Made by a program: the position numbers and the translations under genes. Shown here piece after piece: positions 1 through 64,000 of a stretch of 64,000 bases of DNA. The notes beneath the pieces are model-generated. The model had not been told where the DNA came from, did not search any database, and saw only the letters and a list, made by a program, of their open reading frames with translations. Source of the DNA: Psychroflexus halocasei (GTDB lineage: Bacteria; Bacteroidota; Bacteroidia; Flavobacteriales; Flavobacteriaceae); NCBI RefSeq assembly GCF_900107595.1, contig NZ_FNQF01000001.1, positions 62,001 through 126,000 of the forward strand, in the 5' to 3' direction. Position 1 is the stretch's first letter, and every line of letters starts with the position of its first letter.

Positions 1-801
1 TCTGCCAGCGAACTCCTAAAACGCATCACCGCAGAAAAGAAGCGACTCATTGATGAGAAGAAAATTAAGAAAGAAAAGCCCTTGCCAAAAATTACCGAAG
101 ACGAAAAGCCTTTTGAGTTGCCTGAAGGGTGGGTTTGGTGTAGGTTGATGGAACTTTTACTCTACTCCGATGCAGGCAAAAGTCCAAACTGTGAAAAAAG
201 ACAGGTTAGTGGTAAAGAATGGGGTGTTCTTACTACCACTTCAATACAAAAAAACAGATTTGATGAAAATAAAAATAAAGTCCTTCCGGCAAGTTTTAAA
301 ATTAATAAACAGCAAATAGTAAAATCAGGTGATATACTTATAACAAGAGCTGGCCCTATTAACAGAACAGGTATAGCTTGTAAAGTCGATAAGATAAATT
401 ACAATCTAATACTTTCTGATAAAACAATTCGGCTAAAATATATAGAAAACACTTTAGACCCTGATTTTGTTGTTACAGCATTAAACAGTCAAAAAATAAG
501 GAGATTATTATTAAATAAAATGATTGGAATGGCTTCTAGTCAAGTAAATATTTCTCAAAAAAATATAAAAAGTATATTTATTCCCCTTCCACCCCTAGAA
601 GAACAAAAAGCCATTGTCAAGATTGTGGATGAGTTGATGGCGTATTGTGATGGCTTAGAGCGCGACATAGAGCAAAGGGACAGCTTACTTGAAGACTTGA
701 TGGCGAGTTGTTTGGTGGAGATGGAGGGTGATGCTTCTGCTGATGAAGAGTTGGGGATGGTAGCTGAAAGTGGGGATGAGTATAAAAGAAATATCAAATA
801 A
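1..801 (+). CDS. hsdS: Type I restriction enzyme specificity subunit HsdS (5' end outside window)
   Basis: HsdS gives a type I restriction-modification complex its DNA target. The reading frame is open from base 1, so the gene starts before the window and no internal start need be invoked. The visible part begins with a Lys/Glu-rich helix typical of the spacer between the two target recognition domains. The entry signature PFELPEGWVW of the second recognition domain follows. Near the C-terminus is PLPPLEEQKAIV, the hallmark that leads into the second conserved helix (DELMAYCDGLERDI). The last 30 residues are acidic. The stop codon is only 8 bases before the first reverse transcriptase gene, so the two may be co-transcribed. 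HsdM and HsdR are not in the window and probably lie to the left. The family call is firm; the DNA target cannot be read from sequence. Confidence 0.93.
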   Translation, partial: SASELLKRITAEKKRLIDEKKIKKEKPLPKITEDEKPFELPEGWVWCRLMELLLYSDAGKSPNCEKRQVSGKEWGVLTTTSIQKNRFDENKNKVLPASFKINKQQIVKSGDILITRAGPINRTGIACKVDKINYNLILSDKTIRLKYIENTLDPDFVVTALNSQKIRRLLLNKMIGMASSQVNISQKNIKSIFIPLPPLEEQKAIVKIVDELMAYCDGLERDIEQRDSLLEDLMASCLVEMEGDASADEELGMVAESGDEYKRNIK

Positions 802-809
802 AATAATAA

Positions 810-2276
810 ATGTTAGACCAATCATTTTCATCTAAATCATTTCAAGAAATTTTCGATAAAGAAAATCGAAAAGGAACTAATATTGAAGAAAGATACAAAG
901 ACGACTTTGCAGATTCTATAGCTAGAGTTGGGGAATTAAAAAACATTAGGAAACAAATACAACATGAAAAAGATTTTGACGCAAAAAAGTTGCTTTATGC
1001 TGAAAAGAAAAAATTAAAAAAAGAAAGAGATACACTTGTTTCGGATGTTTTAGATAAAATTGCAGATGAAATTAATTCGCATATTATTAACTTAAAATTA
1101 GGGGGGAATTATGGTGGACAGAGTTACGTGTTTGAAAAAAATATTCAGAATTTTTTTATTTCGAAAAAAATTCAAGACAATATAAACAAAACATATAATG
1201 TAAAACAATCTTCAAGATACGCCATTTTAAGTCAATTAATAAACTTATTAGAAGACAACTTTCCAAAATATGTTATTCGTACAGATATTAAAAGTTTTTA
1301 CGAATCTATTCATCAAAAGAAATTATTGGACAAAATAGACAATGACTACTTGCTGAGTATAAAAACAAAAAAATTTATCCATCAAATTTTTACAAGTTAT
1401 AATCATTTAACTGGACAAATAAATCCAGAAACAGCTAAAGGTGTTCCTAGAGGTATTGGCATTAGTGCCTATTTATCTGAACTTTTTATGAGAAGCATTG
1501 ATAACAAAATTAAGGAACTTGATGATTTAGTGTACTATGCTAGATATGTAGATGATATAGTCGCTATTTTCATTCCTAAATCTAAAAATATTGAACCCGT
1601 TCAACTAAAAGATTATAAAACAAAGCTAGAGCATTTAATTACAAGCAAAGGACTTACTTTGAATGTTAGTAAAACAAAAGAATATAATCTTTTACAGGGT
1701 CTTAAATTTATAAGATTTGAAGATAGCACAAGAAATTTTAAACCAAAAACAATTAATTATTTGGGCTATGAAATAGGTAGTATTAAAAATGGAAAAAAGT
1801 ATAATTTATGCACAAGACTTTCTGATAATAAAATCAATAAATATTTCAATAAAATAAAGTTATCATTTCAGCATTTCGAAAAGAAAAGAAAACACAATAG
1901 AAAGGATGCTTTTAAATTATTATCTGCTCGAATCAATTATCTCACTTCAAATACAAAATTGAGAAACAACAAGGATAAAGTTTTTGTTGGTATTTATTTT
2001 TCAAATCCATTTTTGAATAATGATGTGTCTCTAGAAAGATTACAAAAAAGACTCAAATGGTATATAAGTAGAGCTGGACTAACAACTGATGAAAAGCAAA
2101 TAATGCTTAAATATTCTTTTACTGAAGGATTTAAGAAGAAAAAGTTTCAAATATTACCTTTAATAAATAAAAAATATAAGAGCCATAATAGAAAACGTAA
2201 TGATGTAAATAACCAAAATAATGCTGGGATATTACAATATGGGATTACGGAAATTAATTCAATTTGGAAAAGATGA
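810..2276 (+). CDS. drt3a: Defence-associated reverse transcriptase, probable Drt3a (UG3-like)
   Basis: This 488-residue protein has a reverse transcriptase palm domain. Motif A is RTDIKSFYESI with catalytic Asp159. The motif B region is KGVPRGIGISAYLSE (about 210-224). Motif C is YARYVDDIV, with the catalytic YVDD at 246-249. A charged helical N-terminal region of about 100 residues precedes the palm, and a basic C-terminal region of about 200 residues follows it. There is no intron maturase or HNH domain, so it is not a group II intron enzyme. It overlaps the next gene, a second and different reverse transcriptase, by 13 bases. That tandem arrangement in a defence island is the signature of DRT type 3, in which UG3 and UG8 enzymes act together with a noncoding RNA. 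The 3a/3b assignment rests on gene order and relative size and is less certain than the reverse transcriptase call. Confidence 0.75.
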   Translation: MLDQSFSSKSFQEIFDKENRKGTNIEERYKDDFADSIARVGELKNIRKQIQHEKDFDAKKLLYAEKKKLKKERDTLVSDVLDKIADEINSHIINLKLGGNYGGQSYVFEKNIQNFFISKKIQDNINKTYNVKQSSRYAILSQLINLLEDNFPKYVIRTDIKSFYESIHQKKLLDKIDNDYLLSIKTKKFIHQIFTSYNHLTGQINPETAKGVPRGIGISAYLSELFMRSIDNKIKELDDLVYYARYVDDIVAIFIPKSKNIEPVQLKDYKTKLEHLITSKGLTLNVSKTKEYNLLQGLKFIRFEDSTRNFKPKTINYLGYEIGSIKNGKKYNLCTRLSDNKINKYFNKIKLSFQHFEKKRKHNRKDAFKLLSARINYLTSNTKLRNNKDKVFVGIYFSNPFLNNDVSLERLQKRLKWYISRAGLTTDEKQIMLKYSFTEGFKKKKFQILPLINKKYKSHNRKRNDVNNQNNAGILQYGITEINSIWKR

Positions 2277-4546
2277 GAAGGAAAACAGGACATAATATAG
2301 GATACAAGAAAGAAAGAGTTGTGCTGTCAGACATATTACCTTATGAAGTGCCACCATTTTTTTCAAATAGACATTTTTATAATTTTTTGGTCAAAAACAA
2401 GGTTACTATTAATGAAGATAAAAGGACAATTCAATTTAAAAAAGACAATTCTGGAGTACTAAAGATGTTAATACAAACTCTTTTTGGTATTAGTAAAAGT
2501 ACGAGTTTTGTTAGTGATACGAGCTTTGATTATTTTAGATTTAGTGAGAAAATGTTTCCAAAGATTTTTCTTACAATCCCTTTTAAATTTAAAATAACAC
2601 ATAAAAATAAAGACTACAGAGAATTGACCGTCATCCACCCAATTAATCAACTTTATTTAGTCGGGTTTTATGATAAGTATAAAAATACAATTCTATACAA
2701 TACAAAATTAAGCAGATTTTCATTAAGAAAACCCAATAAAGTTTCATCATTAAAATACTATAAAGACAATACCAATAAAAAGAAAAAATCTAAGAATCAA
2801 GATATAGAAATAATTGAAACGACGGATAAAGAATATACAAGTTTAAAAACATTCTTTTCTTATCAGAAGTATAGTAATATTTATGAGTTTTATGAATCAT
2901 ACGAATATCAAAGAGCTGAGAAACGTTTTGATAATTTATTGAAATTTGATGTTTCTAGATGCTTTGACAGTATCTACACACATACCCTTTCTTGGGCATT
3001 AACCAACAAGAAAATTGTGAAAGATAATATAGGAACAAATAATGCTACATTTGGAGGTAAGTTTGATAGAGCAATGCAACAAATGAACTATAATGAAACA
3101 AACGGTATTGTAATTGGACCAGAGTTTTCAAGAATTTTTGCTGAACTAATTTTACAAAGAATAGATAAAAATGTTGAAAAAGAACTGTATAAAAAAGGTT
3201 ATAAATACAAAGATGATTATGATGTATACAGATACGTAGATGATTTTTTCGTTTTTTACAATGATGATAAAATTAGTTCAGAGATTTTGAGCTTATACAA
3301 AATCAAGTTACAAGAGTACAACCTGTTTTTTAATGATTCAAAAACTGATGTTATTTCTAAACCTATTATAACAGGTATTACAATTGCAAAAGAAGAAATA
3401 AGAAAATTGATTGAACATTCAATGATTTTTCAATTTTATGATTCAGATGTAAAAAAACAAATCAGTTTAAAACATTATACAGCCAAAGATATTATTACCA
3501 ACTACAAAGCTATTTTGGCGAAAACAGAGACAAATTACAAAGACCTACAAAATTACTTCTTGGCAATTATTTTCAACAAGCTAAAAGGTTTAATAAAAAA
3601 GATACAGGATGAACAAGAATCCCTGCTTCACTTCTATGTTCAAAAGCGTGATTTAGAAGCCAAATTAAATGATGCGAAGGAAAATTTAGATGAAATTCTT
3701 GAAGAAATAAAAAAACAAGAGAAAGAGTTAAAATCATACAGTAATCAATTATTCAAAAACATTAATGAAATAATTGAATTAACATTTTTTATTTATTCCG
3801 TTTTACCAAGGGTAACCTATTCAATAAAAGTCTGCCACATATTATTTAGAATTATTGACTTTATTAAAAATCAAGAACGGACAAAACAAAGTTATATGGT
3901 AAATGTCCAAAGTGCAGAAGAAGATGAATTAAAATATATAGCATTTGATTTCGATAAGAAACATCAAATTTTTAAAAGAATTTATGATGGTATTTCATTA
4001 GTGTTTAAAAAAAGTATTTCATCTGAATATGCTGAAATTGAAACGTTGTATTTATTACCAATCATTAATGAATTAGGAGAAAATTATCGATTTCAAGAAG
4101 AATTAATCAATAAACATTTCAGAATTTACCAAAAAGACAGCAATGGCAACAAAGCCATTAATACTAGTTTGAACTACTTTACAATAATTTCATTATTGAA
4201 CTATATTAACGAAGACTCTAATCAAATATATAAAGAAATAAGAAAAGATATACAGAATATTATTATTGAAAAATTTAATAACTTTGAAAAGAATAATGCT
4301 GAGGATATTTTCTTATTAATAGATGTACTTACTTGTCCATACGTAGGAAGTAGTGATGCAGAAATTCAGGATTTTAGGCGAAAAATTTTAGACAAAATAA
4401 AGTTTTTCGATATAAATACGAGTATTGTAGATAAAAACAGTATAATTGAAAAAATTGAAAACTATGCTTCTGATTGGTTTTACAGTTGGAGAGAAAATGA
4501 TTTAGGAAAAGAACTAAACACTAAACGCGGTCATAGTGTTTATTAA
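2264..4546 (+). CDS. drt3b: Defence-associated reverse transcriptase, probable Drt3b (UG8-like)
   Basis: This is a second reverse transcriptase, 760 residues long and different in sequence from its neighbour. Motif A is KFDVSRCFDSIYTHTLSWAL with catalytic Asp229. Motif B is NGIVIGPEFSRIFAELIL. Motif C is YRYVDDFFVF, with YVDD at 324-327. A strongly charged coiled coil follows at about residues 446-500, then a roughly 260-residue helical C-terminal domain with no recognised motif. Its start lies inside the end of the upstream gene (13-base overlap), which implies translational coupling and a stoichiometric pair. In DRT3 as I recall published work, Drt3a copies an ACACAC stretch of the system's RNA into poly(GT), and Drt3b makes poly(AC) without a nucleic acid template. 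Which gene has which role here is inferred. Confidence 0.75.
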   Translation: MEKMRRKTGHNIGYKKERVVLSDILPYEVPPFFSNRHFYNFLVKNKVTINEDKRTIQFKKDNSGVLKMLIQTLFGISKSTSFVSDTSFDYFRFSEKMFPKIFLTIPFKFKITHKNKDYRELTVIHPINQLYLVGFYDKYKNTILYNTKLSRFSLRKPNKVSSLKYYKDNTNKKKKSKNQDIEIIETTDKEYTSLKTFFSYQKYSNIYEFYESYEYQRAEKRFDNLLKFDVSRCFDSIYTHTLSWALTNKKIVKDNIGTNNATFGGKFDRAMQQMNYNETNGIVIGPEFSRIFAELILQRIDKNVEKELYKKGYKYKDDYDVYRYVDDFFVFYNDDKISSEILSLYKIKLQEYNLFFNDSKTDVISKPIITGITIAKEEIRKLIEHSMIFQFYDSDVKKQISLKHYTAKDIITNYKAILAKTETNYKDLQNYFLAIIFNKLKGLIKKIQDEQESLLHFYVQKRDLEAKLNDAKENLDEILEEIKKQEKELKSYSNQLFKNINEIIELTFFIYSVLPRVTYSIKVCHILFRIIDFIKNQERTKQSYMVNVQSAEEDELKYIAFDFDKKHQIFKRIYDGISLVFKKSISSEYAEIETLYLLPIINELGENYRFQEELINKHFRIYQKDSNGNKAINTSLNYFTIISLLNYINEDSNQIYKEIRKDIQNIIIEKFNNFEKNNAEDIFLLIDVLTCPYVGSSDAEIQDFRRKILDKIKFFDINTSIVDKNSIIEKIENYASDWFYSWRENDLGKELNTKRGHSVY

Positions 4547-4687
4547 AAATATTTGGGCAACGTATTCAAGAAATTGAGTACACTCTTAAAAGCCATAATT
4601 TATAGTTTATTTTGGTAACTATCACACACAAGCCCTTAAAACCTTTTAAAGGTTTTGAAAGGCGGAGGTAGAGTCTCTGCCTTTTTT
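4547..4687 (+). ncRNA. Candidate DRT3 noncoding RNA containing (CA)4
   Basis: This gene-free stretch directly follows the second reverse transcriptase. It contains CACACACA at 4623-4630, in otherwise AT-rich sequence, and ends in a strong intrinsic terminator. GGGC at 4555-4558 can pair with GCCC at 4632-4635, closing a domain that holds the CA repeat near its 3' side. A near-palindrome, AAAACCTTT/AAAGGTTTT, lies at 4638-4656. DRT3 systems need an RNA that carries an ACACAC template, so position and motif both fit. I see no consensus promoter inside the stretch, so the RNA may be processed from the operon transcript. The 5' boundary is a guess. Confidence 0.55.
4658..4687 (+). terminator. Intrinsic terminator after the reverse transcriptase pair
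   Basis: A 10-bp stem (AAAGGCGGAG paired with CTCTGCCTTT, one G-U pair) with a 7-base loop is followed by a run of six T. It would define the 3' end of the candidate DRT3 RNA. Confidence 0.85.
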
Positions 4688-4892
4688 AGTTTAAGTAAAA
4701 TTTAATCTTATTTAATTAGAATTTGGAAAAATACTTAAGATACTGATTTATAGTAATTTTTTATTTAATTAGCTTTAAAAAACCATGATTTCAACCCAAC
4801 TCTCCATCAACGACTTTTTAAAAGCACAAAAAATTGCAATTTATTATTCCAGTCTATCAGCTGAATTATGATTGGACAAACGAGTATTGAAA

Positions 4893-4967
4893 ATGGAGAA
4901 TTACTTTGCGTATATCACAACCAATAAAAAGGTGCTAAAAGTTAGCGTAATGCTAAATTTAACCTAA
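4893..4967 (+). pseudogene. GIY-YIG nuclease remnant
   Basis: A 24-codon frame starts MENYFAYITTNKKVLKVSV and then stops. It resembles the first residues of GIY-YIG endonucleases of the MENYFVYI-TNK---VLYVGVTNNL type, but the YVG motif has become KVS and the rest of the domain is missing. Another short frame just upstream (4784-4870, starting MISTQLSINDFLK) has no recognisable origin. I read the stretch as the debris of an insertion or deletion event between the DRT3 locus and the next operon. Confidence 0.5.
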
Positions 4968-5003
4968 AAGTGAAATTAATTTGTAAATTAACCTAAAAGT
5001 GAA
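4959..5003 (+). promoter_or_regulatory. Direct repeat, probable operator of the toxin-antitoxin operon
   Basis: The 16-mer TTAACCTAAAAGTGAA occurs at 4959-4974 and again at 4988-5003, so the copies start 29 bases apart. The second copy overlaps the GTG start of the toxin-like gene. Just upstream, 4934-4956 contains GCTAA/TTAGC/GCTAA in alternating orientation. Autoregulation by an XRE antitoxin normally uses such repeats; the role here is inferred from position. Confidence 0.45.
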
Positions 5004-5523
5004 TAGATTTGCACGAGTAAAACCCTTATTCAAATTCAAACAGGTTGCCTATTATTCTGTTTGTTTAGAAGAAGATGAACAAACGCTCTACGAAGAGTTT
5101 GTGGAGAAACATACAAATGAAAATTTGAAAAAATTATATCATGTGCAAAAATGGCTACAAGTAATTGGGAAAAAGTATGGAGCACAAGAACGTTTTTTTA
5201 GAAATGAAGCACAATATGCAGATGCATCAGCTCTACCACCTATTGGTAAAGACCGTGAACCTTATTATATAGAGTTTGGAAAAAAGAAAGCAAATAATTT
5301 AAGACTGTATTGTTTGAGAGCAAATCCCAAAGTTGTTTTTCTTTTTAGTGGAGATTTGAAAACAGCAAAAAAAGCACAAGATTGTCTAAACGTAAAACCA
5401 CATTTTGAATTGGCAAATGCGCTTACAAAAGCAATAGACCAAGCCTTTCGCGACAAAGAAATAAGATGGATTGAAGAAGATGCACTAATTACCTGTGATG
5501 AAGATTTTATTTTAGAGTACTAA
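4999..5523 (+). CDS. Putative RelE/HigB-type toxin of a toxin-antitoxin-chaperone operon
   Basis: This 174-residue soluble basic protein contains the block NLRLYCLRANPKVVFLFSGD followed by KTAKKAQDC. I associate that block with phage Gp49-like/HigB-type RNases encoded beside XRE antitoxins. It starts at GTG; the frame is closed at 4984-4986 and there is no ATG nearby. It is followed after 12 bases by an XRE-type regulator, and that gene by a SecB-like gene. The order toxin, HTH antitoxin, chaperone matches known HigB-HigA-SecB-like (TAC) systems. No catalytic residue can be assigned with confidence, so the toxin function depends mostly on context. If correct, it would cleave mRNA at the ribosome and stay silent while the antitoxin is present. 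Confidence 0.6.
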   Translation: MNRFARVKPLFKFKQVAYYSVCLEEDEQTLYEEFVEKHTNENLKKLYHVQKWLQVIGKKYGAQERFFRNEAQYADASALPPIGKDREPYYIEFGKKKANNLRLYCLRANPKVVFLFSGDLKTAKKAQDCLNVKPHFELANALTKAIDQAFRDKEIRWIEEDALITCDEDFILEY

Positions 5524-5535
5524 AAATTAAACACC

Positions 5536-5907
5536 ATGAAATTTCCAGAAGAAAACAAACTAAATAATTGGTTAGAAGATAATAAGAACCCCGAAATTGA
5601 CCGTTTTATAGAACGAAACCTTGAAATTACACAACAAGTTTGTGTAATTCTAAAAAATAGGGGGATTAAGAAAACTGAATTTGCTAAAATGTTGGGCAAA
5701 AAGCCATCAGAAGTTTCTAAATGGTTGTCAGGTACACATAACTTAACGCTTAAAAGCATTACTAAAATGGAAATTGCCTTAGGTGTTGATTTAATGAATC
5801 CTGAACCAAACTATATTTACTTAGGTAAGATTGAAGGGAATTTAGAAAGCTATGAAACAGCTAAAGATAATTACGAAATAAGTCACTATACACAAGAAGC
5901 AGTTTAA
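5536..5907 (+). CDS. XRE-family helix-turn-helix antitoxin (HigA-like)
   Basis: This 123-residue protein has a Cro/C1-type helix-turn-helix at about residues 44-92: KKTEFAKMLGKKPSEVSKWL, followed by GTHNLTLKSITKMEIALG. The SEVSKWL segment is the recognition helix and NLTLKSITKMEIALG the following helices. The charged N-terminus (about residues 1-40) and the roughly 30-residue C-terminal tail (SYETAKDNYEISHYTQEAV) flank the DNA-binding core. In chaperone-dependent systems the antitoxin C-terminus carries the chaperone-addiction tail, which could apply to this tail. Its stop codon overlaps the next start by one base (TAATG), so the products are probably translationally coupled. It is likely to repress the operon at the direct repeats around 4959-5003. 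Confidence 0.8.
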   Translation: MKFPEENKLNNWLEDNKNPEIDRFIERNLEITQQVCVILKNRGIKKTEFAKMLGKKPSEVSKWLSGTHNLTLKSITKMEIALGVDLMNPEPNYIYLGKIEGNLESYETAKDNYEISHYTQEAV

Positions 5908-6344
5908 TGAGTAAAAGTACGATTATACCTGAAAAAATTAAGCTAAATCACATTGAAGTAATTAACACTTACATCAATGACGATACTATCAACAAAAATT
6001 TAAATTTTGAATTTAATATTGCCCACAACACAAAGCATAATTTAGAAGATCAGAGTATTAAAATTGAACTCTTTATAAATTTACTTTCTTCCAAAGAAAT
6101 TGGGGTTAAGTTTCATATCGACTTTTATTTTCAAATTGAAGACTTACAAAATCATTATGAATTAGATAAAGACAAAAATATTCCTGTTTTTTCTGGTCAA
6201 TTTATAGCTACTTTGCTAGGTATTAGCTTTTCTACATCTAGAGGAATAATATATCAACAACTACAAGAGACAAATTTTAGTAAACTCATTCTTCCCGTAG
6301 TTTCTCCCTCTAAAATGCTAGATATGAGAATTGAAGATGAATAA
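5907..6344 (+). CDS. SecB-like chaperone of a toxin-antitoxin operon
   Basis: This 145-residue protein has alternating beta-strand patterns in its first 95 residues and then a block reading FIATLLGISFSTSRGIIYQQ and FSKLILPVVSPSKML. This matches the C-terminal layout of SecB folds: a helix ending in an Arg-rich turn, a short connector, then a Leu-Pro-Val-hydrophobic-Pro strand (in SecB, FPYARECI to FPQLNLAPVNF). Bacteroidota SecB-like proteins carried by toxin-antitoxin loci show the same pattern. A solitary SecB-like gene one base after an XRE antitoxin gene points to a chaperone that protects the antitoxin. It could instead be an unrelated DUF with a similar fold; confidence is moderate. Confidence 0.6.
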   Translation: MSKSTIIPEKIKLNHIEVINTYINDDTINKNLNFEFNIAHNTKHNLEDQSIKIELFINLLSSKEIGVKFHIDFYFQIEDLQNHYELDKDKNIPVFSGQFIATLLGISFSTSRGIIYQQLQETNFSKLILPVVSPSKMLDMRIEDE

Positions 6345-6356
6345 AAATCTTTAATA

Positions 6357-6535
6357 ATGAACCTTTCATCACTAAAAGCCATAAAACAACTACTTAGCCC
6401 ACTAAGAGAAATAATTTTAAAGGCCATTGAAAATTTAAACCTCATTTTTGTAAACTAGGTTTTGTAGATGTAATTATTGATTCGAGACTTAATGAAAAAT
6501 TGGCGGATGATATTTTTGAATTGATATTAAATTAA
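6357..6535 (+). pseudogene. Small frameshifted gene remnant, unknown
   Basis: An ATG-initiated frame runs 33 codons (MNLSSLKAIKQLLSPLREII...) and stops at 6456-6458. The coding pattern continues in another frame as GFVDVIIDSRLNEKLADDIF to a TAA at 6533-6535. Joined by one frameshift the product would be about 60 residues. I do not recognise it. The stretch from 6345 to 6753 carries no intact gene. Confidence 0.4.
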
Positions 6536-6556
6536 ATATTAAAAACCCCAAAGATT

Positions 6557-6752
6557 ATGGAATCAACTTACAAAAGGCTTATCGATATAACTTTAGAGGA
6601 GCTAAAAAACGGTAGATTTCATTGTAAATAACTACAGACGAGTATTTAAGTTACGTATTAGATACTGTGCCTGATGAAGAAAATTGAATTATTTTTTCAC
6701 ATTACCTAAATCGACAAAAAGTCAAGATGGTGATGATGAAATGCCATTTTAG
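6557..6752 (+). pseudogene. Decayed gene ending in an SSB-like acidic tip
   Basis: Three coding-looking pieces lie in different frames: MESTYKRLIDITLEELKNGR from 6557, TDEYLSYVLDTVPDEEN in the middle, and SQDGDDEMPF followed by TAG at 6750-6752. The last piece resembles the C-terminal acidic tip of single-stranded DNA binding proteins, but no OB fold is visible upstream. It is broken by stops and frame changes, so it is probably debris of a mobile element gene. Confidence 0.35.
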
Positions 6753-6753
6753 G

Positions 6754-7167
6754 TCAAGTTCTAAAAACCACTTCACCAGTCTCCAGATCAAAGAAAGGAT
6801 ACTGTCCAAGAGGATTTGGTTTCATGTTATTGATTTTATGAAAGCGCTTTAACTTTCCTTCAAGACGTCGTAAATCTGCCTTTGTGGCTGTCTTATTCTC
6901 TTCTTTAGTTAATAGACTTTTTATGAGATCTGCTGCTGTGGTTCCTATAGCGGCATTACCAATACCCGCAACACTTATTTTCTCTACTTCTAGTTTCTTT
7001 AAATCCTGAACTGGTTCTCTTGAAGCTGAAGATTGACTTGCTCTGAGTCCTTTATAAGATTGGTGATGTCTAACTCTGCAGGATGTACTACAAAACTTTT
7101 GTACTTTTCTTCGTTTAGGAATAAACTCTGCTTTACAATACTTACAGGTGTAATGATGGTTTTCCAT
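6754..7167 (-). CDS. Small zinc-finger protein of the mobile element
   Basis: This 137-residue protein starts with a four-cysteine knuckle, CKYC at 9-12 and CSTSC at 26-30, of the kind often found in small DNA-binding or recruitment proteins. The middle section is Ser/Ala-rich. A charged helical stretch (TKADLRRLEGKLKRFHKINN) and the conserved-looking tail NPLGQYPFFDLETGEVVF follow. It lies on the integrase strand and 44 bases downstream of the next small gene, so it is probably co-transcribed cargo of the same element. I do not recognise a specific family; it could be an accessory recombination or regulatory factor. TTTTAC motifs at 7178 and 7189 just upstream echo the nearby phased array. 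Confidence 0.65.
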   Translation of the reverse strand: MENHHYTCKYCKAEFIPKRRKVQKFCSTSCRVRHHQSYKGLRASQSSASREPVQDLKKLEVEKISVAGIGNAAIGTTAADLIKSLLTKEENKTATKADLRRLEGKLKRFHKINNMKPNPLGQYPFFDLETGEVVFRT

Positions 7168-7211
7168 TGTGCGTTAATTTTACGTATGTTTTACGCTTAA
7201 TTAGCAGTTAA

Positions 7212-7397
7212 CTAGTCCTTTTTATTAAAAACATGAGTTAGTAAGTGCTGAATAGCATCTTCCTCAGTAAGAACAGTCCTGCCTTTTTTCTTTTTATGTT
7301 TAATGGAATACAAGTCCTTTTTGAGCATTTCAAATAACTGCTCCTGCCCTTCTCTGGGAAGTGCTTTCGCTACCTGATAAGCTGTGTTTGCATCCAT
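7212..7397 (-). CDS. Small hypothetical protein next to the integrase
   Basis: This 61-residue, highly charged, probably helical protein (MDANTAYQVAKALPREGQEQ..., then a KHKKKKG stretch and EEDAIQHLLTHVF) has no recognised domain. It sits between the zinc-finger gene and the integrase on the same strand, where excisionase-like or regulatory genes are common. A perfect inverted repeat, ATCTAAT-N6-ATTAGAT at 7398-7417, touches its start codon. A phased repeat array lies 22 bases further upstream. Both would suit a tightly regulated DNA-binding accessory gene, but function is unknown. Confidence 0.55.
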   Translation of the reverse strand: MDANTAYQVAKALPREGQEQLFEMLKKDLYSIKHKKKKGRTVLTEEDAIQHLLTHVFNKKD

Positions 7398-7417
7398 ATC
7401 TAATCGCGAAATTAGAT
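7398..7417 (-). promoter_or_regulatory. Inverted repeat abutting a start codon
   Basis: ATCTAAT, a 6-base spacer (CGCGAA) and ATTAGAT form perfect 7-bp arms ending directly at the ATG of the 61-residue gene. It could be a repressor operator or a hairpin masking the start. Confidence 0.45.
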
Positions 7418-7438
7418 AGACGCCAACAATTCAAATTA

Positions 7439-7514
7439 GGTTAACGGAGTTTACCACTGTTTACCAAAGGATACCGTAGTTTAAAGTAGTTTTCTTTAGT
7501 TTACTGGACTTTAC
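7439..7514. repeat. 10-bp-phased GTTTAC array
   Basis: Degenerate GTTTAC hexamers begin exactly every 10 bases at 7449, 7459, 7469 (GGATAC), 7479 (GTTTAA), 7489 (GTTTTC), 7499 and 7509 (CTTTAC). An eighth weaker unit is at 7439 (GGTTAA). The last four bases of each unit are variable. The array fills the gap between the integrase stop and the small gene upstream region. One helical turn per unit places all motifs on one DNA face, as in iteron or cooperative protein-binding arrays. Two more GTTTAC copies, 12 bases apart, lie at 8866-8883 upstream of the integrase. Confidence 0.65.
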
Positions 7515-7542
7515 GACTTTGACAAACAAGTGAATTTTACTC

Positions 7543-8862
7543 TTACTTAAATAAATGTGAGTAATCCTCTGGTAATTCAGCATCGATATCTCTTAAATAC
7601 TTCTCCAAAGCTGTCATGGTTGAATGACCTGTGATCAGCATGAGTTTACTTTTGGTTTCATTGGGAGAATTTTCCTCTCTCAGCTTTCTGTATAGTTTAG
7701 TAATAAATGTGTGTCTAAAGCTATATAAGCCAAAGTCCTTCCCTAATCCAAAATGATCTTTAACGCCTTTAAAGCGTTTAGAAAACTCAGTTCTACGGTT
7801 TGTTTCAGCAGCACTCCACTCTTCCCCAATCCCAAAGCGTCCAAAGAGTAATGCATCGGCAGGGAGTTTGGATAGGTCGGGAATATTTTTAAGCAAAATA
7901 TCGGGGATAATTTTGATTTTTACTGGCTGGTTTTTAGCCTTAACGTAAAGCTTCTTATCTTTTAAATCCACATCCTTAATCCTTAGTCTACAGACTTCAA
8001 TGGGTCTAAGGAAATTATAACTAATAAACCTAATAAACAGATGTAAAGTTGGATCGTGTTTTTCCAGGTAGGTGTTGATTTTCTTTTCCTGATCTGGTTT
8101 ATAAGTTTTATTTCGCTTAGGAACGGTCTTTAATTTTGGTATGGATTGGACAAAATTGGTAGTGATAATTTCATTATCTTCTAGTAATTGAAATAAGGAA
8201 GCAATATCTGTCCTGGAATTGTTTCGATTTCTAGCACTGGTCTTTTGCACAATACTGTTTAAGTATTGGTTAACGGTCTTTTTGGTGATGCTTGTAATCG
8301 GCTTATCAAATAGGTTTTCATTACGTAGCCATTTTTCAAATAAACCAATTCTACTTTTATATTGAACGTATGAGTTTTTATTCATCATATGCTCTTTCAT
8401 TGACAGTCCAAACTTGAAGGCCTCATCGATACTCATCGCTTTTTCCTCAGGTTCCAAAGGCACAGGTGTTGGATGAGGCTGAGTTACAGAAGTTGATTGA
8501 GTCTGCGTTTTGGGTTTGGATTGCGTTTTAGCTGGTTCTCCTTGATCTGAAAACAGCTTCGCTTCCAGATCGCTGTTATCTTTATAGGGATTAAATCCAA
8601 GTTCTAACAGCTTTGAAAGGGCTTCTCGCATCGTTCTTAGAAAAGAATAGCGCTCTCGCTTAGTTTTAAACTGATTCGCACCAGCCTTGATAAAAGGCTG
8701 TTTTTTAAGCTTACCTGTTTCAGGGTGACGAAAGGAATAATAAACAAACCAGCTTTTACTTAAAGCTTCTTTTTTCTTAAGAGCTGGAAGTTTGGACCAA
8801 TTAGAAATATCTACACCACCTGTATAAATTTTGGGTTCTGAATAGTCTAGTTTCAAAGACAA
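7543..8862 (-). CDS. Tyrosine recombinase (integrase) of the genomic island
   Basis: This 439-residue site-specific recombinase has the usual three parts. The N-terminal arm region is followed by a Gln/Thr/Pro-rich linker at about 115-145. A SAM-like core-binding domain spans about 150-245 (MNKNSYVQYKSRIGLFEKWL, then KKTVNQYLNSIV). The C-terminal catalytic domain carries Arg in FLRPIEVCRLR, Lys in the KAKNQPVKIK beta-hairpin, Arg-His in YSFRHTF, His in GHSTMTALEKYL and Tyr in the same box. The first residue of the HxxR motif is Tyr, as in many phage-type integrases. The only in-frame start I find is TTG. The gene lies about 530 bases from an initiator tRNA gene whose 3' end is duplicated in between, so it most likely integrated the island there. 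Confidence 0.9.
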   Translation of the reverse strand: MSLKLDYSEPKIYTGGVDISNWSKLPALKKKEALSKSWFVYYSFRHPETGKLKKQPFIKAGANQFKTKRERYSFLRTMREALSKLLELGFNPYKDNSDLEAKLFSDQGEPAKTQSKPKTQTQSTSVTQPHPTPVPLEPEEKAMSIDEAFKFGLSMKEHMMNKNSYVQYKSRIGLFEKWLRNENLFDKPITSITKKTVNQYLNSIVQKTSARNRNNSRTDIASLFQLLEDNEIITTNFVQSIPKLKTVPKRNKTYKPDQEKKINTYLEKHDPTLHLFIRFISYNFLRPIEVCRLRIKDVDLKDKKLYVKAKNQPVKIKIIPDILLKNIPDLSKLPADALLFGRFGIGEEWSAAETNRRTEFSKRFKGVKDHFGLGKDFGLYSFRHTFITKLYRKLREENSPNETKSKLMLITGHSTMTALEKYLRDIDAELPEDYSHLFK

Positions 8863-8910
8863 ATCGTTTACTTTAGCGTTTACGGTTCGGAAAAGTAATA
8901 AACTTAAAGC

Positions 8911-8942
8911 ATAAAAAAACGGATTGTGGTAGACAATCCGTT
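8911..8942 (-). terminator. Intrinsic terminator between tRNA repeats and integrase
   Basis: AACGGATTGT and ACAATCCGTT form a perfect 10-bp stem with a 5-base loop, and the minus strand continues with seven T. It would insulate the integrase from transcription entering from the tRNA gene. Confidence 0.75.
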
Positions 8943-8961
8943 GATTTACTTAACTTTAAGC

Positions 8962-9388
8962 TAGTAGCGGGAACTGCCCCGAAGCGTCGGGGGAACCAGT
9001 GACCTCAATAAACAAAAAAAGCTCCAGTAAAAACTGAAGCTTTGTAGTAGCGGGAACTGCCCCGAAGCGTCGGGGGAACCAGTGACCTCAATAAACAAAA
9101 AAAGCTCCAGTAAAAACTGAAGCTTTGTAGTAGCGGGAACTGCCCCGAAGCGTCGGGGGAACCAGTGACCTCAATAAACAAAAAAAGCTCCAGTAAAAAC
9201 TGAAGCTTTGTAGTAGCGGGAACTGTAGCGGGAACTGCCCCGAAGCGTCGGGGGAACCAGTGACCTCAATAAACAAAAAAAGCTCCAGTAAAAACTGAAG
9301 CTTTGTAGTAGCGGGAACTGCCCCGAAGCGTCGGGGGAACCAGTGACCTCAATAAACAAAAAAAGCTCCAGTAAAAACTGAAGCTTTG
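8962..9388. repeat. Five 83-bp tandem repeats derived from the tRNA-Met 3' end
   Basis: Units begin at 8962, 9045, 9128, 9211 and 9306, and the next boundary (9389) is the real tRNA gene. The period is 83 bases, except that unit 4 has 12 extra bases because TAGCGGGAACTG is duplicated. On the minus strand each unit reads as the T-arm and 3' acceptor of the tRNA, followed by its terminator. In every unit the T-loop bases are replaced by the perfect hairpin CCCCGA-CGCT-TCGGGG. Open frames over the array only reflect the repetition and are not genes. Confidence 0.92.
9361..9388 (-). terminator. Terminator of the initiator tRNA gene
   Basis: On the minus strand AAGCTTCAGT pairs with ACTGGAGCTT (one G-U) around a short T loop, followed by a T run. 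The same hairpin is copied in each of the five 83-bp units. Confidence 0.75.
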
Positions 9389-9391
9389 TAG

Positions 9392-9464
<73 letters not shown>

Positions 9465-9475
9465 ATTTCGTGGTG

Positions 9476-9507
9476 CAAATATATAATCTAATTTCGGATT
9501 AAACAAA
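9476..9507 (-). promoter_or_regulatory. Promoter of the initiator tRNA
   Basis: On the minus strand TTTG (9504-9507), a 20-base spacer and TATATTTG (9476-9483) match the Bacteroidota consensus TTTG-N19-21-TAnnTTTG. Transcription would start about 5 bases before the mature 5' end. Confidence 0.8.
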
Positions 9508-9674
9508 TTAAATTTAACTTTTTTGTAAAAAGACTAATTCTCATCAAAATTTGCTTATTCAATTAAACAGATACTGTTTAATCTTTGTTAATTAAAGCCT
9601 TAAAATTTAATTTATTAACTTAATTTGATAGTAAATTACAACTAAATTTAATTTAACCCTAAAAAATAATAATT

Positions 9675-9836
9675 ATGATACGTTGGATTGTAACATTTTT
9701 AATCATCGCTTTAATTGCAGCCGTTTTAGGCTTTGGAGGTATCGCTGCTGGTGCAGCTGAGATTGCAAAAATTATCTTTTATATTTTTATAGTATTATTT
9801 GTGTTATCACTAATATCTAGTTTATTCAAAAGATAA
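9675..9836 (+). CDS. Small membrane protein, DUF1328 family
   Basis: This 53-residue hydrophobic protein has two membrane helices: [19 protein letters not shown], then a glycine/alanine turn [12 protein letters not shown], then [19 protein letters not shown] and a KR end. This matches the short DUF1328 (YtjA-like) proteins, which have no assigned biochemical role and are often stress-linked. The start is the only ATG, and a purine-rich AAAAAATAATAATT stretch precedes it. It is convergent with the next gene and their stop codons are adjacent. The 210 bases between the tRNA and this gene hold the tRNA promoter and nothing else I can identify. Confidence 0.8.
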
Positions 9837-10016
9837 TTACTGCTCTATAGAATCAGAACTGAAACTGATAAGTTGATTATTATTAAATTCAACTCTGATC
9901 CGAATGGGTTGACAACAAACCTCGCAATCTTCAATATAACTTTGATTAAAGCCAGGTTCTAATAGCATAGAAATATTTTGCCAACAATATGGACATTGAA
10001 AAAAATGCTCTATCAT
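9837..10016 (-). CDS. CPXCG-type cysteine-rich small protein
   Basis: This 59-residue protein begins MIEHFFQCPYCWQNISMLLE and has a second pair in CEVCCQPI, giving a CPYC...CEVC zinc-ribbon arrangement as in the CPXCG family. The C-terminal half is a beta-rich tail. The start is 3 bases after the stop of the ABC-F gene on the same strand, so the two share a transcript. Function is unknown; a metal-binding adaptor role is only a guess. Confidence 0.8.
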   Translation of the reverse strand: MIEHFFQCPYCWQNISMLLEPGFNQSYIEDCEVCCQPIRIRVEFNNNQLISFSSDSIEQ

Positions 10017-10019
10017 GGT

Positions 10020-11942
10020 TTAAATATTTTCAAGCTCAATTTGTAAAGACTCCCATTCTTCCATCAGCTTATTTATTTTCGTTTTCTTTGATTCATAATT
10101 TTTAAAAAAATCAGGAATCGCTGCTGTTTTATCATAATCAGCAGCTAGTTTCTGGTCATGCTCTTCAATTTCTCGTTCCAACCTATTTATTTCAGCTTCT
10201 TTATTGCTTAGTTTATTAGACAAAGTTTTTTTCTTTTTTTGAAGCTTGTAGTCATCTTTAGAATTTGTTTCAGTTTCTTTTGATTCTGATCGGCTTTGTT
10301 GAGTGACTGTTTTCTTTTCAACATCTCTCATCGATTCGAGTTCGCGATGTTCTAAATAGGCATTAATGTCACCGAGAAATTCCTTAACTCTATTGTCTTT
10401 AAACTCATAAACTGTTGAAGCCAAACCTTGTAGAAAATCACGATCGTGAGAAACCAGAATGAGTGTTCCTTCAAAGTTTTCTAAAGCACTTTTTAAGACA
10501 TTCTTAGATTGTATATCCAAATGGTTTGTTGGCTCATCCATGATCAAAACATTAAAAGGCGTCAAAATCATTTTAGCTAACGCAAGTCTATTTCTTTCTC
10601 CTCCAGATAGAACTTTAACATACTTATCAACATCATCTCCTCTAAAAAGAAAAGCACCAAGAATATCACGAACTTTACTACGATTACTATTATTCGCAGC
10701 ATTAATCATTGTGTCATAAACTGTGATATTAGGATCTAAATATTCCGCTTGATTTTGGGCAAAATATCCAACCTCAACGTTGTGCCCAACTTTAAGCTGA
10801 CCTTCATGAGAATGTTCATTCACTAATATTTTGGCAAGTGTAGATTTTCCCTGACCATTTTGTCCAACAAAAGCAATCTTAGAATTCCTTTCTAAAATGA
10901 ATGACAAATCTTTAAAGACTAAATCATCACCAAAAGATTTTTTGAGATTATCAGCTTCAAAAATTATTTTACCCGGATTTTTTGAAATACTGAAATTAAC
11001 ATTCATAACAGAATTATCCTCTTCGTCAACCTCAATAACATCTGTTTTCTCAAGTTTCTTAATCAGTGATTGAGCCATCGATGCTTTGTTTGCCTTAGCT
11101 CTAAATTTATCAATTAGCTTTTCTGTTTGTTTTATTTCTCTTTGCTGATTTTTTTGAGCAGCCAACTGTTGCTCTCGAATTTCATGTCGCAAACCTTTAA
11201 ATTCAGAATAAGGCTTATTATAATCATAAATACGGCCAAGAGAGATTTCAATTGTTCTATTAGTCACGTTATCCAAAAATTTTGTGTCGTGAGAAACAAT
11301 AACAACGCAACCTGAAAAATTTTTCAGAAAACCTTCAAGCCAAATGATACTTTCAATATCAAGATGGTTTGTTGGCTCATCCAGCAAAAGGATATCATTG
11401 CTTTGTAATAAAAGTTTAGCTAGCTCAATACGCATTCGCCAACCACCAGAAAAGGTGTCAGTCAACTGATTGAAATCAGACTCCTTAAAACCTAATCCTT
11501 TTAAAATTCGTTCCGTTTCGCCCTGATAATTATAGCCGCCTAAGATTTCAAACTGATGTTGATAATCATTTAAATCAACCATTAATTGATGATAAGAATC
11601 ACTCTCATAGTCAGTACGTTCAGCAAGCTGCGTATTGATATAATCAAGTTTTTTCTCAATTGATTTTAATTCTTCAAAAGCCTGATAAGCTTCTTCTAAA
11701 ACCGTTCTTCCCTCTACAAAATCAATGTCTTGCTTTAAAAAACCTAATCGAATGCTTTTTTCTTTGGCAATTTCGCCTTCTGCAATATCTGTTTCACCTG
11801 ACAATATTTTGAGTAAAGTAGATTTGCCAGCTCCATTTTTACCAATCAAACCGAGGCGATCCCCAGCACTTAGCTTAAAACTAATTTCTTTAAACAAATA
11901 GGTTCCTCCGAAAGAAACAGAAAGCTTATTTATATGTAACAT
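10020..11942 (-). CDS. ABC-F family ATPase (Uup/YheS-like)
   Basis: This 640-residue soluble protein has two ATP-binding cassettes and no membrane segments, the layout of ABC-F translation factors. Cassette 1 has Walker A GLIGKNGAGKST (about 34-45), signature FSGGWRMRIELAKLLL and Walker B LLLDEPTNHLD. The cassettes are joined by a charged P-site interaction linker (REIKQTEKLIDKFRAKANKA). Cassette 2 has GQNGQGKST, LSGGERNRLALAKM and LIMDEPTNHLD. A C-terminal coiled coil of about 80 residues follows (LQKKKKTLSNKLSNKEAEIN), typical of Uup/YheS-type members. Such proteins bind the ribosomal E site and rescue stalled complexes. The product is most likely a housekeeping factor rather than a resistance protein, since it lies beside core genes. 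Confidence 0.93.
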   Translation of the reverse strand: MLHINKLSVSFGGTYLFKEISFKLSAGDRLGLIGKNGAGKSTLLKILSGETDIAEGEIAKEKSIRLGFLKQDIDFVEGRTVLEEAYQAFEELKSIEKKLDYINTQLAERTDYESDSYHQLMVDLNDYQHQFEILGGYNYQGETERILKGLGFKESDFNQLTDTFSGGWRMRIELAKLLLQSNDILLLDEPTNHLDIESIIWLEGFLKNFSGCVVIVSHDTKFLDNVTNRTIEISLGRIYDYNKPYSEFKGLRHEIREQQLAAQKNQQREIKQTEKLIDKFRAKANKASMAQSLIKKLEKTDVIEVDEEDNSVMNVNFSISKNPGKIIFEADNLKKSFGDDLVFKDLSFILERNSKIAFVGQNGQGKSTLAKILVNEHSHEGQLKVGHNVEVGYFAQNQAEYLDPNITVYDTMINAANNSNRSKVRDILGAFLFRGDDVDKYVKVLSGGERNRLALAKMILTPFNVLIMDEPTNHLDIQSKNVLKSALENFEGTLILVSHDRDFLQGLASTVYEFKDNRVKEFLGDINAYLEHRELESMRDVEKKTVTQQSRSESKETETNSKDDYKLQKKKKTLSNKLSNKEAEINRLEREIEEHDQKLAADYDKTAAIPDFFKNYESKKTKINKLMEEWESLQIELENI

Positions 11943-12005
11943 TAATCACTCTATTTTATGCAAATATTAGTATTTTTGCAATGTTAAACTAATTAAGCTA
12001 AAAGA

Positions 12006-12374
12006 ATGTTTAAAGGAAGTAAACTGAATAGTATGCTTTTCGGAACGTGCCCAGTCTGTCACGGTGAGAGTATGTATGTTGAAAAAAATCCATATAAAAT
12101 AACACAGATTTTTAAAATGCATGATAAATGCTCAAAATGTGGTTTAAAATATAAAATAGAACCCTCCTTCTTCTTTGGTGCAATGTATGTGAGTTATGCT
12201 CTAGGAGTTGCTTTCTCTGTTGCTTCTTTTATCATTACATATTTTTTTATTGGCATGAGTGCAATTAATTCTTTTTATGTGATTATTGCAGTTCTTATTA
12301 TACTGATGCCAATTATTATTAGATTGTCAAGAAATATTTGGATTAACCTTTTTATTAATTATAAGGGAGAATAA
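12006..12374 (+). CDS. DUF983 membrane protein
   Basis: This 122-residue protein has an N-terminal zinc-binding part with GTCPVCHGESMYV and CSKCGLKYKIEPSFFFGAMY. Two membrane helices follow (VSYALGVAFSVASFIITYFF and FYVIIAVLIILMPIIIRL). The CPxC...CxxCG knuckle followed by the FFGAMY motif is characteristic of DUF983. The function is unknown. TATTTTTG at 11971-11978 is a good -7 element, although the matching -33 element is poor. Its 3' end overlaps the convergent oxidase gene by 16 bases. Confidence 0.85.
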   Translation: MFKGSKLNSMLFGTCPVCHGESMYVEKNPYKITQIFKMHDKCSKCGLKYKIEPSFFFGAMYVSYALGVAFSVASFIITYFFIGMSAINSFYVIIAVLIILMPIIIRLSRNIWINLFINYKGE

Positions 12375-13405
12375 AATCGTTTGACATTAATTTCTTTATG
12401 AAGCTCTTTATCATTGAAAATAAACTCATAAAGAGTTTCGCTTAAACTAGGTGCTGCAAGAACTCCTCGACTTCCAAAACCATTAAAAACATATAAGTTA
12501 CAATGTTTTGGGTGACAACCTAATACAGGCTTTCTATCTTTCACAGTTGGTCTGACACCAGCAACTTGATTGACTATCTCATATTCGCAAGTTATCATTT
12601 TTTCAAATTCTATTTTTAAATGATCTCGCGTTTCTTTAGTAGGTTGATTATTGAGAGATTTTCTATCATAATTAGCTCCAAACTTATACAAATCTCCACC
12701 TAAAGGAATCAAAAAGTATCTCGACTTTAAAATGACTTCTTGATAATTCAAATCAGTTGACGATATAATTAAATACTCACCTTTGTTCCCATAAATAGGT
12801 AAATCATTAAAAAACGGATTGATATTTATCCCAAATCCTTCGCAGAAGATCACATGAGTAAAAGTTTCGTTTCTATATAAAAAATGACCGTTTTCTAAAA
12901 ACTCTAATTCTTCAAAACGAAATGAATCTGAAATATAAATATCTCTAAAAAATTCAGCAGAACTATCTAACAAGCTATTCAAATCAATTGTAAAAGTTGA
13001 TTTGACTTCTCCAATAACATCAGTTGTAGTAAAGATTTTACTATCAGATAAGATTTTAGGAGATAAGAACTGATCTAGGAAATTCCGATCTGAAGCGATC
13101 AAAAAGTCATTTTGATCTTCAGCTGAATTTAAAGCCTTATAAATTGGTTTAGACTTCAATAAATCAGCATCTAATCGAGTTTCTAAAAAACGATAAAATT
13201 TGATAGCTTCATGATAAAATACATCTGCTTTCCATGCTTTTTTGTATCTCTTCAGCGCAATTGGATTGATGACACCACCAGCAGTACGGGAAGCGCATTG
13301 TGATTGGTCAGAAATAATCTTGAATTTATGATTAGAATTATGTAAACGATGAGCAATAGTGACACCTGCAATTCCGAAACCAACAATAAGCGTGTTATTA
13401 AACAT
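12359..13405 (-). CDS. FAD-dependent oxidoreductase (DadA-like)
   Basis: This amine-oxidase-type flavoprotein has the N-terminal dinucleotide fold VGFGIAGVTIAHRL and the conserved region SRTAGGVINPIALKRYKKAW. The substrate domain ends with the FAD-closing motif VAGVRPTVKDRKPVLG and FNGFGSRGVLAAPSL. From MFNNTL it is about 348 residues. An upstream in-frame ATG (13447) would add 14 residues, but these are translated through the gldN terminator hairpin, so I prefer 13405. D-amino-acid or glycine oxidation is the family activity; the substrate is unknown. It follows gldN on the same strand but is separated from it by a terminator. Confidence 0.85.
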   Translation of the reverse strand: MFNNTLIVGFGIAGVTIAHRLHNSNHKFKIISDQSQCASRTAGGVINPIALKRYKKAWKADVFYHEAIKFYRFLETRLDADLLKSKPIYKALNSAEDQNDFLIASDRNFLDQFLSPKILSDSKIFTTTDVIGEVKSTFTIDLNSLLDSSAEFFRDIYISDSFRFEELEFLENGHFLYRNETFTHVIFCEGFGININPFFNDLPIYGNKGEYLIISSTDLNYQEVILKSRYFLIPLGGDLYKFGANYDRKSLNNQPTKETRDHLKIEFEKMITCEYEIVNQVAGVRPTVKDRKPVLGCHPKHCNLYVFNGFGSRGVLAAPSLSETLYEFIFNDKELHKEINVKRFYSPL

Positions 13406-13435
13406 AAAAAAAGCCTTTACAAATTTGTAAAGGCT
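13406..13435 (-). terminator. Terminator of the gld operon
   Basis: A perfect 24-base palindrome, AGCCTTTACAAA/TTTGTAAAGGCT (13412-13435), is followed on the minus strand by a run of seven T that ends exactly at the ATG of the oxidase gene. Confidence 0.9.
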
Positions 13436-13463
13436 AATATATTTCAATTAATGCAATCTGAGA

Positions 13464-14489
13464 TTAATAGTTCCACATATCTAATTCAAAGTTTCGGATT
13501 TCTTCTTTTAAACGTTCTGCTTCTAAGAGTTGCATTTGAGAGTTATCAGGAATGTAATCTTTCACTTGACGATCTTCATACATATTTTCTGTTTTGTAAA
13601 TAAAAGAACTGAAACGTCTTGAGTTTAACAAGTGATCAAAACTAATTGGTTTTGAGCCATTTTCAGGATTCAAAACTTTAGAATTGTGTAAGACCTGTCT
13701 TGCATCTGGAAACCAAACCCAAAAATAAGGTATCACTTGAGGATCTCCAGAGAACGTAGGATTCTGAGAGTTAATATCATAGCCCGCAGGTGCAATACCT
13801 AACAACCTATATTTCATCTCTCCTTGACGTTTATCAAAATACCACATTCCCTTGATATGATATTCTTTGATATTAGCAGCAGTAATTTCTGTAGGAATCA
13901 TGTAAGGCTTCATCTGATCAACTAAATCTTGTGGATAAAGTTCTGGAAACTCTCCTAACTTTTCAGCCATCGCTCTTTGTTTAAAAAGCTCAACATTTTC
14001 AGTACCAGTAATTTCATACTGACCTAAAATACTAAGTGCTGCGTTCGGTAAGAAAATAGCCTTCGTAGCTGATTTTATTTCCTCCATTGACTTTCTACCA
14101 TCTTCGTTGAAATAGCTAGTCGCATAGACTTGAGAAATACCAATCGTATCAGAACCACTTTCAGCAGCATCTTCCATAGCATCAACTAAAACCTGAAATA
14201 AAGATCTTCTGCTATCATCAACACTGTTATCATTCAGTGGATAGAGAAGCGGATAGTTAATTTTTTGATCAAGATCGATTTTTTCCCAAACAATCTTATA
14301 CCACATGATATCTCTATCTCCTACATAGCCATAAGGTAATGGCTTATCATCATCAAATTTTGTTTGATCATCATTCAACCGGCTAACATCTGATGGTTTA
14401 TCTGCGTTAAGCATGGTTGATTGAGCTCTGGCTGTATTGAACAACCCAAAGCATAATACTAATCCTAAAAAATTAACTGCTAATCTCAT
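13464..14489 (-). CDS. gldN: Gliding motility / type IX secretion protein GldN
   Basis: GldN is a periplasmic component of the type IX secretion system that forms the GldK-GldN ring under the outer membrane. The 341-residue product has a signal peptide (MRLAVNFLGLVLCFGLFNTARAQ). The family features follow: LPYGYVGDRDIMWYKIVWEKIDLDQKINYPLLYP, a middle segment ending EYHIKGMWYFDKRQGEMKYRL, and PQVIPYFWVWFPDARQVLH. The tail is rich in charged residues. It is the last gene of the gldKLMN operon, 11 bases after gldM, and is followed by a strong terminator. Length and motifs are normal for the family. Confidence 0.96.
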   Translation of the reverse strand: MRLAVNFLGLVLCFGLFNTARAQSTMLNADKPSDVSRLNDDQTKFDDDKPLPYGYVGDRDIMWYKIVWEKIDLDQKINYPLLYPLNDNSVDDSRRSLFQVLVDAMEDAAESGSDTIGISQVYATSYFNEDGRKSMEEIKSATKAIFLPNAALSILGQYEITGTENVELFKQRAMAEKLGEFPELYPQDLVDQMKPYMIPTEITAANIKEYHIKGMWYFDKRQGEMKYRLLGIAPAGYDINSQNPTFSGDPQVIPYFWVWFPDARQVLHNSKVLNPENGSKPISFDHLLNSRRFSSFIYKTENMYEDRQVKDYIPDNSQMQLLEAERLKEEIRNFELDMWNY

Positions 14490-14500
14490 TTTACTCTTTA

Positions 14501-16060
14501 TTAATTAGTTAATTGTACTAATAATGCTGGCATGTTTTTAACGTTAACGCCAGGCACGTCAGCTTTAATATCAAATATTTGTATAATATCTCCTGTTTTA
14601 GCTCTGCTTAAAAGCTTTGCAGCTTCAGCACTAAATCTGCTTCCATTAACAACAACAGATGGTTGTCCTGGAACACTGACAGTAAATCTTCTCACAACAG
14701 GTGATAAATCAAAATCAAAATTTTCAAAAGTCGCCCCAATTGGAGATATTTCAAGTGCTTTACGTGGCATTTTTACTGCACCACCTTCTTGCAATTGACC
14801 TCTAACTGTCGGTGTAGGTCTTGGTAAGTCTTTAATTCTGAAAACAGAAGTTGAACTTACTTTTTCACCTTCAACTGATCCAGTGACATTGATTTTAAGC
14901 TCTGTTCCTCTTGTTGGTTTAACAACATAGTTAGAACCTTTAATCTTTCTCATACCAGGTGCTGATGCGTTAACTTTATTACCGGAAACACCAGGCATTG
15001 AAATTGTCAATGGGTTTTCAATCCCTCGGTAAACAACGTTCATTTTATCTGCAGAAACAATAGCCTGATTTGGCTTAGGTATCACTGAGTATGACTGATT
15101 CACAGCGACTTCAATATCTTCACCGTCTTGTTTAAAAATCAAGTTACCCTCAATTGTATGGTCACCAGTATTTCCAGCGTTTACTGTTAATTTAACTTGA
15201 CCACCATCGATAATAAAATCTTTGTCTTTAACAAGTTTACGACCATCCAAAGTTAAGTGAACTTCGTTAGGTACAGTAGAATTGTCTGTACGACCTAAAA
15301 CAATAGATCCATCAAACTCTTGACCTTGGTAGTATGCACCTCTTGTTGTTTGCAATAAAGTTGAATAGTTATTCATCGATGCAATTTCGGTCAATTGTCC
15401 TGACAACATTGAAGATAGGATTTCATTCTCTAAAACTTTCAAACCATTTTGAAGGTTGGTGATTTTAGTGATTGAAGAGATTAGTGGATACCCTAAAAAA
15501 TGGTATTCGATATACTCTCTTTCTTTATTATCTCTATCTATAACTGGATCTGGCGAGTATTTCTCTTTTATTGATTTAATATAAGGAGCGTATTTAGGAT
15601 TATCCCCTAAAACTTCAACCATCTTATTTTTATAAGTAGCCATGTTATCCTTAAATTCTTGTCCCGCTGGTTTTAACTTACCACTTTGGGCAAATTTTTC
15701 ATTAAGGAATTGATCTTTATCCATTGTTTCGTAATCCTTAGGATCCTTAACAGAGGCATACATTTCATCTTTTAATCCTACAAAATAAGTATAAAGTTCA
15801 TTTGTTGCATCAGATACTTTTTTAGCTTTCAGAGATGCTTCCCTATACTGATCTGGTGATTCTGCAGCTTTTTGATTTAAACCTTCAAGCGCTGCTTGGT
15901 TCTTTGACTCGAAAGATTCATTAGAATTTTCAAGCGACTCATTTACGGTACCAAAAGCAGATAAGACCTCTTTTGACATATTTAGTGCAAGCATTGCAAT
16001 AAATACTAAATACATCAAATTAATCATTTTCTGTCTTGGTGTTTCTTTTCCTCCTGCCAT
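14501..16060 (-). CDS. gldM: Gliding motility / type IX secretion motor protein GldM
   Basis: GldM spans the inner membrane and periplasm and, with GldL, couples proton flow to motion and secretion. The 519-residue product starts MAGGKETPRQKMINLMYLVF, continuing into the single membrane helix. A helical bundle domain lies at about 30-215 (YPLISSITKITNLQNGLKVL). Three immunoglobulin-like domains follow, including YYQGQEFDGSIVLGR, SVIPKPNQAIVSADKMNVVY and KMPRKALEISPIGATFENF. It lies 31 bases after gldL and 11 bases before gldN. All expected parts are present. Confidence 0.97.
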   Translation of the reverse strand: MAGGKETPRQKMINLMYLVFIAMLALNMSKEVLSAFGTVNESLENSNESFESKNQAALEGLNQKAAESPDQYREASLKAKKVSDATNELYTYFVGLKDEMYASVKDPKDYETMDKDQFLNEKFAQSGKLKPAGQEFKDNMATYKNKMVEVLGDNPKYAPYIKSIKEKYSPDPVIDRDNKEREYIEYHFLGYPLISSITKITNLQNGLKVLENEILSSMLSGQLTEIASMNNYSTLLQTTRGAYYQGQEFDGSIVLGRTDNSTVPNEVHLTLDGRKLVKDKDFIIDGGQVKLTVNAGNTGDHTIEGNLIFKQDGEDIEVAVNQSYSVIPKPNQAIVSADKMNVVYRGIENPLTISMPGVSGNKVNASAPGMRKIKGSNYVVKPTRGTELKINVTGSVEGEKVSSTSVFRIKDLPRPTPTVRGQLQEGGAVKMPRKALEISPIGATFENFDFDLSPVVRRFTVSVPGQPSVVVNGSRFSAEAAKLLSRAKTGDIIQIFDIKADVPGVNVKNMPALLVQLTN

Positions 16061-16091
16061 TTAATTTTAGTTTATTTATTATATAAATTAA

Positions 16092-16754
16092 TTAGGCTTT
16101 AGGTCTCATTGCAGTTAGCATACCACCGTAAACACCATTAAGTGAATTAAGATTTGCTGTTAAAGACTCCATTTGATCTTTAAGTTTTCCTGCATTTTGC
16201 GCAACAGCTTCATTAGCCTCCGCTTGTTTAGAAGCAGACTCTAACTGAACCTTATAAAGACTGTTTAAAGACTCCATTTGAGCAGCAGCTAACCCCATTT
16301 CTTGACTATACTTCTTTTGAGATGCCATTGCGTCAGTTGCAGGAGCTATACCTTTAGCTGCACCTTCAAAGTTTTTAATACTATCTCCTAGGCTTTCCAT
16401 TAACTTAGCATCAATCTTTGCTTCTTTAAGCATCGCATCTAATTTTTTAGAAAGCATTTCTTCTTCTTTTTCTTGAGTAGCTACAGCATTTGAAGATCCT
16501 TTACGTGATGAGACATTTGCTCCAGACAATTCAGGATAAACCTTAGACCAGTCCAATTCTTGATCCACAGGCTCAAATGCGGATATCGCAAATACAATCG
16601 CCTCAGTCACAAGACCTAACGTTAACATTACACCACCTGTCAATGGTCCGATTTCAATGTGTTGAATTTTAAATAATGCACCAATAATTACGATTGCGGC
16701 TCCAAGACCGTAAACCATATTCATTATTTTCTTTCCTTTTTGTGATTTAGCCAT
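16092..16754 (-). CDS. gldL: Gliding motility / type IX secretion motor protein GldL
   Basis: GldL is the inner-membrane partner of GldM in the type IX secretion motor. The 220-residue product has two membrane helices near the N-terminus (MNMVYGLGAAIVIIGALFKI and GPLTGGVMLTLGLVTEAIVF). The second carries the conserved Glu (TEAIVF) implicated in proton use. A long cytoplasmic coiled-coil region ends LNGVYGGMLTAMRPKA. It lies 42 bases after gldK. The sequence agrees with the family throughout. Confidence 0.97.
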   Translation of the reverse strand: MAKSQKGKKIMNMVYGLGAAIVIIGALFKIQHIEIGPLTGGVMLTLGLVTEAIVFAISAFEPVDQELDWSKVYPELSGANVSSRKGSSNAVATQEKEEEMLSKKLDAMLKEAKIDAKLMESLGDSIKNFEGAAKGIAPATDAMASQKKYSQEMGLAAAQMESLNSLYKVQLESASKQAEANEAVAQNAGKLKDQMESLTANLNSLNGVYGGMLTAMRPKA

Positions 16755-16796
16755 AATAATAATTTAATTTTAGTTTATTGATTGTTGTTTATTGAT

Positions 16797-18182
16797 TTAA
16801 AAATTTGAATTCAAATTAAAGGTGTTCCCCAAATAATTTTGAACAGTTCTGAAACCGATATAGCTTCTTGCTGTATCTGCATATTCATAATCCCTAGTAC
16901 TCACTTGTAAGTAATAACTCACATCTTTCCATGAACCACCTCTAATAACTTTACGTTTGTTTTTTGCGTTATTAACATTAGGACTCATACTAGACATATA
17001 TTCATAAGAGTTAGGATTATATGAAGTATCTACCCACTCAGCAACATTACCAGACATATTGTACAAACCAAATCCATTTGGCTCATAAGAGTCTGCTTCA
17101 ACTGTATACAAGGCTTCATCAGCTGCATAATCCCCCCTTAAAGGTTTAAAGTTAGCCAAAAAGCAGGCGCGATCGTCTTTTGTGTAAGGTCCACCCCATG
17201 GATAAGTTGCAGATTGCAAACCACCTCTTGCAGCATACTCCCACTCAGCTTCAGATGGCAATCTAAATGATTCTACTCTAGAAGTTTCATTTCTACTTCC
17301 TTTATCTTTTTTATAATTTTTCAAATACAATGTTCTCCATTGAGAAAATGCTTTAGCCTGATGCCAATTCACACCAACGACTGGATAATTGTCAAAAGCT
17401 TCATGAATAAAGTAATCATTATGCATTGGAACATTGTATGAATAATTAAAATCTTTAATCCATACTGTAGTATCTGGATACACCTCAACATCGTGTTCTT
17501 TAACAAAATTTGAGCGATCACCTGATTTATCTCTTGCGGCAGCCTGAATATCCATTTCTTTATAACTGTATTTAAACTTCGTAACGTCCATCATACGCTC
17601 ACCGTTATAAGATTGATCATCAGATAAGAAAAACTCATCCATGACCATCACATAGTCTTGATCAGGATACTCTCCAGTTTTCCACTTAATGTCGATATCC
17701 CAATTTAATAATTGTTTCATCGGATCGTAATGCTTTGAGAACTCTTGGTAAGGAGTTAAATTTTGTTGCGCATTATTATTTCCAGACTGAGAATTTTTAA
17801 AAGCATAATCTTGGATTGAACCCTGATTACCTCCTCCTGCGCCAGCACCACCTCCTGCAAATTCTGCTGCTTCTGCTAATTTCTGACGAACGACAGAGTC
17901 TCTAACATAATAAACAAACTGTTTATATTCAGAGTTCGTAATTTCTGTTTCATCCATGTAAAAAGATGGAACAGTCACGGTCTTGGTTGGCGCATCTTTC
18001 AATCCAGCGATATCGTAGTCAGATTTACCCATGATGAACGAACCTCCTTCAACGAGGATCATTCCGTATGGACGCTCTGGATTCCACGACTTCCCTTTCA
18101 CACCGACAACTTGACCTTTGTCACTTTTCCCACAACTTGTTACAAGCAATGCTAAAACAATAATTTGGACGACTTTTCTCAT
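16797..18182 (-). CDS. gldK: Gliding motility / type IX secretion lipoprotein GldK
   Basis: GldK is an outer-membrane lipoprotein that forms the periplasmic ring with GldN. The 461-residue product has a lipoprotein signal (MRKVVQIIVLALLVTSC, lipidated Cys17). A formylglycine-generating-enzyme-like fold follows: MILVEGGSFIMGKSD, VTVPSFYMDETEITNSEYKQ, FRLPSEAEWEYAARGG, MSGNVAEWV and VIRGGSWKDV near the C-terminus. A glycine-rich insertion (EFAGGGAGAGGGNQG, about residue 106-120) interrupts the first part; it resembles a flexible loop. It is the first gene of the gldKLMN operon and lies 101 bases after the arginase-fold gene on the same strand. Confidence 0.96.
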   Translation of the reverse strand: MRKVVQIIVLALLVTSCGKSDKGQVVGVKGKSWNPERPYGMILVEGGSFIMGKSDYDIAGLKDAPTKTVTVPSFYMDETEITNSEYKQFVYYVRDSVVRQKLAEAAEFAGGGAGAGGGNQGSIQDYAFKNSQSGNNNAQQNLTPYQEFSKHYDPMKQLLNWDIDIKWKTGEYPDQDYVMVMDEFFLSDDQSYNGERMMDVTKFKYSYKEMDIQAAARDKSGDRSNFVKEHDVEVYPDTTVWIKDFNYSYNVPMHNDYFIHEAFDNYPVVGVNWHQAKAFSQWRTLYLKNYKKDKGSRNETSRVESFRLPSEAEWEYAARGGLQSATYPWGGPYTKDDRACFLANFKPLRGDYAADEALYTVEADSYEPNGFGLYNMSGNVAEWVDTSYNPNSYEYMSSMSPNVNNAKNKRKVIRGGSWKDVSYYLQVSTRDYEYADTARSYIGFRTVQNYLGNTFNLNSNF

Positions 18183-18283
18183 TTCTAAAAGAATTATTTC
18201 TAATAATTAGGCCGTAAACCTAAAATTTAATTTTCAAAAAAACAATAAATTTCTTAATAATAGCTTAAACTTTCTAAAAAAAA

Positions 18284-19453
18284 TCAAAAGTAACCTTTTA
18301 ATTTAGCTCGATACCACTTTTCTGGTACGTTTCCTTTACAGGCTTCTAGATAGTCATTTTCACTACAAGATAATAACGCATGTTTATTGTTATTATTATC
18401 TAAAAATTTCTCTGGTGTTTTAATCCACCACTTATTCGTTAACTCACTCTTAACAAATTCTAGATACTCATCATTCTGAAAATCAATGGCTACTTTATAA
18501 CTCGTTAGCATCCTGTTTTCTGAATTTAATTTCTCTGGCTGTCTTAAATGATAGCCTTCTAAAAAGTACCACATCATTTGAGCAATCAATTCGTTAAACA
18601 CTTGAGATGACGATATTGACTGTAATTCAGACAAGAAAAAACACTTTGCATGATTACTCATTCCTGAATAACGACTCATTGCACAAGCTTGCATCCCATC
18701 AAAACCATTTGGCATAGTATGTTGATGATCTTGCAATGTTGAGGCTTTGATAGATGTAACATCAAAACTAATCAAATCTGAATCTCTCAATGTTGGTTCA
18801 ACTAAAGTAATATCTTTATGCAACTCTCCATAACGGATTGCTTCAAAATAAAGCTGATCCATCAAATCAATTTCTTCTTGCGCATTGTAAAATGTCAAAA
18901 AACCCAGATTTGAATAATTGAAAAGATTATAGGGTTCATCGACAACAATTTTCCCCATATAAGAATGATTTGAAAAATTCTCGTCTGCACTTCCTAAATC
19001 AAATTTCGTATCGATTGATGTTAGATTAACCATATATTCATGATTATCAAATGCTCTGTAAAGCGGAAAACTAAGATCTTGACTACCTCCTAAAACCAAG
19101 CAAACAACATTTTGTTTATAAAGTTCTGAAACAATATTCTTGACAACAAAGTAAGTGTCTTCTACACTTTCGCCTTGAGAAATATGTCCCAAATCTAATA
19201 TTTCAGATTTCCAAGAACCCGAATGAAGTCGATAAAATGATTCTCTTATCGCATCATAATCAACTTGATGCCTGTTAGGCTTAACTGAATTTCTTGCATC
19301 ATCAATAGACAGAATCGCTATATCATAAAACGAAAAATCAAAATCAGATACATGCTCATAAAAATCTACACGTCTAAATAATCGCGTTGTTTCAGCTGTC
19401 TCAAATTTATTTTTTAAAGACTCAGAAACAGGTTTTAAAAACTCAAAACTCAT
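18284..19453 (-). CDS. Arginase/formimidoylglutamase-fold protein with degenerate metal site
   Basis: This 389-residue protein belongs to the ureohydrolase fold by general pattern and by its position between topA and gldK, where flavobacteria carry such a gene. However, the metal ligands are not intact. The usual GGDH motif is GGSQD (122-126), DAHxD is DTKFD (148-152) and SxDxD is SFDVT (229-233). The two bridging-type His and one Asp are therefore lost, which argues against manganese-dependent hydrolysis. It may be a structural or regulatory derivative, perhaps linked to gliding. The start overlaps the topA stop by one base, so it is probably translated from the topA transcript. Confidence 0.75.
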   Translation of the reverse strand: MSFEFLKPVSESLKNKFETAETTRLFRRVDFYEHVSDFDFSFYDIAILSIDDARNSVKPNRHQVDYDAIRESFYRLHSGSWKSEILDLGHISQGESVEDTYFVVKNIVSELYKQNVVCLVLGGSQDLSFPLYRAFDNHEYMVNLTSIDTKFDLGSADENFSNHSYMGKIVVDEPYNLFNYSNLGFLTFYNAQEEIDLMDQLYFEAIRYGELHKDITLVEPTLRDSDLISFDVTSIKASTLQDHQHTMPNGFDGMQACAMSRYSGMSNHAKCFFLSELQSISSSQVFNELIAQMMWYFLEGYHLRQPEKLNSENRMLTSYKVAIDFQNDEYLEFVKSELTNKWWIKTPEKFLDNNNNKHALLSCSENDYLEACKGNVPEKWYRAKLKGYF

Positions 19454-21999
19454 TAAGATTTCTTTTTAGTCTTTTTTGCAGCTGGCTTTTTCTTAGCTGT
19501 AGTCTTTTTACTAGAAGTTTTCTTTTTAGCAGCTGATTTACGTTTTGGTTTCTTCTTCGTGTTTTTCTCCAAAATCGCTTTTGCCTCCTCTAAGGTCATT
19601 TCTTCAGCATTAATTGTCTTAGGTAATTCCACTTTCGTTTTACCTTGACTCAACTTAAAACGCTTCCAACGGGCTTTCTCAAGCTTAATTCCTTCGTCTT
19701 CCCAATGATGAATCAATTTATCACGTTCTTTCTGAAGTTTATCTTCAATTAACTCTTCGATATCTGCTTCTGAGAGGTTATCAAAATCATACTTCTTATT
19801 GACATTGATAAATATGTCATTCCACTTCAGGTAAGGACCAAATCGCCCCACACCTTTTTGAACGCCTTTATCTTGATAATAATGAATTGGCTCATCAGCC
19901 TTTTCCTTAGCTTTGATTAACTCAACGGCTCTTTCAAAAGTGACATCAAGCGGATCTTCACCTTTATCAAGAGAAACGAACTTTTTTCCAAATCGAACAT
20001 AAGGTCCATATCGACCAACATTCGCTTCTACTTTTTCCTCCTTATATGTACCTAAATCTTTTGGAAGCTTAAACAAATCCATCGCTTCTTCATAGGTTAC
20101 TGAATTTAAGCTTTGCCCTGGTTTTAAACTCGCAAATCTCGGTTTTTCTTCATCTTCCACACTACCGATCTGAACCATAGGTCCAAATTTCCCTAAACGC
20201 GCACTCACTGGTTTACCTGTTTCTGGATCTTTACCTAAAACTCTTTCGCCAACTTCACGCTCAGCATTTTTAGCGACATCTTCCACAACGGGATGGAATT
20301 TTTTATAAAAATCGGCCATTACTTTAGACCATTTTTCATTTCCACTAGCAACCTCATCAAAATCTTGCTCGAGTTTTGCTGTAAAGTTATAATCGACAAT
20401 ACCTCCAAAATGATTGACCAAAAAGTCATTTACGACCATTCCTACATCTGTCGGAACTAGTTTACCTTTATCACTTCCAACCATTTCAGACAATTCTTTT
20501 TTCTTGAATTCTGAATTCTTTAGAAGGTATTGACTGTATTTTCTTTCTTTACCCTCTATAGAACCTTTTTCAATGTACTTTCTATTCTGAATTGTGGAAA
20601 TTGTCGGCGCATAAGTTGAAGGTCGACCAATACCGAGCTCTTCTAACTTCTTTACTAAAGAGGCTTCTGTATAGCGTGCTGGCGGTCGCGTGTAACGTTC
20701 CGTTGCTTTGATATAATTATTATCAAGTGCATCACCAACTTTCATCGCTGGTAAAAATCCTGCTTTTTCTTCTTCTTCATCATCATGCCCTTCTAAATAC
20801 ACTTTTAGAAAACCATCAAATTTGACAATTTCTCCATTTGCAGTAAATTGTTCCTTAACTTCTGAAGAATCAATTTTTACATTCGTTCTTTCCAATTGCG
20901 CATCGCTCATTTGAGAGGCGATACCTCTTTTCCAGATCAACTCATATAAACGCTGCTGATCTCTTTCTGCTGAAATACTATGATTTGCAAAATTTGTTGG
21001 ACGGATTGCCTCGTGAGCTTCTTGAGCTCCTTTAGACTTCCCTTTATAATTTCTGGCTTTATGATATTGATCGCCATAAGCCTTTTCTATTTCTTGTTTT
21101 GCACCTTCTTTAGCTTGAGTTGATAAATTGACACTATCAGTTCTCATATAAGTAATATGTCCAGCTTCATATAATCGCTGTGCCATTTGCATGGTTTTAC
21201 TCACTGAGAAGTACAACTTCCTAGCAGCTTCTTGCTGAAGTGTAGATGTTGTAAATGGTGGTGCTGGGGTTTTCTTTGCTGGTTTTTTTGTTAAATCAGC
21301 AACAGTGAATTTTGCATTCTTCTGAGCTTCTAAAAATTTCTCAACAGTTTTATCGTCTTTTAAATTTTTAGGAAGTTTGGCTTTAAATTTAGATTTGTCT
21401 TCAGTTTCAAATTCTGCATCAACTCGGTATGAAGCTTTTGGGTCAAAATCTAAAATATCGCGTTCACGCTCAACAATTAATCTAACTGAAACAGATTGCA
21501 CACGACCAGCCGATAAACCTCCTTTTACTTTTCTCCATAAAACTGGAGACAACTCATAACCGACTAATCTATCTAAAACTCGACGCGCCTGTTGTGCATC
21601 AACTAAATTATAATCAATCTCTCGCGGATTTTTAATCGCTTTCTGAATTGCTGTTTTAGTAATTTCAGAAAAAACAATTCGTTTTGTTTTTTCTTTTTCA
21701 AGATTTAACTCTTCAGCTAAATGCCATGCAATCGCCTCTCCTTCTCTATCTTCATCACTCGCTAACCAAACCATTTCAGCAGTTTTAGCTAGTTTTGATA
21801 AGCGTTTAACAACATCTTTCTTATCACTGCTAACGACATATTTTGGTTTAAAATCAGCATCAACATCAACGCCTAATTCCTTTGAAGGTAAATCTGCAAT
21901 ATGACCAAAACTTGATTCTACCTTGAAGTCTTTTCCTAAAAACTTCTCAATTGTTTTTGCCTTTGCAGGTGACTCTACTATAACTAAATTTTTTGCCAT
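19453..21999 (-). CDS. topA: DNA topoisomerase I
   Basis: TopA relaxes negative supercoils by a type IA single-strand passage. The 848-residue product starts MAKNLVIVESPAKAKTIEKF (Toprim). It has DEDREGEAIAWH for metal binding and the active-site Tyr in YEAGHITYMRTDS at about residue 290. Instead of cysteine zinc fingers, the C-terminal half carries repeats of the type GRFGPMVQIG, GRYGPYVRFGKKF and GRFGPYLKWND, typical of Bacteroidota. The last 35 residues are almost all Lys, Ala, Ser and Thr, a histone H1-like DNA-binding tail. The promoter immediately upstream gives a leader of about 14 bases. Confidence 0.97.
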   Translation of the reverse strand: MAKNLVIVESPAKAKTIEKFLGKDFKVESSFGHIADLPSKELGVDVDADFKPKYVVSSDKKDVVKRLSKLAKTAEMVWLASDEDREGEAIAWHLAEELNLEKEKTKRIVFSEITKTAIQKAIKNPREIDYNLVDAQQARRVLDRLVGYELSPVLWRKVKGGLSAGRVQSVSVRLIVERERDILDFDPKASYRVDAEFETEDKSKFKAKLPKNLKDDKTVEKFLEAQKNAKFTVADLTKKPAKKTPAPPFTTSTLQQEAARKLYFSVSKTMQMAQRLYEAGHITYMRTDSVNLSTQAKEGAKQEIEKAYGDQYHKARNYKGKSKGAQEAHEAIRPTNFANHSISAERDQQRLYELIWKRGIASQMSDAQLERTNVKIDSSEVKEQFTANGEIVKFDGFLKVYLEGHDDEEEEKAGFLPAMKVGDALDNNYIKATERYTRPPARYTEASLVKKLEELGIGRPSTYAPTISTIQNRKYIEKGSIEGKERKYSQYLLKNSEFKKKELSEMVGSDKGKLVPTDVGMVVNDFLVNHFGGIVDYNFTAKLEQDFDEVASGNEKWSKVMADFYKKFHPVVEDVAKNAEREVGERVLGKDPETGKPVSARLGKFGPMVQIGSVEDEEKPRFASLKPGQSLNSVTYEEAMDLFKLPKDLGTYKEEKVEANVGRYGPYVRFGKKFVSLDKGEDPLDVTFERAVELIKAKEKADEPIHYYQDKGVQKGVGRFGPYLKWNDIFINVNKKYDFDNLSEADIEELIEDKLQKERDKLIHHWEDEGIKLEKARWKRFKLSQGKTKVELPKTINAEEMTLEEAKAILEKNTKKKPKRKSAAKKKTSSKKTTAKKKPAAKKTKKKS

Positions 22000-22019
22000 G
22001 AACTCACGAATTTCTGCTG

Positions 22020-22052
22020 CAAAAGTATATGAAATTTTTCATTTTCATCAAG
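22020..22052 (-). promoter_or_regulatory. topA promoter
   Basis: On the minus strand CTTG (22049-22052), 21 bases and TACTTTTG (22020-22027) fit the Bacteroidota promoter form. Transcription would start near 22013. Confidence 0.65.
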
Positions 22053-22174
22053 AAATCACCTAAAGTCACTTTTTACATACGACTAGTTTTAGCTGTCATA
22101 CCTATTAAAATATAGTTACTTCGGACTTCAATTTTTCTTTTTAAAATATTTAAACAGGAATAAACTAGTGACAC

Positions 22175-22205
22175 TTTGTCAGTTACTACAATACAATTAT
22201 CTTTG
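22175..22205 (+). promoter_or_regulatory. miaB operon promoter
   Basis: TTTG (22175-22178), exactly 19 bases, then TATCTTTG (22198-22205) is a perfect Bacteroidota promoter. It lies downstream of the first possible GTG start (22176), so translation must begin at the ATG at 22224. Confidence 0.85.
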
Positions 22206-22223
22206 CAGCAAATTACTGCAGAT

Positions 22224-23669
22224 ATGGAAAAGGTTATTGATGAAGAAAAGCAAGGAACTAGCCTTGTTAAGGAGAACAGCCTTGCTAACGACAAGAAATT
22301 ATATATAGAAAGTTATGGTTGCCAAATGAATTTTAGCGATAGTGAAATTGTCGCTTCAATTCTCCACAAAGAAGGTTATAACACAACCCAAAAGCTTGCT
22401 GAGGCCGATTTAGTATTGGTGAATACTTGCTCAATCCGTGATAAAGCTGAACAAACTGTTCGTAAAAGATTAGAAAAATACAACGCTGTCAAACGCAATA
22501 ACCCGAAAATGAAAGTTGGCGTACTTGGCTGTATGGCTGAACGCTTAAAAAATAAATTTCTTGAAGAAGAAAAAATTGTAGATTTAGTTGTTGGCCCTGA
22601 TGCCTATAAAGATTTACCAAACTTAATCTCTGAAGTTGAAGATGGTAAAGAGGCGATTAATGTCATTCTTTCGAAAGAAGAAACCTACGGTGATATTTCC
22701 CCTGTTAGATTAATGACGAACGGCGTCTCAGCTTTAGTTTCAATTACCAGAGGCTGTGATAATATGTGTACATTCTGTGTTGTTCCTTTCACGCGTGGAC
22801 GCGAACGTAGCCGTGACCCTCAGAGTATTATTGGAGAGGTTAACGATTTATGGGAAAAAGGTTATAAAGAAATTACACTCTTAGGTCAGAATGTTGACAG
22901 CTATTTATGGTATGGCGGTGGACTTAAAAAAGATTTTAAAAATGCGAGTGAAATTCAAAAAGCAACAGCCGTTAACTTTGCAGGTCTACTTGACATCGTT
23001 GCTAAAGCACAGCCTAAAATGCGTATTCGTTTTTCAACATCAAACCCACAAGACATGACCTTGGATGTGATCGAGAAAATGGCAGAGCATAAAAACATCT
23101 GTAATCATATTCATTTACCTGTTCAAAGCGGAAGTAACCGTGTCTTGAAAGCGATGAACCGTTTACATACACGAGAAGAATATTTTAGGTTGATTGATAA
23201 TATCAGAAAAATAATTCCTGATTGTGGTATTTCTCAAGACATGATTGCAGGTTTTCCCACAGAAACTGAAGAAGATCACCAAGATACATTATCATTAATG
23301 GAATATGTCAAATATGATTTTGGCTTTATGTTCTCATATTCTGAGCGACCAGGTACAGTTGCTGAGCGTAAAATGGAAGATGATGTTCCTGAAGATATTA
23401 AAAAAAGACGTTTACAAGAAATTATTGCATTACAACTCAAGCATTCACAAATAAGAACTGAAGCACATATCGGAAAAATAGAAGAAGTTCTTATCGAAAA
23501 AGAATCTAAAAAATCAGATACACAATGGAGTGGTCGAAACTCAAATAACACAACAGTTGTTTTTCCAAAAGAAAATTATAAAGTTGGCGATTATGTCAAA
23601 GTAAAAATAGAAAGCTGCACAAGCGCAACTCTCATTGGGACACCAATTGGTTATGGTGAACTACAGTAA
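22224..23669 (+). CDS. miaB: tRNA-2-methylthio-N6-dimethylallyladenosine synthase MiaB
   Basis: MiaB is a radical-SAM methylthiotransferase that modifies A37 of tRNAs reading UNN codons. The N-terminal cluster cysteines are in [22 protein letters not shown] and GCMAER. The radical-SAM cluster motif is [18 protein letters not shown], followed by [25 protein letters not shown] and a C-terminal TRAM domain ([20 protein letters not shown]) complete the protein. I start it at 22224 because the promoter covers the upstream GTG. It is the first gene of a tight operon with a sigma-54 activator, lptE, a TPR-like gene and secG. Confidence 0.96.
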
Positions 23670-23682
23670 AAACTAAAAAAAC

Positions 23683-24954
23683 ATGGAGTCAACACAGGCT
23701 GTAAAGCAACGCTTTGAAATTATAGGAAATGATCCTGGTTTAAACCGCGCAATCGAAAAATCCATTCGTGTTGCACCAACGGACATTTCTGTTCTTGTCA
23801 CTGGTGAATCTGGTGTTGGTAAAGAAAGTTTACCCAAAATCATTCACTCACTTTCGCATCGTAAACACGCTAAATATATCGCTGTTAACTGTGGTGCAAT
23901 ACCTGAAGGCACGATTGACAGTGAACTTTTCGGTCACGAAAAAGGAGCCTTTACAGGTGCAACTCAAGCCAGAAATGGTTATTTTCAAGAAGCCGATGGC
24001 GGTACAATCTTTCTTGATGAAGTTGGCGAATTACCTCTAACAACTCAAGTCAGATTATTGCGTGTTTTAGAAAACGGAGAATACATCAAAGTTGGTTCTT
24101 CTGCCGTTCAGAAAACAAATGTAAGAATTGTCGCTGCGACAAATGTTGCCATGCATGATGCAATTAAAAAAGGGAAATTTAGAGAAGATCTTTATTACCG
24201 ATTGTCAACAGTCGAAATCATGTTACCACCTCTTCGCGATCGTAAAAACGACATTCATTTGTTGTTCAGGAAATTTGCTTCTGATTTTGCTTTAAAGTAT
24301 AAAATGCCAACCATACGCTTAACCGATGACGCTGTAAAGCTTTTACTCAACTGTCGTTGGCCAGGAAATATTCGTCAACTCAAAAATGTCACTGAACAAA
24401 TTTCTGTTTTAGAAACAGAACGGGAGGTTGATGCACATATTTTAAATCATTATTTACCTAAGCAAGGCTCTAATTTACCTTCTGTTATTCAAGAAGAAAA
24501 AGATCAAAAAAATAGCTTTAAGAATGAAAGAGAAATATTGTACAAAGTTCTTTTTGACATGAAAAGTGATTTAAATGATCTTAAAAAGTTAACGATGGAG
24601 TTGATGGAAAAAGATAACAACGCCCACGTGAAAAAAGAAAACGAGAGCTTGATCAATAAAATTTATGGAGATGAAAAGGATGATTACGAAGAAACGTCTG
24701 TTGAAGATCAATTAGAAATATTGCAGATTCCTGAATCTAATTCTGCAAATCCTAAAAACCAAGAAGAAAAAATAGACAAATACGATTTTGCTGAAGAAGT
24801 TGAGGAAGAAGAAACACTTTCATTACATGAAAAAGAAGTTGAACTCATCACGAAGTCTTTAGAACGCCATGGAGGTAAACGCAAACCCGCTGCCGATGAA
24901 CTCGGAATTAGTGAAAGAACACTTTACAGAAAAATTAAACAATACGACTTATAA
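23683..24954 (+). CDS. Sigma-54-dependent transcriptional activator without receiver domain
   Basis: This 423-residue regulator begins directly with the AAA+ domain. Walker A is GESGVGKE (41-48), the sigma-54 contact loop is GAFTGA (88-93), Walker B is GGTIFLDEVGELP, and the arginine finger region is REDLYYRLSTVEIMLPPLRDR. The C-terminus has a Fis-type helix-turn-helix (RKPAADELGISERTLYRKI). Between them is a roughly 100-residue very acidic, probably disordered linker. No receiver, PAS or GAF sensor domain is present, so activity is probably set by expression or a partner. It sits between miaB and lptE, which suggests a role in envelope regulation, but no target can be named. The one-base overlap with lptE (TAATG) implies coupling. 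Confidence 0.93.
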   Translation: MESTQAVKQRFEIIGNDPGLNRAIEKSIRVAPTDISVLVTGESGVGKESLPKIIHSLSHRKHAKYIAVNCGAIPEGTIDSELFGHEKGAFTGATQARNGYFQEADGGTIFLDEVGELPLTTQVRLLRVLENGEYIKVGSSAVQKTNVRIVAATNVAMHDAIKKGKFREDLYYRLSTVEIMLPPLRDRKNDIHLLFRKFASDFALKYKMPTIRLTDDAVKLLLNCRWPGNIRQLKNVTEQISVLETEREVDAHILNHYLPKQGSNLPSVIQEEKDQKNSFKNEREILYKVLFDMKSDLNDLKKLTMELMEKDNNAHVKKENESLINKIYGDEKDDYEETSVEDQLEILQIPESNSANPKNQEEKIDKYDFAEEVEEEETLSLHEKEVELITKSLERHGGKRKPAADELGISERTLYRKIKQYDL

Positions 24955-25454
24955 TGAATTTTAAAAAAATATTTGCTTTCTTTTTAATTGTGTCAACTGC
25001 TGGTTGTGGCTCATACTCTTTTACAGGAGCTGATACTGGAAACGCTGAAACTTTTCAGGTCAATTACTTTCAGAATATCGCAGATTTAATTGAACCAGGA
25101 ATCGATAGGGATTTCACTCTAAAACTTCAAGATTACATACAAAACCAAACAAGTCTAGGCCTTGTTAATTCAGGAGGAGACATTATTTATGAAGGAGAAA
25201 TCACGCGCTACCGTGTCACACCTATGACAGCAACCGCTGATGATCGTGCAGCACAAAACCGATTGACAATAGCGATTAATATTCGTTTTTATAATACCTT
25301 AGATGAAGAAAAAGACTTCGAACGCACATTCTCTTTCTATTATGATTATCCGGCCAACCAACAACTTGTTGGAAGTGCAAGAGAAACCGCTCATGAAGAA
25401 ATATTCACAAGAATAGCACAAGATATTTTTAATGCGTCCTTAACAGATTGGTAA
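24954..25454 (+). CDS. lptE: LPS assembly lipoprotein LptE
   Basis: LptE plugs the LptD barrel that inserts lipopolysaccharide into the outer leaflet. The 166-residue product has a lipoprotein signal ending STAGC (Cys18). The family opening follows: GSYSFTGADTGNAETFQVNY and IADLIEPGIDRDFTLKLQDYI. Later come ITRYRVTPMTATADDRAAQN and the ERTFSFYYDYPANQQL region that characterises Bacteroidota LptE. It overlaps the upstream activator by one base and is followed immediately by the next gene. Length is normal. Confidence 0.9.
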   Translation: MNFKKIFAFFLIVSTAGCGSYSFTGADTGNAETFQVNYFQNIADLIEPGIDRDFTLKLQDYIQNQTSLGLVNSGGDIIYEGEITRYRVTPMTATADDRAAQNRLTIAINIRFYNTLDEEKDFERTFSFYYDYPANQQLVGSARETAHEEIFTRIAQDIFNASLTDW

Positions 25455-26234
25455 ATGAATAAACGCTTGGCCGACATACTTAACGATCCTAGTTTATTGA
25501 CAGATCATGATCAGGTTTTAATCGATCAAGTGATTGAAGAGTATCCGTATTTTCAAGCGGCTCATGCATTAAAACTTAAACTTCTTAAAAATCAGAACAG
25601 CTTTAAATACAATAGCTTTTTAAGAAAAACAGCTTCTCGAACTACAAAGCGTAGTATTTTATTTGATTTTATAACAAAAAAAGAATTTCATCAATTAAAT
25701 ATTGCTGATAAAATTGAGCAGGATCGCCAAGAGATGTCCACCTTTGAAAAAGAATTAGGTATTTCTCAAAAAGAAGCTGAACAGCTTGATGACCCTGAAT
25801 TATTCATTGAAAAGGAATCTAAACAATTAGAATTTTCTAAAGATGATAAACATTCTTTTGATGAATGGTTAACCTACCTCAATGTGAAACCATTGCAAGA
25901 TAAAGAGAAATCAGATGGAACTCAAAGCGAAGAATCAGAAGAAGAAAGACCTGAAATTAAAGCGCAATTAAAAGTTATAGACCAATTTATTAAAGATAAT
26001 CCTAAGATAAAACCTCAAAAAAAGAAGTTGAAATCTGAGGTTATCAAGCTAAAACAAACCGATCCTGGGCAAATGATGACTGAAACTTTAGCAAATGTTT
26101 ATGTCGAACAAAAAAGATATGATAAAGCAATTCAGGCTTTTAATATATTAATTTTGAAAAATCCCAAAAAAAGTGGTTTATTTGCAGACCGAATAAAAGA
26201 AATAAAAAAGTTTCAAGAAAATAATATAAAATGA
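25455..26234 (+). CDS. Cytoplasmic protein with a C-terminal TPR-like repeat
   Basis: This 259-residue charged protein starts directly after the lptE stop and overlaps secG by four bases (ATGA). Its N-terminus is leucine-rich and helical (LADILNDPSLLTDHDQVLID), followed by FQAAHALKLKLLKNQNSFKY. The C-terminal 50 residues form one clear TPR-like helix pair (ETLANVYVEQKRYDKAIQAF, then ILKNPKKSGLFADRI). There is no signal peptide. Flavobacteria keep this gene between lptE and secG. The function is not known; a scaffold role is a guess. Confidence 0.75.
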   Translation: MNKRLADILNDPSLLTDHDQVLIDQVIEEYPYFQAAHALKLKLLKNQNSFKYNSFLRKTASRTTKRSILFDFITKKEFHQLNIADKIEQDRQEMSTFEKELGISQKEAEQLDDPELFIEKESKQLEFSKDDKHSFDEWLTYLNVKPLQDKEKSDGTQSEESEEERPEIKAQLKVIDQFIKDNPKIKPQKKKLKSEVIKLKQTDPGQMMTETLANVYVEQKRYDKAIQAFNILILKNPKKSGLFADRIKEIKKFQENNIK

Positions 26235-26560
26235 GTACATTTTCCATATTCCTAACATTAATCGTTATCGTAGCCTTTTTATTAATCGTAGTTGTCATGG
26301 TACAAAACCCTAAAGGCGGCGGTTTATCATCATCTTTTGGTGGCGGTGGTTCTCAGCAAGTTGGTGGCGTTAAGCAAACTTCAGACTTTTTAGACAAAAG
26401 TACTTGGGCTTTGGCAACACTCTTGTTAGTTCTCATTTTGCTAGCTAACTCTAGCATTATTGGAAGCAAAAATGTTGGTGAATCAAAATTACTTGATGGA
26501 AATTCTGCTCCTCCTATTGAAAATACAAATAGTACAGACCTTCCTGAGGTTAATAAATAA
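26231..26560 (+). CDS. secG: Preprotein translocase subunit SecG
   Basis: SecG is a small Sec translocon subunit. The 109-residue product has two membrane helices (FSIFLTLIVIVAFLLIVVVM and WALATLLLVLILLANSSII). They flank the diagnostic glycine-rich loop VQNPKGGGLSSSFGGGG. The C-terminus is an extracytoplasmic polar tail. It is the last gene of the miaB operon, before a strong hairpin terminator. Confidence 0.95.
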   Translation: MSTFSIFLTLIVIVAFLLIVVVMVQNPKGGGLSSSFGGGGSQQVGGVKQTSDFLDKSTWALATLLLVLILLANSSIIGSKNVGESKLLDGNSAPPIENTNSTDLPEVNK

Positions 26561-26580
26561 TAGCTATTTTAAAACTATTC

Positions 26581-26613
26581 AAAATGCCAACTTGTGACAA
26601 GTTGGCATTTTTT
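26581..26613 (+). terminator. Terminator of the miaB-secG operon
   Basis: AAAATGCCAACTTG and CAAGTTGGCATTTT form a perfect 14-bp stem with loop TGA, followed by T residues. The same hairpin can act on the opposite strand. Confidence 0.92.
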
Positions 26614-26704
26614 ATTTGCGGTAATGTCAACCGAAACTGACAAAAATAGATTGGCATACTTTTCGAAATATGCTATTCAAAAAAATACTAAAAAAACTTT
26701 TATA

Positions 26705-26980
26705 ATGGCAGTAAACATTAAACCTTTATCAGACAGAGTGCTCATCGAGCCTCAAGAAGCTGAAACAAAAACAGCTTCAGGTATTATCATTCCAGAAACA
26801 GCAAAAGAAAAACCACAACAGGGAAAAGTTGTTGCTGTAGGTAATGGTAAAAAAGATCATGATATGACCGTTAAGGTTGATGATATTGTTCTTTACGGAA
26901 AATTTGCTGGCACAGAGCTTAAGCACGAGGGTAAAGAATACATGATTATGAGAGAAGACGATATTTTAGCAATTGTTTAA
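26705..26980 (+). CDS. groES: Co-chaperonin GroES
   Basis: GroES is the lid of the GroEL chamber. The 91-residue product starts [20 protein letters not shown]. It contains the mobile loop [20 protein letters not shown] and ends [14 protein letters not shown]. An upstream in-frame start (26594) would add 37 unrelated residues that overlap the previous terminator, so I reject it. It is followed after 17 bases by groEL. No clear promoter or CIRCE element could be identified. Confidence 0.96.
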
Positions 26981-26994
26981 TTTTTAAAAAATAA

Positions 26995-28632
<1,638 letters not shown>

Positions 28633-28658
28633 GATTTACATTTTCATAAAAAACAATT

Positions 28659-28687
28659 AGCTGTCTCATTTCGAGGCAGCTTTTTTT
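28659..28687 (+). terminator. groEL terminator
   Basis: AGCTGTCTC and GAGGCAGCT form a 9-bp stem (one G-U) with loop ATTTC, followed by seven T. Confidence 0.9.
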
Positions 28688-28766
28688 GTTTTTAAACTAA
28701 TCCATTATATTAATGTCTTAGAAACAAGAGATTTTCAATAACTTTAAACTCAAAAATTATTTTAAA

Positions 28767-30233
28767 ATGAAAAAAGTATTACTCCTTGTTGCATTGGTGA
28801 GTTTGACAAGCTTAACAGCACAAAATAACCCTGTAACAACTCAACATTCAGTCAATGTTAATGGTCAAAATATCAAATACATTGCTGAAGTTGGGACACT
28901 TCCTTTAAAAAATGAAGTCGAAAAGGAAATCGCTTCTATACAATATACCTATTACAAAAAGAGCAATAGCAAAAAAGAAACTCAAGAAAGGCCTCTATTA
29001 GTTTCATTTAATGGCGGTCCAGGTTCCGGTTCTGTATGGATGCACTTAGCATACACAGGCCCTCGAGTTTTAAAAATCTCAGATGAAGGTTTTCCTGTTC
29101 AACCTTTTGGTTACAAAACAAATCCTCACAGTGTTTTAGACGTCGCTGATATTGTTTATGTTAATCCTGTCAACACAGGTTATTCAAGACCAGTCCGTGA
29201 TGAAGATGGAAAGTTTGATAAGTCTAAATTTTTTGGAGTCAATGAAGATGTCAATTATTTAGCACAATGGTTAAATCAGTTTGTCACTAAAAAAGATAAA
29301 TGGTTGGCACCAAAGTTTTTAATCGGTGAAAGTTACGGAACAGCTCGTGTTTCAGGTTTAGCTAGTGCCTTGCAAAACCAACACTGGATGTATTTGAACG
29401 GTGTGATTTTAGTTTCTCCGACTGATCTTGGCTTAGATATTTCAGGACCAGTTGAAGTTGCCAATAGATTACCATATTTTGCAGCAGCAGCTTGGTATCA
29501 TGACAAATTAGATCAGAAATATTTAGACATGCCTATTTTGGATTATCTTGATCAGGTAGAAGATTTTACAATTAATAAATTGACTCCAGCTCTTTTAAAA
29601 GGAGGATTTTTAGAAGAAAACATCAAAGAAAATATGGCTCAAAAAATGAGTGAATACGCAGGTATTGATAAAAATATTTTTGTAGAAAATAACTTAAGCG
29701 TTTCATATAACTTATTCTGGAAATCTATTAAAAAAGAAGATGGCTTCACGGTTGGTAGGTTAGATTCTAGATACTTAGGTCTTGATGAAAGAGCAGCTGG
29801 TGAAAGACCTGATTATAACGCTGAATTGACATCATGGCTACAGGCTTTTACACCTGCAATTAATGCTTACTACAAAAATGAATTAAATTACGACACTGAT
29901 TTAAAGTATAACATGTTTGGAAGTGTTTATCCTTGGAACAGAAAGAATAACAGAACAGGCAAACAGTTACGTCAAGCAATGGCGCAAAATCCAAGTTTGA
30001 ATGTCATGATTCAATCAGGATTATATGACGGTGCTACAACTTATTTCAATGCAAAATATGTCATGAGACATATTGATGCAAGCGGTCGTTTACAAGATCG
30101 ATTTGATTTTAAAACTTACGAAAGTGGTCACATGATGTATCTTAGAAAAGCTGATCTTGAAACTGCAAATAATGACATCAGAGAATTCATTTTAAAATCG
30201 ATTCCAGAAGATGGAAAACCTATTAAATACTAA
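28767..30233 (+). CDS. Secreted serine carboxypeptidase, family S10
   Basis: This 488-residue peptidase has a signal peptide (MKKVLLLVALVSLTSLTAQ). The oxyanion-hole region is NGGPGSGSVWMHL, the catalytic Ser is in IGESYGTARVSG, Asp is probably that of GLYDGATTYF, and His is in YESGHMMYL. S10 enzymes remove C-terminal residues from peptides. It has no type IX sorting domain, so the product is probably periplasmic. It is a single gene between two strong terminators. Degraded peptides could be supplied by the secreted subtilase elsewhere in the window, but no direct link is shown. Confidence 0.92.
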   Translation: MKKVLLLVALVSLTSLTAQNNPVTTQHSVNVNGQNIKYIAEVGTLPLKNEVEKEIASIQYTYYKKSNSKKETQERPLLVSFNGGPGSGSVWMHLAYTGPRVLKISDEGFPVQPFGYKTNPHSVLDVADIVYVNPVNTGYSRPVRDEDGKFDKSKFFGVNEDVNYLAQWLNQFVTKKDKWLAPKFLIGESYGTARVSGLASALQNQHWMYLNGVILVSPTDLGLDISGPVEVANRLPYFAAAAWYHDKLDQKYLDMPILDYLDQVEDFTINKLTPALLKGGFLEENIKENMAQKMSEYAGIDKNIFVENNLSVSYNLFWKSIKKEDGFTVGRLDSRYLGLDERAAGERPDYNAELTSWLQAFTPAINAYYKNELNYDTDLKYNMFGSVYPWNRKNNRTGKQLRQAMAQNPSLNVMIQSGLYDGATTYFNAKYVMRHIDASGRLQDRFDFKTYESGHMMYLRKADLETANNDIREFILKSIPEDGKPIKY

Positions 30234-30254
30234 ACTTCATCATTTAAATAAATG

Positions 30255-30290
30255 AAAAAAGCCTGAGTTAATATTAACTCAGGCTTTTTT
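30255..30290. terminator. Bidirectional terminator between carboxypeptidase and gltA
   Basis: A perfect 36-base palindrome (AAAAAAGCCTGAGTTAAT and its complement) serves both convergent genes, with A and T runs at the ends. Confidence 0.93.
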
Positions 30291-30310
30291 ATAATAGCAA
30301 ACTCAATAGA

Positions 30311-31591
30311 TTATCTTTGATCCATAGGTTTGTAACTTCTTAATTTCTCTCCTGTGTAAACTTGACGTGGACGTCCGATAGGCTCTTTACCTAATCTCAT
30401 TTCTCTCCACTGTGCAATCCATCCTGGTAAACGACCTAAAGCAAACATCACTGTAAACATTTCAGTTGGAATGCCTAAAGCTCTATAAATAATTCCAGAA
30501 TAAAAATCAACATTAGGATATAGCTTTCTTTTGACGAAGTAATCATCTTCTAAAGCTTCTTTTTCAAGACCTTTTGCAATATCGAGAATTGGATCTTCAA
30601 CACCTAAATTACCTAAAACATCATCAGCTGATTTTTTAATGATACGTGCACGTGGGTCAAAGTTTTTGTAAACACGGTGCCCAAAGCCCATCAATCTAAA
30701 AGGATCTTCTTTATCCTTAGCTTTTTGCATGTACTTTTTAGTATCACCACCATCTTCTTTTATGCCCTCAAGCATTTCAATCACAGCTTGGTTAGCACCA
30801 CCGTGAAGTGGTCCCCAAAGTGCAGAAATACCAGCAGAGATAGATGCAAATAAACCAGCATGCGAAGAACCAACAACTCTAACAGTTGACGTAGAACAGT
30901 TTTGCTCGTGATCAGCATGTAAAATCAATAATTTATTTAATGCAGAAGCAATCACAGGATCAACTTCGTAATTTTGGTTCGCTTTCTTAAACATCATTTT
31001 TAAGACATTCTCAACGTAACCTAAAGAATCGTCACCGTAATCAAGTGGTTGGCCAGTACGTTTTCTCAATGCCCAAGCACAAAGCACTGGGAATTTTGCC
31101 AAAAGCTTGATAATCGCATTATACATATCTTCTTTAGACTCAACATTGACTGAAGAAGGGTTAAACGCGATTAAAGCATTAGTTAATGAAGACACAACGC
31201 CCATTGGGTGAGCTGATTTCGGAAAGCCATCTAAGATTTTATGCATCTCCTCATCAACATTAGATTCGGCTTTTATGTCATCGTAAAATTTATTTAATTC
31301 TGATTCAGATGGTAATTCACCAAAAATCAATAAGTAAGCAACTTCTAAAAAGCTAGCATTCTCAGCTAAGTCTTCAATCGAATAACCTCTATATCTTAAA
31401 ATACCTTCTTCTCCATTTAAAAAAGTAATTGCACTTTCACAAGAACCTGTATTTTTAAATCCTCTATCCAAAGTAATCAAACCTCCAGTTTGAGCTCTTA
31501 AAGTCGATATATCGATAGCATACTCATCTTCTGAACCTTTAGTTACCGGAAATTCATAAAATTTTCCGTCAAATTCAATCTTAGCTTTCAT
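30311..31591 (-). CDS. gltA: Citrate synthase
   Basis: Citrate synthase joins acetyl-CoA and oxaloacetate in the TCA cycle. The 426-residue type II enzyme has the His in LHADHEQNCSTSTVRVVGSS and the catalytic His in GFGHRVYKNFDPRA. It also has the Asp-containing PNVDFYSGIIYRALG segment and the signature GPLHGGANQAVIEML. It follows eno on the same strand with a gap of 131 bases. I see no convincing promoter there, although TAAGTTTG and TAAATTTG occur. Confidence 0.97.
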   Translation of the reverse strand: MKAKIEFDGKFYEFPVTKGSEDEYAIDISTLRAQTGGLITLDRGFKNTGSCESAITFLNGEEGILRYRGYSIEDLAENASFLEVAYLLIFGELPSESELNKFYDDIKAESNVDEEMHKILDGFPKSAHPMGVVSSLTNALIAFNPSSVNVESKEDMYNAIIKLLAKFPVLCAWALRKRTGQPLDYGDDSLGYVENVLKMMFKKANQNYEVDPVIASALNKLLILHADHEQNCSTSTVRVVGSSHAGLFASISAGISALWGPLHGGANQAVIEMLEGIKEDGGDTKKYMQKAKDKEDPFRLMGFGHRVYKNFDPRARIIKKSADDVLGNLGVEDPILDIAKGLEKEALEDDYFVKRKLYPNVDFYSGIIYRALGIPTEMFTVMFALGRLPGWIAQWREMRLGKEPIGRPRQVYTGEKLRSYKPMDQR

Positions 31592-31722
31592 ATATTATTA
31601 TAATTTAATTTCGGTTTTCACAAATTTAATAAATCTAACGCAAACTTAGCCTTTAAGGTTCTTAATTATAATGCTCAAATAGCACGTCTAGCGTTAAATT
31701 TTTCAAAAATAAATAGCTTTGC

Positions 31723-33042
<1,320 letters not shown>

Positions 33043-33081
33043 TTACGAAATTGCCATATGATAAGGCTCTTTTAATGGTAA

Positions 33082-33111
33082 TAAATCTATCTTAAAAGCA
33101 TCAATTTCAAA
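33082..33111 (-). promoter_or_regulatory. Probable eno promoter
   Basis: On the minus strand TTTG (33108-33111), 18 bases and TAGATTTA (33082-33089) form a near-consensus Bacteroidota promoter with one mismatch and a spacer one base short. Confidence 0.5.
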
Positions 33112-33116
33112 CAAGA

Positions 33117-33147
33117 AACTCCACTTACATTTACGATAAGTGGAGTT
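33117..33147 (-). terminator. carA terminator
   Basis: AACTCCACTTA and TAAGTGGAGTT form a perfect 11-bp stem with a 9-base loop just after the carA stop. The T tract is short and interrupted. Confidence 0.65.
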
Positions 33148-33170
33148 TATTTAGTTTAGAATATCTGAGT

Positions 33171-34274
33171 TTAAGCGTTCTGCATCAATTTGATGAAATC
33201 ATCAAAAAGATACATTGCATCATTTGGTCCTGGAGAGGCTTCAGGATGATATTGTACTGAAAAAGCTGGTTTTGTCTTATGACGTATTCCAGCCAGAGTA
33301 TGATCATTCAGATGAACATGCGATAACTCTATATCAGGATGATTTTCTGCAGATTCACGATCGACAGCAAAACCATGGTTTTGTGAAGTCACTTCATCTT
33401 TACCAGTTAGTAAATTCTGAACAGGATGATTGATACCTCTGTGTCCATTATGCATTTTGAAAGTCTTTATTCCCAATGACTGAGCAAGAACTTGGTGTCC
33501 AAGACAAATGCCAAAATAAGGCATATCAATTTCTAAAAAGTATTGGGCAATTTCATTAGCATTTTTGAGAGGAGATGGATCACCCGGACCATTTGAAACG
33601 AAGAAACCATCAAATTTATAGTCTTTAATAGTTTCTAATTTAGTGTCAAATGGAAAAACAGTTAGGCGACAGTTTCTTTTCTTTAGCTCTCTAATGATAT
33701 TTTGCTTAATGCCTAAGTCTAAAATACCAACATGGTATTGTGGATCATCAACAGCTACTTCATAAATCTCTTTAGTAGAAACCTGAGAAGCAAGCTCTAA
33801 GCCATTCATAGATGGATGAGCCGAAAGTTTTTCTTTTAGAAAATCAATACCTAAACTCAATTTACCGATAACAGCATTCATTGCACCATGCTTACGGATG
33901 TGTCTGACTAAAGCTCGGGTGTCAACATCTGAAATCGTATGAAGCTTATTTTGAGAGATAAATTCAGAAAGAGAAAGATCGGAATCGGCACGAGAGGGAT
34001 TTAATGAGAAGTTTTTACAAACCAAACCTGAAATTTGAACTTTAGAAGATTCCATATCTTGATTATTGGTTCCATAATTACCAATATGTGCATTGGTAGT
34101 CACCATGATTTGACCAAAATAAGATGGATCTGTAAAGACTTCTTGATAACCTGTCATACCAGTGTTAAAGCAAATTTCACCTAAGGCATAATTAAGGTCA
34201 CCGACTGCCTTCCCATGAAAAATTGTTCCATCTTGAAGGAGAACGACAGCATTTTCTGTTTGATTATATTTCAT
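33171..34274 (-). CDS. carA: Carbamoyl-phosphate synthase small subunit
   Basis: CarA hydrolyses glutamine and passes ammonia to CarB for arginine and pyrimidine synthesis. The N-terminal domain has DGTIFHGKAVGDLNYALGEI and TGMTGYQEVFTDPSY. The class I amidotransferase domain has SNGPGDPSPL, the nucleophile Cys in PYFGICLGHQV, and His/Glu in VQYHPEASPGP. The upstream ATG (34322) would translate through the rplQ terminator, so I start at MKYNQTENAVVLLQDG. It gives about 367 residues. carB is not in the window. Confidence 0.95.
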   Translation of the reverse strand: MKYNQTENAVVLLQDGTIFHGKAVGDLNYALGEICFNTGMTGYQEVFTDPSYFGQIMVTTNAHIGNYGTNNQDMESSKVQISGLVCKNFSLNPSRADSDLSLSEFISQNKLHTISDVDTRALVRHIRKHGAMNAVIGKLSLGIDFLKEKLSAHPSMNGLELASQVSTKEIYEVAVDDPQYHVGILDLGIKQNIIRELKKRNCRLTVFPFDTKLETIKDYKFDGFFVSNGPGDPSPLKNANEIAQYFLEIDMPYFGICLGHQVLAQSLGIKTFKMHNGHRGINHPVQNLLTGKDEVTSQNHGFAVDRESAENHPDIELSHVHLNDHTLAGIRHKTKPAFSVQYHPEASPGPNDAMYLFDDFIKLMQNA

Positions 34275-34287
34275 AAGTTTAGGGTAT

Positions 34288-34319
34288 AAAAAAAGGGATA
34301 AATGCGACTTTATCCCTTT
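34288..34319 (-). terminator. Terminator of the S10-spc-alpha block after rplQ
   Basis: AAAGGGATAAA and TTTATCCCTTT form a perfect 11-bp stem with a 6-base loop; the minus strand continues with seven T. It ends the ribosomal block just before carA. Confidence 0.9.
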
Positions 34320-34347
34320 CAATAATTATTTAAGAATTTGAATAGAT

Positions 34348-34833
34348 TTATTCATTATCTTTATTTTCTTCTTTAGAATCCTCAGCAGTTGTTGCTGATT
34401 CAGTTTCTTTAGATTTCTTACCTGCTCTACGCGTTGATTTCTTTTTAGAAGATTTTTCATCTAAAGAGTAAACCTCGTTAAAGTCAACTAATTCTATCAT
34501 TGCCATATCAGCAGCATCACCTAGTCTGTTTCCAAGCTTAATGATACGTGTGTATCCACCTGGTCTGTCAGCAACTTTAGGAGCGACTTCTCTAAACAAT
34601 TCAGCAACAGCATATTTGTCTTTCAATGAAGAAAAAACCAATCTTCTGTTATGTGTATTGTCAAGTTTTGATTTAGTAATGATAGGCTCAACAAACTTGC
34701 GCAAAGCTTTAGCTTTAGCAACAGTTGTGTTAATTCTTTTATGTTGTATAAGAGAACATGCCATGTTAGACAACATCGCTTTTCTGTGCGAAGATGTTCT
34801 GCTTAAATGATTAAATTTCTTTCCGTGTCTCAT
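34348..34833 (-). CDS. rplQ: Large-subunit ribosomal protein L17
   Basis: The product starts [20 protein letters not shown], with [20 protein letters not shown] and [20 protein letters not shown], which identify L17. It is 161 residues long, longer than the roughly 127 of E. coli. The extra C-terminus is a Lys- then Glu/Ser-rich tail after residue 125. It follows rpoA and ends the block. Confidence 0.97.
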
Positions 34834-34856
34834 CTTTTAACGTTTTAGACTTTGAG

Positions 34857-35849
34857 TTAGTCTTTATCTAATTTATATTTTGAAAGATCCATACCGAAAT
34901 CAAGACCTTTACTTTCGACAAGTTCTTCTAATTCAGTAAGAGATTTTTTACCAAAATTTCTAAACTTCATTAAATCACTTTTGTTGTAAGAAACTAAGTC
35001 ACCTAAAGTTTCAACTTCTGCAGCTTTTAAACAGTTAAGCGCTCTCACAGATAGGTCAAGGTCAACTAGTTTAGTTTTCAGTAGCTGTCTCATGTGAAGT
35101 GATTCTTCATCATAAGTTTCTGCATGTGATAATTCATCAGCCTCAAGTGTAATTCTCTCATCTGAGAATAACATAAAGTGGTGAATTAAAGTTTTAGCAG
35201 CTTCTGTTAATGCATCTTTAGGTTGTATAGAGCCATCACCGATAATTTCGAAAACAAGTTTCTCATAATCAGTTTTTTGCTCAACACGATAGTTTTCGAT
35301 ACTATACTTTACATTTTTGATTGGTGTAAAGATAGAATCAACGAAAATAGTTCCTAAAGGTGCTTTATCGTTTTTGTTTTCTTCAGCTGTGACGTAACCT
35401 CTACCTTTTTCTAAAGTCAACTCTATATTAAGAGAGACTTTAGAGTCAAGATTACAGATAACCAAGTCTGGGTTTAAGACATCAAATCCAGTAATGAATT
35501 TTTGGAAGTCACCAGCTTTTAATTGATCGCTACCTGAAAAAGAGATTGAAACAGTTTCATTATCAACATCCTCAAGTTTTTTTCTAAAACGAACTTGCTT
35601 AAGGTTTAGGATAATTTCTGTAACATCTTCTACAACTCCTTTGATCGTTGAAAATTCATGATCGACTCCTTCTATTCTAACAGAAGTAATCGCGAAACCT
35701 TCAAGGGAAGAAAGTAAAACTCTGCGCAATGCATTACCAACAGTTAAACCATAACCAGGTTCTAGTGGTCTGAATTCGAATTTACCCTCAAAATCAGTAG
35801 AATCAATCATGATTACCTTATCGGGCTTTTGGAAATTAAATAATGCCAT
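34857..35849 (-). CDS. rpoA: RNA polymerase alpha subunit
   Basis: RpoA assembles the polymerase and contacts promoter DNA and activators. The 330-residue product has the N-terminal dimer domain ([20 protein letters not shown] and [19 protein letters not shown]). The C-terminal domain follows ([37 protein letters not shown]). It lies between rpsD and rplQ in the alpha operon, 18 bases after rpsD. Confidence 0.98.
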
Positions 35850-35867
35850 AGTTTTTACTGTAAGTGA

Positions 35868-36473
35868 TTATTTAGAGTATAACTCAACTATAAATTGTTC
35901 GTTGATGTTTTCTGGAATTTGGATACGCTCAGGAATACTAACATAAGTACCTTCAAGCTTTTCGCTGTTCCATGTCATCCATTCGTAAGTTTTACTCGAA
36001 TTTGCTAAAGAATCTTTGATAGCGATAAGAGATTTAGATTTCTCTCTAACACCAACAACATCGTTAGGCTTTAATTGATAAGAAGGAATATTAACGAGAG
36101 ATCCGTTAACAGTAATATGTTTGTGAGAAACAAGTTGTCTTGCAGCTCTTCTTGTTGGAGCTATGCCTAATCTGTAAACAACATTGTCAAGTCTTGACTC
36201 ACATAATTGTAATAAGATTTCACCAGTAATACCAGCTTTCTTATTTGCTTTTTCGAAAAGGTTTCTAAATTGCTTTTCTAAAATTCCGTAAGTGTACTTC
36301 GCTTTTTGCTTTTCAGTTAATTGAAGTGCATACTCTGATTTTTTTCCACGTCTTCTGTTGTTTCCATGTTGACCTGGAGGATAATTTCTTTTTTCAAAAG
36401 ACTTGTCTTCACCGAAAATTGGTTCACCAAATTTTCTAGCAATTTTAGTTTTTGGACCAGTATATCTTGCCAT
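35868..36473 (-). CDS. rpsD: Small-subunit ribosomal protein S4
   Basis: The 201-residue product starts [20 protein letters not shown] and contains the S4 RNA-binding domain ([39 protein letters not shown]). S4 nucleates 30S assembly. The zinc-type cysteines of some S4 proteins are absent. It lies 63 bases after rpsK. Confidence 0.98.
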
Positions 36474-36536
36474 TTTATAACTTTATTTGTGTCATGGATT
36501 AAGGTCTCACTTCCTCCGATGACGTTAGTAATTTAA

Positions 36537-36920
36537 TTAAACGCGACGTCTTTTAGGTGGACGGCAACCGTTATGTGGAATTGGAGTAATGTCAATAATT
36601 TCAGTGACTTCTACACCTGAATTATGTAAAGATCTGATTGCAGATTCACGTCCATTACCAGGACCCTTCACATAAACCTTTACTTTTCTTAATCCAAGAT
36701 CGTAAGCAACTTTTGCAGCATCTTCGGCAGATAACTGAGCAGCGTAAGGCGTATTTTTCTTACTTCCTTTGAAGCCCATCTTACCAGCTGATGACCATGA
36801 GATAACATCTCCGTTTTTATTAGATATAGAAACAATAACGTTGTTAAAAGAAGCAAAGATATGTGCTTCACCTATTGAATCTACAACTACTTTTCTTTTC
36901 TTAGCTGTTGACTTTGCCAT
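36537..36920 (-). CDS. rpsK: Small-subunit ribosomal protein S11
   Basis: This 127-residue protein has [54 protein letters not shown] and the basic end [13 protein letters not shown], all typical of S11 in the 30S platform. It lies 7 bases after rpsM. Confidence 0.98.
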
Positions 36921-36927
36921 AATTTAA

Positions 36928-37302
36928 TTATTTAGTTACTTTCTTTTTGTTAGCAACTGTTTTTCTTCTCCCTTTACGTGTACGAGAGTTATTTTTAGTT
37001 CTTTGGCCTCTTAATGGTAAGCTCATACGATGACGGATACCACGATTACTACCAATGTCCATCAAACGTTTGATGTTCATTTGAACTTCTGAACGTAATT
37101 CACCTTCAATGGTAAATTCTGATACAGCACTTCTAATTCTACTTATTTGCTCATCAGACCACTCAGAAACTTTTAAGTTTTCGTCAACGTCTGCTTTTGC
37201 TAAAATATCTTTAGCTCTACCGTTCCCAATTCCAAAGATGTATGTTAAAGAAATAACACCTCTTTTTTGTTTAGGAATATCAATACCTGCGATTCTAGCC
37301 AT
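36928..37302 (-). CDS. rpsM: Small-subunit ribosomal protein S13
   Basis: This 124-residue protein starts [20 protein letters not shown]. It has [14 protein letters not shown] and [20 protein letters not shown], with the Lys-rich tail that reaches the P site. It follows rpmJ by 2 bases. Confidence 0.98.
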
Positions 37303-37304
37303 AA

Positions 37305-37421
37305 TTATCCTTGTCTTTGTTTAAATTTAGGATTCTTCTTATTAATTACATAAAGTCTGCCTTTTCTACGGACAATTTTGCAATCAGAACTTCTTTTTTT
37401 AATTGATGCTCTAACTTTCAT
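37305..37421 (-). CDS. rpmJ: Large-subunit ribosomal protein L36
   Basis: This 38-residue gene lies between infA and rpsM. Its product reads [20 protein letters not shown], then [18 protein letters not shown]. It retains only one cysteine (residue 14) and no His before the end, so it is the zinc-free L36 variant that needs no metal. Spacings of 5 and 2 bases place it in the operon. Confidence 0.96.
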
Positions 37422-37426
37422 AACAT

Positions 37427-37642
37427 TTAATATCTATAAGTTATTCGAGCCTTCGTTAAATCGTAAGGGCTCATTTCTAGTTTTACTTTATCTCCTGGCA
37501 AAAGCTTAATATAATGCATACGCATTTTACCAGAGATATGTGCTGTGACAACGTGTTCGTTTTCCAGCTCTACTCTAAACATTGCATTAGACAATGCTTC
37601 GATGATCGTTCCGTCTTGTTCTATAGAAGGTTGTTTAGCCAT
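37427..37642 (-). CDS. infA: Translation initiation factor IF-1
   Basis: The 71-residue OB-fold protein reads [20 protein letters not shown], then [20 protein letters not shown], and ends [11 protein letters not shown]. It occupies the ribosomal A site during initiation. It lies 2 bases after secY. Confidence 0.97.
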
Positions 37643-37644
37643 AA

Positions 37645-38982
37645 TTAAGCGACTGCTTTTCTATTTTTACTATTTTTCATTAATCCATCATAATGTCTAT
37701 TCAACAAGTATGAATTAACTTGTTCAATAGTATCAATTGCTACACCGACCATAATTAATAGTGATGTTCCTCCGAAGAATAATGCCCAACCTTGTTGAAC
37801 TCCCAATAATGAAATTACAGCTGGGAATACAGCGATAATTGCAAGGAATATAGAACCCGGTAAGGTAATTTGAGACATAATTCTATCTAAAAATTCTGCT
37901 GTTTCAGAACCTGGACGTATGCCAGGAATGAATCCACCGCTTCTTTTCAAATCGTCAGCCATCTTATTCGTCGGTACTGTAATCGCAGTATAGAAGAAAG
38001 TGAAGACAACAATTAGCAATCCAAACACTAGGTTGTACCAGAATCCAAAAATATCTTGGAATGCTGCGGTAACACCTTGTGCTGCATCGCTTTCTGAAAG
38101 ACCTGCAACGGCTGCCGGAATAAACATAATTGCTTGCGCAAAAATGATAGGCATAACACCTGAAGCATTTAGCTTTAAAGGAATGAATTGTCTAGCGCCA
38201 CCAAATGACTGCTTTTCAAACTTACCAGTTGCAGATTTTCTTGCATATTGTACTGGTATTTGTCTGACAGCTCTGACAAGCATAATTGAGCCATAGATAA
38301 TCACAAACCAAATCACTAATTCAATCAAGATCATTATCAATCCACCATTACTTTCAGAGACACGAGAACTAAGTTCTTGCAAGAAAGCTTGAGGAAGAGT
38401 TGCTATAATACCAACCATAATTAATAATGAAATACCATTTCCAATTCCTTTATCAGTAATTCTTTCTCCTAACCACATTGCAAAAATACAACCTGTTGTT
38501 AGAATAACCACAGAAGATGCAACGAAAGTAAAAGAACTTTCAAGCAAAAATGCATTTGGAGGAAGCGTGTTAAATAAATTGTAGATATAACCTGGTCCTT
38601 GCACTAAAGTAATCCCGATTGTTAACCATCTAGTGATTTGAGTGATTTTCTTTTGACCACTTTCACCTTCCTTTTGAAGTTTTTGAAGATATGGAATGGC
38701 TATTGTCATTAATTGAACAACAATAGAGGCAGAGATGTAAGGCATAATACCCAACGCGAAAACAGAAGCATTAGAAAATGCACCTCCAGTAAAAGCGTTT
38801 AATAAACCTAACAAACCTCCATCAGTTTGTCTAGCAAGACTGTCTAAAGCTGCTGCATCTACACCAGGAAGAACAACTTGAGCACCAAATCTGTACACCA
38901 ATAACAAGCCAAGAGTTAAAAGAATACGATTCTTTAACTCTTCGATCTTCCATATATTTTTTAAAGTATCAAAAAACTTCAT
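37645..38982 (-). CDS. secY: Preprotein translocase subunit SecY
   Basis: SecY is the protein-conducting channel. The 445-residue product has about ten membrane helices. Its motifs include the plug region [40 protein letters not shown], the cytoplasmic loop [10 protein letters not shown] with [17 protein letters not shown], and [20 protein letters not shown]. It sits at the end of the spc operon, 11 bases after rplO. Confidence 0.98.
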
Positions 38983-38993
38983 AAATTTCTGTC

Positions 38994-39446
38994 TTAAATA
39001 GTTTCAATTTTTCCACCAGCCGCTAAAATAGCTTTTTCTGCTGATTTAGAAAATTTATTTGCACTAACGTCAACTTTAGATTTTAATTCTCCAGAACCTA
39101 AAACCTTAAGAGGTTTATTTTTATTGATTAAATTAAGTTCGATTAAATCATCTATTGACAATTTATCTGACACTTTTTCATCATCAATAAGCTCTTGAAT
39201 TTTATCCAAGTTGATTGTTTGATACTCAACACGGTTTGGATTAGTAAATCCAAATTTTGGAAGACGTCTTTGTAAAGGCATTTGACCACCTTCAAAACCA
39301 AGCTTACGAGAGTATCCTGAACGAGACTTTGCTCCTTTATGACCTCTACCAGCTGTTCCTCCATTACCTGAAGCTTCACCTCTTCCGCGACGTTGAGATT
39401 TTGATTTTACTGAACCTTTGGCAGGTTTTAAATTATGTAACTCCAT
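38994..39446 (-). CDS. rplO: Large-subunit ribosomal protein L15
   Basis: The 150-residue product starts [20 protein letters not shown]. It has the glycine-rich [20 protein letters not shown] and [15 protein letters not shown], and ends in a globular domain ([19 protein letters not shown]). It follows rpmD by 2 bases. Confidence 0.98.
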
Positions 39447-39448
39447 AC

Positions 39449-39628
39449 TTATATTTCTTCTACAGTAACTAAGTGATTAACTTTGTTGACCATACCTTGA
39501 ACAGATTTAGATAAATCTAAAGTATTCGATTGGCCAATTCTCTTCAATCCTAAGGCCTCAAGTGTTAACTTTTGATCCTTTCGGCGATTGATCGCGCTTC
39601 TAACTTTGGTAACTTTTATTTTTGCCAT
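39449..39628 (-). CDS. rpmD: Large-subunit ribosomal protein L30
   Basis: From [20 protein letters not shown] the product is 59 residues, the normal L30 size, ending [15 protein letters not shown] further upstream start (39655) would overlap the rpsE end by 23 bases and adds residues unlike L30, so I use 39628. Confidence 0.95.
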
Positions 39629-39632
39629 GATT

Positions 39633-40157
39633 CTATCCGTTAAAAAGTTTATCAAGTGTAATTCCTCTTTGCTTAGCTATCACCTCAGGACTTCTCAATC
39701 TCAGTAAAGCATCAAAAGTAGCTTTGACCATGTTATGAGGGTTTGAAGATCCTTGACTTTTAGATAAAACATCATGAATACCTACAGATTCAAGTACGAT
39801 TCTGATAGGACCACCTGCGATAACTCCAGTACCTTCTGATGCTGGGATTAAAAGCACACGACCTCCACCATATTTTCCTAAAATTTCATGAGGAATCGTT
39901 TTTTTGTAAAGTGGAATTCTCACTAAGTTTTTCTTAGCGTCTTCTACTGCCTTAGAAATTGCTTCTGCAACCTCTTTAGACTTTCCTAAACCTTGACCAA
40001 CAACACCCTCTTCGTTACCAACGACAACAATAGCAGTAAATCCAAAAGCTCTACCACCTTTCGTTACCTTTGTTACACGTTGAACTCCAACAAGTTTGTC
40101 TTTAAGATCAAGTCCGCCAGGTTTTACGGTTTCAACATTTTTATATTTATGAAACAT
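39633..40157 (-). CDS. rpsE: Small-subunit ribosomal protein S5
   Basis: The 174-residue product has the S5 N-terminal domain ([40 protein letters not shown]) and the C-terminal [21 protein letters not shown]5 shapes decoding fidelity. It lies 3 bases after rplR. Confidence 0.98.
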
Positions 40158-40160
40158 ACT

Positions 40161-40517
40161 TTAAAATTTTAATCCACCCGAACGGGCGCCTTCCGCTAAT
40201 GATTTAACTCTACCGTGATATAAATACCCTCCTCTATCGAAAGAGACAGCTTCGATGCCTTTATCTAAAGCTTTCTTGGCAATTGCCTCTCCAACTTTAA
40301 CAGAAGCTTCTGTCTTGTTAAGACCATCAATATTTATATCCTTATCTCTTGATGAAACCGCAGCGATTGTAACGCCTTGAACATCATCAATTAACTGTGC
40401 ATAAATGCACTTGTTACTTCTATATACAGAAAGTCTAGGTTTATTTTCAGTACCCTTAATGTTCTTACGAACACGATTTCTGATTTTTTTTCTTCTTGCT
40501 TCTTTTGAAAATGCCAT
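40161..40517 (-). CDS. rplR: Large-subunit ribosomal protein L18
   Basis: The 118-residue product has [20 protein letters not shown] and the ending [21 protein letters not shown], which identify the 5S rRNA-binding protein L18. It lies 8 bases after rplF. Confidence 0.97.
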
Positions 40518-40525
40518 AACTAAAA

Positions 40526-41074
40526 TTAAGCTGATTTACCTGCTTTTCTTCTTATATATTCTCCAACATACTTCACACCTTTACCTTTGTAAGGCTCTGG
40601 AGCTCTAAACGATCTAATTTTAGCAGCGACTTGTGTGACAAGTTGCTTATCAAAAGAACTTAATTTGATAATTGGATTTTTACCTTTTTCACTCACAGTT
40701 TCTACCTTAACTTCAGGAGCTAAGTTTAAAACGATGTTATGTGAAAAGCCAATCGCTATATCTAATTTTTGACCTTGACTAGATGCTCTATAACCAACAC
40801 CAACAAGCTCAAGTTCTTTTGTAAAGCCTTCAGAAACACCTTCAACCATATTGTTGATCAATGCTCTGTATAGACCATGCTTAGATTTCATGTCTTTTTT
40901 CTCAGATGGACGCTCAAGTAAAACCTGATTGTCTTCTAACTTCACAGTGATGTCTTCAACTTTTTGTGTCAACTCACCTAATTTACCTTTAACGGTAATC
41001 ACGTTAGTTTTATCGTCAAAAGTTACTGTGACGCCATCTGGTATATTTACTGGACTTTTTCCTATTCTTGACAT
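40526..41074 (-). CDS. rplF: Large-subunit ribosomal protein L6
   Basis: From [20 protein letters not shown] the product is 182 residues, matching L6. The C-terminal motif is [20 protein letters not shown]. An upstream start (41134) would overlap rpsH by 41 bases and is not needed. L6 lies near the sarcin-ricin loop. Confidence 0.97.
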
Positions 41075-41093
41075 TACTTTAATTTTTGATATA

Positions 41094-41492
41094 TTAGTAA
41101 ACGTAACAAAGGACTTCACCACCAATATGCTCACGCTGAGCTTGTCTTCCTGTCATCACTCCGTGAGAAGTTGACATAATAGAAATACCAAGACCATTAA
41201 GGACACGTGGAATTTCTGTATGGTTAGCATATTTCCTTAAACCAGGCTTACTGGCTCTTTCTATATGCTTAATAACAGGATCGTTATTGTGTTTGTCGTA
41301 CTTTAACGCTATCTTGATGATGCCTTGTTTGCTATCATCCATAAATTTATAACTAAGAATATAACCTTGATCAAATAAGATTTTGGTCATTTCTCTTTTT
41401 AAATTAGAAGCAGGTATCTCAACAACTCTATGCTTTGCTAAAACCGCGTTTCTAATTCTTGTTAAATAATCTGCAACTGGATCTATATTCAT
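41094..41492 (-). CDS. rpsH: Small-subunit ribosomal protein S8
   Basis: The 132-residue product has DYLTRIRNAVLAKHRVVEIP and the end GVMTGRQAQREHIGGEVLCYVY, diagnostic for S8, a central-domain assembly protein. It follows rpsN by 19 bases. Confidence 0.98.
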   Translation of the reverse strand: MNIDPVADYLTRIRNAVLAKHRVVEIPASNLKREMTKILFDQGYILSYKFMDDSKQGIIKIALKYDKHNNDPVIKHIERASKPGLRKYANHTEIPRVLNGLGISIMSTSHGVMTGRQAQREHIGGEVLCYVY

Positions 41493-41511
41493 TTTGATTA
41501 TTTTTAATTGG

Positions 41512-41781
41512 TTACCAACTGGCTTTTTTAACGCCAGGAATTAATCCTTTGTTGGCCATTTCTCTGAACATAACACGTGAAAGACCAAATTGCCTCATGT
41601 AACCTTTAGGTCTTCCTGTTAATTTACATCTATTATGTAATCTAACTGGAGAAGCATTTTTTGGAAGCTTTTGTAATGCGTCATAGTCACCAGCTTCTTT
41701 CAAAGCTTTTCTCTTTTCAGCATACTTATCAACCATTTTTTGTCTTTTCACCTCACGGGCTTTCATTGATTCTTTTGCCAT
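41512..41781 (-). CDS. rpsN: Small-subunit ribosomal protein S14 (zinc-independent type)
   Basis: This 89-residue protein starts [20 protein letters not shown] and ends [20 protein letters not shown] plus ASW. It has one Cys only ([11 protein letters not shown]), so it is the long zinc-free S14. It lies 2 bases after rplE. Confidence 0.97.
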
Positions 41782-41783
41782 AA

Positions 41784-42335
41784 TTACTTCTTTTTAAAAG
41801 GTAAACCTAATTCAGTTAATAATGATTTAGCTTCTTGGTCTGTATTAGCAGTTGTTACAAAACTAATATCTAAACCTGAAATTCTATTGACACGGTCAAT
41901 ATTTATTTCTGGAAAGATAATTTGCTCTGTGACACCTAAGTTGTAATTACCTCTACCATCAAAACCACTTGGATTGATTCCTTGAAAATCACGAACACGT
42001 GGAAGTGCTGATGTGATTAAACGGTCTAAGAATTCATACATTCTAAAACCTCTCAAAGTCACTTTAACACCAATAGGCATTCCTTTTCTAAGTTTGAAAG
42101 AAGCAACGTCTTTCTTAGAGTAAGTTGTAATTGCTTGCTGACCTGTAATTTGAGCAAACTCTTCTAAAGAGTGATCGATCAATTTCTTATCAGCTATAGC
42201 GTCACCAATACCTCTACTAAGAACTATCTTAGTTAATTTAGGCACCTCAAATTTATTTGAATAACTATACTCTTCAGTTAAAGAGTTTAGAATTCTATTT
42301 GAATATTCTTCTTTTAATCTTGGTACGTAAGTCAT
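41784..42335 (-). CDS. rplE: Large-subunit ribosomal protein L5
   Basis: The 183-residue product has [40 protein letters not shown] and [20 protein letters not shown], typical of the 5S rRNA-binding L5. It lies 2 bases after rplX. Confidence 0.98.
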
Positions 42336-42337
42336 AA

Positions 42338-42649
42338 TTAAATTACTTCTTTTGTCTTCTTAGAAATTCTAAGCTTTTTACCATCCTCATATTTGTAACC
42401 AACACGTGTTGTTTGGTTATCCTTAGTGAGTAGCGATACATTAGATATATGGATAGGTGCTTCTTTTTCAGCAATTCCACCTTGTGGATTTGAAGCTGAA
42501 GGCTTCTGGTGCTTAGAAATCATTCCTACACCTTCAACAATAAGTCTATCTTTATCTTTAAGGATTTTCACTACTTTACCCTCTTTGCCTTTGTCTTCAC
42601 CCGCAATTACGCGAACTTGATCATCTACTTTTATCTTAAACTTTTTCAT
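42338..42649 (-). CDS. rplX: Large-subunit ribosomal protein L24
   Basis: The 103-residue KOW protein starts [20 protein letters not shown], followed by [20 protein letters not shown] and [16 protein letters not shown]24 initiates 50S assembly. It lies 10 bases after rplN. Confidence 0.97.
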
Positions 42650-42659
42650 GTTAAATAGA

Positions 42660-43028
42660 TTAAAGCACTTCTGGTGCTAGTGATATAATTTTCATGAATT
42701 TGTTATCTCTCAATTCTCTAGCGACTGGGCCAAAAACACGAGTTCCTCTCATTTCCCCTGTTGGGTTTAATAAAACACAAGCGTTATCATCAAAACGAAT
42801 ATACGATCCATCTGGACGTCTTATTTCCTTTAAAGTTCTAACAACAACAGCTGTTGAAACAGCACCTTTCTTGATAGCTCCGTTAGGAGTTGATTCTTTA
42901 ACACTGACCACAACTTTATCACCAACAGACGCATAACGTCTCTTAGTACCACCGAGCACTCGAATAACAAGCACTTCTTTTGCGCCAGTATTGTCTGCTA
43001 CTTTTAATCTTGATTCTTGTTGTACCAT
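42660..43028 (-). CDS. rplN: Large-subunit ribosomal protein L14
   Basis: The 122-residue product starts [20 protein letters not shown] and ends with the motif [21 protein letters not shown]14 forms an intersubunit bridge. It lies 1 base after rpsQ. Confidence 0.98.
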
Positions 43029-43029
43029 T

Positions 43030-43287
43030 TTATTTTGCTCTTTCTATTACATCAACTAACCTCCAGCGTTTTGATTTGCTCATAGGTCTAGTTTCCATAA
43101 TCTTTACAGTATCGCCTTCTTTGCATGTGTTTTCTTCATCATGCGCAACATACTTCTTCGTGTTCAAAACGAACTTTCCGTATAATGGATGCTTCATTTT
43201 CTTCACCTCAGAAACAACAATAGATTTTTCCATTTTGTTGCTTGTAACGATACCGATACGTTCTTTTCTTAAGTTTCTTTTTTCCAT
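43030..43287 (-). CDS. rpsQ: Small-subunit ribosomal protein S17
   Basis: The 85-residue OB-fold product has [20 protein letters not shown] and [20 protein letters not shown], diagnostic for S17. It lies 11 bases after rpmC. Confidence 0.97.
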
Positions 43288-43298
43288 GTTAATTAGAA

Positions 43299-43493
43299 TT
43301 ATTCTAATTCTCTTTTTGAAATCTCTGTATAGATTCTCGCTATAGTTCTTCTCTCTTCTTTAATTTGAGATGGATTATCTAAAGGAGATACTTGATGAGT
43401 TAATTTTAACTCATTCAATTTTGCTTGTGAATTTGTCAATGCTTCTTGTAAATCAGACACTGACAATTCTTTTATTTCAGACTGCTTCATCAT
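43299..43493 (-). CDS. rpmC: Large-subunit ribosomal protein L29
   Basis: The 64-residue two-helix protein starts [20 protein letters not shown] and ends [18 protein letters not shown]29 lies near the polypeptide exit. It lies 4 bases after rplP. Confidence 0.96.
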
Positions 43494-43497
43494 ATTA

Positions 43498-43917
43498 TTA
43501 TTCTTGGTAGTCTCTAGCTACAATAAATTTAGTTTTCACAGGTAATTTTTGAGCTGCAAGACGTAAAGCCTCTTTTGCAACTGCTTCAGGCACTCCGCCT
43601 ATTTCAAAAATAATTCGTCCTGGCTTAACAACTGCAGCATAATATTCAACCGCACCTTTACCTTTACCCATTCTTACTTCTAGAGGCTTTTTTGTAATTG
43701 GCTTGTCTGGAAAAATTTTAATCCATAACGAACCTTCTCTTTTCATGTAACGAGTAGCAGCAATACGCGCAGCTTCTATTTGACGTGAGTTAATAAAAGA
43801 AGCGTCTAAAGATTTTATTCCAAAAGTTCCGTTTGAAAGTCTATGCCCTCTTCCGGCATTACCTTTCATTCTTCCCTTCTGATGTTTACGATACTTTGTC
43901 CTTTTTGGCTGTAACAT
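43498..43917 (-). CDS. rplP: Large-subunit ribosomal protein L16
   Basis: The 139-residue product starts [20 protein letters not shown] and has [20 protein letters not shown] with [21 protein letters not shown]16 helps place tRNA in the A site. It lies 21 bases after rpsC. Confidence 0.98.
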
Positions 43918-43938
43918 TTTTTAATCTTTATTGATTAA

Positions 43939-44646
43939 TTACTTTCTACGACGTGCTTTACGACGTGCTTTTCCTTTATTATCCTTCTTAGACATGCCGA
44001 CTAACGGAGAAAGTTCACGTTTTCCATAAACTTCACCTTTCATAATCCACACTTTAACACCCAAACGACCGTAAGTCGTATGCGCTTCAGCTAAAGCATA
44101 ATCAATATCAGCTCTAAAAGTTGATAAAGGAATTCTTCCTTCTTTGTACGATTCAACACGCGCCATTTCTGCGCCATTCAATCGTCCTGAAATTTGGATT
44201 TTAATCCCTTCTGCATTCATTCTCATAGCAGCCGCAATAGCCATTTTTGTTGCTCTTCTATAAGAAATTCTGTTTTCGATTTGTCTTGCAACACTAGCTG
44301 CAACCAATTCTGCATCAAGTTCTGGTCTTTTGATCTCAAAGATATTGACCTGAACTTCTTTGCTTGTAATCTTTTTAAGCTCTTCTTTTAACTTGTCTAC
44401 CTCTTGACCACCTTTCCCGATAATAATACCAGGACGAGCAGTAGTGATAGTAACGGTTACAAGTTTAAGTGTGCGCTCAATGATTACACGCGATACGCTC
44501 GCTTTTGAAAGACGTGCATGGATATACTTTCTAATTCTGTCGTCTTCGGCAAGATTATCTCCATAATCGTTACCACCGTACCAGTTAGATTCCCAACCTT
44601 TAATGATACCAAGTCTGTTACCAATTGGATTTGTTTTTTGTCCCAT
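43939..44646 (-). CDS. rpsC: Small-subunit ribosomal protein S3
   Basis: The 235-residue product starts [20 protein letters not shown]. It has the KH motif [20 protein letters not shown] and [21 protein letters not shown]3 lines the mRNA entry. The Arg/Lys-rich end ([11 protein letters not shown]) is normal for the phylum. It lies 8 bases after rplV. Confidence 0.98.
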
Positions 44647-44654
44647 ATTCTTCC

Positions 44655-45062
44655 TTAGCTTTGCGTATTATTATTTTCACCAAGTATCAACGTTACATGG
44701 TTTGATCTTTTACGAATTCTATGCGCACGACCTTGCGGTGCTGGACGCAATCTTTTTAGCATACTTCCACTATCTACTTTAATTTCTTTGACGTACAAGT
44801 CAGCAGTTTCGATATCCTGATCCTCGTTTTTTTGCTGCCAATTTGAAATTGCAGATAATAATAGTTTCTCTACTCTACCTGAAGCTTCTTTAGTAGAAAA
44901 CTTCAAAAGATTTAAGGCATCATTGACTTTCTTTCCTCTGACAAGGTCAGCAACAAGCCTCATTTTTCTTGGCGAAGTCGGACAGTTATTCAACTTAGCA
45001 AAAGCAAGATCTGCTTTAGCCTCTTTCAGTCGAGCTGCACTTTCTCTTTTTCTTACTCCCAT
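44655..45062 (-). CDS. rplV: Large-subunit ribosomal protein L22
   Basis: The 135-residue product has [20 protein letters not shown] and the tunnel-loop region [20 protein letters not shown] with [11 protein letters not shown]22 lines the exit tunnel. It lies 6 bases after rpsS. Confidence 0.97.
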
Positions 45063-45068
45063 GACTTA

Positions 45069-45347
45069 TTACTTTTTACCTTTGTTTTTAGATCCTTGAT
45101 GACCTCTAAATGTTCTCGTTGGAGAAAACTCTCCTAACTTATGTCCGACCATGTTTTCTGTAACAAAAACAGGCACAAACTGTCTCCCGTTGTGAACGCC
45201 AATTGTTTGACCAACGAAATCAGGGACAATCACAGATGCTCTTGACCAAGTCTTGATAACATTTTTCTTACCAGACTCAACATTCTGAGCAACCTTTCTT
45301 TCTAATTTATAATGGACAAATGGTCCTTTTTTTAATGAACGAGCCAT
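45069..45347 (-). CDS. rpsS: Small-subunit ribosomal protein S19
   Basis: The 92-residue product starts [20 protein letters not shown] and has [21 protein letters not shown]19 sits at the head of the 30S subunit beside S13. It lies 5 bases after rplB. Confidence 0.98.
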
Positions 45348-45352
45348 ATCTA

Positions 45353-46180
45353 TTATTTCTTTTTACGTTCTATAATGTGCTTATTGCTTTGCTTAGTTCT
45401 AGATCTTGTCCTAAAACCTTTAGCTGGCAGTCCTTTTCTTGATCTTGGATGACCTCCTGAAGACTTCCCTTCACCACCACCCATAGGGTGATCAACTGGG
45501 TTCATAACTACTGGTCTAGTTCGTGGTCTTCTTCCTAACCAACGTGTACGACCTGCTTTACCTGAGACGATTAACTGATGGTCACTGTTAGAAACAGCTC
45601 CAACCATAGCTAAACAATCACCAAGCACCATACGAACTTCACCTGAAGGCAGCTTAATCGAGACGTAGCGCCCCTCTCTAGCTGTCAATTGAGCAAAAGT
45701 TCCTGCACTTCTCGCTAAAACAGCTCCTTGCTCTGGCCTAAGCTCAACACAAGAAATAATAGTACCAAAAGGAATTTTTGACAATGGCATGGCGTTACCA
45801 ACTTCTGTTGGAACATTATCGTCTCCTGAAATAATTGACTGCCCAACTTTCAATCCGTTTGGCGCGATGATATATCTTTTCTCACCATCTTCATATTTCA
45901 ATAAAGCGATATAAGCCGTACGGTTTGGGTCATATTGTATTGACTCAACGACAGCTTCTACACCTTTCTTATCTCTTTTAAAATCGATAAGCCTGTATCT
46001 TCTCTTATGACCACCACCGATGTAGCGCATGGTCATTTTCCCTTGGTTGTTACGACCACCAGACTTTTTTATCGGAAAAAGTAATGACTTTTCCGGCTTA
46101 TCAGTTGTTACAACGTCGTTATTGTTGACAACTTTAAAACGCTGGCCTGGAGTTACTGGTTTTAATTTTTTAACCGACAT
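45353..46180 (-). CDS. rplB: Large-subunit ribosomal protein L2
   Basis: The 275-residue product has [20 protein letters not shown] and the conserved [20 protein letters not shown] with the His required for peptidyl transfer. The C-terminus is basic ([19 protein letters not shown]). It lies 9 bases after rplW. Confidence 0.98.
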
Positions 46181-46189
46181 TCTATCTTT

Positions 46190-46480
46190 TTAAAGATTAT
46201 TATATATATCAATAGTGTCTCCTTCAGAGACTTTGATCATTGCTTTCTTGTAAGAGTTAGTCTTACCAGATACAATTCCTGTCTTCGTATATCTTGTCTT
46301 AAATTTAGGCAAAACACGCATAGTTCTTACTTGGTCTACTGAAACACCATAAGTAGATTCGACCTCATTCTTGATCTGAACCTTATTTGCTTTCTCATCA
46401 ACTAAGAAAACAAAAGTGTTAGCTGTCTCACTTAAATGTGTAGACTTTTCAGTAATTAATGGTTTAATAATGACACTCAT
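46190..46480 (-). CDS. rplW: Large-subunit ribosomal protein L23
   Basis: The 96-residue product starts MSVIIKPLITEKSTHLSETA and has VDEKANKVQIKNEVESTYGV. L23 is the docking site for trigger factor and SRP. It lies 7 bases after rplD. Confidence 0.97.
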   Translation of the reverse strand: MSVIIKPLITEKSTHLSETANTFVFLVDEKANKVQIKNEVESTYGVSVDQVRTMRVLPKFKTRYTKTGIVSGKTNSYKKAMIKVSEGDTIDIYNNL

Positions 46481-46487
46481 AATTAAT

Positions 46488-47117
46488 TTATTTACCTAAA
46501 ATTTCTTGCAAAGACTCAATTTGCGACTCAGCGATGTATAATACATTAGAATTCATAACAGCGTAAGTGTTTAATTCTGAATGACTTACAACATTTGAGC
46601 GCTCTAAATTTCGCGCTGACAAATATACATTTTTATTTTCTGCATTCAACACAAATGTAGATTTTTTATCAGTTGCCTTAAATGCTTCTAAAACTTTAAT
46701 AAAGTCTTTCGTTTTTGGTGCATCAAAAGAAAAATCTTCGATAACAAACAAATGATCAGCTGCCATTTTCTGTGACAATGCCGAACGACGTGCTAAACGT
46801 TTAACTTTTTTATTAAGCTTTTGACTATAATCACGAACTCTAGGACCAAAAACACGTCCACCACCTCTAAAGATTGGAGACTTAATACTACCAGCACGTG
46901 CTGTACCAGTACCTTTTTGTTTTTTAATCTTACGAGTACTTCCTTTAATCTCAGCTCTTTCTTTTGCCTTATGCGTTCCTTGACGTTTATTAGCTAAGTG
47001 CTGCTTAACATCTAAATAGATCGCATGATCGTTTGGCTCAATAGCGAATACAGAATCTAAAATATCGATTTCTCGTCCTGTCTTCTGGCCATTTATATCT
47101 AAAACTGCTACTTTCAT
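46488..47117 (-). CDS. rplD: Large-subunit ribosomal protein L4
   Basis: The 209-residue product has KGSTRKIKKQKGTGTARAGS and SPIFRGGGRVFGPRVRDYSQ, the L4 extended loop that reaches the tunnel. Its start overlaps the rplC stop by one base. In many bacteria L4 autoregulates the S10 operon; no leader structure can be judged here. Confidence 0.97.
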   Translation of the reverse strand: MKVAVLDINGQKTGREIDILDSVFAIEPNDHAIYLDVKQHLANKRQGTHKAKERAEIKGSTRKIKKQKGTGTARAGSIKSPIFRGGGRVFGPRVRDYSQKLNKKVKRLARRSALSQKMAADHLFVIEDFSFDAPKTKDFIKVLEAFKATDKKSTFVLNAENKNVYLSARNLERSNVVSHSELNTYAVMNSNVLYIAESQIESLQEILGK

Positions 47118-47731
47118 TATTTAAGAATAGTTACGTAAGAGTTTTTACTTCCTGGAACGCACCCTTTAATAACAAGGATATTTTTCTCAGGAACAACTTT
47201 TAAAACTCTAAGATTTTGAACTTTAACTTTTGTGTTTCCCATTTGACCAGCCATTCTCATCCCTTTGAAAACTCTTGCAGGATAAGATGCAGCACCTACA
47301 GAACCTGGAGCTCGAAGGACGCTTTGCTGACCATGTGTTTTTGTAGACCCTCTAAAGTTGTGTCTCTTGACAACACCCTGAAAACCTTTACCTTTTGATG
47401 TACCTTGAACATCAACAAATTCTCCTTCAGAGAAAATATCAACAGTCACTGCATCACCTAAAGCATGTTCTTCTTCAAATCCTTGAAATTCGATAACTTG
47501 TCTCTTAACAGAAGTGCCAGCTTTTTTGAAGTGACCTAAGTCAGCTTTGGTGGCATTTTTGTCTGATTTGTCATCGAAACCAAGTTGAAGAGCACTATAC
47601 CCGTCAACCTCTTCGGTTCTGACTTGGGTAACGATACACGGGCCAGCTTCGATTACTGTACATGGAATGTTATTTCCATTTTCATCGAAAAGGCTAGTCA
47701 TACCGATTTTCTTTCCTATTAACCCAGACAT
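47117..47731 (-). CDS. rplC: Large-subunit ribosomal protein L3
   Basis: The 204-residue product starts [20 protein letters not shown]. It has the finger loop [20 protein letters not shown] and [21 protein letters not shown]3 reaches toward the peptidyl transferase centre. It lies 20 bases after rpsJ. Confidence 0.98.
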
Positions 47732-47751
47732 ATTTATAATTTATAAATTAA

Positions 47752-48057
47752 TTAAACTTTAATTTCTACTTCAACACCACTAGGCAACTCAAGCTTCATC
47801 AACGCATCTATCGTTTTTGATGAAGAACTGTAGATATCTAGCAATCTCTTGTAAGAGTCCAATTGAAATTGTTCTCTCGCTTTTTTATTAACGTGTGGAG
47901 ATCTTAAAACCGTAAAGATTTTTTTCTTTGTTGGTAAAGGAATTGGTCCAGTCACAACAGCTCCTGTCGTTTTCACAGTCTTAACAATCTTTTCAGCAGA
48001 TTTATCTACTAGATTGTAATCGTATGATTTTAATTTTATTCTAATTTTTTGACTCAT
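47752..48057 (-). CDS. rpsJ: Small-subunit ribosomal protein S10
   Basis: The 101-residue product starts [20 protein letters not shown] and has [20 protein letters not shown] with NKKAREQF. It follows fusA by 8 bases; the absence of tuf between fusA and rpsJ is typical of the phylum. Confidence 0.98.
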
Positions 48058-48065
48058 GATACTTA

Positions 48066-50174
48066 TTATTCGTTTGATCCTGTTGCTGCCTTAATAACTT
48101 CTTCCGAAACATTAGAAGGCGTTTCTTTATATTCTGCAAACTCCATTGTAGAAGTTGCACGACCTGATGATAATGTTCTTAAAGTTGTAACGTAACCAAA
48201 CATTTCTGATAATGGCACATCTGCTTTAATTACCTTAGCACCTGAACGATCAGACATATCATTAACCTGACCTCTTCTTCTGTTCAAATCACCGACAATA
48301 TCACCCATACTCTCCTCTGGAGTTACAACTTCAACCTTCATGATTGGCTCAAGAACAACAGCTCCAGCTTTTTTTGCAGAAGCCCTATAACCCATTTTTG
48401 CAGCCAACTCAAATGATAATTGATCTGAATCCACAGGGTGGAATGAACCGTCAGTTAAAGTCACTTTTAAGCTATCCATTTTAAAACCAGCCAAAGGACC
48501 GTTTTTCATAGACTCTTTAAATCCTTTTTCTACTGAAGGAATAAATTCTTTAGGAATACGACCTCCTTTAATTTTATCAACAAACTGAAGTCCAGTTCCT
48601 TCAAAATCATCATCTACAGGCCCCATCTCAAATACAATATCAGCAAACTTACCACGACCACCTGATTGTTTCTTATAGACCTCACGGTGTTCGGCAGATT
48701 TAGTAACAGCTTCTTTATATTCAACTTGTGGCTCACCTTCATTAACTTCAACTTTGAATTCACGCTTTAAACGATCAACTAAGATTTCGATATGCAACTC
48801 TCCCATACCTGAAATAATTGTTTGACCTGAAGCTTCATCAGTTTTAACCTGGAAAGTTGGATCTTCTTCTGCTAATTTAGACAAAGCAACACCGAGTTTT
48901 TCAACATCTGCTTTTGTTTTAGGCTCAACAGCAATACCGATTACAGGATCAGGAAACGTCATAGACTCCAAAACAATAGGAGAATCAAGACTAGTTAATG
49001 TATCACCTGTTTTAATATCTTTAAAACCAACAGCCGCTCCAATATCTCCAGCTTCAATACGATCGATAGGCTCTTGTTTATTAGAGTGCATTTGATACAT
49101 TCTAGAAATTCTTTCTTTTTTTCCAGAACGGTTATTTAAGACATACGACCCTGCATCTAACGATCCTGAATAAGTTCTAAAAAATGCCAAACGACCTACG
49201 AAAGGATCAGTAGCAATTTTAAAAGCTAAAGCAGAAAATGGTGAGTTAACATTTGGTTTTCTAGATTCAGGCTCACCTGTTTCTGGATTTTCACCTTCAA
49301 TCGCCTCTACATCAACTGGTGATGGCAAGTAGCGCATCACACCATCAAGCATAGCTTGAACACCTTTATTTTTGAAAGCAGAACCACACATCATCGGAAT
49401 GATCGACATGTCAATTGTTGCAGCTCTTAAAGCAGAAATGATTTCATCTTCAGTGATCGAGTTCTCATCTTCAAAAAACTTCTCCATCAACTCTTCATCA
49501 TATTCAGCAACAGCTTCAACAAGCTCAGCTCTATACTTATTAACATCCTCTACAAGTTCTTCAGGAATCTCAATTTCCGTATAAGTCATACCGAAATTTT
49601 CATCATCCCAAACGATTGCTTTTTTAGATATTAAATCAACAACACCTTTAAAATCAAGCTCATCTCCGATAGGAACCTGCAATGGAACTGGGTTACCACC
49701 TAACATTTCCCTTACCTGATTACACACGTTAAAGAAATCAGCACCCTGTCTATCCATTTTATTTACAAAACCTAAACGAGGAACTTTATATTTATCAGCT
49801 TGCCTCCACACTGTTTCCGACTGTGGCTCAACACCATCAACCGCACTAAACAATGCAACAACACCATCCAAAACTCTTAATGAACGCTCAACTTCAACTG
49901 TAAAATCAACGTGACCAGGTGTATCGATAATATTAACGACATATTCTTGATCTCTATAATTCCATGTACAGTGCGTTGCTGCAGAAGTAATTGTAATACC
50001 TCTCTCCTGCTCTTGCTCCATCCAGTCCATAGTTGCAGCTCCTTCATGAGTCTCTCCAATCTTATGGTTAACCCCAGTATAGAATAAAATTCTTTCTGAA
50101 GTTGTCGTTTTTCCGGCATCAATGTGGGCGGCGATACCTATATTTCTTGTATATTTTAAATCTCTTTGTGCCAT
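48066..50174 (-). CDS. fusA: Translation elongation factor G
   Basis: EF-G drives ribosomal translocation and recycling using GTP. The 702-residue product has the P-loop [15 protein letters not shown], switch [18 protein letters not shown] and [10 protein letters not shown]. The C-terminal domains have [20 protein letters not shown] and the tip loop [13 protein letters not shown]. It lies between rpsG and rpsJ with gaps of 6 and 8 bases. There is no second EF-G copy in the window. Confidence 0.98.
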
Positions 50175-50180
50175 TATGTT

Positions 50181-50657
50181 TTAGAATCTAAAATGTGAGA
50201 ATGCTTTGTTTGCTTCAGCCATTCTGTGCGTATCAACACGCTTCTTCACTGCAGCACCTTCCTCTTTGGCAGCAGCAAGTACTTCAGCTGCTAGCTTAGC
50301 AGACATTGTTTTTTCGTTTCTTTTTCTAGAGTATCCAATCAACCACTTCATAGCAATTGAAATTTTACGATCTGGTCTAATTTGTGCTGGAATCTGAAAA
50401 GTCGCACCACCAACACGTCTACTTCTCACTTCAACGTGAGGCATAACGTTCGATAAAGCGTCCTTCCAAACTTCTAATGCAGTCTTTTCATCATCTTGCT
50501 TTTTTTCTTCAACAAGATCCATTGCATCATAAAAAATCTTAAATGCAATTGATTTCTTACCATCCCACATCATCATGTTCACAAATCGAGTCACTAATTG
50601 ATCACCAAACTTTGGATCTGGCAATAGCGGTCTTTGTTTAACTTGTTTTTTTCTCAT
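50181..50657 (-). CDS. rpsG: Small-subunit ribosomal protein S7
   Basis: The 158-residue product starts [20 protein letters not shown]. It has [20 protein letters not shown] and the C-terminal [21 protein letters not shown]7 nucleates the 30S head. It lies 20 bases after rpsL. Confidence 0.98.
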
Positions 50658-50677
50658 GTCTTTGCTTTAAGTATTTT

Positions 50678-51052
50678 TTATTTCTTTGGACGTTTTGCAC
50701 CATACTTAGAGCGCCTCTGCAAACGACCTTCTACACCAGCTGTATCAAGTGCTCCACGCACAATATGATATCTTACTCCTGGTAAATCTTTTACTCTACC
50801 GCCTCTAACTAATACTATCGAGTGTTCTTGTAGATTGTGCCCTTCTCCTGGGATGTAAGCGTTTACTTCCTTACCATTTGTCAATCTAACTCTGGCTACT
50901 TTACGCATAGCTGAGTTAGGTTTCTTTGGTGTTGTTGTGTAAACACGTGTACATACTCCACGACGTTGAGGACAAGAATCTAAAGCCACCGATTTACTCT
51001 TCTTAGTCATCGAGCGTCTTCCGTTTCTTACTAACTGTGAAATTGTTGGCAT
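50678..51052 (-). CDS. rpsL: Small-subunit ribosomal protein S12
   Basis: The 124-residue product starts [20 protein letters not shown]. It has [20 protein letters not shown] and the decoding-site region [20 protein letters not shown]. The Lys in TPKKPNSA (Lys43-type) is unchanged, so the allele looks streptomycin-sensitive. It is the first gene of the block. Confidence 0.98.
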
Positions 51053-51089
51053 AATTTTGCTTAAATTATTTAATCTTTTTTAAGGTTTG

Positions 51090-51120
51090 CAAATGTATTA
51101 AAATAATTTTATTTGACAAA
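51090..51120 (-). promoter_or_regulatory. Promoter of the ribosomal block (rpsL)
   Basis: On the minus strand TTTG (51117-51120), exactly 19 bases and TACATTTG (51090-51097) form a perfect Bacteroidota promoter. Transcription would start near 51083, about 30 bases before rpsL. Confidence 0.85.
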
Positions 51121-51178
51121 TATTAATTCATTAATTATCAATAGGAAACAAATTTTATTTAATATTGAAAGCCTGATA

Positions 51179-52747
51179 ATGATACAACTAAGAAATCACA
51201 TATTTTGGATATTACTCGCTTTCATTTTGAGCGCTAACAATTCATTTTCCCAACAGAAAAAGACTTTCAATAAAAAAAGCCAACATTTAATCAAAGAACT
51301 TCAGATTGATATTAATGACAATATTGACAAGAAGTCTATTCTAGAAAGTCTTCATAAAAAAGGTTATATTTTTTCAGAAATCATTTTAAAGAACGATTCT
51401 CTTCATATTATTGAAGGTGATTTCATAAAAAGGATTAGATTAAAATATGGTTCTCCAGATGAAAAAAAATATTTTTTAGAAATTAAATTTGACAGACTAG
51501 AACAAACTCTTCAAGAAATCAGCAAAAAGTACAGTGATCAAGGTTTTCCATTTAATAAAATTAACGTTACAAAGATCAATCAAGTAAAAGATGATTTGAT
51601 CGAAATGGAGTTGATGGTTACTAAAAATCAAAAAAGAAGTATAAACGACCTTATTATCAAAGGCTACTCTCCACACTCAATAAAACAAATAAAACGCAGC
51701 TTAAATATCGGGAAAGAAAATTTAAGCGAGCAAAAAATGAATGAAGAGTTAGATTACTTACAAGACAAGCTCAGCTTTAAATTAATCAAAAACCCAAGTG
51801 TTTTATATAAAAAAGACAAAAGCATACTTTATCTATATACCGAGAAAGTGAGCAGGAATATGTTTGATGGTGTTTTAGGGTTTTCAAATGAAAATGATAA
51901 ATTCAAACTTAGTGGTGATTTAGAATTAGAACTCAACAACAATTTAAATGCTGGAGAAAAATTTCAGCTACACTACAAAAACACAGATTCTGATCAAGAA
52001 ACAATCAGCGCAAGTCTAAAATATCCTTTTTTATTTAACTCCAGATTTGATTTAGAAACAGGTTTCCAAATCTTCAGACAAGATTCATCTTACACAAACA
52101 CAAGCTTTCATGCAGGTCTAAAATTCAACATTAACAGAAACTATTACATCAAAGGGATTTATCAAACAAGAAAATCGAATGCAATTAATAAAAATACTAA
52201 TGAAGATTTCAGCTACAACGCTCTCCGAACAACTTTTGGCGCTCGATGGAAAAATTTAGGCCAACTTGAAGTAAGTACTGAGTTAGGTCAACGCAAAAGT
52301 GAATCAACAGAAAACCAAACTTTATTAGAACTCAAATATTATAACAAAGTTAATTTTAACAAAACATACCATTTGCTCATCCAAAACGAAAATGCTCTAT
52401 TATTATCTGAAACATACCTTAATAATGAAACATTTAGAATTGGCGGCATAAATAGCATTAGAGGTTTCCTCGAAAACAGCATAATTTCCACAAAATATAG
52501 CACAATAAGGCTAGATCATAACTTTGAGTTAACCAATACTCTCACAATTATTGGGATTACAGATTATTTATTGTCCTTCAACGATTTAGATAAAATTAGG
52601 ACAAATTACTACAGTTTAGGGTTTGGCTTATCGCTACAACAAAACAACACAAACATCCGTATCATCATGGCTAACGGATTTTCTAACAACAGCGATATTG
52701 ACTTTAACAATACAAAAATACACATCAGACTTGCGACTTTTTTCTAA
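51179..52747 (+). CDS. Omp85-like outer-membrane protein with POTRA domains
   Basis: The protein has a signal peptide (MIQLRNHIFWILLAFILSANNSFS). Two POTRA-like segments follow (LEQTLQEISKKYSDQGFPFN, and RSINDLIIKGYSPHSIKQIK with LNIGKENLSEQKMNEELDYL). The C-terminal part is a 16-stranded-type barrel containing GGINSIRGFLENS, which resembles the Omp85 RGY/F motif. From this ATG it is 522 residues, shorter than BamA, so it is probably a BamA/TamA-like accessory rather than BamA. The TTG at 51113 overlaps the rpsL promoter and is unlikely to be used. The substrate is unknown. Confidence 0.75.
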   Translation: MIQLRNHIFWILLAFILSANNSFSQQKKTFNKKSQHLIKELQIDINDNIDKKSILESLHKKGYIFSEIILKNDSLHIIEGDFIKRIRLKYGSPDEKKYFLEIKFDRLEQTLQEISKKYSDQGFPFNKINVTKINQVKDDLIEMELMVTKNQKRSINDLIIKGYSPHSIKQIKRSLNIGKENLSEQKMNEELDYLQDKLSFKLIKNPSVLYKKDKSILYLYTEKVSRNMFDGVLGFSNENDKFKLSGDLELELNNNLNAGEKFQLHYKNTDSDQETISASLKYPFLFNSRFDLETGFQIFRQDSSYTNTSFHAGLKFNINRNYYIKGIYQTRKSNAINKNTNEDFSYNALRTTFGARWKNLGQLEVSTELGQRKSESTENQTLLELKYYNKVNFNKTYHLLIQNENALLLSETYLNNETFRIGGINSIRGFLENSIISTKYSTIRLDHNFELTNTLTIIGITDYLLSFNDLDKIRTNYYSLGFGLSLQQNNTNIRIIMANGFSNNSDIDFNNTKIHIRLATFF

Positions 52748-52868
52748 TGAAATGTACGATTAGAGTGATTCTTTAACACTTGTTACATTAAAATTATCAT
52801 AAAAAGTCTTGCTCAATTAACTTTTTATTTTGATTTTTGGCATCGGCTAATTCAAATAAATTAATAAA

Positions 52869-55826
52869 ATGAGAACAAAGTTTAGTGGATTTCTAACACT
52901 TTTACTAGTGTTGGCGGTGCAAATTTCATTTGCACAAACTAAAACAGTGACAGGTACTGTTACTGGCGAAGATGGTTTACCTATTCCCGGGGTAAACGTT
53001 ATCGAAAAAGGTACATCAAATGGGACACAAACAGATTTTGACGGAAATTACAGCATTAGCGTAGCTTCTGGACAAACAATTGTTTTTTCTTATTTAGGTA
53101 TGAAAAAACAGGAAGTTGTTGTGAATAATCAATCAACAATCAACATTACTCTTCTAGAAGATGCAGCAGAACTTGCTGAAGTTGTTGTGACTGGTTACTC
53201 TAGCATTGACAGATCTGAGTATGGTGGATCTATTTCCAGTGTACAATCTGAAGACTTAGAGCAAATCCCTCTTGCTTCTTTTGAGCAAATCTTACAAGGT
53301 AAAGCAGCTGGTTTACAGATTACTGCAGGTTCTGGACAGCCAGGATCGTCTGCACGTGTAAGAATTAGAGGTAATGGATCTATTAACGGTGAAAACGGAC
53401 CTATGTATATTGTAGATGGTATCGAAATCACACCTGGTGATTTTGCTAACTTAAACAGTAATGACTTTGAGCGTGTTGACGTCTTGAAAGATGCAAACGC
53501 GACAGCATTGTATGGATCTCGTGGTGCAAACGGTGTTATTGTTGTGAGCACTAAAAAAGGGTCATTCTCTAAAGGAACGACTTTCAACTACAAAACAAGT
53601 TTTGGTTTTAGCGAAATCGGAGAAGCTAAGTTTGAAATGATGAATTCATCTCAACTATTAAACTTCCAAAGATTAATTGGTAGAGGCTTAGGTGCTGGAA
53701 AAACTGATGCTGAAATAGCTGAACTTGCTATGGTCAACACTGACTGGTCAGACGAATTCTTTAGAACAGGTACAGTAAGTACGCATGAATTGAGTATGGA
53801 TGGTGGTAATGATAAAACAAGATTTTTCAGTAGTGTTCAGTACTTAGATCAAGAAGGTCTTTCTTTAAGATCAGGCTTGAAACGTTTTTCTTTAAGAAAC
53901 AATTTAGAGCACAGACCTGATGAGAAAACTCAAATTGGTTTAAATACTCAAATGTCTTACTCGAAATCATCTCGTATTGATTCTGAAAGTTCAGTTACAT
54001 TACAAAATCCATTTGCTGCTGCTTACTTAGGTTCGCCTTACCATGCGCCTTATGATGAAAATGGTGATTTTAACACAGGTGGTGGACGTGTTGGTCCTAA
54101 TGCTTTAGAGCACTTGCTTAAAAGTGGGAATGACAGAAATGTTGTAAAAATCATCGCGAGTGGTTTTGCGAATAGAGAACTTTTTGAAAACGTTACTGCA
54201 GGAATTAACTTAGGTGTTGATTACCAACAATCTAATGTGATTAGATATACTGACCCGAACTCTCATTATGGTAGAACAACTGACCCAGGACAACAGGGTA
54301 GCTATAATGAATCTAACAGATATGATGCGAATATTACATCTACAACTAATATTGGTTATGCGAATACTTTTGATGAAAAGCATAACTTTAGTTTTGATGC
54401 ATATTTAGAATACTATAAAAGACACGTTAGATCAAGCGGCTTTACTGGTTACGGCATCAACGAATTAATCGTTGGTTACCCAGGAGGTATAACTGCAGGA
54501 TCACCGTCAAATGAATTAATTCCTACTATATCAGGCGGAGTTTTAGAAGAAGGAATCTTCTCTTATTTCGGTATTGCAGATTACGGTTACGACGGTAGAT
54601 TTGGTATTAATGCATCTGTTAGAAGAGATTCATCAAGTTTATTTGCTGATGAAAACAAGTGGGCTACATTCTGGTCTGTTGCAGGTCGTTGGAACTTACA
54701 CGAAGAAGGCTTTATGGATGGAGCTGATTTTGTTGACAACTTGAAATTAAGAGCAAGTTATGGTACATCTGGTAACAAAGGAGCTATAGATCCTTTCCAG
54801 TATGCAACTTCATACGGACAGTCTTCATATGATGGTCAGCCAGGCTTCGTACCTACTAACTTAGGTAACTCAGATTTAACATGGGAAACTTCAAACCAGT
54901 TAAACATTGGATTAGATTTTGACTTATTTGACTACAGATTATATGGTAGTGTTGAATATTATAACAATTTAACAACTGAGTTATTTATCGATTATAGTTT
55001 AAGTGCAACTGCGGGTGCAACTTCTATAGAAAGTAACAACGGTGAAATGAGTAATAAAGGTGTTGATTTATCTTTAAATTATGACATCGTTCGTTCTGAA
55101 GATAAAGATGGTTTAAACATTAGTTTAAATGTTAATGCAAACTATAACAAAAACACGATTGAAGATCTAGGTCAAGTTAATGAATTTGAGCAAGGTACTT
55201 CTATTATCAGAGAAGGTTTACCTTTAGGAACGCATTACATTGTTGGTTGGGCAGGAGTCAACCCAGCGAATGGTCAGCCATTGTACTTAGATAAAGACGG
55301 AAATGTTACAAATCAATATTCTGAAGATAATAGTACTGCAAACTATGGCAGTTTTAACCCAGAATACACAGGTGGTTTTGGAGGAACTATTTCTTACAAA
55401 GGATTTAAGCTTTCTACATTATTTACTTTCCAAGCAGAATACTACAGATTTAATAACCAAACTTTCTTCCAAGAAAATCCTAACTTTTCTCAGTACAACT
55501 TAAGTACTAAAATGTTAGACATGTGGAAGCAACCAGGTGATGTGACTGAAGTTCAAAGTTACCTTTATGGAAGAGAATTTTCATCTAAAGATATCGAAGA
55601 CGCTTCTTTCTTAAAGTGGAGAAATTTAACTTTAGGCTATACATTCTCTGACAAGGTTATCGAATCAATTGGTTATATTTCAGGGTTACGTGTTTACGGA
55701 ATGGCTCAAAACCTTTCGACTTGGACTAAGTTTACAGGTTTCGACCCAGAGGATGACAACAACATTGCACAATATGAATATCCAACGCCAACAACAATTA
55801 CATTTGGTGTTGACTTAAAATTTTAA
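52869..55826 (+). CDS. SusC/RagA-family TonB-linked outer-membrane receptor
   Basis: The 985-residue protein has a signal peptide (MRTKFSGFLTLLLVLAVQIS) and a carboxypeptidase-D regulatory-like domain at about 25-100 (TGEDGLPIPGVNVIEKGTSN). A plug domain follows (SFEQILQGKAAGLQITAGSG, PMYIVDGIEITPGDFANLNS, YGSRGANGVIVVSTKKG), then a large beta-barrel ending PTPTTITFGVDLKF. It forms the active transporter of a SusCD pair; SusD follows after 3 bases. The 121 bases upstream hold no clear promoter. The ligand cannot be read, but the nearby secreted protease makes peptides a reasonable guess. Confidence 0.95.
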   Translation: MRTKFSGFLTLLLVLAVQISFAQTKTVTGTVTGEDGLPIPGVNVIEKGTSNGTQTDFDGNYSISVASGQTIVFSYLGMKKQEVVVNNQSTINITLLEDAAELAEVVVTGYSSIDRSEYGGSISSVQSEDLEQIPLASFEQILQGKAAGLQITAGSGQPGSSARVRIRGNGSINGENGPMYIVDGIEITPGDFANLNSNDFERVDVLKDANATALYGSRGANGVIVVSTKKGSFSKGTTFNYKTSFGFSEIGEAKFEMMNSSQLLNFQRLIGRGLGAGKTDAEIAELAMVNTDWSDEFFRTGTVSTHELSMDGGNDKTRFFSSVQYLDQEGLSLRSGLKRFSLRNNLEHRPDEKTQIGLNTQMSYSKSSRIDSESSVTLQNPFAAAYLGSPYHAPYDENGDFNTGGGRVGPNALEHLLKSGNDRNVVKIIASGFANRELFENVTAGINLGVDYQQSNVIRYTDPNSHYGRTTDPGQQGSYNESNRYDANITSTTNIGYANTFDEKHNFSFDAYLEYYKRHVRSSGFTGYGINELIVGYPGGITAGSPSNELIPTISGGVLEEGIFSYFGIADYGYDGRFGINASVRRDSSSLFADENKWATFWSVAGRWNLHEEGFMDGADFVDNLKLRASYGTSGNKGAIDPFQYATSYGQSSYDGQPGFVPTNLGNSDLTWETSNQLNIGLDFDLFDYRLYGSVEYYNNLTTELFIDYSLSATAGATSIESNNGEMSNKGVDLSLNYDIVRSEDKDGLNISLNVNANYNKNTIEDLGQVNEFEQGTSIIREGLPLGTHYIVGWAGVNPANGQPLYLDKDGNVTNQYSEDNSTANYGSFNPEYTGGFGGTISYKGFKLSTLFTFQAEYYRFNNQTFFQENPNFSQYNLSTKMLDMWKQPGDVTEVQSYLYGREFSSKDIEDASFLKWRNLTLGYTFSDKVIESIGYISGLRVYGMAQNLSTWTKFTGFDPEDDNNIAQYEYPTPTTITFGVDLKF

Positions 55827-55829
55827 CTC

Positions 55830-57242
55830 ATGAAAAAAATATTTAAATTAAATTTTGTTTTATTAGTGTTTTTGGCAGCTGTATCCTGTAAAGACGCTTA
55901 TGAAGTAGATCCAAAAGATGAAGTTTTCGAAGAGAATGCTTTTAATACTGTTGACCAATTGGAGGTCGGTTTATATGGAGTTTACAGCGGTATTTTCAGT
56001 AATAACGACTCTAACCTTATCAATTATACATCTGTTTTTGCTGATGATTTAAGAATTGCAAGCACAAACAGAGGACAAGGAATTCAAGTTCATACATGGA
56101 GTATTAACTCTGGTACGACTGAGCCTGAAGCAATTTGGAATAGCTATTACAGAGTGATTAACAGAGCTAACCGTATCATGAAAGCTGCGGAAGGTATCGC
56201 TACTGAAGACGCTGATGAGCAAGCGAAAAAGGACAGAATAGTTGCTGAATTACATGCCATCAGAGGTTTTGCACATTTCGACTTAATGAGGTTATTCTCT
56301 CAAAGTTATGATCCTTCTGCTGAGTCTGTGCCTATTGTTGACAGAGTTTGGGTTTACGAGCAGCCTGCAAGAAACACTGTGGCAGAGGTGACTCAATTTA
56401 TCAAAGATGATTTTGATGATGCTAAAGATATTTTTGCAACATTAGGTGCATCTACTGATATTAACCGTATGTCAAGCATCGCAGTAACTGCTTTACAGGC
56501 TAGATTAGCTTTATACACTAAAGATTATGATGCAGCTATTAACTTCTCAACTGAAGTTATAGATAACTCACAGATAGCAACTACTTTCAATGATTATATC
56601 GGAATTTGGGCTGACGAGTATACTGGAGAAACTTTATGGCAATTAGCAAGAACACCAGGTCAAGAGACTATCGGTACAATTTTTACTGATACAAATGGTG
56701 ATGTATTATTTAATGTGTCAGATCAATTATTTGATGTTTTAGGAAACAATAATTTTGATGATGACCATAGAACATTTGCTATTATTGATACTCAAAATTT
56801 CGATCCAGACAACTTGATGGTGGGTAAATATTTAGGTTCAGAATCTAATCCGTTTTTAGCTAATATTAAAATGTTAAGAACTTCAGAGCAATATTTAATT
56901 AGAGCTGAAGCTTACGCAAGAACCAATCAGTTAACTGAAGCAAGTACTGATATCGAAACTTTAAGAAATGCAAGAAAAGATATCACTGTAACAGTTGGAT
57001 TCTCTGATCAGCAAAGTGCATTATCTGCTATCTTAACTGAAAGAAGAATGGAGTTAGCTTTTGAAGGACATAGAATGTTTGACTTAAAAAGATATGACTT
57101 AGGTGTGGTTCGTGACGCTAGCGATTGTGCAAATGCAGCCGGAGCTTGTAGTTTACCAGAAGACGACCATAGATTTGTATTGCCAATTCCTCAATCAGAG
57201 AGATTTGCAAATGATAACATGACACAAAATCAAGGCTATTAA
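55830..57242 (+). CDS. SusD/RagB-family nutrient-binding lipoprotein
   Basis: The 470-residue product has a lipoprotein signal ending AAVSC (Cys20). The SusD pattern follows: an acidic N-terminus, WNSYYRVINRANRIMKAAEG, HAIRGFAHFDLMRLFSQSYD, YLIRAEAYARTNQLTEASTD and the ending ERRMELAFEGHRMFDLKRYD. It caps the SusC barrel and captures the ligand. An unusual NCANAAGACSLPED segment near the end has two cysteines that may pair. Confidence 0.95.
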   Translation: MKKIFKLNFVLLVFLAAVSCKDAYEVDPKDEVFEENAFNTVDQLEVGLYGVYSGIFSNNDSNLINYTSVFADDLRIASTNRGQGIQVHTWSINSGTTEPEAIWNSYYRVINRANRIMKAAEGIATEDADEQAKKDRIVAELHAIRGFAHFDLMRLFSQSYDPSAESVPIVDRVWVYEQPARNTVAEVTQFIKDDFDDAKDIFATLGASTDINRMSSIAVTALQARLALYTKDYDAAINFSTEVIDNSQIATTFNDYIGIWADEYTGETLWQLARTPGQETIGTIFTDTNGDVLFNVSDQLFDVLGNNNFDDDHRTFAIIDTQNFDPDNLMVGKYLGSESNPFLANIKMLRTSEQYLIRAEAYARTNQLTEASTDIETLRNARKDITVTVGFSDQQSALSAILTERRMELAFEGHRMFDLKRYDLGVVRDASDCANAAGACSLPEDDHRFVLPIPQSERFANDNMTQNQGY

Positions 57243-57253
57243 TAAATTAAATT

Positions 57254-58048
57254 ATGAAGAAAATATTTTTATTATTATTTGTCTCAACATTCGCGTTTAT
57301 TTCGTGTGATGAATCAGTAGACGAAGAAATATACACAGGCGATAGCTTGACGTATTTTACAAACGGAACTAACGGAAACTTTTTCGTAGAAGAAACTAAC
57401 GACCCTGGGTTTAAAATACCAGTCGGTGTCACTGATAAAGTAGCTAACGATAGAATTTTCACTGTGAGTGTTGTCAATGAACAAACGACAGCTACGGAAG
57501 CAGAGTATATGTTAGACGAAACATTTGTCATCCCAGCTAATGAGCATATCGGTTACATTAATGTGACTGGTTTTTTTAATGAAATTGATTTAACTGGATC
57601 AGTCTTAGCAATTAAACTAGAAAGTATAGATGGTTCTAACATTGCTAATTTTGATAATATTTACACGTTAAAACTAAATCCATTTTGCCCATTTGATGTT
57701 CCTACTTCTTTTAATGGAACAGCGGCAATAGTTGGTCAAGGAACTGTAAACAGTTTTACTGTTGAGTTAGAACCAACAGGAAACCTAAATGAATTTACAA
57801 CAGAGAGTATTTGGGGAGATTTCGTTGCAGGAGCAACAGGTGATCCAAGTTATGCTGGCGAATATCCTTACTCTGGAGTTTTAAATATAGATTGTTTAGG
57901 AAATGTAACTTTTGTTAGTCAAGAAGGCCAGCTTCCTGGAGGAACTGGTACTTATGATGAAATTACTGGAACATTAACAATTGTATTAGATCAAGAGCTA
58001 TTTACAAATCCTTTTCAAGTTGAGGTTGTCTTAACACCAGCAAACTAA
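57254..58048 (+). CDS. Surface lipoprotein of the SusCD locus, unknown family
   Basis: This 264-residue protein has a lipoprotein signal ending FISC (Cys18). The acidic residues after the Cys (DESVDEEIYTGD) fit the surface-export signal of Bacteroidota lipoproteins. The body is beta-rich with a DUF4843/Ig-like first half (FKIPVGVTDKVANDRIFTVS) and a second half containing NPFCPFDVPTSFNGTAAIVG. It follows SusD by 11 bases, the position of SusE-type accessory binding proteins, so it is probably a third ligand-binding component. The specific family is not recognised. Confidence 0.7.
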   Translation: MKKIFLLLFVSTFAFISCDESVDEEIYTGDSLTYFTNGTNGNFFVEETNDPGFKIPVGVTDKVANDRIFTVSVVNEQTTATEAEYMLDETFVIPANEHIGYINVTGFFNEIDLTGSVLAIKLESIDGSNIANFDNIYTLKLNPFCPFDVPTSFNGTAAIVGQGTVNSFTVELEPTGNLNEFTTESIWGDFVAGATGDPSYAGEYPYSGVLNIDCLGNVTFVSQEGQLPGGTGTYDEITGTLTIVLDQELFTNPFQVEVVLTPAN

Positions 58049-58071
58049 GGGTTTAACATTTATTAAATTTT

Positions 58072-58104
58072 AAAGGGTTGATGTTAACATCGACCCTTTT
58101 TTTT
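58072..58104 (+). terminator. Terminator of the SusCD operon
   Basis: AAAGGGTTGATGTT and AACATCGACCCTTT form a near-perfect palindrome (one G-U) followed by a T run. Confidence 0.88.
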
Positions 58105-58156
58105 ATTAATAATTTTATAATTCTAAAAAAAAACTTAAATTGTGCAAAAAAAATTT

Positions 58157-60100
58157 ATGAAAGTTAAATCTTTACTATCTCTAGGTATGTTATTAACAGC
58201 TTCCCTTGCTATTTCACAAACACAGAGTGAAGTTGCAGAAATAAAACAACTACAAAATACTAATAAATTAGAAATCTTGTCACAAGCAACAGATAAGCTT
58301 GAAGCTAAAAAATTAGAAATAATTAAAAAAGCTAATCAAAAAGGTTTAGAAATCAATCAAATTATTAATGGTAAACTTCATACAATCGTTGATTTTTATC
58401 AAGGAAAACCTGTTTATCAAACCGCACACAATATTGACGCTTCTATATCAACAAGAGCTAATTTTCTTTGGCAAGGTGGAAACATGGGATTAAATATTGA
58501 AGGGCAAAACATGATCGTTGGCGTATGGGACGAACAACGTGTTAAAGATGACCATGTTGAGTTTATGAACGGTTCTGGTTCTAGAATTATATTAGGAGAT
58601 TCAAATATATTCAATGAAGATGAATTTGGAGATCATGGAACCCATGTTGGAGGAACGATAGCTGCAGCTGGTGTTAACGAAGATGCTAAAGGTGCTGCAC
58701 CGCAGAGTACAATAGTGACTTATACATGGGATCAAGACTTTAATGAAGTCCAAGATGAAGCCAATGATAATGGTCTATTAATTTCAAACCATTCTTATGG
58801 TGTTCCTGTTTTCAACAATAACGGAAGCGCAAACGCACCAACCTGGATGATGGGAAATTACAGCTCTCAAGCTAGAGCGTGGGATCTACTATCAAACACT
58901 TTTCCTTATTACCTTATGGTCGTTTCAGCAGGGAATGATGGAGGATCAAATTATTCTGGTGGATTAAAAAATGGGTTTGACAAATTAACGCACGAGAAAA
59001 ACGGTAAAAACAACTTAATCGTTGGAAATGCTCAAGACGCTAGCGTTGATGCTCAATCAGGTGAATTGACTTTTCCTGCATTCATCAATTCAAGCAGTAG
59101 CCAAGGCCCAACTGATGATGGAAGAATAAAGCCGGATGTCGTAGGTAATGGAACTAACGTTATCTCACCAGTTACGACATCACAAAGTTCATACGCTACT
59201 TTTTCAGGGACTTCAATGGCAGCGCCTAACGTTGCTGGTACTTTAATTTTACTTCAGCAATATTACAATCAAGAAAAAGGTAATTATATGTTATCTTCTA
59301 CTTTAAAAGCTTTGGCTATTCATACAGCAGATGATCTTGGTAATACAGGACCAGATGCTAAGTATGGTTGGGGATTAGTCAATGCAAAAAAAGCTGTAGA
59401 ACTCATACAAGATACTGATACAGATGTAACAAGAATAGAGGAAATTGATTTAGCAAACCAAGAGACTTTTACATTTAATGTAAAAAAGGAAATAAGTAAA
59501 GATCTAGAAGTTACAATTGTTTGGAACGATCCTGCAGGAACATCTAGAGATGGCATATTAAATGACCCAACTCCTGTTTTGGTAAATGACCTGGATTTAA
59601 GAATTAAAAGAGTTTCTAATAGTGAAACTTTCCTTCCTTGGAGATTGGATTTAGCAAATGTTGCTGCTAACGCAGTTAAAGATGATAACATTGTTGATAA
59701 CGTTGAAAACATCATTGTTGACGCAAGCGATAGTGAAATCTATGAAGTAACAATTAGTCACAAAGGAAATTTGAATAATCCTCAAAAAGTTAGCTTAATT
59801 GTTTCAGGAGTAGAATATACAACTTTGGCAACTCAAGATATTGAAGTTGATGTATCAAATATCAATGTATGGCCAAACCCTGTTAATAATCAATTAAACA
59901 TTACTGGTACTGAAGCTTTTGAAGGTCAAGTTCAAGTGAATGTCTATGACATAAGCGGAAGATTGGTCCTATCATCTGATAAAGACACAGCTTCTCAAAA
60001 TAGCATCCAGATGAATACAAGCTCTTTAACAACTGGGACTTATTTTGTTAAGATTACCGATGGTCAAACATCATTAAACAAGAAAATTATCAAAGAATAA
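58157..60100 (+). CDS. Secreted subtilisin-like protease with type IX sorting domain
   Basis: The mature S8 domain has Asp in IVGVWDEQRVKDDH, His in DHGTHVGGTIAA and Ser in SGTSMAAPNVAGTL. A signal peptide (MKVKSLLSLGMLLTASLAIS) and a short pro-region precede it. A beta-sandwich P-domain-like part (FNVKKEISKDLEVTIVWNDP) follows. The last 75 residues, from INVWPNPVNNQLNITG to LTTGTYFVKITDG and KKIIKE, are a type A type-IX C-terminal signal. The protein is therefore exported by the system whose gldKLMN genes lie in this window. The upstream GTG (58142) adds only five residues; I prefer the ATG. It follows the SusCD operon but has its own transcript. Confidence 0.93.
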   Translation: MKVKSLLSLGMLLTASLAISQTQSEVAEIKQLQNTNKLEILSQATDKLEAKKLEIIKKANQKGLEINQIINGKLHTIVDFYQGKPVYQTAHNIDASISTRANFLWQGGNMGLNIEGQNMIVGVWDEQRVKDDHVEFMNGSGSRIILGDSNIFNEDEFGDHGTHVGGTIAAAGVNEDAKGAAPQSTIVTYTWDQDFNEVQDEANDNGLLISNHSYGVPVFNNNGSANAPTWMMGNYSSQARAWDLLSNTFPYYLMVVSAGNDGGSNYSGGLKNGFDKLTHEKNGKNNLIVGNAQDASVDAQSGELTFPAFINSSSSQGPTDDGRIKPDVVGNGTNVISPVTTSQSSYATFSGTSMAAPNVAGTLILLQQYYNQEKGNYMLSSTLKALAIHTADDLGNTGPDAKYGWGLVNAKKAVELIQDTDTDVTRIEEIDLANQETFTFNVKKEISKDLEVTIVWNDPAGTSRDGILNDPTPVLVNDLDLRIKRVSNSETFLPWRLDLANVAANAVKDDNIVDNVENIIVDASDSEIYEVTISHKGNLNNPQKVSLIVSGVEYTTLATQDIEVDVSNINVWPNPVNNQLNITGTEAFEGQVQVNVYDISGRLVLSSDKDTASQNSIQMNTSSLTTGTYFVKITDGQTSLNKKIIKE

Positions 60101-60123
60101 TTACTTTAATATTAGACTAAATT

Positions 60124-60159
60124 AAAAGGCTGACATATCTTTGTCAGCCTTTTGTTTTT
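60124..60159 (+). terminator. Protease gene terminator
   Basis: AAAAGGCTGACA and TGTCAGCCTTTT form a perfect 12-bp stem with a 6-base loop, followed by GTTTTT. Confidence 0.9.
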
Positions 60160-60175
60160 ATAAAAAATGAATCTT

Positions 60176-60907
60176 ATGGAAAATATAATTTTTGGGAATC
60201 ACAGTGTTCAAGAAGCTTTAAACGAGAAGAAAGATATTGATAAAATATTGATCAATATGAATTTGAAAAATAAGTTTAAAGATTTGACTTCTCAAGCAAG
60301 AAAAGAAAATGTCAAAGTATCTTATGTACCCGTTCAAAAATTTAAAAAATACGATCATTTAAATCATCAAGGAATTATTGCAGAAATTTCTGATATCAAT
60401 TATGCTGATTTTGAAGAAACAGTTGAGAAAGCCTTAGCAAAAGATGAGCCAGCAACCTTTTTGTTGTTAGACGGAATCACTGATGTCAGAAATTTAGGAG
60501 CAATATTAAGAACAGCAGAATGCACAAATGTTGCTGCAGTGATTTTGCCAACACAAGGAAGCGCCAAAGTTAATAGTCAGGCGATAAAAACATCTGCAGG
60601 TGCAGCTTATAAAGTGAATATCTGTAAAGTTAATCATCTTAAAGATGCCATATTTTACTTACAGTCATCAGGAGTGAAACTCATTGGTGCCACAGAAAAG
60701 GCTGAACAAAATATCTATGAAACCGATCTTACTGAAGCAGCTGCGTTTGTGATGGGTAGTGAAGAAAGTGGCATCCATCATAGCATTGCAAAAATGTTAG
60801 ATGAAACAGCTAAAATTCCACTATTAGGTGAGATCAACTCTCTAAATGTTTCAGTCGCTTGTGGAATGTTTCTTTATGAAAATTTAAAACAAAAGCTCAA
60901 TAAATAA
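60176..60907 (+). CDS. rlmB: 23S rRNA 2'-O-methyltransferase RlmB (SpoU/TrmH family)
   Basis: RlmB methylates G2251 of 23S rRNA. The N-terminal substrate domain starts MENIIFGNHSVQEALNEKKD and has YDHLNHQGIIAEI. The SPOUT domain has FLLLDGITDVRNLGAILRTA, FVMGSEESGIHHSIAKM and the knot end INSLNVSVACGMFLYENL. The upstream ATG at 60167 adds three residues and is not typical, so I start at 60176. The related TrmH enzymes could fit, but length (243) and the N-terminal domain favour RlmB. Confidence 0.9.
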   Translation: MENIIFGNHSVQEALNEKKDIDKILINMNLKNKFKDLTSQARKENVKVSYVPVQKFKKYDHLNHQGIIAEISDINYADFEETVEKALAKDEPATFLLLDGITDVRNLGAILRTAECTNVAAVILPTQGSAKVNSQAIKTSAGAAYKVNICKVNHLKDAIFYLQSSGVKLIGATEKAEQNIYETDLTEAAAFVMGSEESGIHHSIAKMLDETAKIPLLGEINSLNVSVACGMFLYENLKQKLNK

Positions 60908-60909
60908 TT

Positions 60910-60931
60910 AAAAATAGAGGTATCTATTTTT
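60910..60931. terminator. Small terminator between rlmB and the rhomboid gene
   Basis: AAAAATAGA-GGTA-TCTATTTTT is a short hairpin between convergent genes. It overlaps the stop codon of the rhomboid gene and could serve both. Confidence 0.5.
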
Positions 60932-61685
60932 TCTGTTTCGGCTTATAATAAACTTTAATGTCTAGTTGATTTGATAAATCCTTTATTAAGACTTCATCCG
61001 TTGGTTCTTCTTCAGGTTCTATCGGATTAAAATGACCATTTTCATCAAACTGTCGCATAAACTCTTTTTCTTTTTCAGTCTGCATAACCGACTTATGTTT
61101 TTTAAAATTTAACTCAGACGTGACAAATTCAGAGGTATAGAAGTAACTCAACAAAAAACCTATAATTAAGCCAGACAAATGGCCTTCCCAAGAAATATTT
61201 TCCTTTGTTTGATCAGGTAAAACACCCCAAACTAAACTTCCATAAACAAATGCTACTGTCAATGCTAATGCAATCAATCTATAGTTTTTGGATTTAATTC
61301 CATTAAAAAATAAAAAGCTAGCTAAAAAATAAACAATACCACTTGCACCAATATGATAAGATGGCCTGGCTATAATCCAAGTCAATATTCCACTAAACAA
61401 AAATCCGTAAAGTAAAATTTTAATATGCTTCTTGGGATAAAAAAAAGCTAATGCTGAAATGAGAATGATCAACGGAATACTATTTTTAAATAAATGCTCT
61501 ATGCCACTGTGAATAAAAGGACTTAACAAAATACCTCTTAAGCCTTTGAGTGACCTCGGGAACAGACCATAACTATTGAAGTTAAATCCAAATCTGATTT
61601 CTATCCAATAAACTATCCAAATTGCCAATAAAGCAAAAAAAGGAAGCCATAAATATCGATATGTTTTGTAAAGTTGAGATTTCAT
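60924..61685 (-). CDS. Rhomboid family intramembrane serine protease
   Basis: The protein has about six membrane helices. The catalytic Ser is in HIGASGIVYFLASFLFF, with the His in ISWEGHLSGLIIGFLLS. The HSGIEHLFKNS segment near helix 2 carries the conserved His and Asn. After the membrane part is a roughly 60-residue cytoplasmic tail rich in Lys and Glu that includes NPIEPEEEPTDEV. From MKSQLYKTYRYLWLPFFALL it is 253 residues; the upstream ATG (61721) adds 12. The substrate is unknown. Confidence 0.9.
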   Translation of the reverse strand: MKSQLYKTYRYLWLPFFALLAIWIVYWIEIRFGFNFNSYGLFPRSLKGLRGILLSPFIHSGIEHLFKNSIPLIILISALAFFYPKKHIKILLYGFLFSGILTWIIARPSYHIGASGIVYFLASFLFFNGIKSKNYRLIALALTVAFVYGSLVWGVLPDQTKENISWEGHLSGLIIGFLLSYFYTSEFVTSELNFKKHKSVMQTEKEKEFMRQFDENGHFNPIEPEEEPTDEVLIKDLSNQLDIKVYYKPKQKK

Positions 61686-61759
61686 CGTTGTGAAGATATC
61701 AAAAAACTTTCCAATCTGCATCCTCTGCTATTGTGTCAGTAAAATTGTAGTTTTGCAAT

Positions 61760-63040
61760 ATGAACACGCCACTAGCAGAAAGATTAAGACCAAAAACATT
61801 TGCCGATTACATGAGTCAACTACATTTAGTTGGTCCACAAGGCTCCATTACTCAACTTGTTAAAAACCAAGTCTTACCATCACTTATTTTATGGGGACCT
61901 CCTGGTGTTGGAAAAACAACTTTAGCACATATTATCGCTTCTCAAACAGACAGAAATGTTTATACACTTTCTGCAATAAGTAGTGGTGTTAAAGATGTGA
62001 GAGAAGTCATTGAGAAGGCAAAAAAGAATGATGGCTTATTCAGTAAACAGAAAAATCCGATTCTTTTTATAGATGAGATTCATAGATTTAGTAAATCTCA
62101 GCAGGACTCTCTTTTAGCTGCAGTGGAAAAAGGCTGGGTCATCTTAATTGGCGCAACGACTGAAAACCCAAGTTTTGAAATCAACTCTGCCCTACTCTCG
62201 CGTTGTCAGGTCTATACTTTAAAGCAATTCAGTGAGAATGATTTAAAAGAATTGCTTCAAAAAGCCATGAAAGATGATGACATTCTTAAAAAAAAACAAA
62301 TCAAGATTCAAGAATACGAGGCTTTAATTCGTTTTTCTGGTGGTGATGCTCGAAAGCTGCTTAACAATTTTGAACTTGTTGTCAATTCTTTTTCTGTCAA
62401 CGAACCCATTGTTATTACAAATACAATTGTTGCTGAAAGGATTAATCAACAAAGCACGCGTTATGACAAAAATGGTGAGCAACATTATGACATCATTTCT
62501 GCTTTTATCAAATCCATAAGAGGAAGTGATCCCAACGCAGCCGTTTATTGGTTAGCCAGAATGCTTGATGGCGGAGAAGATGTCAAGTTCATTGCGCGAC
62601 GCTTACTGATTTTAGCAAGTGAAGATATTGGATTGGCCAACCCAACAGCCTTAGTTATGGCAAATAACACTTTTCAAGCTGTAAATACTGTGGGAATGCC
62701 TGAATCTCGTATTATTTTGAGTCAATGTGTTATATATATGGCGACATCGGAAAAGAGTAATTCTGCATATATGGCAATCAACAAAGCGATGGCAGAAGTT
62801 AAAAGAACTCAAAATCTAAATGTCCCTTTATCATTAAGAAACGCACCAACAAAACTGATGAAAGATAGTGGTTACGGCGCAAACTATAGATATGCACATG
62901 ATTATCCAGGGCATTTTGTGCAACATGAGTTTATGCCAGAAAGTTTGACACAGACAAGTTTTTTTAAGCCAACTGATAATAAAAGAGAACAGCAGCTCAG
63001 ACAGAAACTTAAAAAGCAATGGCCAAAGTACAATTACTAA
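61760..63040 (+). CDS. rarA: Replication-associated recombination protein A (RarA/MgsA)
   Basis: RarA is a AAA+ ATPase related to clamp loaders that acts at stalled replication forks. The 426-residue product starts MNTPLAERLRPKTFADYMSQ. It has Walker A GPPGVGKTTL (about 49-58), Walker B ILFIDEIHRF, sensor GATTENPSFE, and the arginine-finger region ALLSRCQVY. The C-terminal tetramer domain has SAFIKSIRGSDPNAAVYWLA and ASEDIGLANPTAL, with the ending DYPGHFVQHEFMPE. It starts only 5 bases after a good -7 element (TAGTTTTG, 61748-61755), so the mRNA may have almost no leader. Confidence 0.96.
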   Translation: MNTPLAERLRPKTFADYMSQLHLVGPQGSITQLVKNQVLPSLILWGPPGVGKTTLAHIIASQTDRNVYTLSAISSGVKDVREVIEKAKKNDGLFSKQKNPILFIDEIHRFSKSQQDSLLAAVEKGWVILIGATTENPSFEINSALLSRCQVYTLKQFSENDLKELLQKAMKDDDILKKKQIKIQEYEALIRFSGGDARKLLNNFELVVNSFSVNEPIVITNTIVAERINQQSTRYDKNGEQHYDIISAFIKSIRGSDPNAAVYWLARMLDGGEDVKFIARRLLILASEDIGLANPTALVMANNTFQAVNTVGMPESRIILSQCVIYMATSEKSNSAYMAINKAMAEVKRTQNLNVPLSLRNAPTKLMKDSGYGANYRYAHDYPGHFVQHEFMPESLTQTSFFKPTDNKREQQLRQKLKKQWPKYNY

Positions 63041-63063
63041 AGCCACCTCTTTTTCTTTTGTGT

Positions 63064-63816
63064 TTATTCAACTCTATTAAAGTTTAGAGTTTGTACCTCA
63101 TCAAGATCTTGATCTCTATATTCAACTTTCAAATCACCTTTTGAAGTAAAGTAAGCTGCACCTAATAAATCCCCTGATTTATAAATGTAACTTCCTTTAT
63201 CAGCAGGTTCTAACTCAGCGAATTTATTTAGACTTGAAGCGAGATAAATAACAAAATGATCTTCACTTTTTTCAATCATCCAATAAGTTTGACCTGCAAA
63301 TTTAAAAATAATTTTATCTGAAAATTTATCCTCAGCTTCAACCTCAGGCTCCTCTACTGATTTTGGCTTAACCAACATTCCTGTTATTCTATCACTGGAA
63401 ACATCTTTTGATGTAAAACCTTGAAAAGAACTTCTTAATGCTTCAGGATATGCTTCTTTAAATGGCTTAGAGTTGCTTTGTCCAACTTCAGAAGTATAAA
63501 CAGTGTTACCTGCACAATCTATTAACTTAAATTGAAGACGTTTCCTCATAAAAGAATCAATCTCACCAAGCTGAAATCTTAAGCTTAAACATGGTTCTGA
63601 TTGTAGCTTAAGTGGCTTTTCTTCAACATCCATATACACATTAAACCCTGCTTCTTTGAGTAAAACTCGAGCGAGGATATTAAGATTATATTGATTTTTT
63701 TCATTCACAAAATCAAATTTCATTGGAACAATAACACTTATTTTATTCTCATCAAATTCTTGAGCTTGTAGGCCCATTGATAACGTGACTATAATTAGTA
63801 AAAATAATTTTTTCAT
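63064..63816 (-). CDS. Secreted protein of unknown function
   Basis: This 250-residue product has a signal peptide (MKKLFLLIIVTLSMGLQAQ) and no recognised domain. The body alternates charged and beta-forming stretches, for example FVNEKNQYNLNILARVLLKE, CLSLRFQLGEIDSFMRKRLQ and FAGQTYWMIEKSEDHFVIYL. A Glu-rich segment (EEPEVEAEDK) separates two halves. It is probably periplasmic or surface-exposed. Its start overlaps the stop of the HAD gene by four bases (ATGA), so they are co-transcribed. Confidence 0.6.
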   Translation of the reverse strand: MKKLFLLIIVTLSMGLQAQEFDENKISVIVPMKFDFVNEKNQYNLNILARVLLKEAGFNVYMDVEEKPLKLQSEPCLSLRFQLGEIDSFMRKRLQFKLIDCAGNTVYTSEVGQSNSKPFKEAYPEALRSSFQGFTSKDVSSDRITGMLVKPKSVEEPEVEAEDKFSDKIIFKFAGQTYWMIEKSEDHFVIYLASSLNKFAELEPADKGSYIYKSGDLLGAAYFTSKGDLKVEYRDQDLDEVQTLNFNRVE

Positions 63817-64000
63817 TTCAATATTGTTTTTAGTTCAGATAAACATGTGATTTGATCTCCGCCAAAGGTATCATCTTTGCCGAATAACACTGCTTCAATT
63901 CCAAATTTTCGTGCACCTTCAACATCAGCCTCAATATTATCACCAATCATTAAACTTTCTTCCTTTTCGGCTTGAGCTAAATTGAGTGCATAAGCAAAAA
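63813..64000 (-). CDS. HAD-superfamily phosphatase, YjjG-like (5' end outside window)
   Basis: The visible 61 codons form the C-terminal part of a HAD-IA phosphatase: LMIGDNIEADVEGARKFGIE, AVLFGKDDTFGGDQ, ending SELKTILK. The GDNIEAD segment is motif IV, and the following GARKFGIEAV is typical of YjjG-type noncanonical pyrimidine nucleotidases. Motifs I to III lie outside the window. It overlaps the next gene by four bases. Confidence 0.8.
   Translation of the reverse strand, partial: FAYALNLAQAEKEESLMIGDNIEADVEGARKFGIEAVLFGKDDTFGGDQITCLSELKTILK

Follow-up and report, generated by a model that had tools for sequence, protein, structure and literature searches.

Evidence that a CA repeat downstream of drt3b in Psychroflexus halocasei belongs to a candidate DRT3 template RNA

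Two adjacent reverse transcriptase genes of Psychroflexus halocasei are followed by a short stretch of DNA ending in a terminator, and the question arises whether this stretch encodes an RNA, and whether the CA repeat which it contains is copied into DNA. The locus lies in a segment of 64,000 nucleotides of contig NZ_FNQF01000001.1, referred to here as the window. In Escherichia coli DRT3, a non-coding RNA located downstream of DRT3b carries ACACAC in a loop, and this sequence templates the synthesis of poly(dT-dG) by DRT3a; the synthesis of poly(dC-dA) is protein-templated, as stated in the parts of the published account considered here (PMC13174585). A first-pass annotation of the window had stated the templating role of ACACAC, correctly so according to the same parts of that source. 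The relevant genes and the candidate RNA of the window are as follows:

810 to 2276, plus strand: drt3a, 488 amino acids, an RNA-templated kind of reverse transcriptase, matching PADLOC PDLC03768 (E 4.8e-106), Pfam RVT_1 and chain 9z6y_A (E 3.2e-21)
2273 to 4546, plus strand: drt3b, 757 amino acids from the ATG at 2273, of the protein-templated kind, matching PADLOC PDLC03784 (E 4.4e-178); alignments A1 and 26cz
4547 to 4687, plus strand: candidate DRT3 non-coding RNA, of putative extent (fold z -4.31, block conserved in nine close loci)

The genes overlap by 4 nucleotides, both frames are open, and YVDD is present in each translation, at Y321-D324 in Drt3b. The first-pass annotation had assigned the pair to DRT3, which is borne out by the PADLOC matches and by the homology of both proteins to solved chains deposited as Drt3a and Drt3b (9z6y, 26cz); the locus is a typical member of the published DRT3 system. 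In a scan that confirmed 451 genome stretches, of which the 80 best were kept, the closest Drt3b relatives occur in Ochrovirga, Flagellimonas and a Zunongwangia MAG, at 81-85% identity. We take these three to be Flavobacteriaceae. With E. coli DRT3 (UG3 + UG8), the window shares the two adjacent reverse transcriptases with a non-coding RNA after drt3b, an ACACAC that is located in a loop and flanked by a stem-loop, and the counterparts of E22, R71, R241 and the terminal tyrosine, as far as the published account was considered (PMC13174585). In all likelihood, positions 4547-4687 are the template RNA of an antiphage system of the DRT3 type, in which Drt3a would copy CACACACA and Drt3b would supply the other strand. 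DRT3 with a downstream ACACAC RNA is known from E. coli in the parts of that report considered (PMC13174585); comparison of loci adds to this the breadth of its occurrence, a compact RNA architecture and a putative pseudoknot.

The repeat itself is a poor witness. The window holds one copy of CACACACA and 1.32 are expected from shuffles, so that the string alone proves nothing and is not significant by itself; the case rests on position and conservation. Loci were therefore collected by means of the Drt3b protein only, and the CA repeat played no part in their selection. They were drawn from genomes of the order to which the window belongs, plasmids, the best 80 of the 451 confirmed genome stretches, a choice which biases the set toward relatives of the window, and 31 viral contigs. 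From 124 sequences (the window, L001-L004 and L031-L149), 12 were left out, namely the duplicates L001, L003 and L062 and the nine loci L141-L149 with tblastn scores below 185 bits, and the resulting set of 112 loci includes the window. Redundancy is high, and 70 of 108 RNA stretches remained after a similarity cut.

In 109 of these 112 loci, C and A alternate over 6 or more nucleotides of the sense strand within the 300 nucleotides that follow the drt3b stop codon. The controls yield far lower counts: 5/112 on the opposite strand of the same 300 nucleotides, 3/106 at 600-900 nucleotides downstream, 4/97 upstream, and, inside drt3b, 3/112 in the last and 4/112 in the middle 300 nucleotides. 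The drt3b frames of the three loci lacking the run (L133, L136 and L137) are interrupted; there, ACACAC is found 242, 260 and 259 nucleotides past the end of the protein alignment, which is about 20 nucleotides less when counted from the stop codon. Five loci outside the 112, L150-L152 and the E. coli loci L155 and L156, likewise carry a CA run after drt3b. The runs, which alternate by definition, are 6-10 nucleotides long in the 108 loci tabulated, 7 or 8 being commonest. The first-pass annotation had named the lack of a conserved CA repeat in homologous loci as a refuting outcome, and for this group the repeat is conserved. Its distance from the stop codon varies: the repeat starts 77 nucleotides past it in the window, 124 and 235 nucleotides past it in the chromosomal E. 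coli loci L155 and L156, and 42 nucleotides past it in the plasmid-borne E. coli locus L032, none of these three being equated with the published locus.

The elements proposed for the window, all on the plus strand, are:

4555 to 4558, plus strand: 5' strand of helix P1, GGGC, paired with 4632-4635 (minimum-free-energy fold, nine close loci)
4562 to 4581, plus strand: hairpin P2, 4562-4569 with 4574-4581 (minimum-free-energy fold)
4582 to 4586, plus strand: 5' strand of the putative pseudoknot, ACUCU, proposed to pair with 4670-4674 by analogy with compact RNAs
4602 to 4622, plus strand: hairpin P3, 4602-4607 with 4617-4622, abutting the 5' side of the repeat (comparative evidence)
4623 to 4630, plus strand: CACACACA, proposed template of Drt3a (position read exactly, conserved across Drt3b loci)
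4632 to 4635, plus strand: 3' strand of P1, GCCC (minimum-free-energy fold, nine close loci)
4638 to 4656, plus strand: hairpin P4 (minimum-free-energy fold, RNAalifold on alignment A6)
4658 to 4684, plus strand: terminator hairpin P5, followed by a U run; its loop, 4668-4674, holds the 3' strand of the proposed pseudoknot

The coordinates which the first-pass annotation had given for CACACACA, GGGC and GCCC are exactly these. The minimum-free-energy fold of 4547-4687 reaches -39.4 kcal/mol (z -4.31), which none of 200 shuffles equals. Both the GGGC/GCCC helix and the 3' hairpin form in this fold, and CACACACA is left unpaired; P3 is absent from it. A block after drt3b, 141 nucleotides long in the window, is common to nine close loci (the window and L039-L046), in which the segments of P1-P3 and of the pseudoknot were set by eye. 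The pairing of GGGC with GCCC, put forward as a possibility by the first-pass annotation, is found in the fold and is kept in this group as part of a closing helix of five pairs, with 8-9 of the nine loci paired at each position; the outermost pair is absent in the window, and the middle pair is G-C in five loci, U-A in three and C-G in one. P3 is paired in 8-9 of the nine loci at each of five positions, one of its pairs varying between G-C, A-U and G-U. P2, paired in 4, 4, 8, 5, 8, 9 and 4 of the nine loci at its seven positions, is not well conserved in the register chosen.

Terminator-like sites number three between 3900 and 5000, against 0.2 expected. Two of them are overlapping plus-strand versions of the P5 hairpin (4657-4685 and 4664-4684), and the terminator which had been proposed to end the RNA is thus in place after CACACACA; the third lies on the minus strand within drt3b. 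When RNAalifold was applied to the nine close loci, only P4 and P5 were returned, with changes on both sides at 9 of 16 pairs (in A6, at 4/5 pairs of P4 and 5/11 of P5); P1, P2 and P3 were not returned from this alignment, in which MAFFT had misplaced the gaps of that region.

Covariation can be followed further in loci with compact RNAs. Alignment A5 comprises 33 of the 71 loci with a repeat less than 70 nucleotides downstream, hand-picked for alignability. With the structure named by hand, 89.6% of its cells are paired, versus 36-51% when the structure is slid, both-sided changes occur at 24 of 28 pairs, and the covariation score is 0.561 versus 0.285 in shuffles and 0.09-0.26 when slid; on one other measure, further pair types, 50 of 500 shuffles did as well. 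Without a structure named by hand, RNAalifold returned from A5 the helix P1, the terminator stem and a hairpin located between this stem and the repeat, with both-sided changes at 18 of 21 pairs, and did not return the hairpin before the repeat. By eye, the very compact RNAs of L051, L052, L057 and L119 have gaps in place of this hairpin (A4 and A5), which is therefore not universal.

A model built exclusively from other clades, R1, has its sole match in the 64 kb window at 4586-4688, a weak one of 14.4 bits (E 0.078 when the window is searched by itself) in a different register of P1. When R1 was run over 88 sources outside A5, the 22 matches with E <=0.01 were all located where the RNA is expected; at E <=10 the matches numbered 47, four of which lie elsewhere (L031 at 7655, L048 at 6818, L089 at 7002 and L104 at 9355). 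A crude swap test of 70 loci had a weak outcome: P1 of 14 loci paired with its own partner within the top 5% of swaps, including 2 of the 20 loci with a repeat at least 90 nucleotides downstream. The covariance analysis which the first-pass annotation had suggested as a check thus shows a covarying closing helix, and its RNA assignment is supported by a position, a CA repeat, a closing helix and a terminator which are conserved with compensatory changes.

The boundaries of the RNA were also considered. An extension into the coding sequence of drt3b was rejected, synonymous changes not being depressed in the last 15 codons within the clade of the window (0.31 and 0.46, other bins being 0.16-0.51 and 0.27-0.59; codons were counted back from the stop, with gaps unchecked). 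Eight loci of alphaproteobacterial type show a synonymous dip at the end of drt3b, 0.31 versus 0.43-0.66. As for a promoter of the RNA inside drt3b, 12 sigma-70-like sites were counted on both strands, versus 7.3 expected, a count which says little about such a promoter. A permissive Rfam search of positions 1-7000 gave six matches, none at its gathering score; one, to RefA9 (29.2 of 49 bits, minus strand), overlaps the terminator.

The compact RNAs point to a further element. In the loci of A5, the terminator hairpin has a loop which can pair with the segment lying immediately within P1, and five of the seven pairs of this putative pseudoknot show both-sided changes. The pairing was evaluated by a swap test of the 12 nucleotides after P1 against the loop, in the 33 rows of A5 and in 25 further loci (alignment A8, hand-picked from the R1 match list, in which 43 sources are matched in place), aligned with a model that does not include the pseudoknot pairing; loops too similar to the own loop were omitted. 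A helix of at least five pairs is formed in all 58 aligned compact RNAs, and such a helix is not rare by itself. The own loop scored 16.9 versus 10.7 for swapped loops in A5, and 14.9 versus 9.2 in the 25 loci; it ranked in the top 5% of swaps in 21/33 and 17/25 (38/58), and in the top 20% in 30/33 and 23/25 (53/58). In the nine close loci, four of the five window pairs are formed in 9/9 and the fifth in 7/9; these pairs hardly vary within the clade, so that for the window itself the pseudoknot is suggested by analogy. The plasmid-borne E. coli locus L032 and the Yersinia locus L118 show the same pairing. In the crude test, the own pseudoknot pairing reached the top 5% in 21 of 70 loci, a weaker outcome than that of the narrow swap test, which is confined to compact loci. 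The candidate RNA of the window, of about 140 nucleotides with its terminator-loop pseudoknot, differs in this respect from loci with a repeat at least 90 nucleotides downstream, where the signal was 0/20. This group did not include the E. coli loci L155 and L156, the repeats of which are likewise at least 90 nucleotides downstream. Because its loop pairs with the 5' segment, the 3' terminal hairpin is probably also a structural element of the RNA fold. A description of a DRT3 pseudoknot was not found in the literature searched, which does not show it to be unpublished; the putative pseudoknot offers a concrete RNA element to mutate and to seek in the solved complex.

On the protein side, E. 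coli Drt3b is reported to select A and C by a gate of E22, R71 and R241 (PMC13174585, in the parts considered). In the window these residues correspond to E25, R116 and R287, according to alignment A1 and to the alignment with 26cz, where they were counted at chain positions 130, 179 and 349, equal to 22, 71 and 241 plus a constant of 108. The 26cz alignment stops short of the C terminus; Y757, the final residue of Drt3b and invariant in the 10 rows of A1, is equated with Y666 on the basis of its position at the C terminus, and a role in priming would follow by analogy. Among the 108 of 112 loci with a Drt3b of more than 600 amino acids, the E22 position holds E in 101, D in 6 and R in one (L004, the N-terminal part of whose Drt3b is on another contig), and R occupies the R71 position in 107 and the R241 position in 108. 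The terminal tyrosine is aligned in 107/108, and a tyrosine is among the last four residues in 108/108; L082, the sole locus without an aligned terminal tyrosine, also ends in one. Within this locus set, template and gate are conserved together, and with the terminal tyrosine kept alongside them, the mechanism worked out in E. coli would extend to Bacteroidota and other groups.

By analogy with E. coli DRT3, binding of the RNA, its copying, the resulting products and defense at the window locus can be pictured as follows. Drt3a would bind the RNA and copy CACACACA, very probably the template for repetitive DNA, between hairpin P3 and the closing helix P1, slipping back at each pass to give poly(dT-dG). 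Drt3b, primed on its C-terminal tyrosine, would produce poly(dC-dA) without a nucleic-acid template, its active-site glutamate and arginine picking A and C alternately. The two strands would anneal to repeat duplex DNA, the accumulation of which during infection would arrest the cell. As a DRT3 system, the locus would also be expected to show antiphage activity and to form a 6:6:6 complex. We infer in addition that P1 and the terminator-loop pairing keep the template in a defined loop and set the 3' boundary of the RNA.

What is observed in the window and its relatives comprises the genes, the anatomy of the RNA, its conservation and its covariation, and it is against these observations that other explanations of the stretch have to be weighed. 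It could be no more than the 3' untranslated region of the drt3ab messenger with its terminator, and CACACACA a chance repeat: operons normally end in a terminator, and 1.32 copies of CACACACA are to be expected in 64 kb of such composition. Chance, however, does not account for a CA run in 109/112 loci when controls give 3-5 per roughly one hundred, nor for helices that stay paired via compensatory changes, and we consider this explanation extremely improbable. It is also conceivable that enzymes and RNA have parted ways, the locus being a relic or giving another product, with the RNA present and the enzymes no longer acting as in E. coli. With two open frames, YVDD and the gating residues in place, and the same RNA kept by relatives that are 81-85% identical in protein, this account has very little probability.

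The remaining alternative accepts the RNA and denies the template: the RNA would be a scaffold or regulator of both enzymes, and the CA repeat a protein-binding site. Structure is indeed conserved along with the repeat, and a review, in the portions considered here, credits the RNA with holding together the published complex as well (PMC13314766). In E. coli, however, mutations of ACACAC abolish both poly(dT-dG) and defense, and purified DRT3a yields product from dGTP and dTTP only when it is given the RNA, as reported in the parts of PMC13174585 considered. A scaffold in place of a template is thus very unlikely, and a scaffold role can be compatible with the template role. The template RNA of a DRT3 system remains the explanation which we prefer, and related systems provide it with a context. 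DRT10 likewise combines a reverse transcriptase with a non-coding RNA giving tandem-repeat DNA; the parts of its description considered mention no second reverse transcriptase (PMC12632851), whereas the window has Drt3b. DRT9 also pairs a reverse transcriptase with a non-coding RNA and gives a repetitive product, but is described, in the parts of the two reports considered, as a single enzyme making poly(dA) (PMC12489045, PMC13213688).

The first-pass annotation had also recommended the location 3' of the second gene as a guide to the RNA in other genomes. It is a good guide, as the 109/112 loci illustrate, but not a universal one, exceptions being L154, L175 and the pair L143/L187. No CA run of 6 nucleotides follows the Drt3b-like gene in L175, L176, L141, L143 and L177, and in L154, a DRT3-like locus of Bacteroidota, the sole run there, CACACA at +124, falls within the reading frame that follows. 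Candidate RNAs in other places are:

L154, 2005-2131: candidate upstream RNA, just 5' of the first ATG (about 2130) of the Drt3a-like frame 2103-3443
L175 (Pediococcus plasmid), 3730-3988: ACACAC antisense to the Drt3b-like gene and on the same strand as drt3a
L143, 3782-3961, and L187, 3040-3218: antisense candidate RNA between the reverse transcriptase genes, a hairpin and then ACACACATCATCGGC

The 127 nucleotides of the L154 candidate fold strongly (z -5.58; z -2.65 for a version of 202 nucleotides); the candidate is closed by GGGCGAGG/CCTCGCCC, with ACACAACACA, of period 5, beside the 3' strand in the place of the CA template. In L175, the Drt3a-like and Drt3b-like genes are divergent, and the ACACAC between them lies in a long predicted closing helix. 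L143 and L187 are related (53% and 56% protein identity), and in both, as well as in L177 and L176, the folding energy of the antisense strand is lower than that of the sense strand, a comparison made without shuffle control; in the equivalent region of the antisense strand, L177 has ACACAC, and L176 and L141 have only ACACA. In viral contigs, no relative of the Drt3b-like protein of either L154 or L175 was confirmed. The Drt3a-like protein of L154 had seven weak viral matches and, among 294 genomes of its class, matched only its own at E 1e-20; no close relatives of the L154 candidate emerged from the searches.

These candidates are leads, consisting of single loci or pairs without covariation. 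They nevertheless make it conceivable, if rather doubtful, that one DRT3 RNA core, made up of P1, the adjoining CA template and, in compact RNAs, the pseudoknot, has been kept while the RNA gene moved among lineages. Its sites would lie after drt3b in the majority of the loci collected, 5' of the Drt3a-like gene in L154, and, in the divergent group of L143/L187, L177 and L175, antisense and adjoining the start of the Drt3b-like gene. If the RNA gene did move, some DRT3 RNAs would escape searches at the location typical of E. coli. Six divergent Drt3b-like proteins all have the gate residues E, R and R, and in L154 these residues are unchanged; as L154 keeps them and yet has ACACAACACA, template and protein gate may not always be matched, and the outlying loci offer natural test cases of whether such a match is obligatory.

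Several features were noted in the surroundings of the genes. In the window, a type I restriction specificity domain lies 5' of drt3a (1-801), the three genes of the PADLOC candidate system PDC-M64 (models A, B and C) lie 3' of the RNA at 4999-6344, and a phage-type integrase gene (7543-8862, minus strand) is found near a tRNA-Met gene (9391-9464, minus strand). Given the integrase and tRNA-Met, the DRT3 locus may be part of an integrated island. In the chromosomal E. coli loci L155 and L156, the drt3 genes adjoin a phage polarity suppression gene, with ogr/Delta-like genes also present in L156, and an integrase-domain gene and ssrA close to the drt3 genes in L155; these neighbors are, to our eyes, reminiscent of P4-like satellites.
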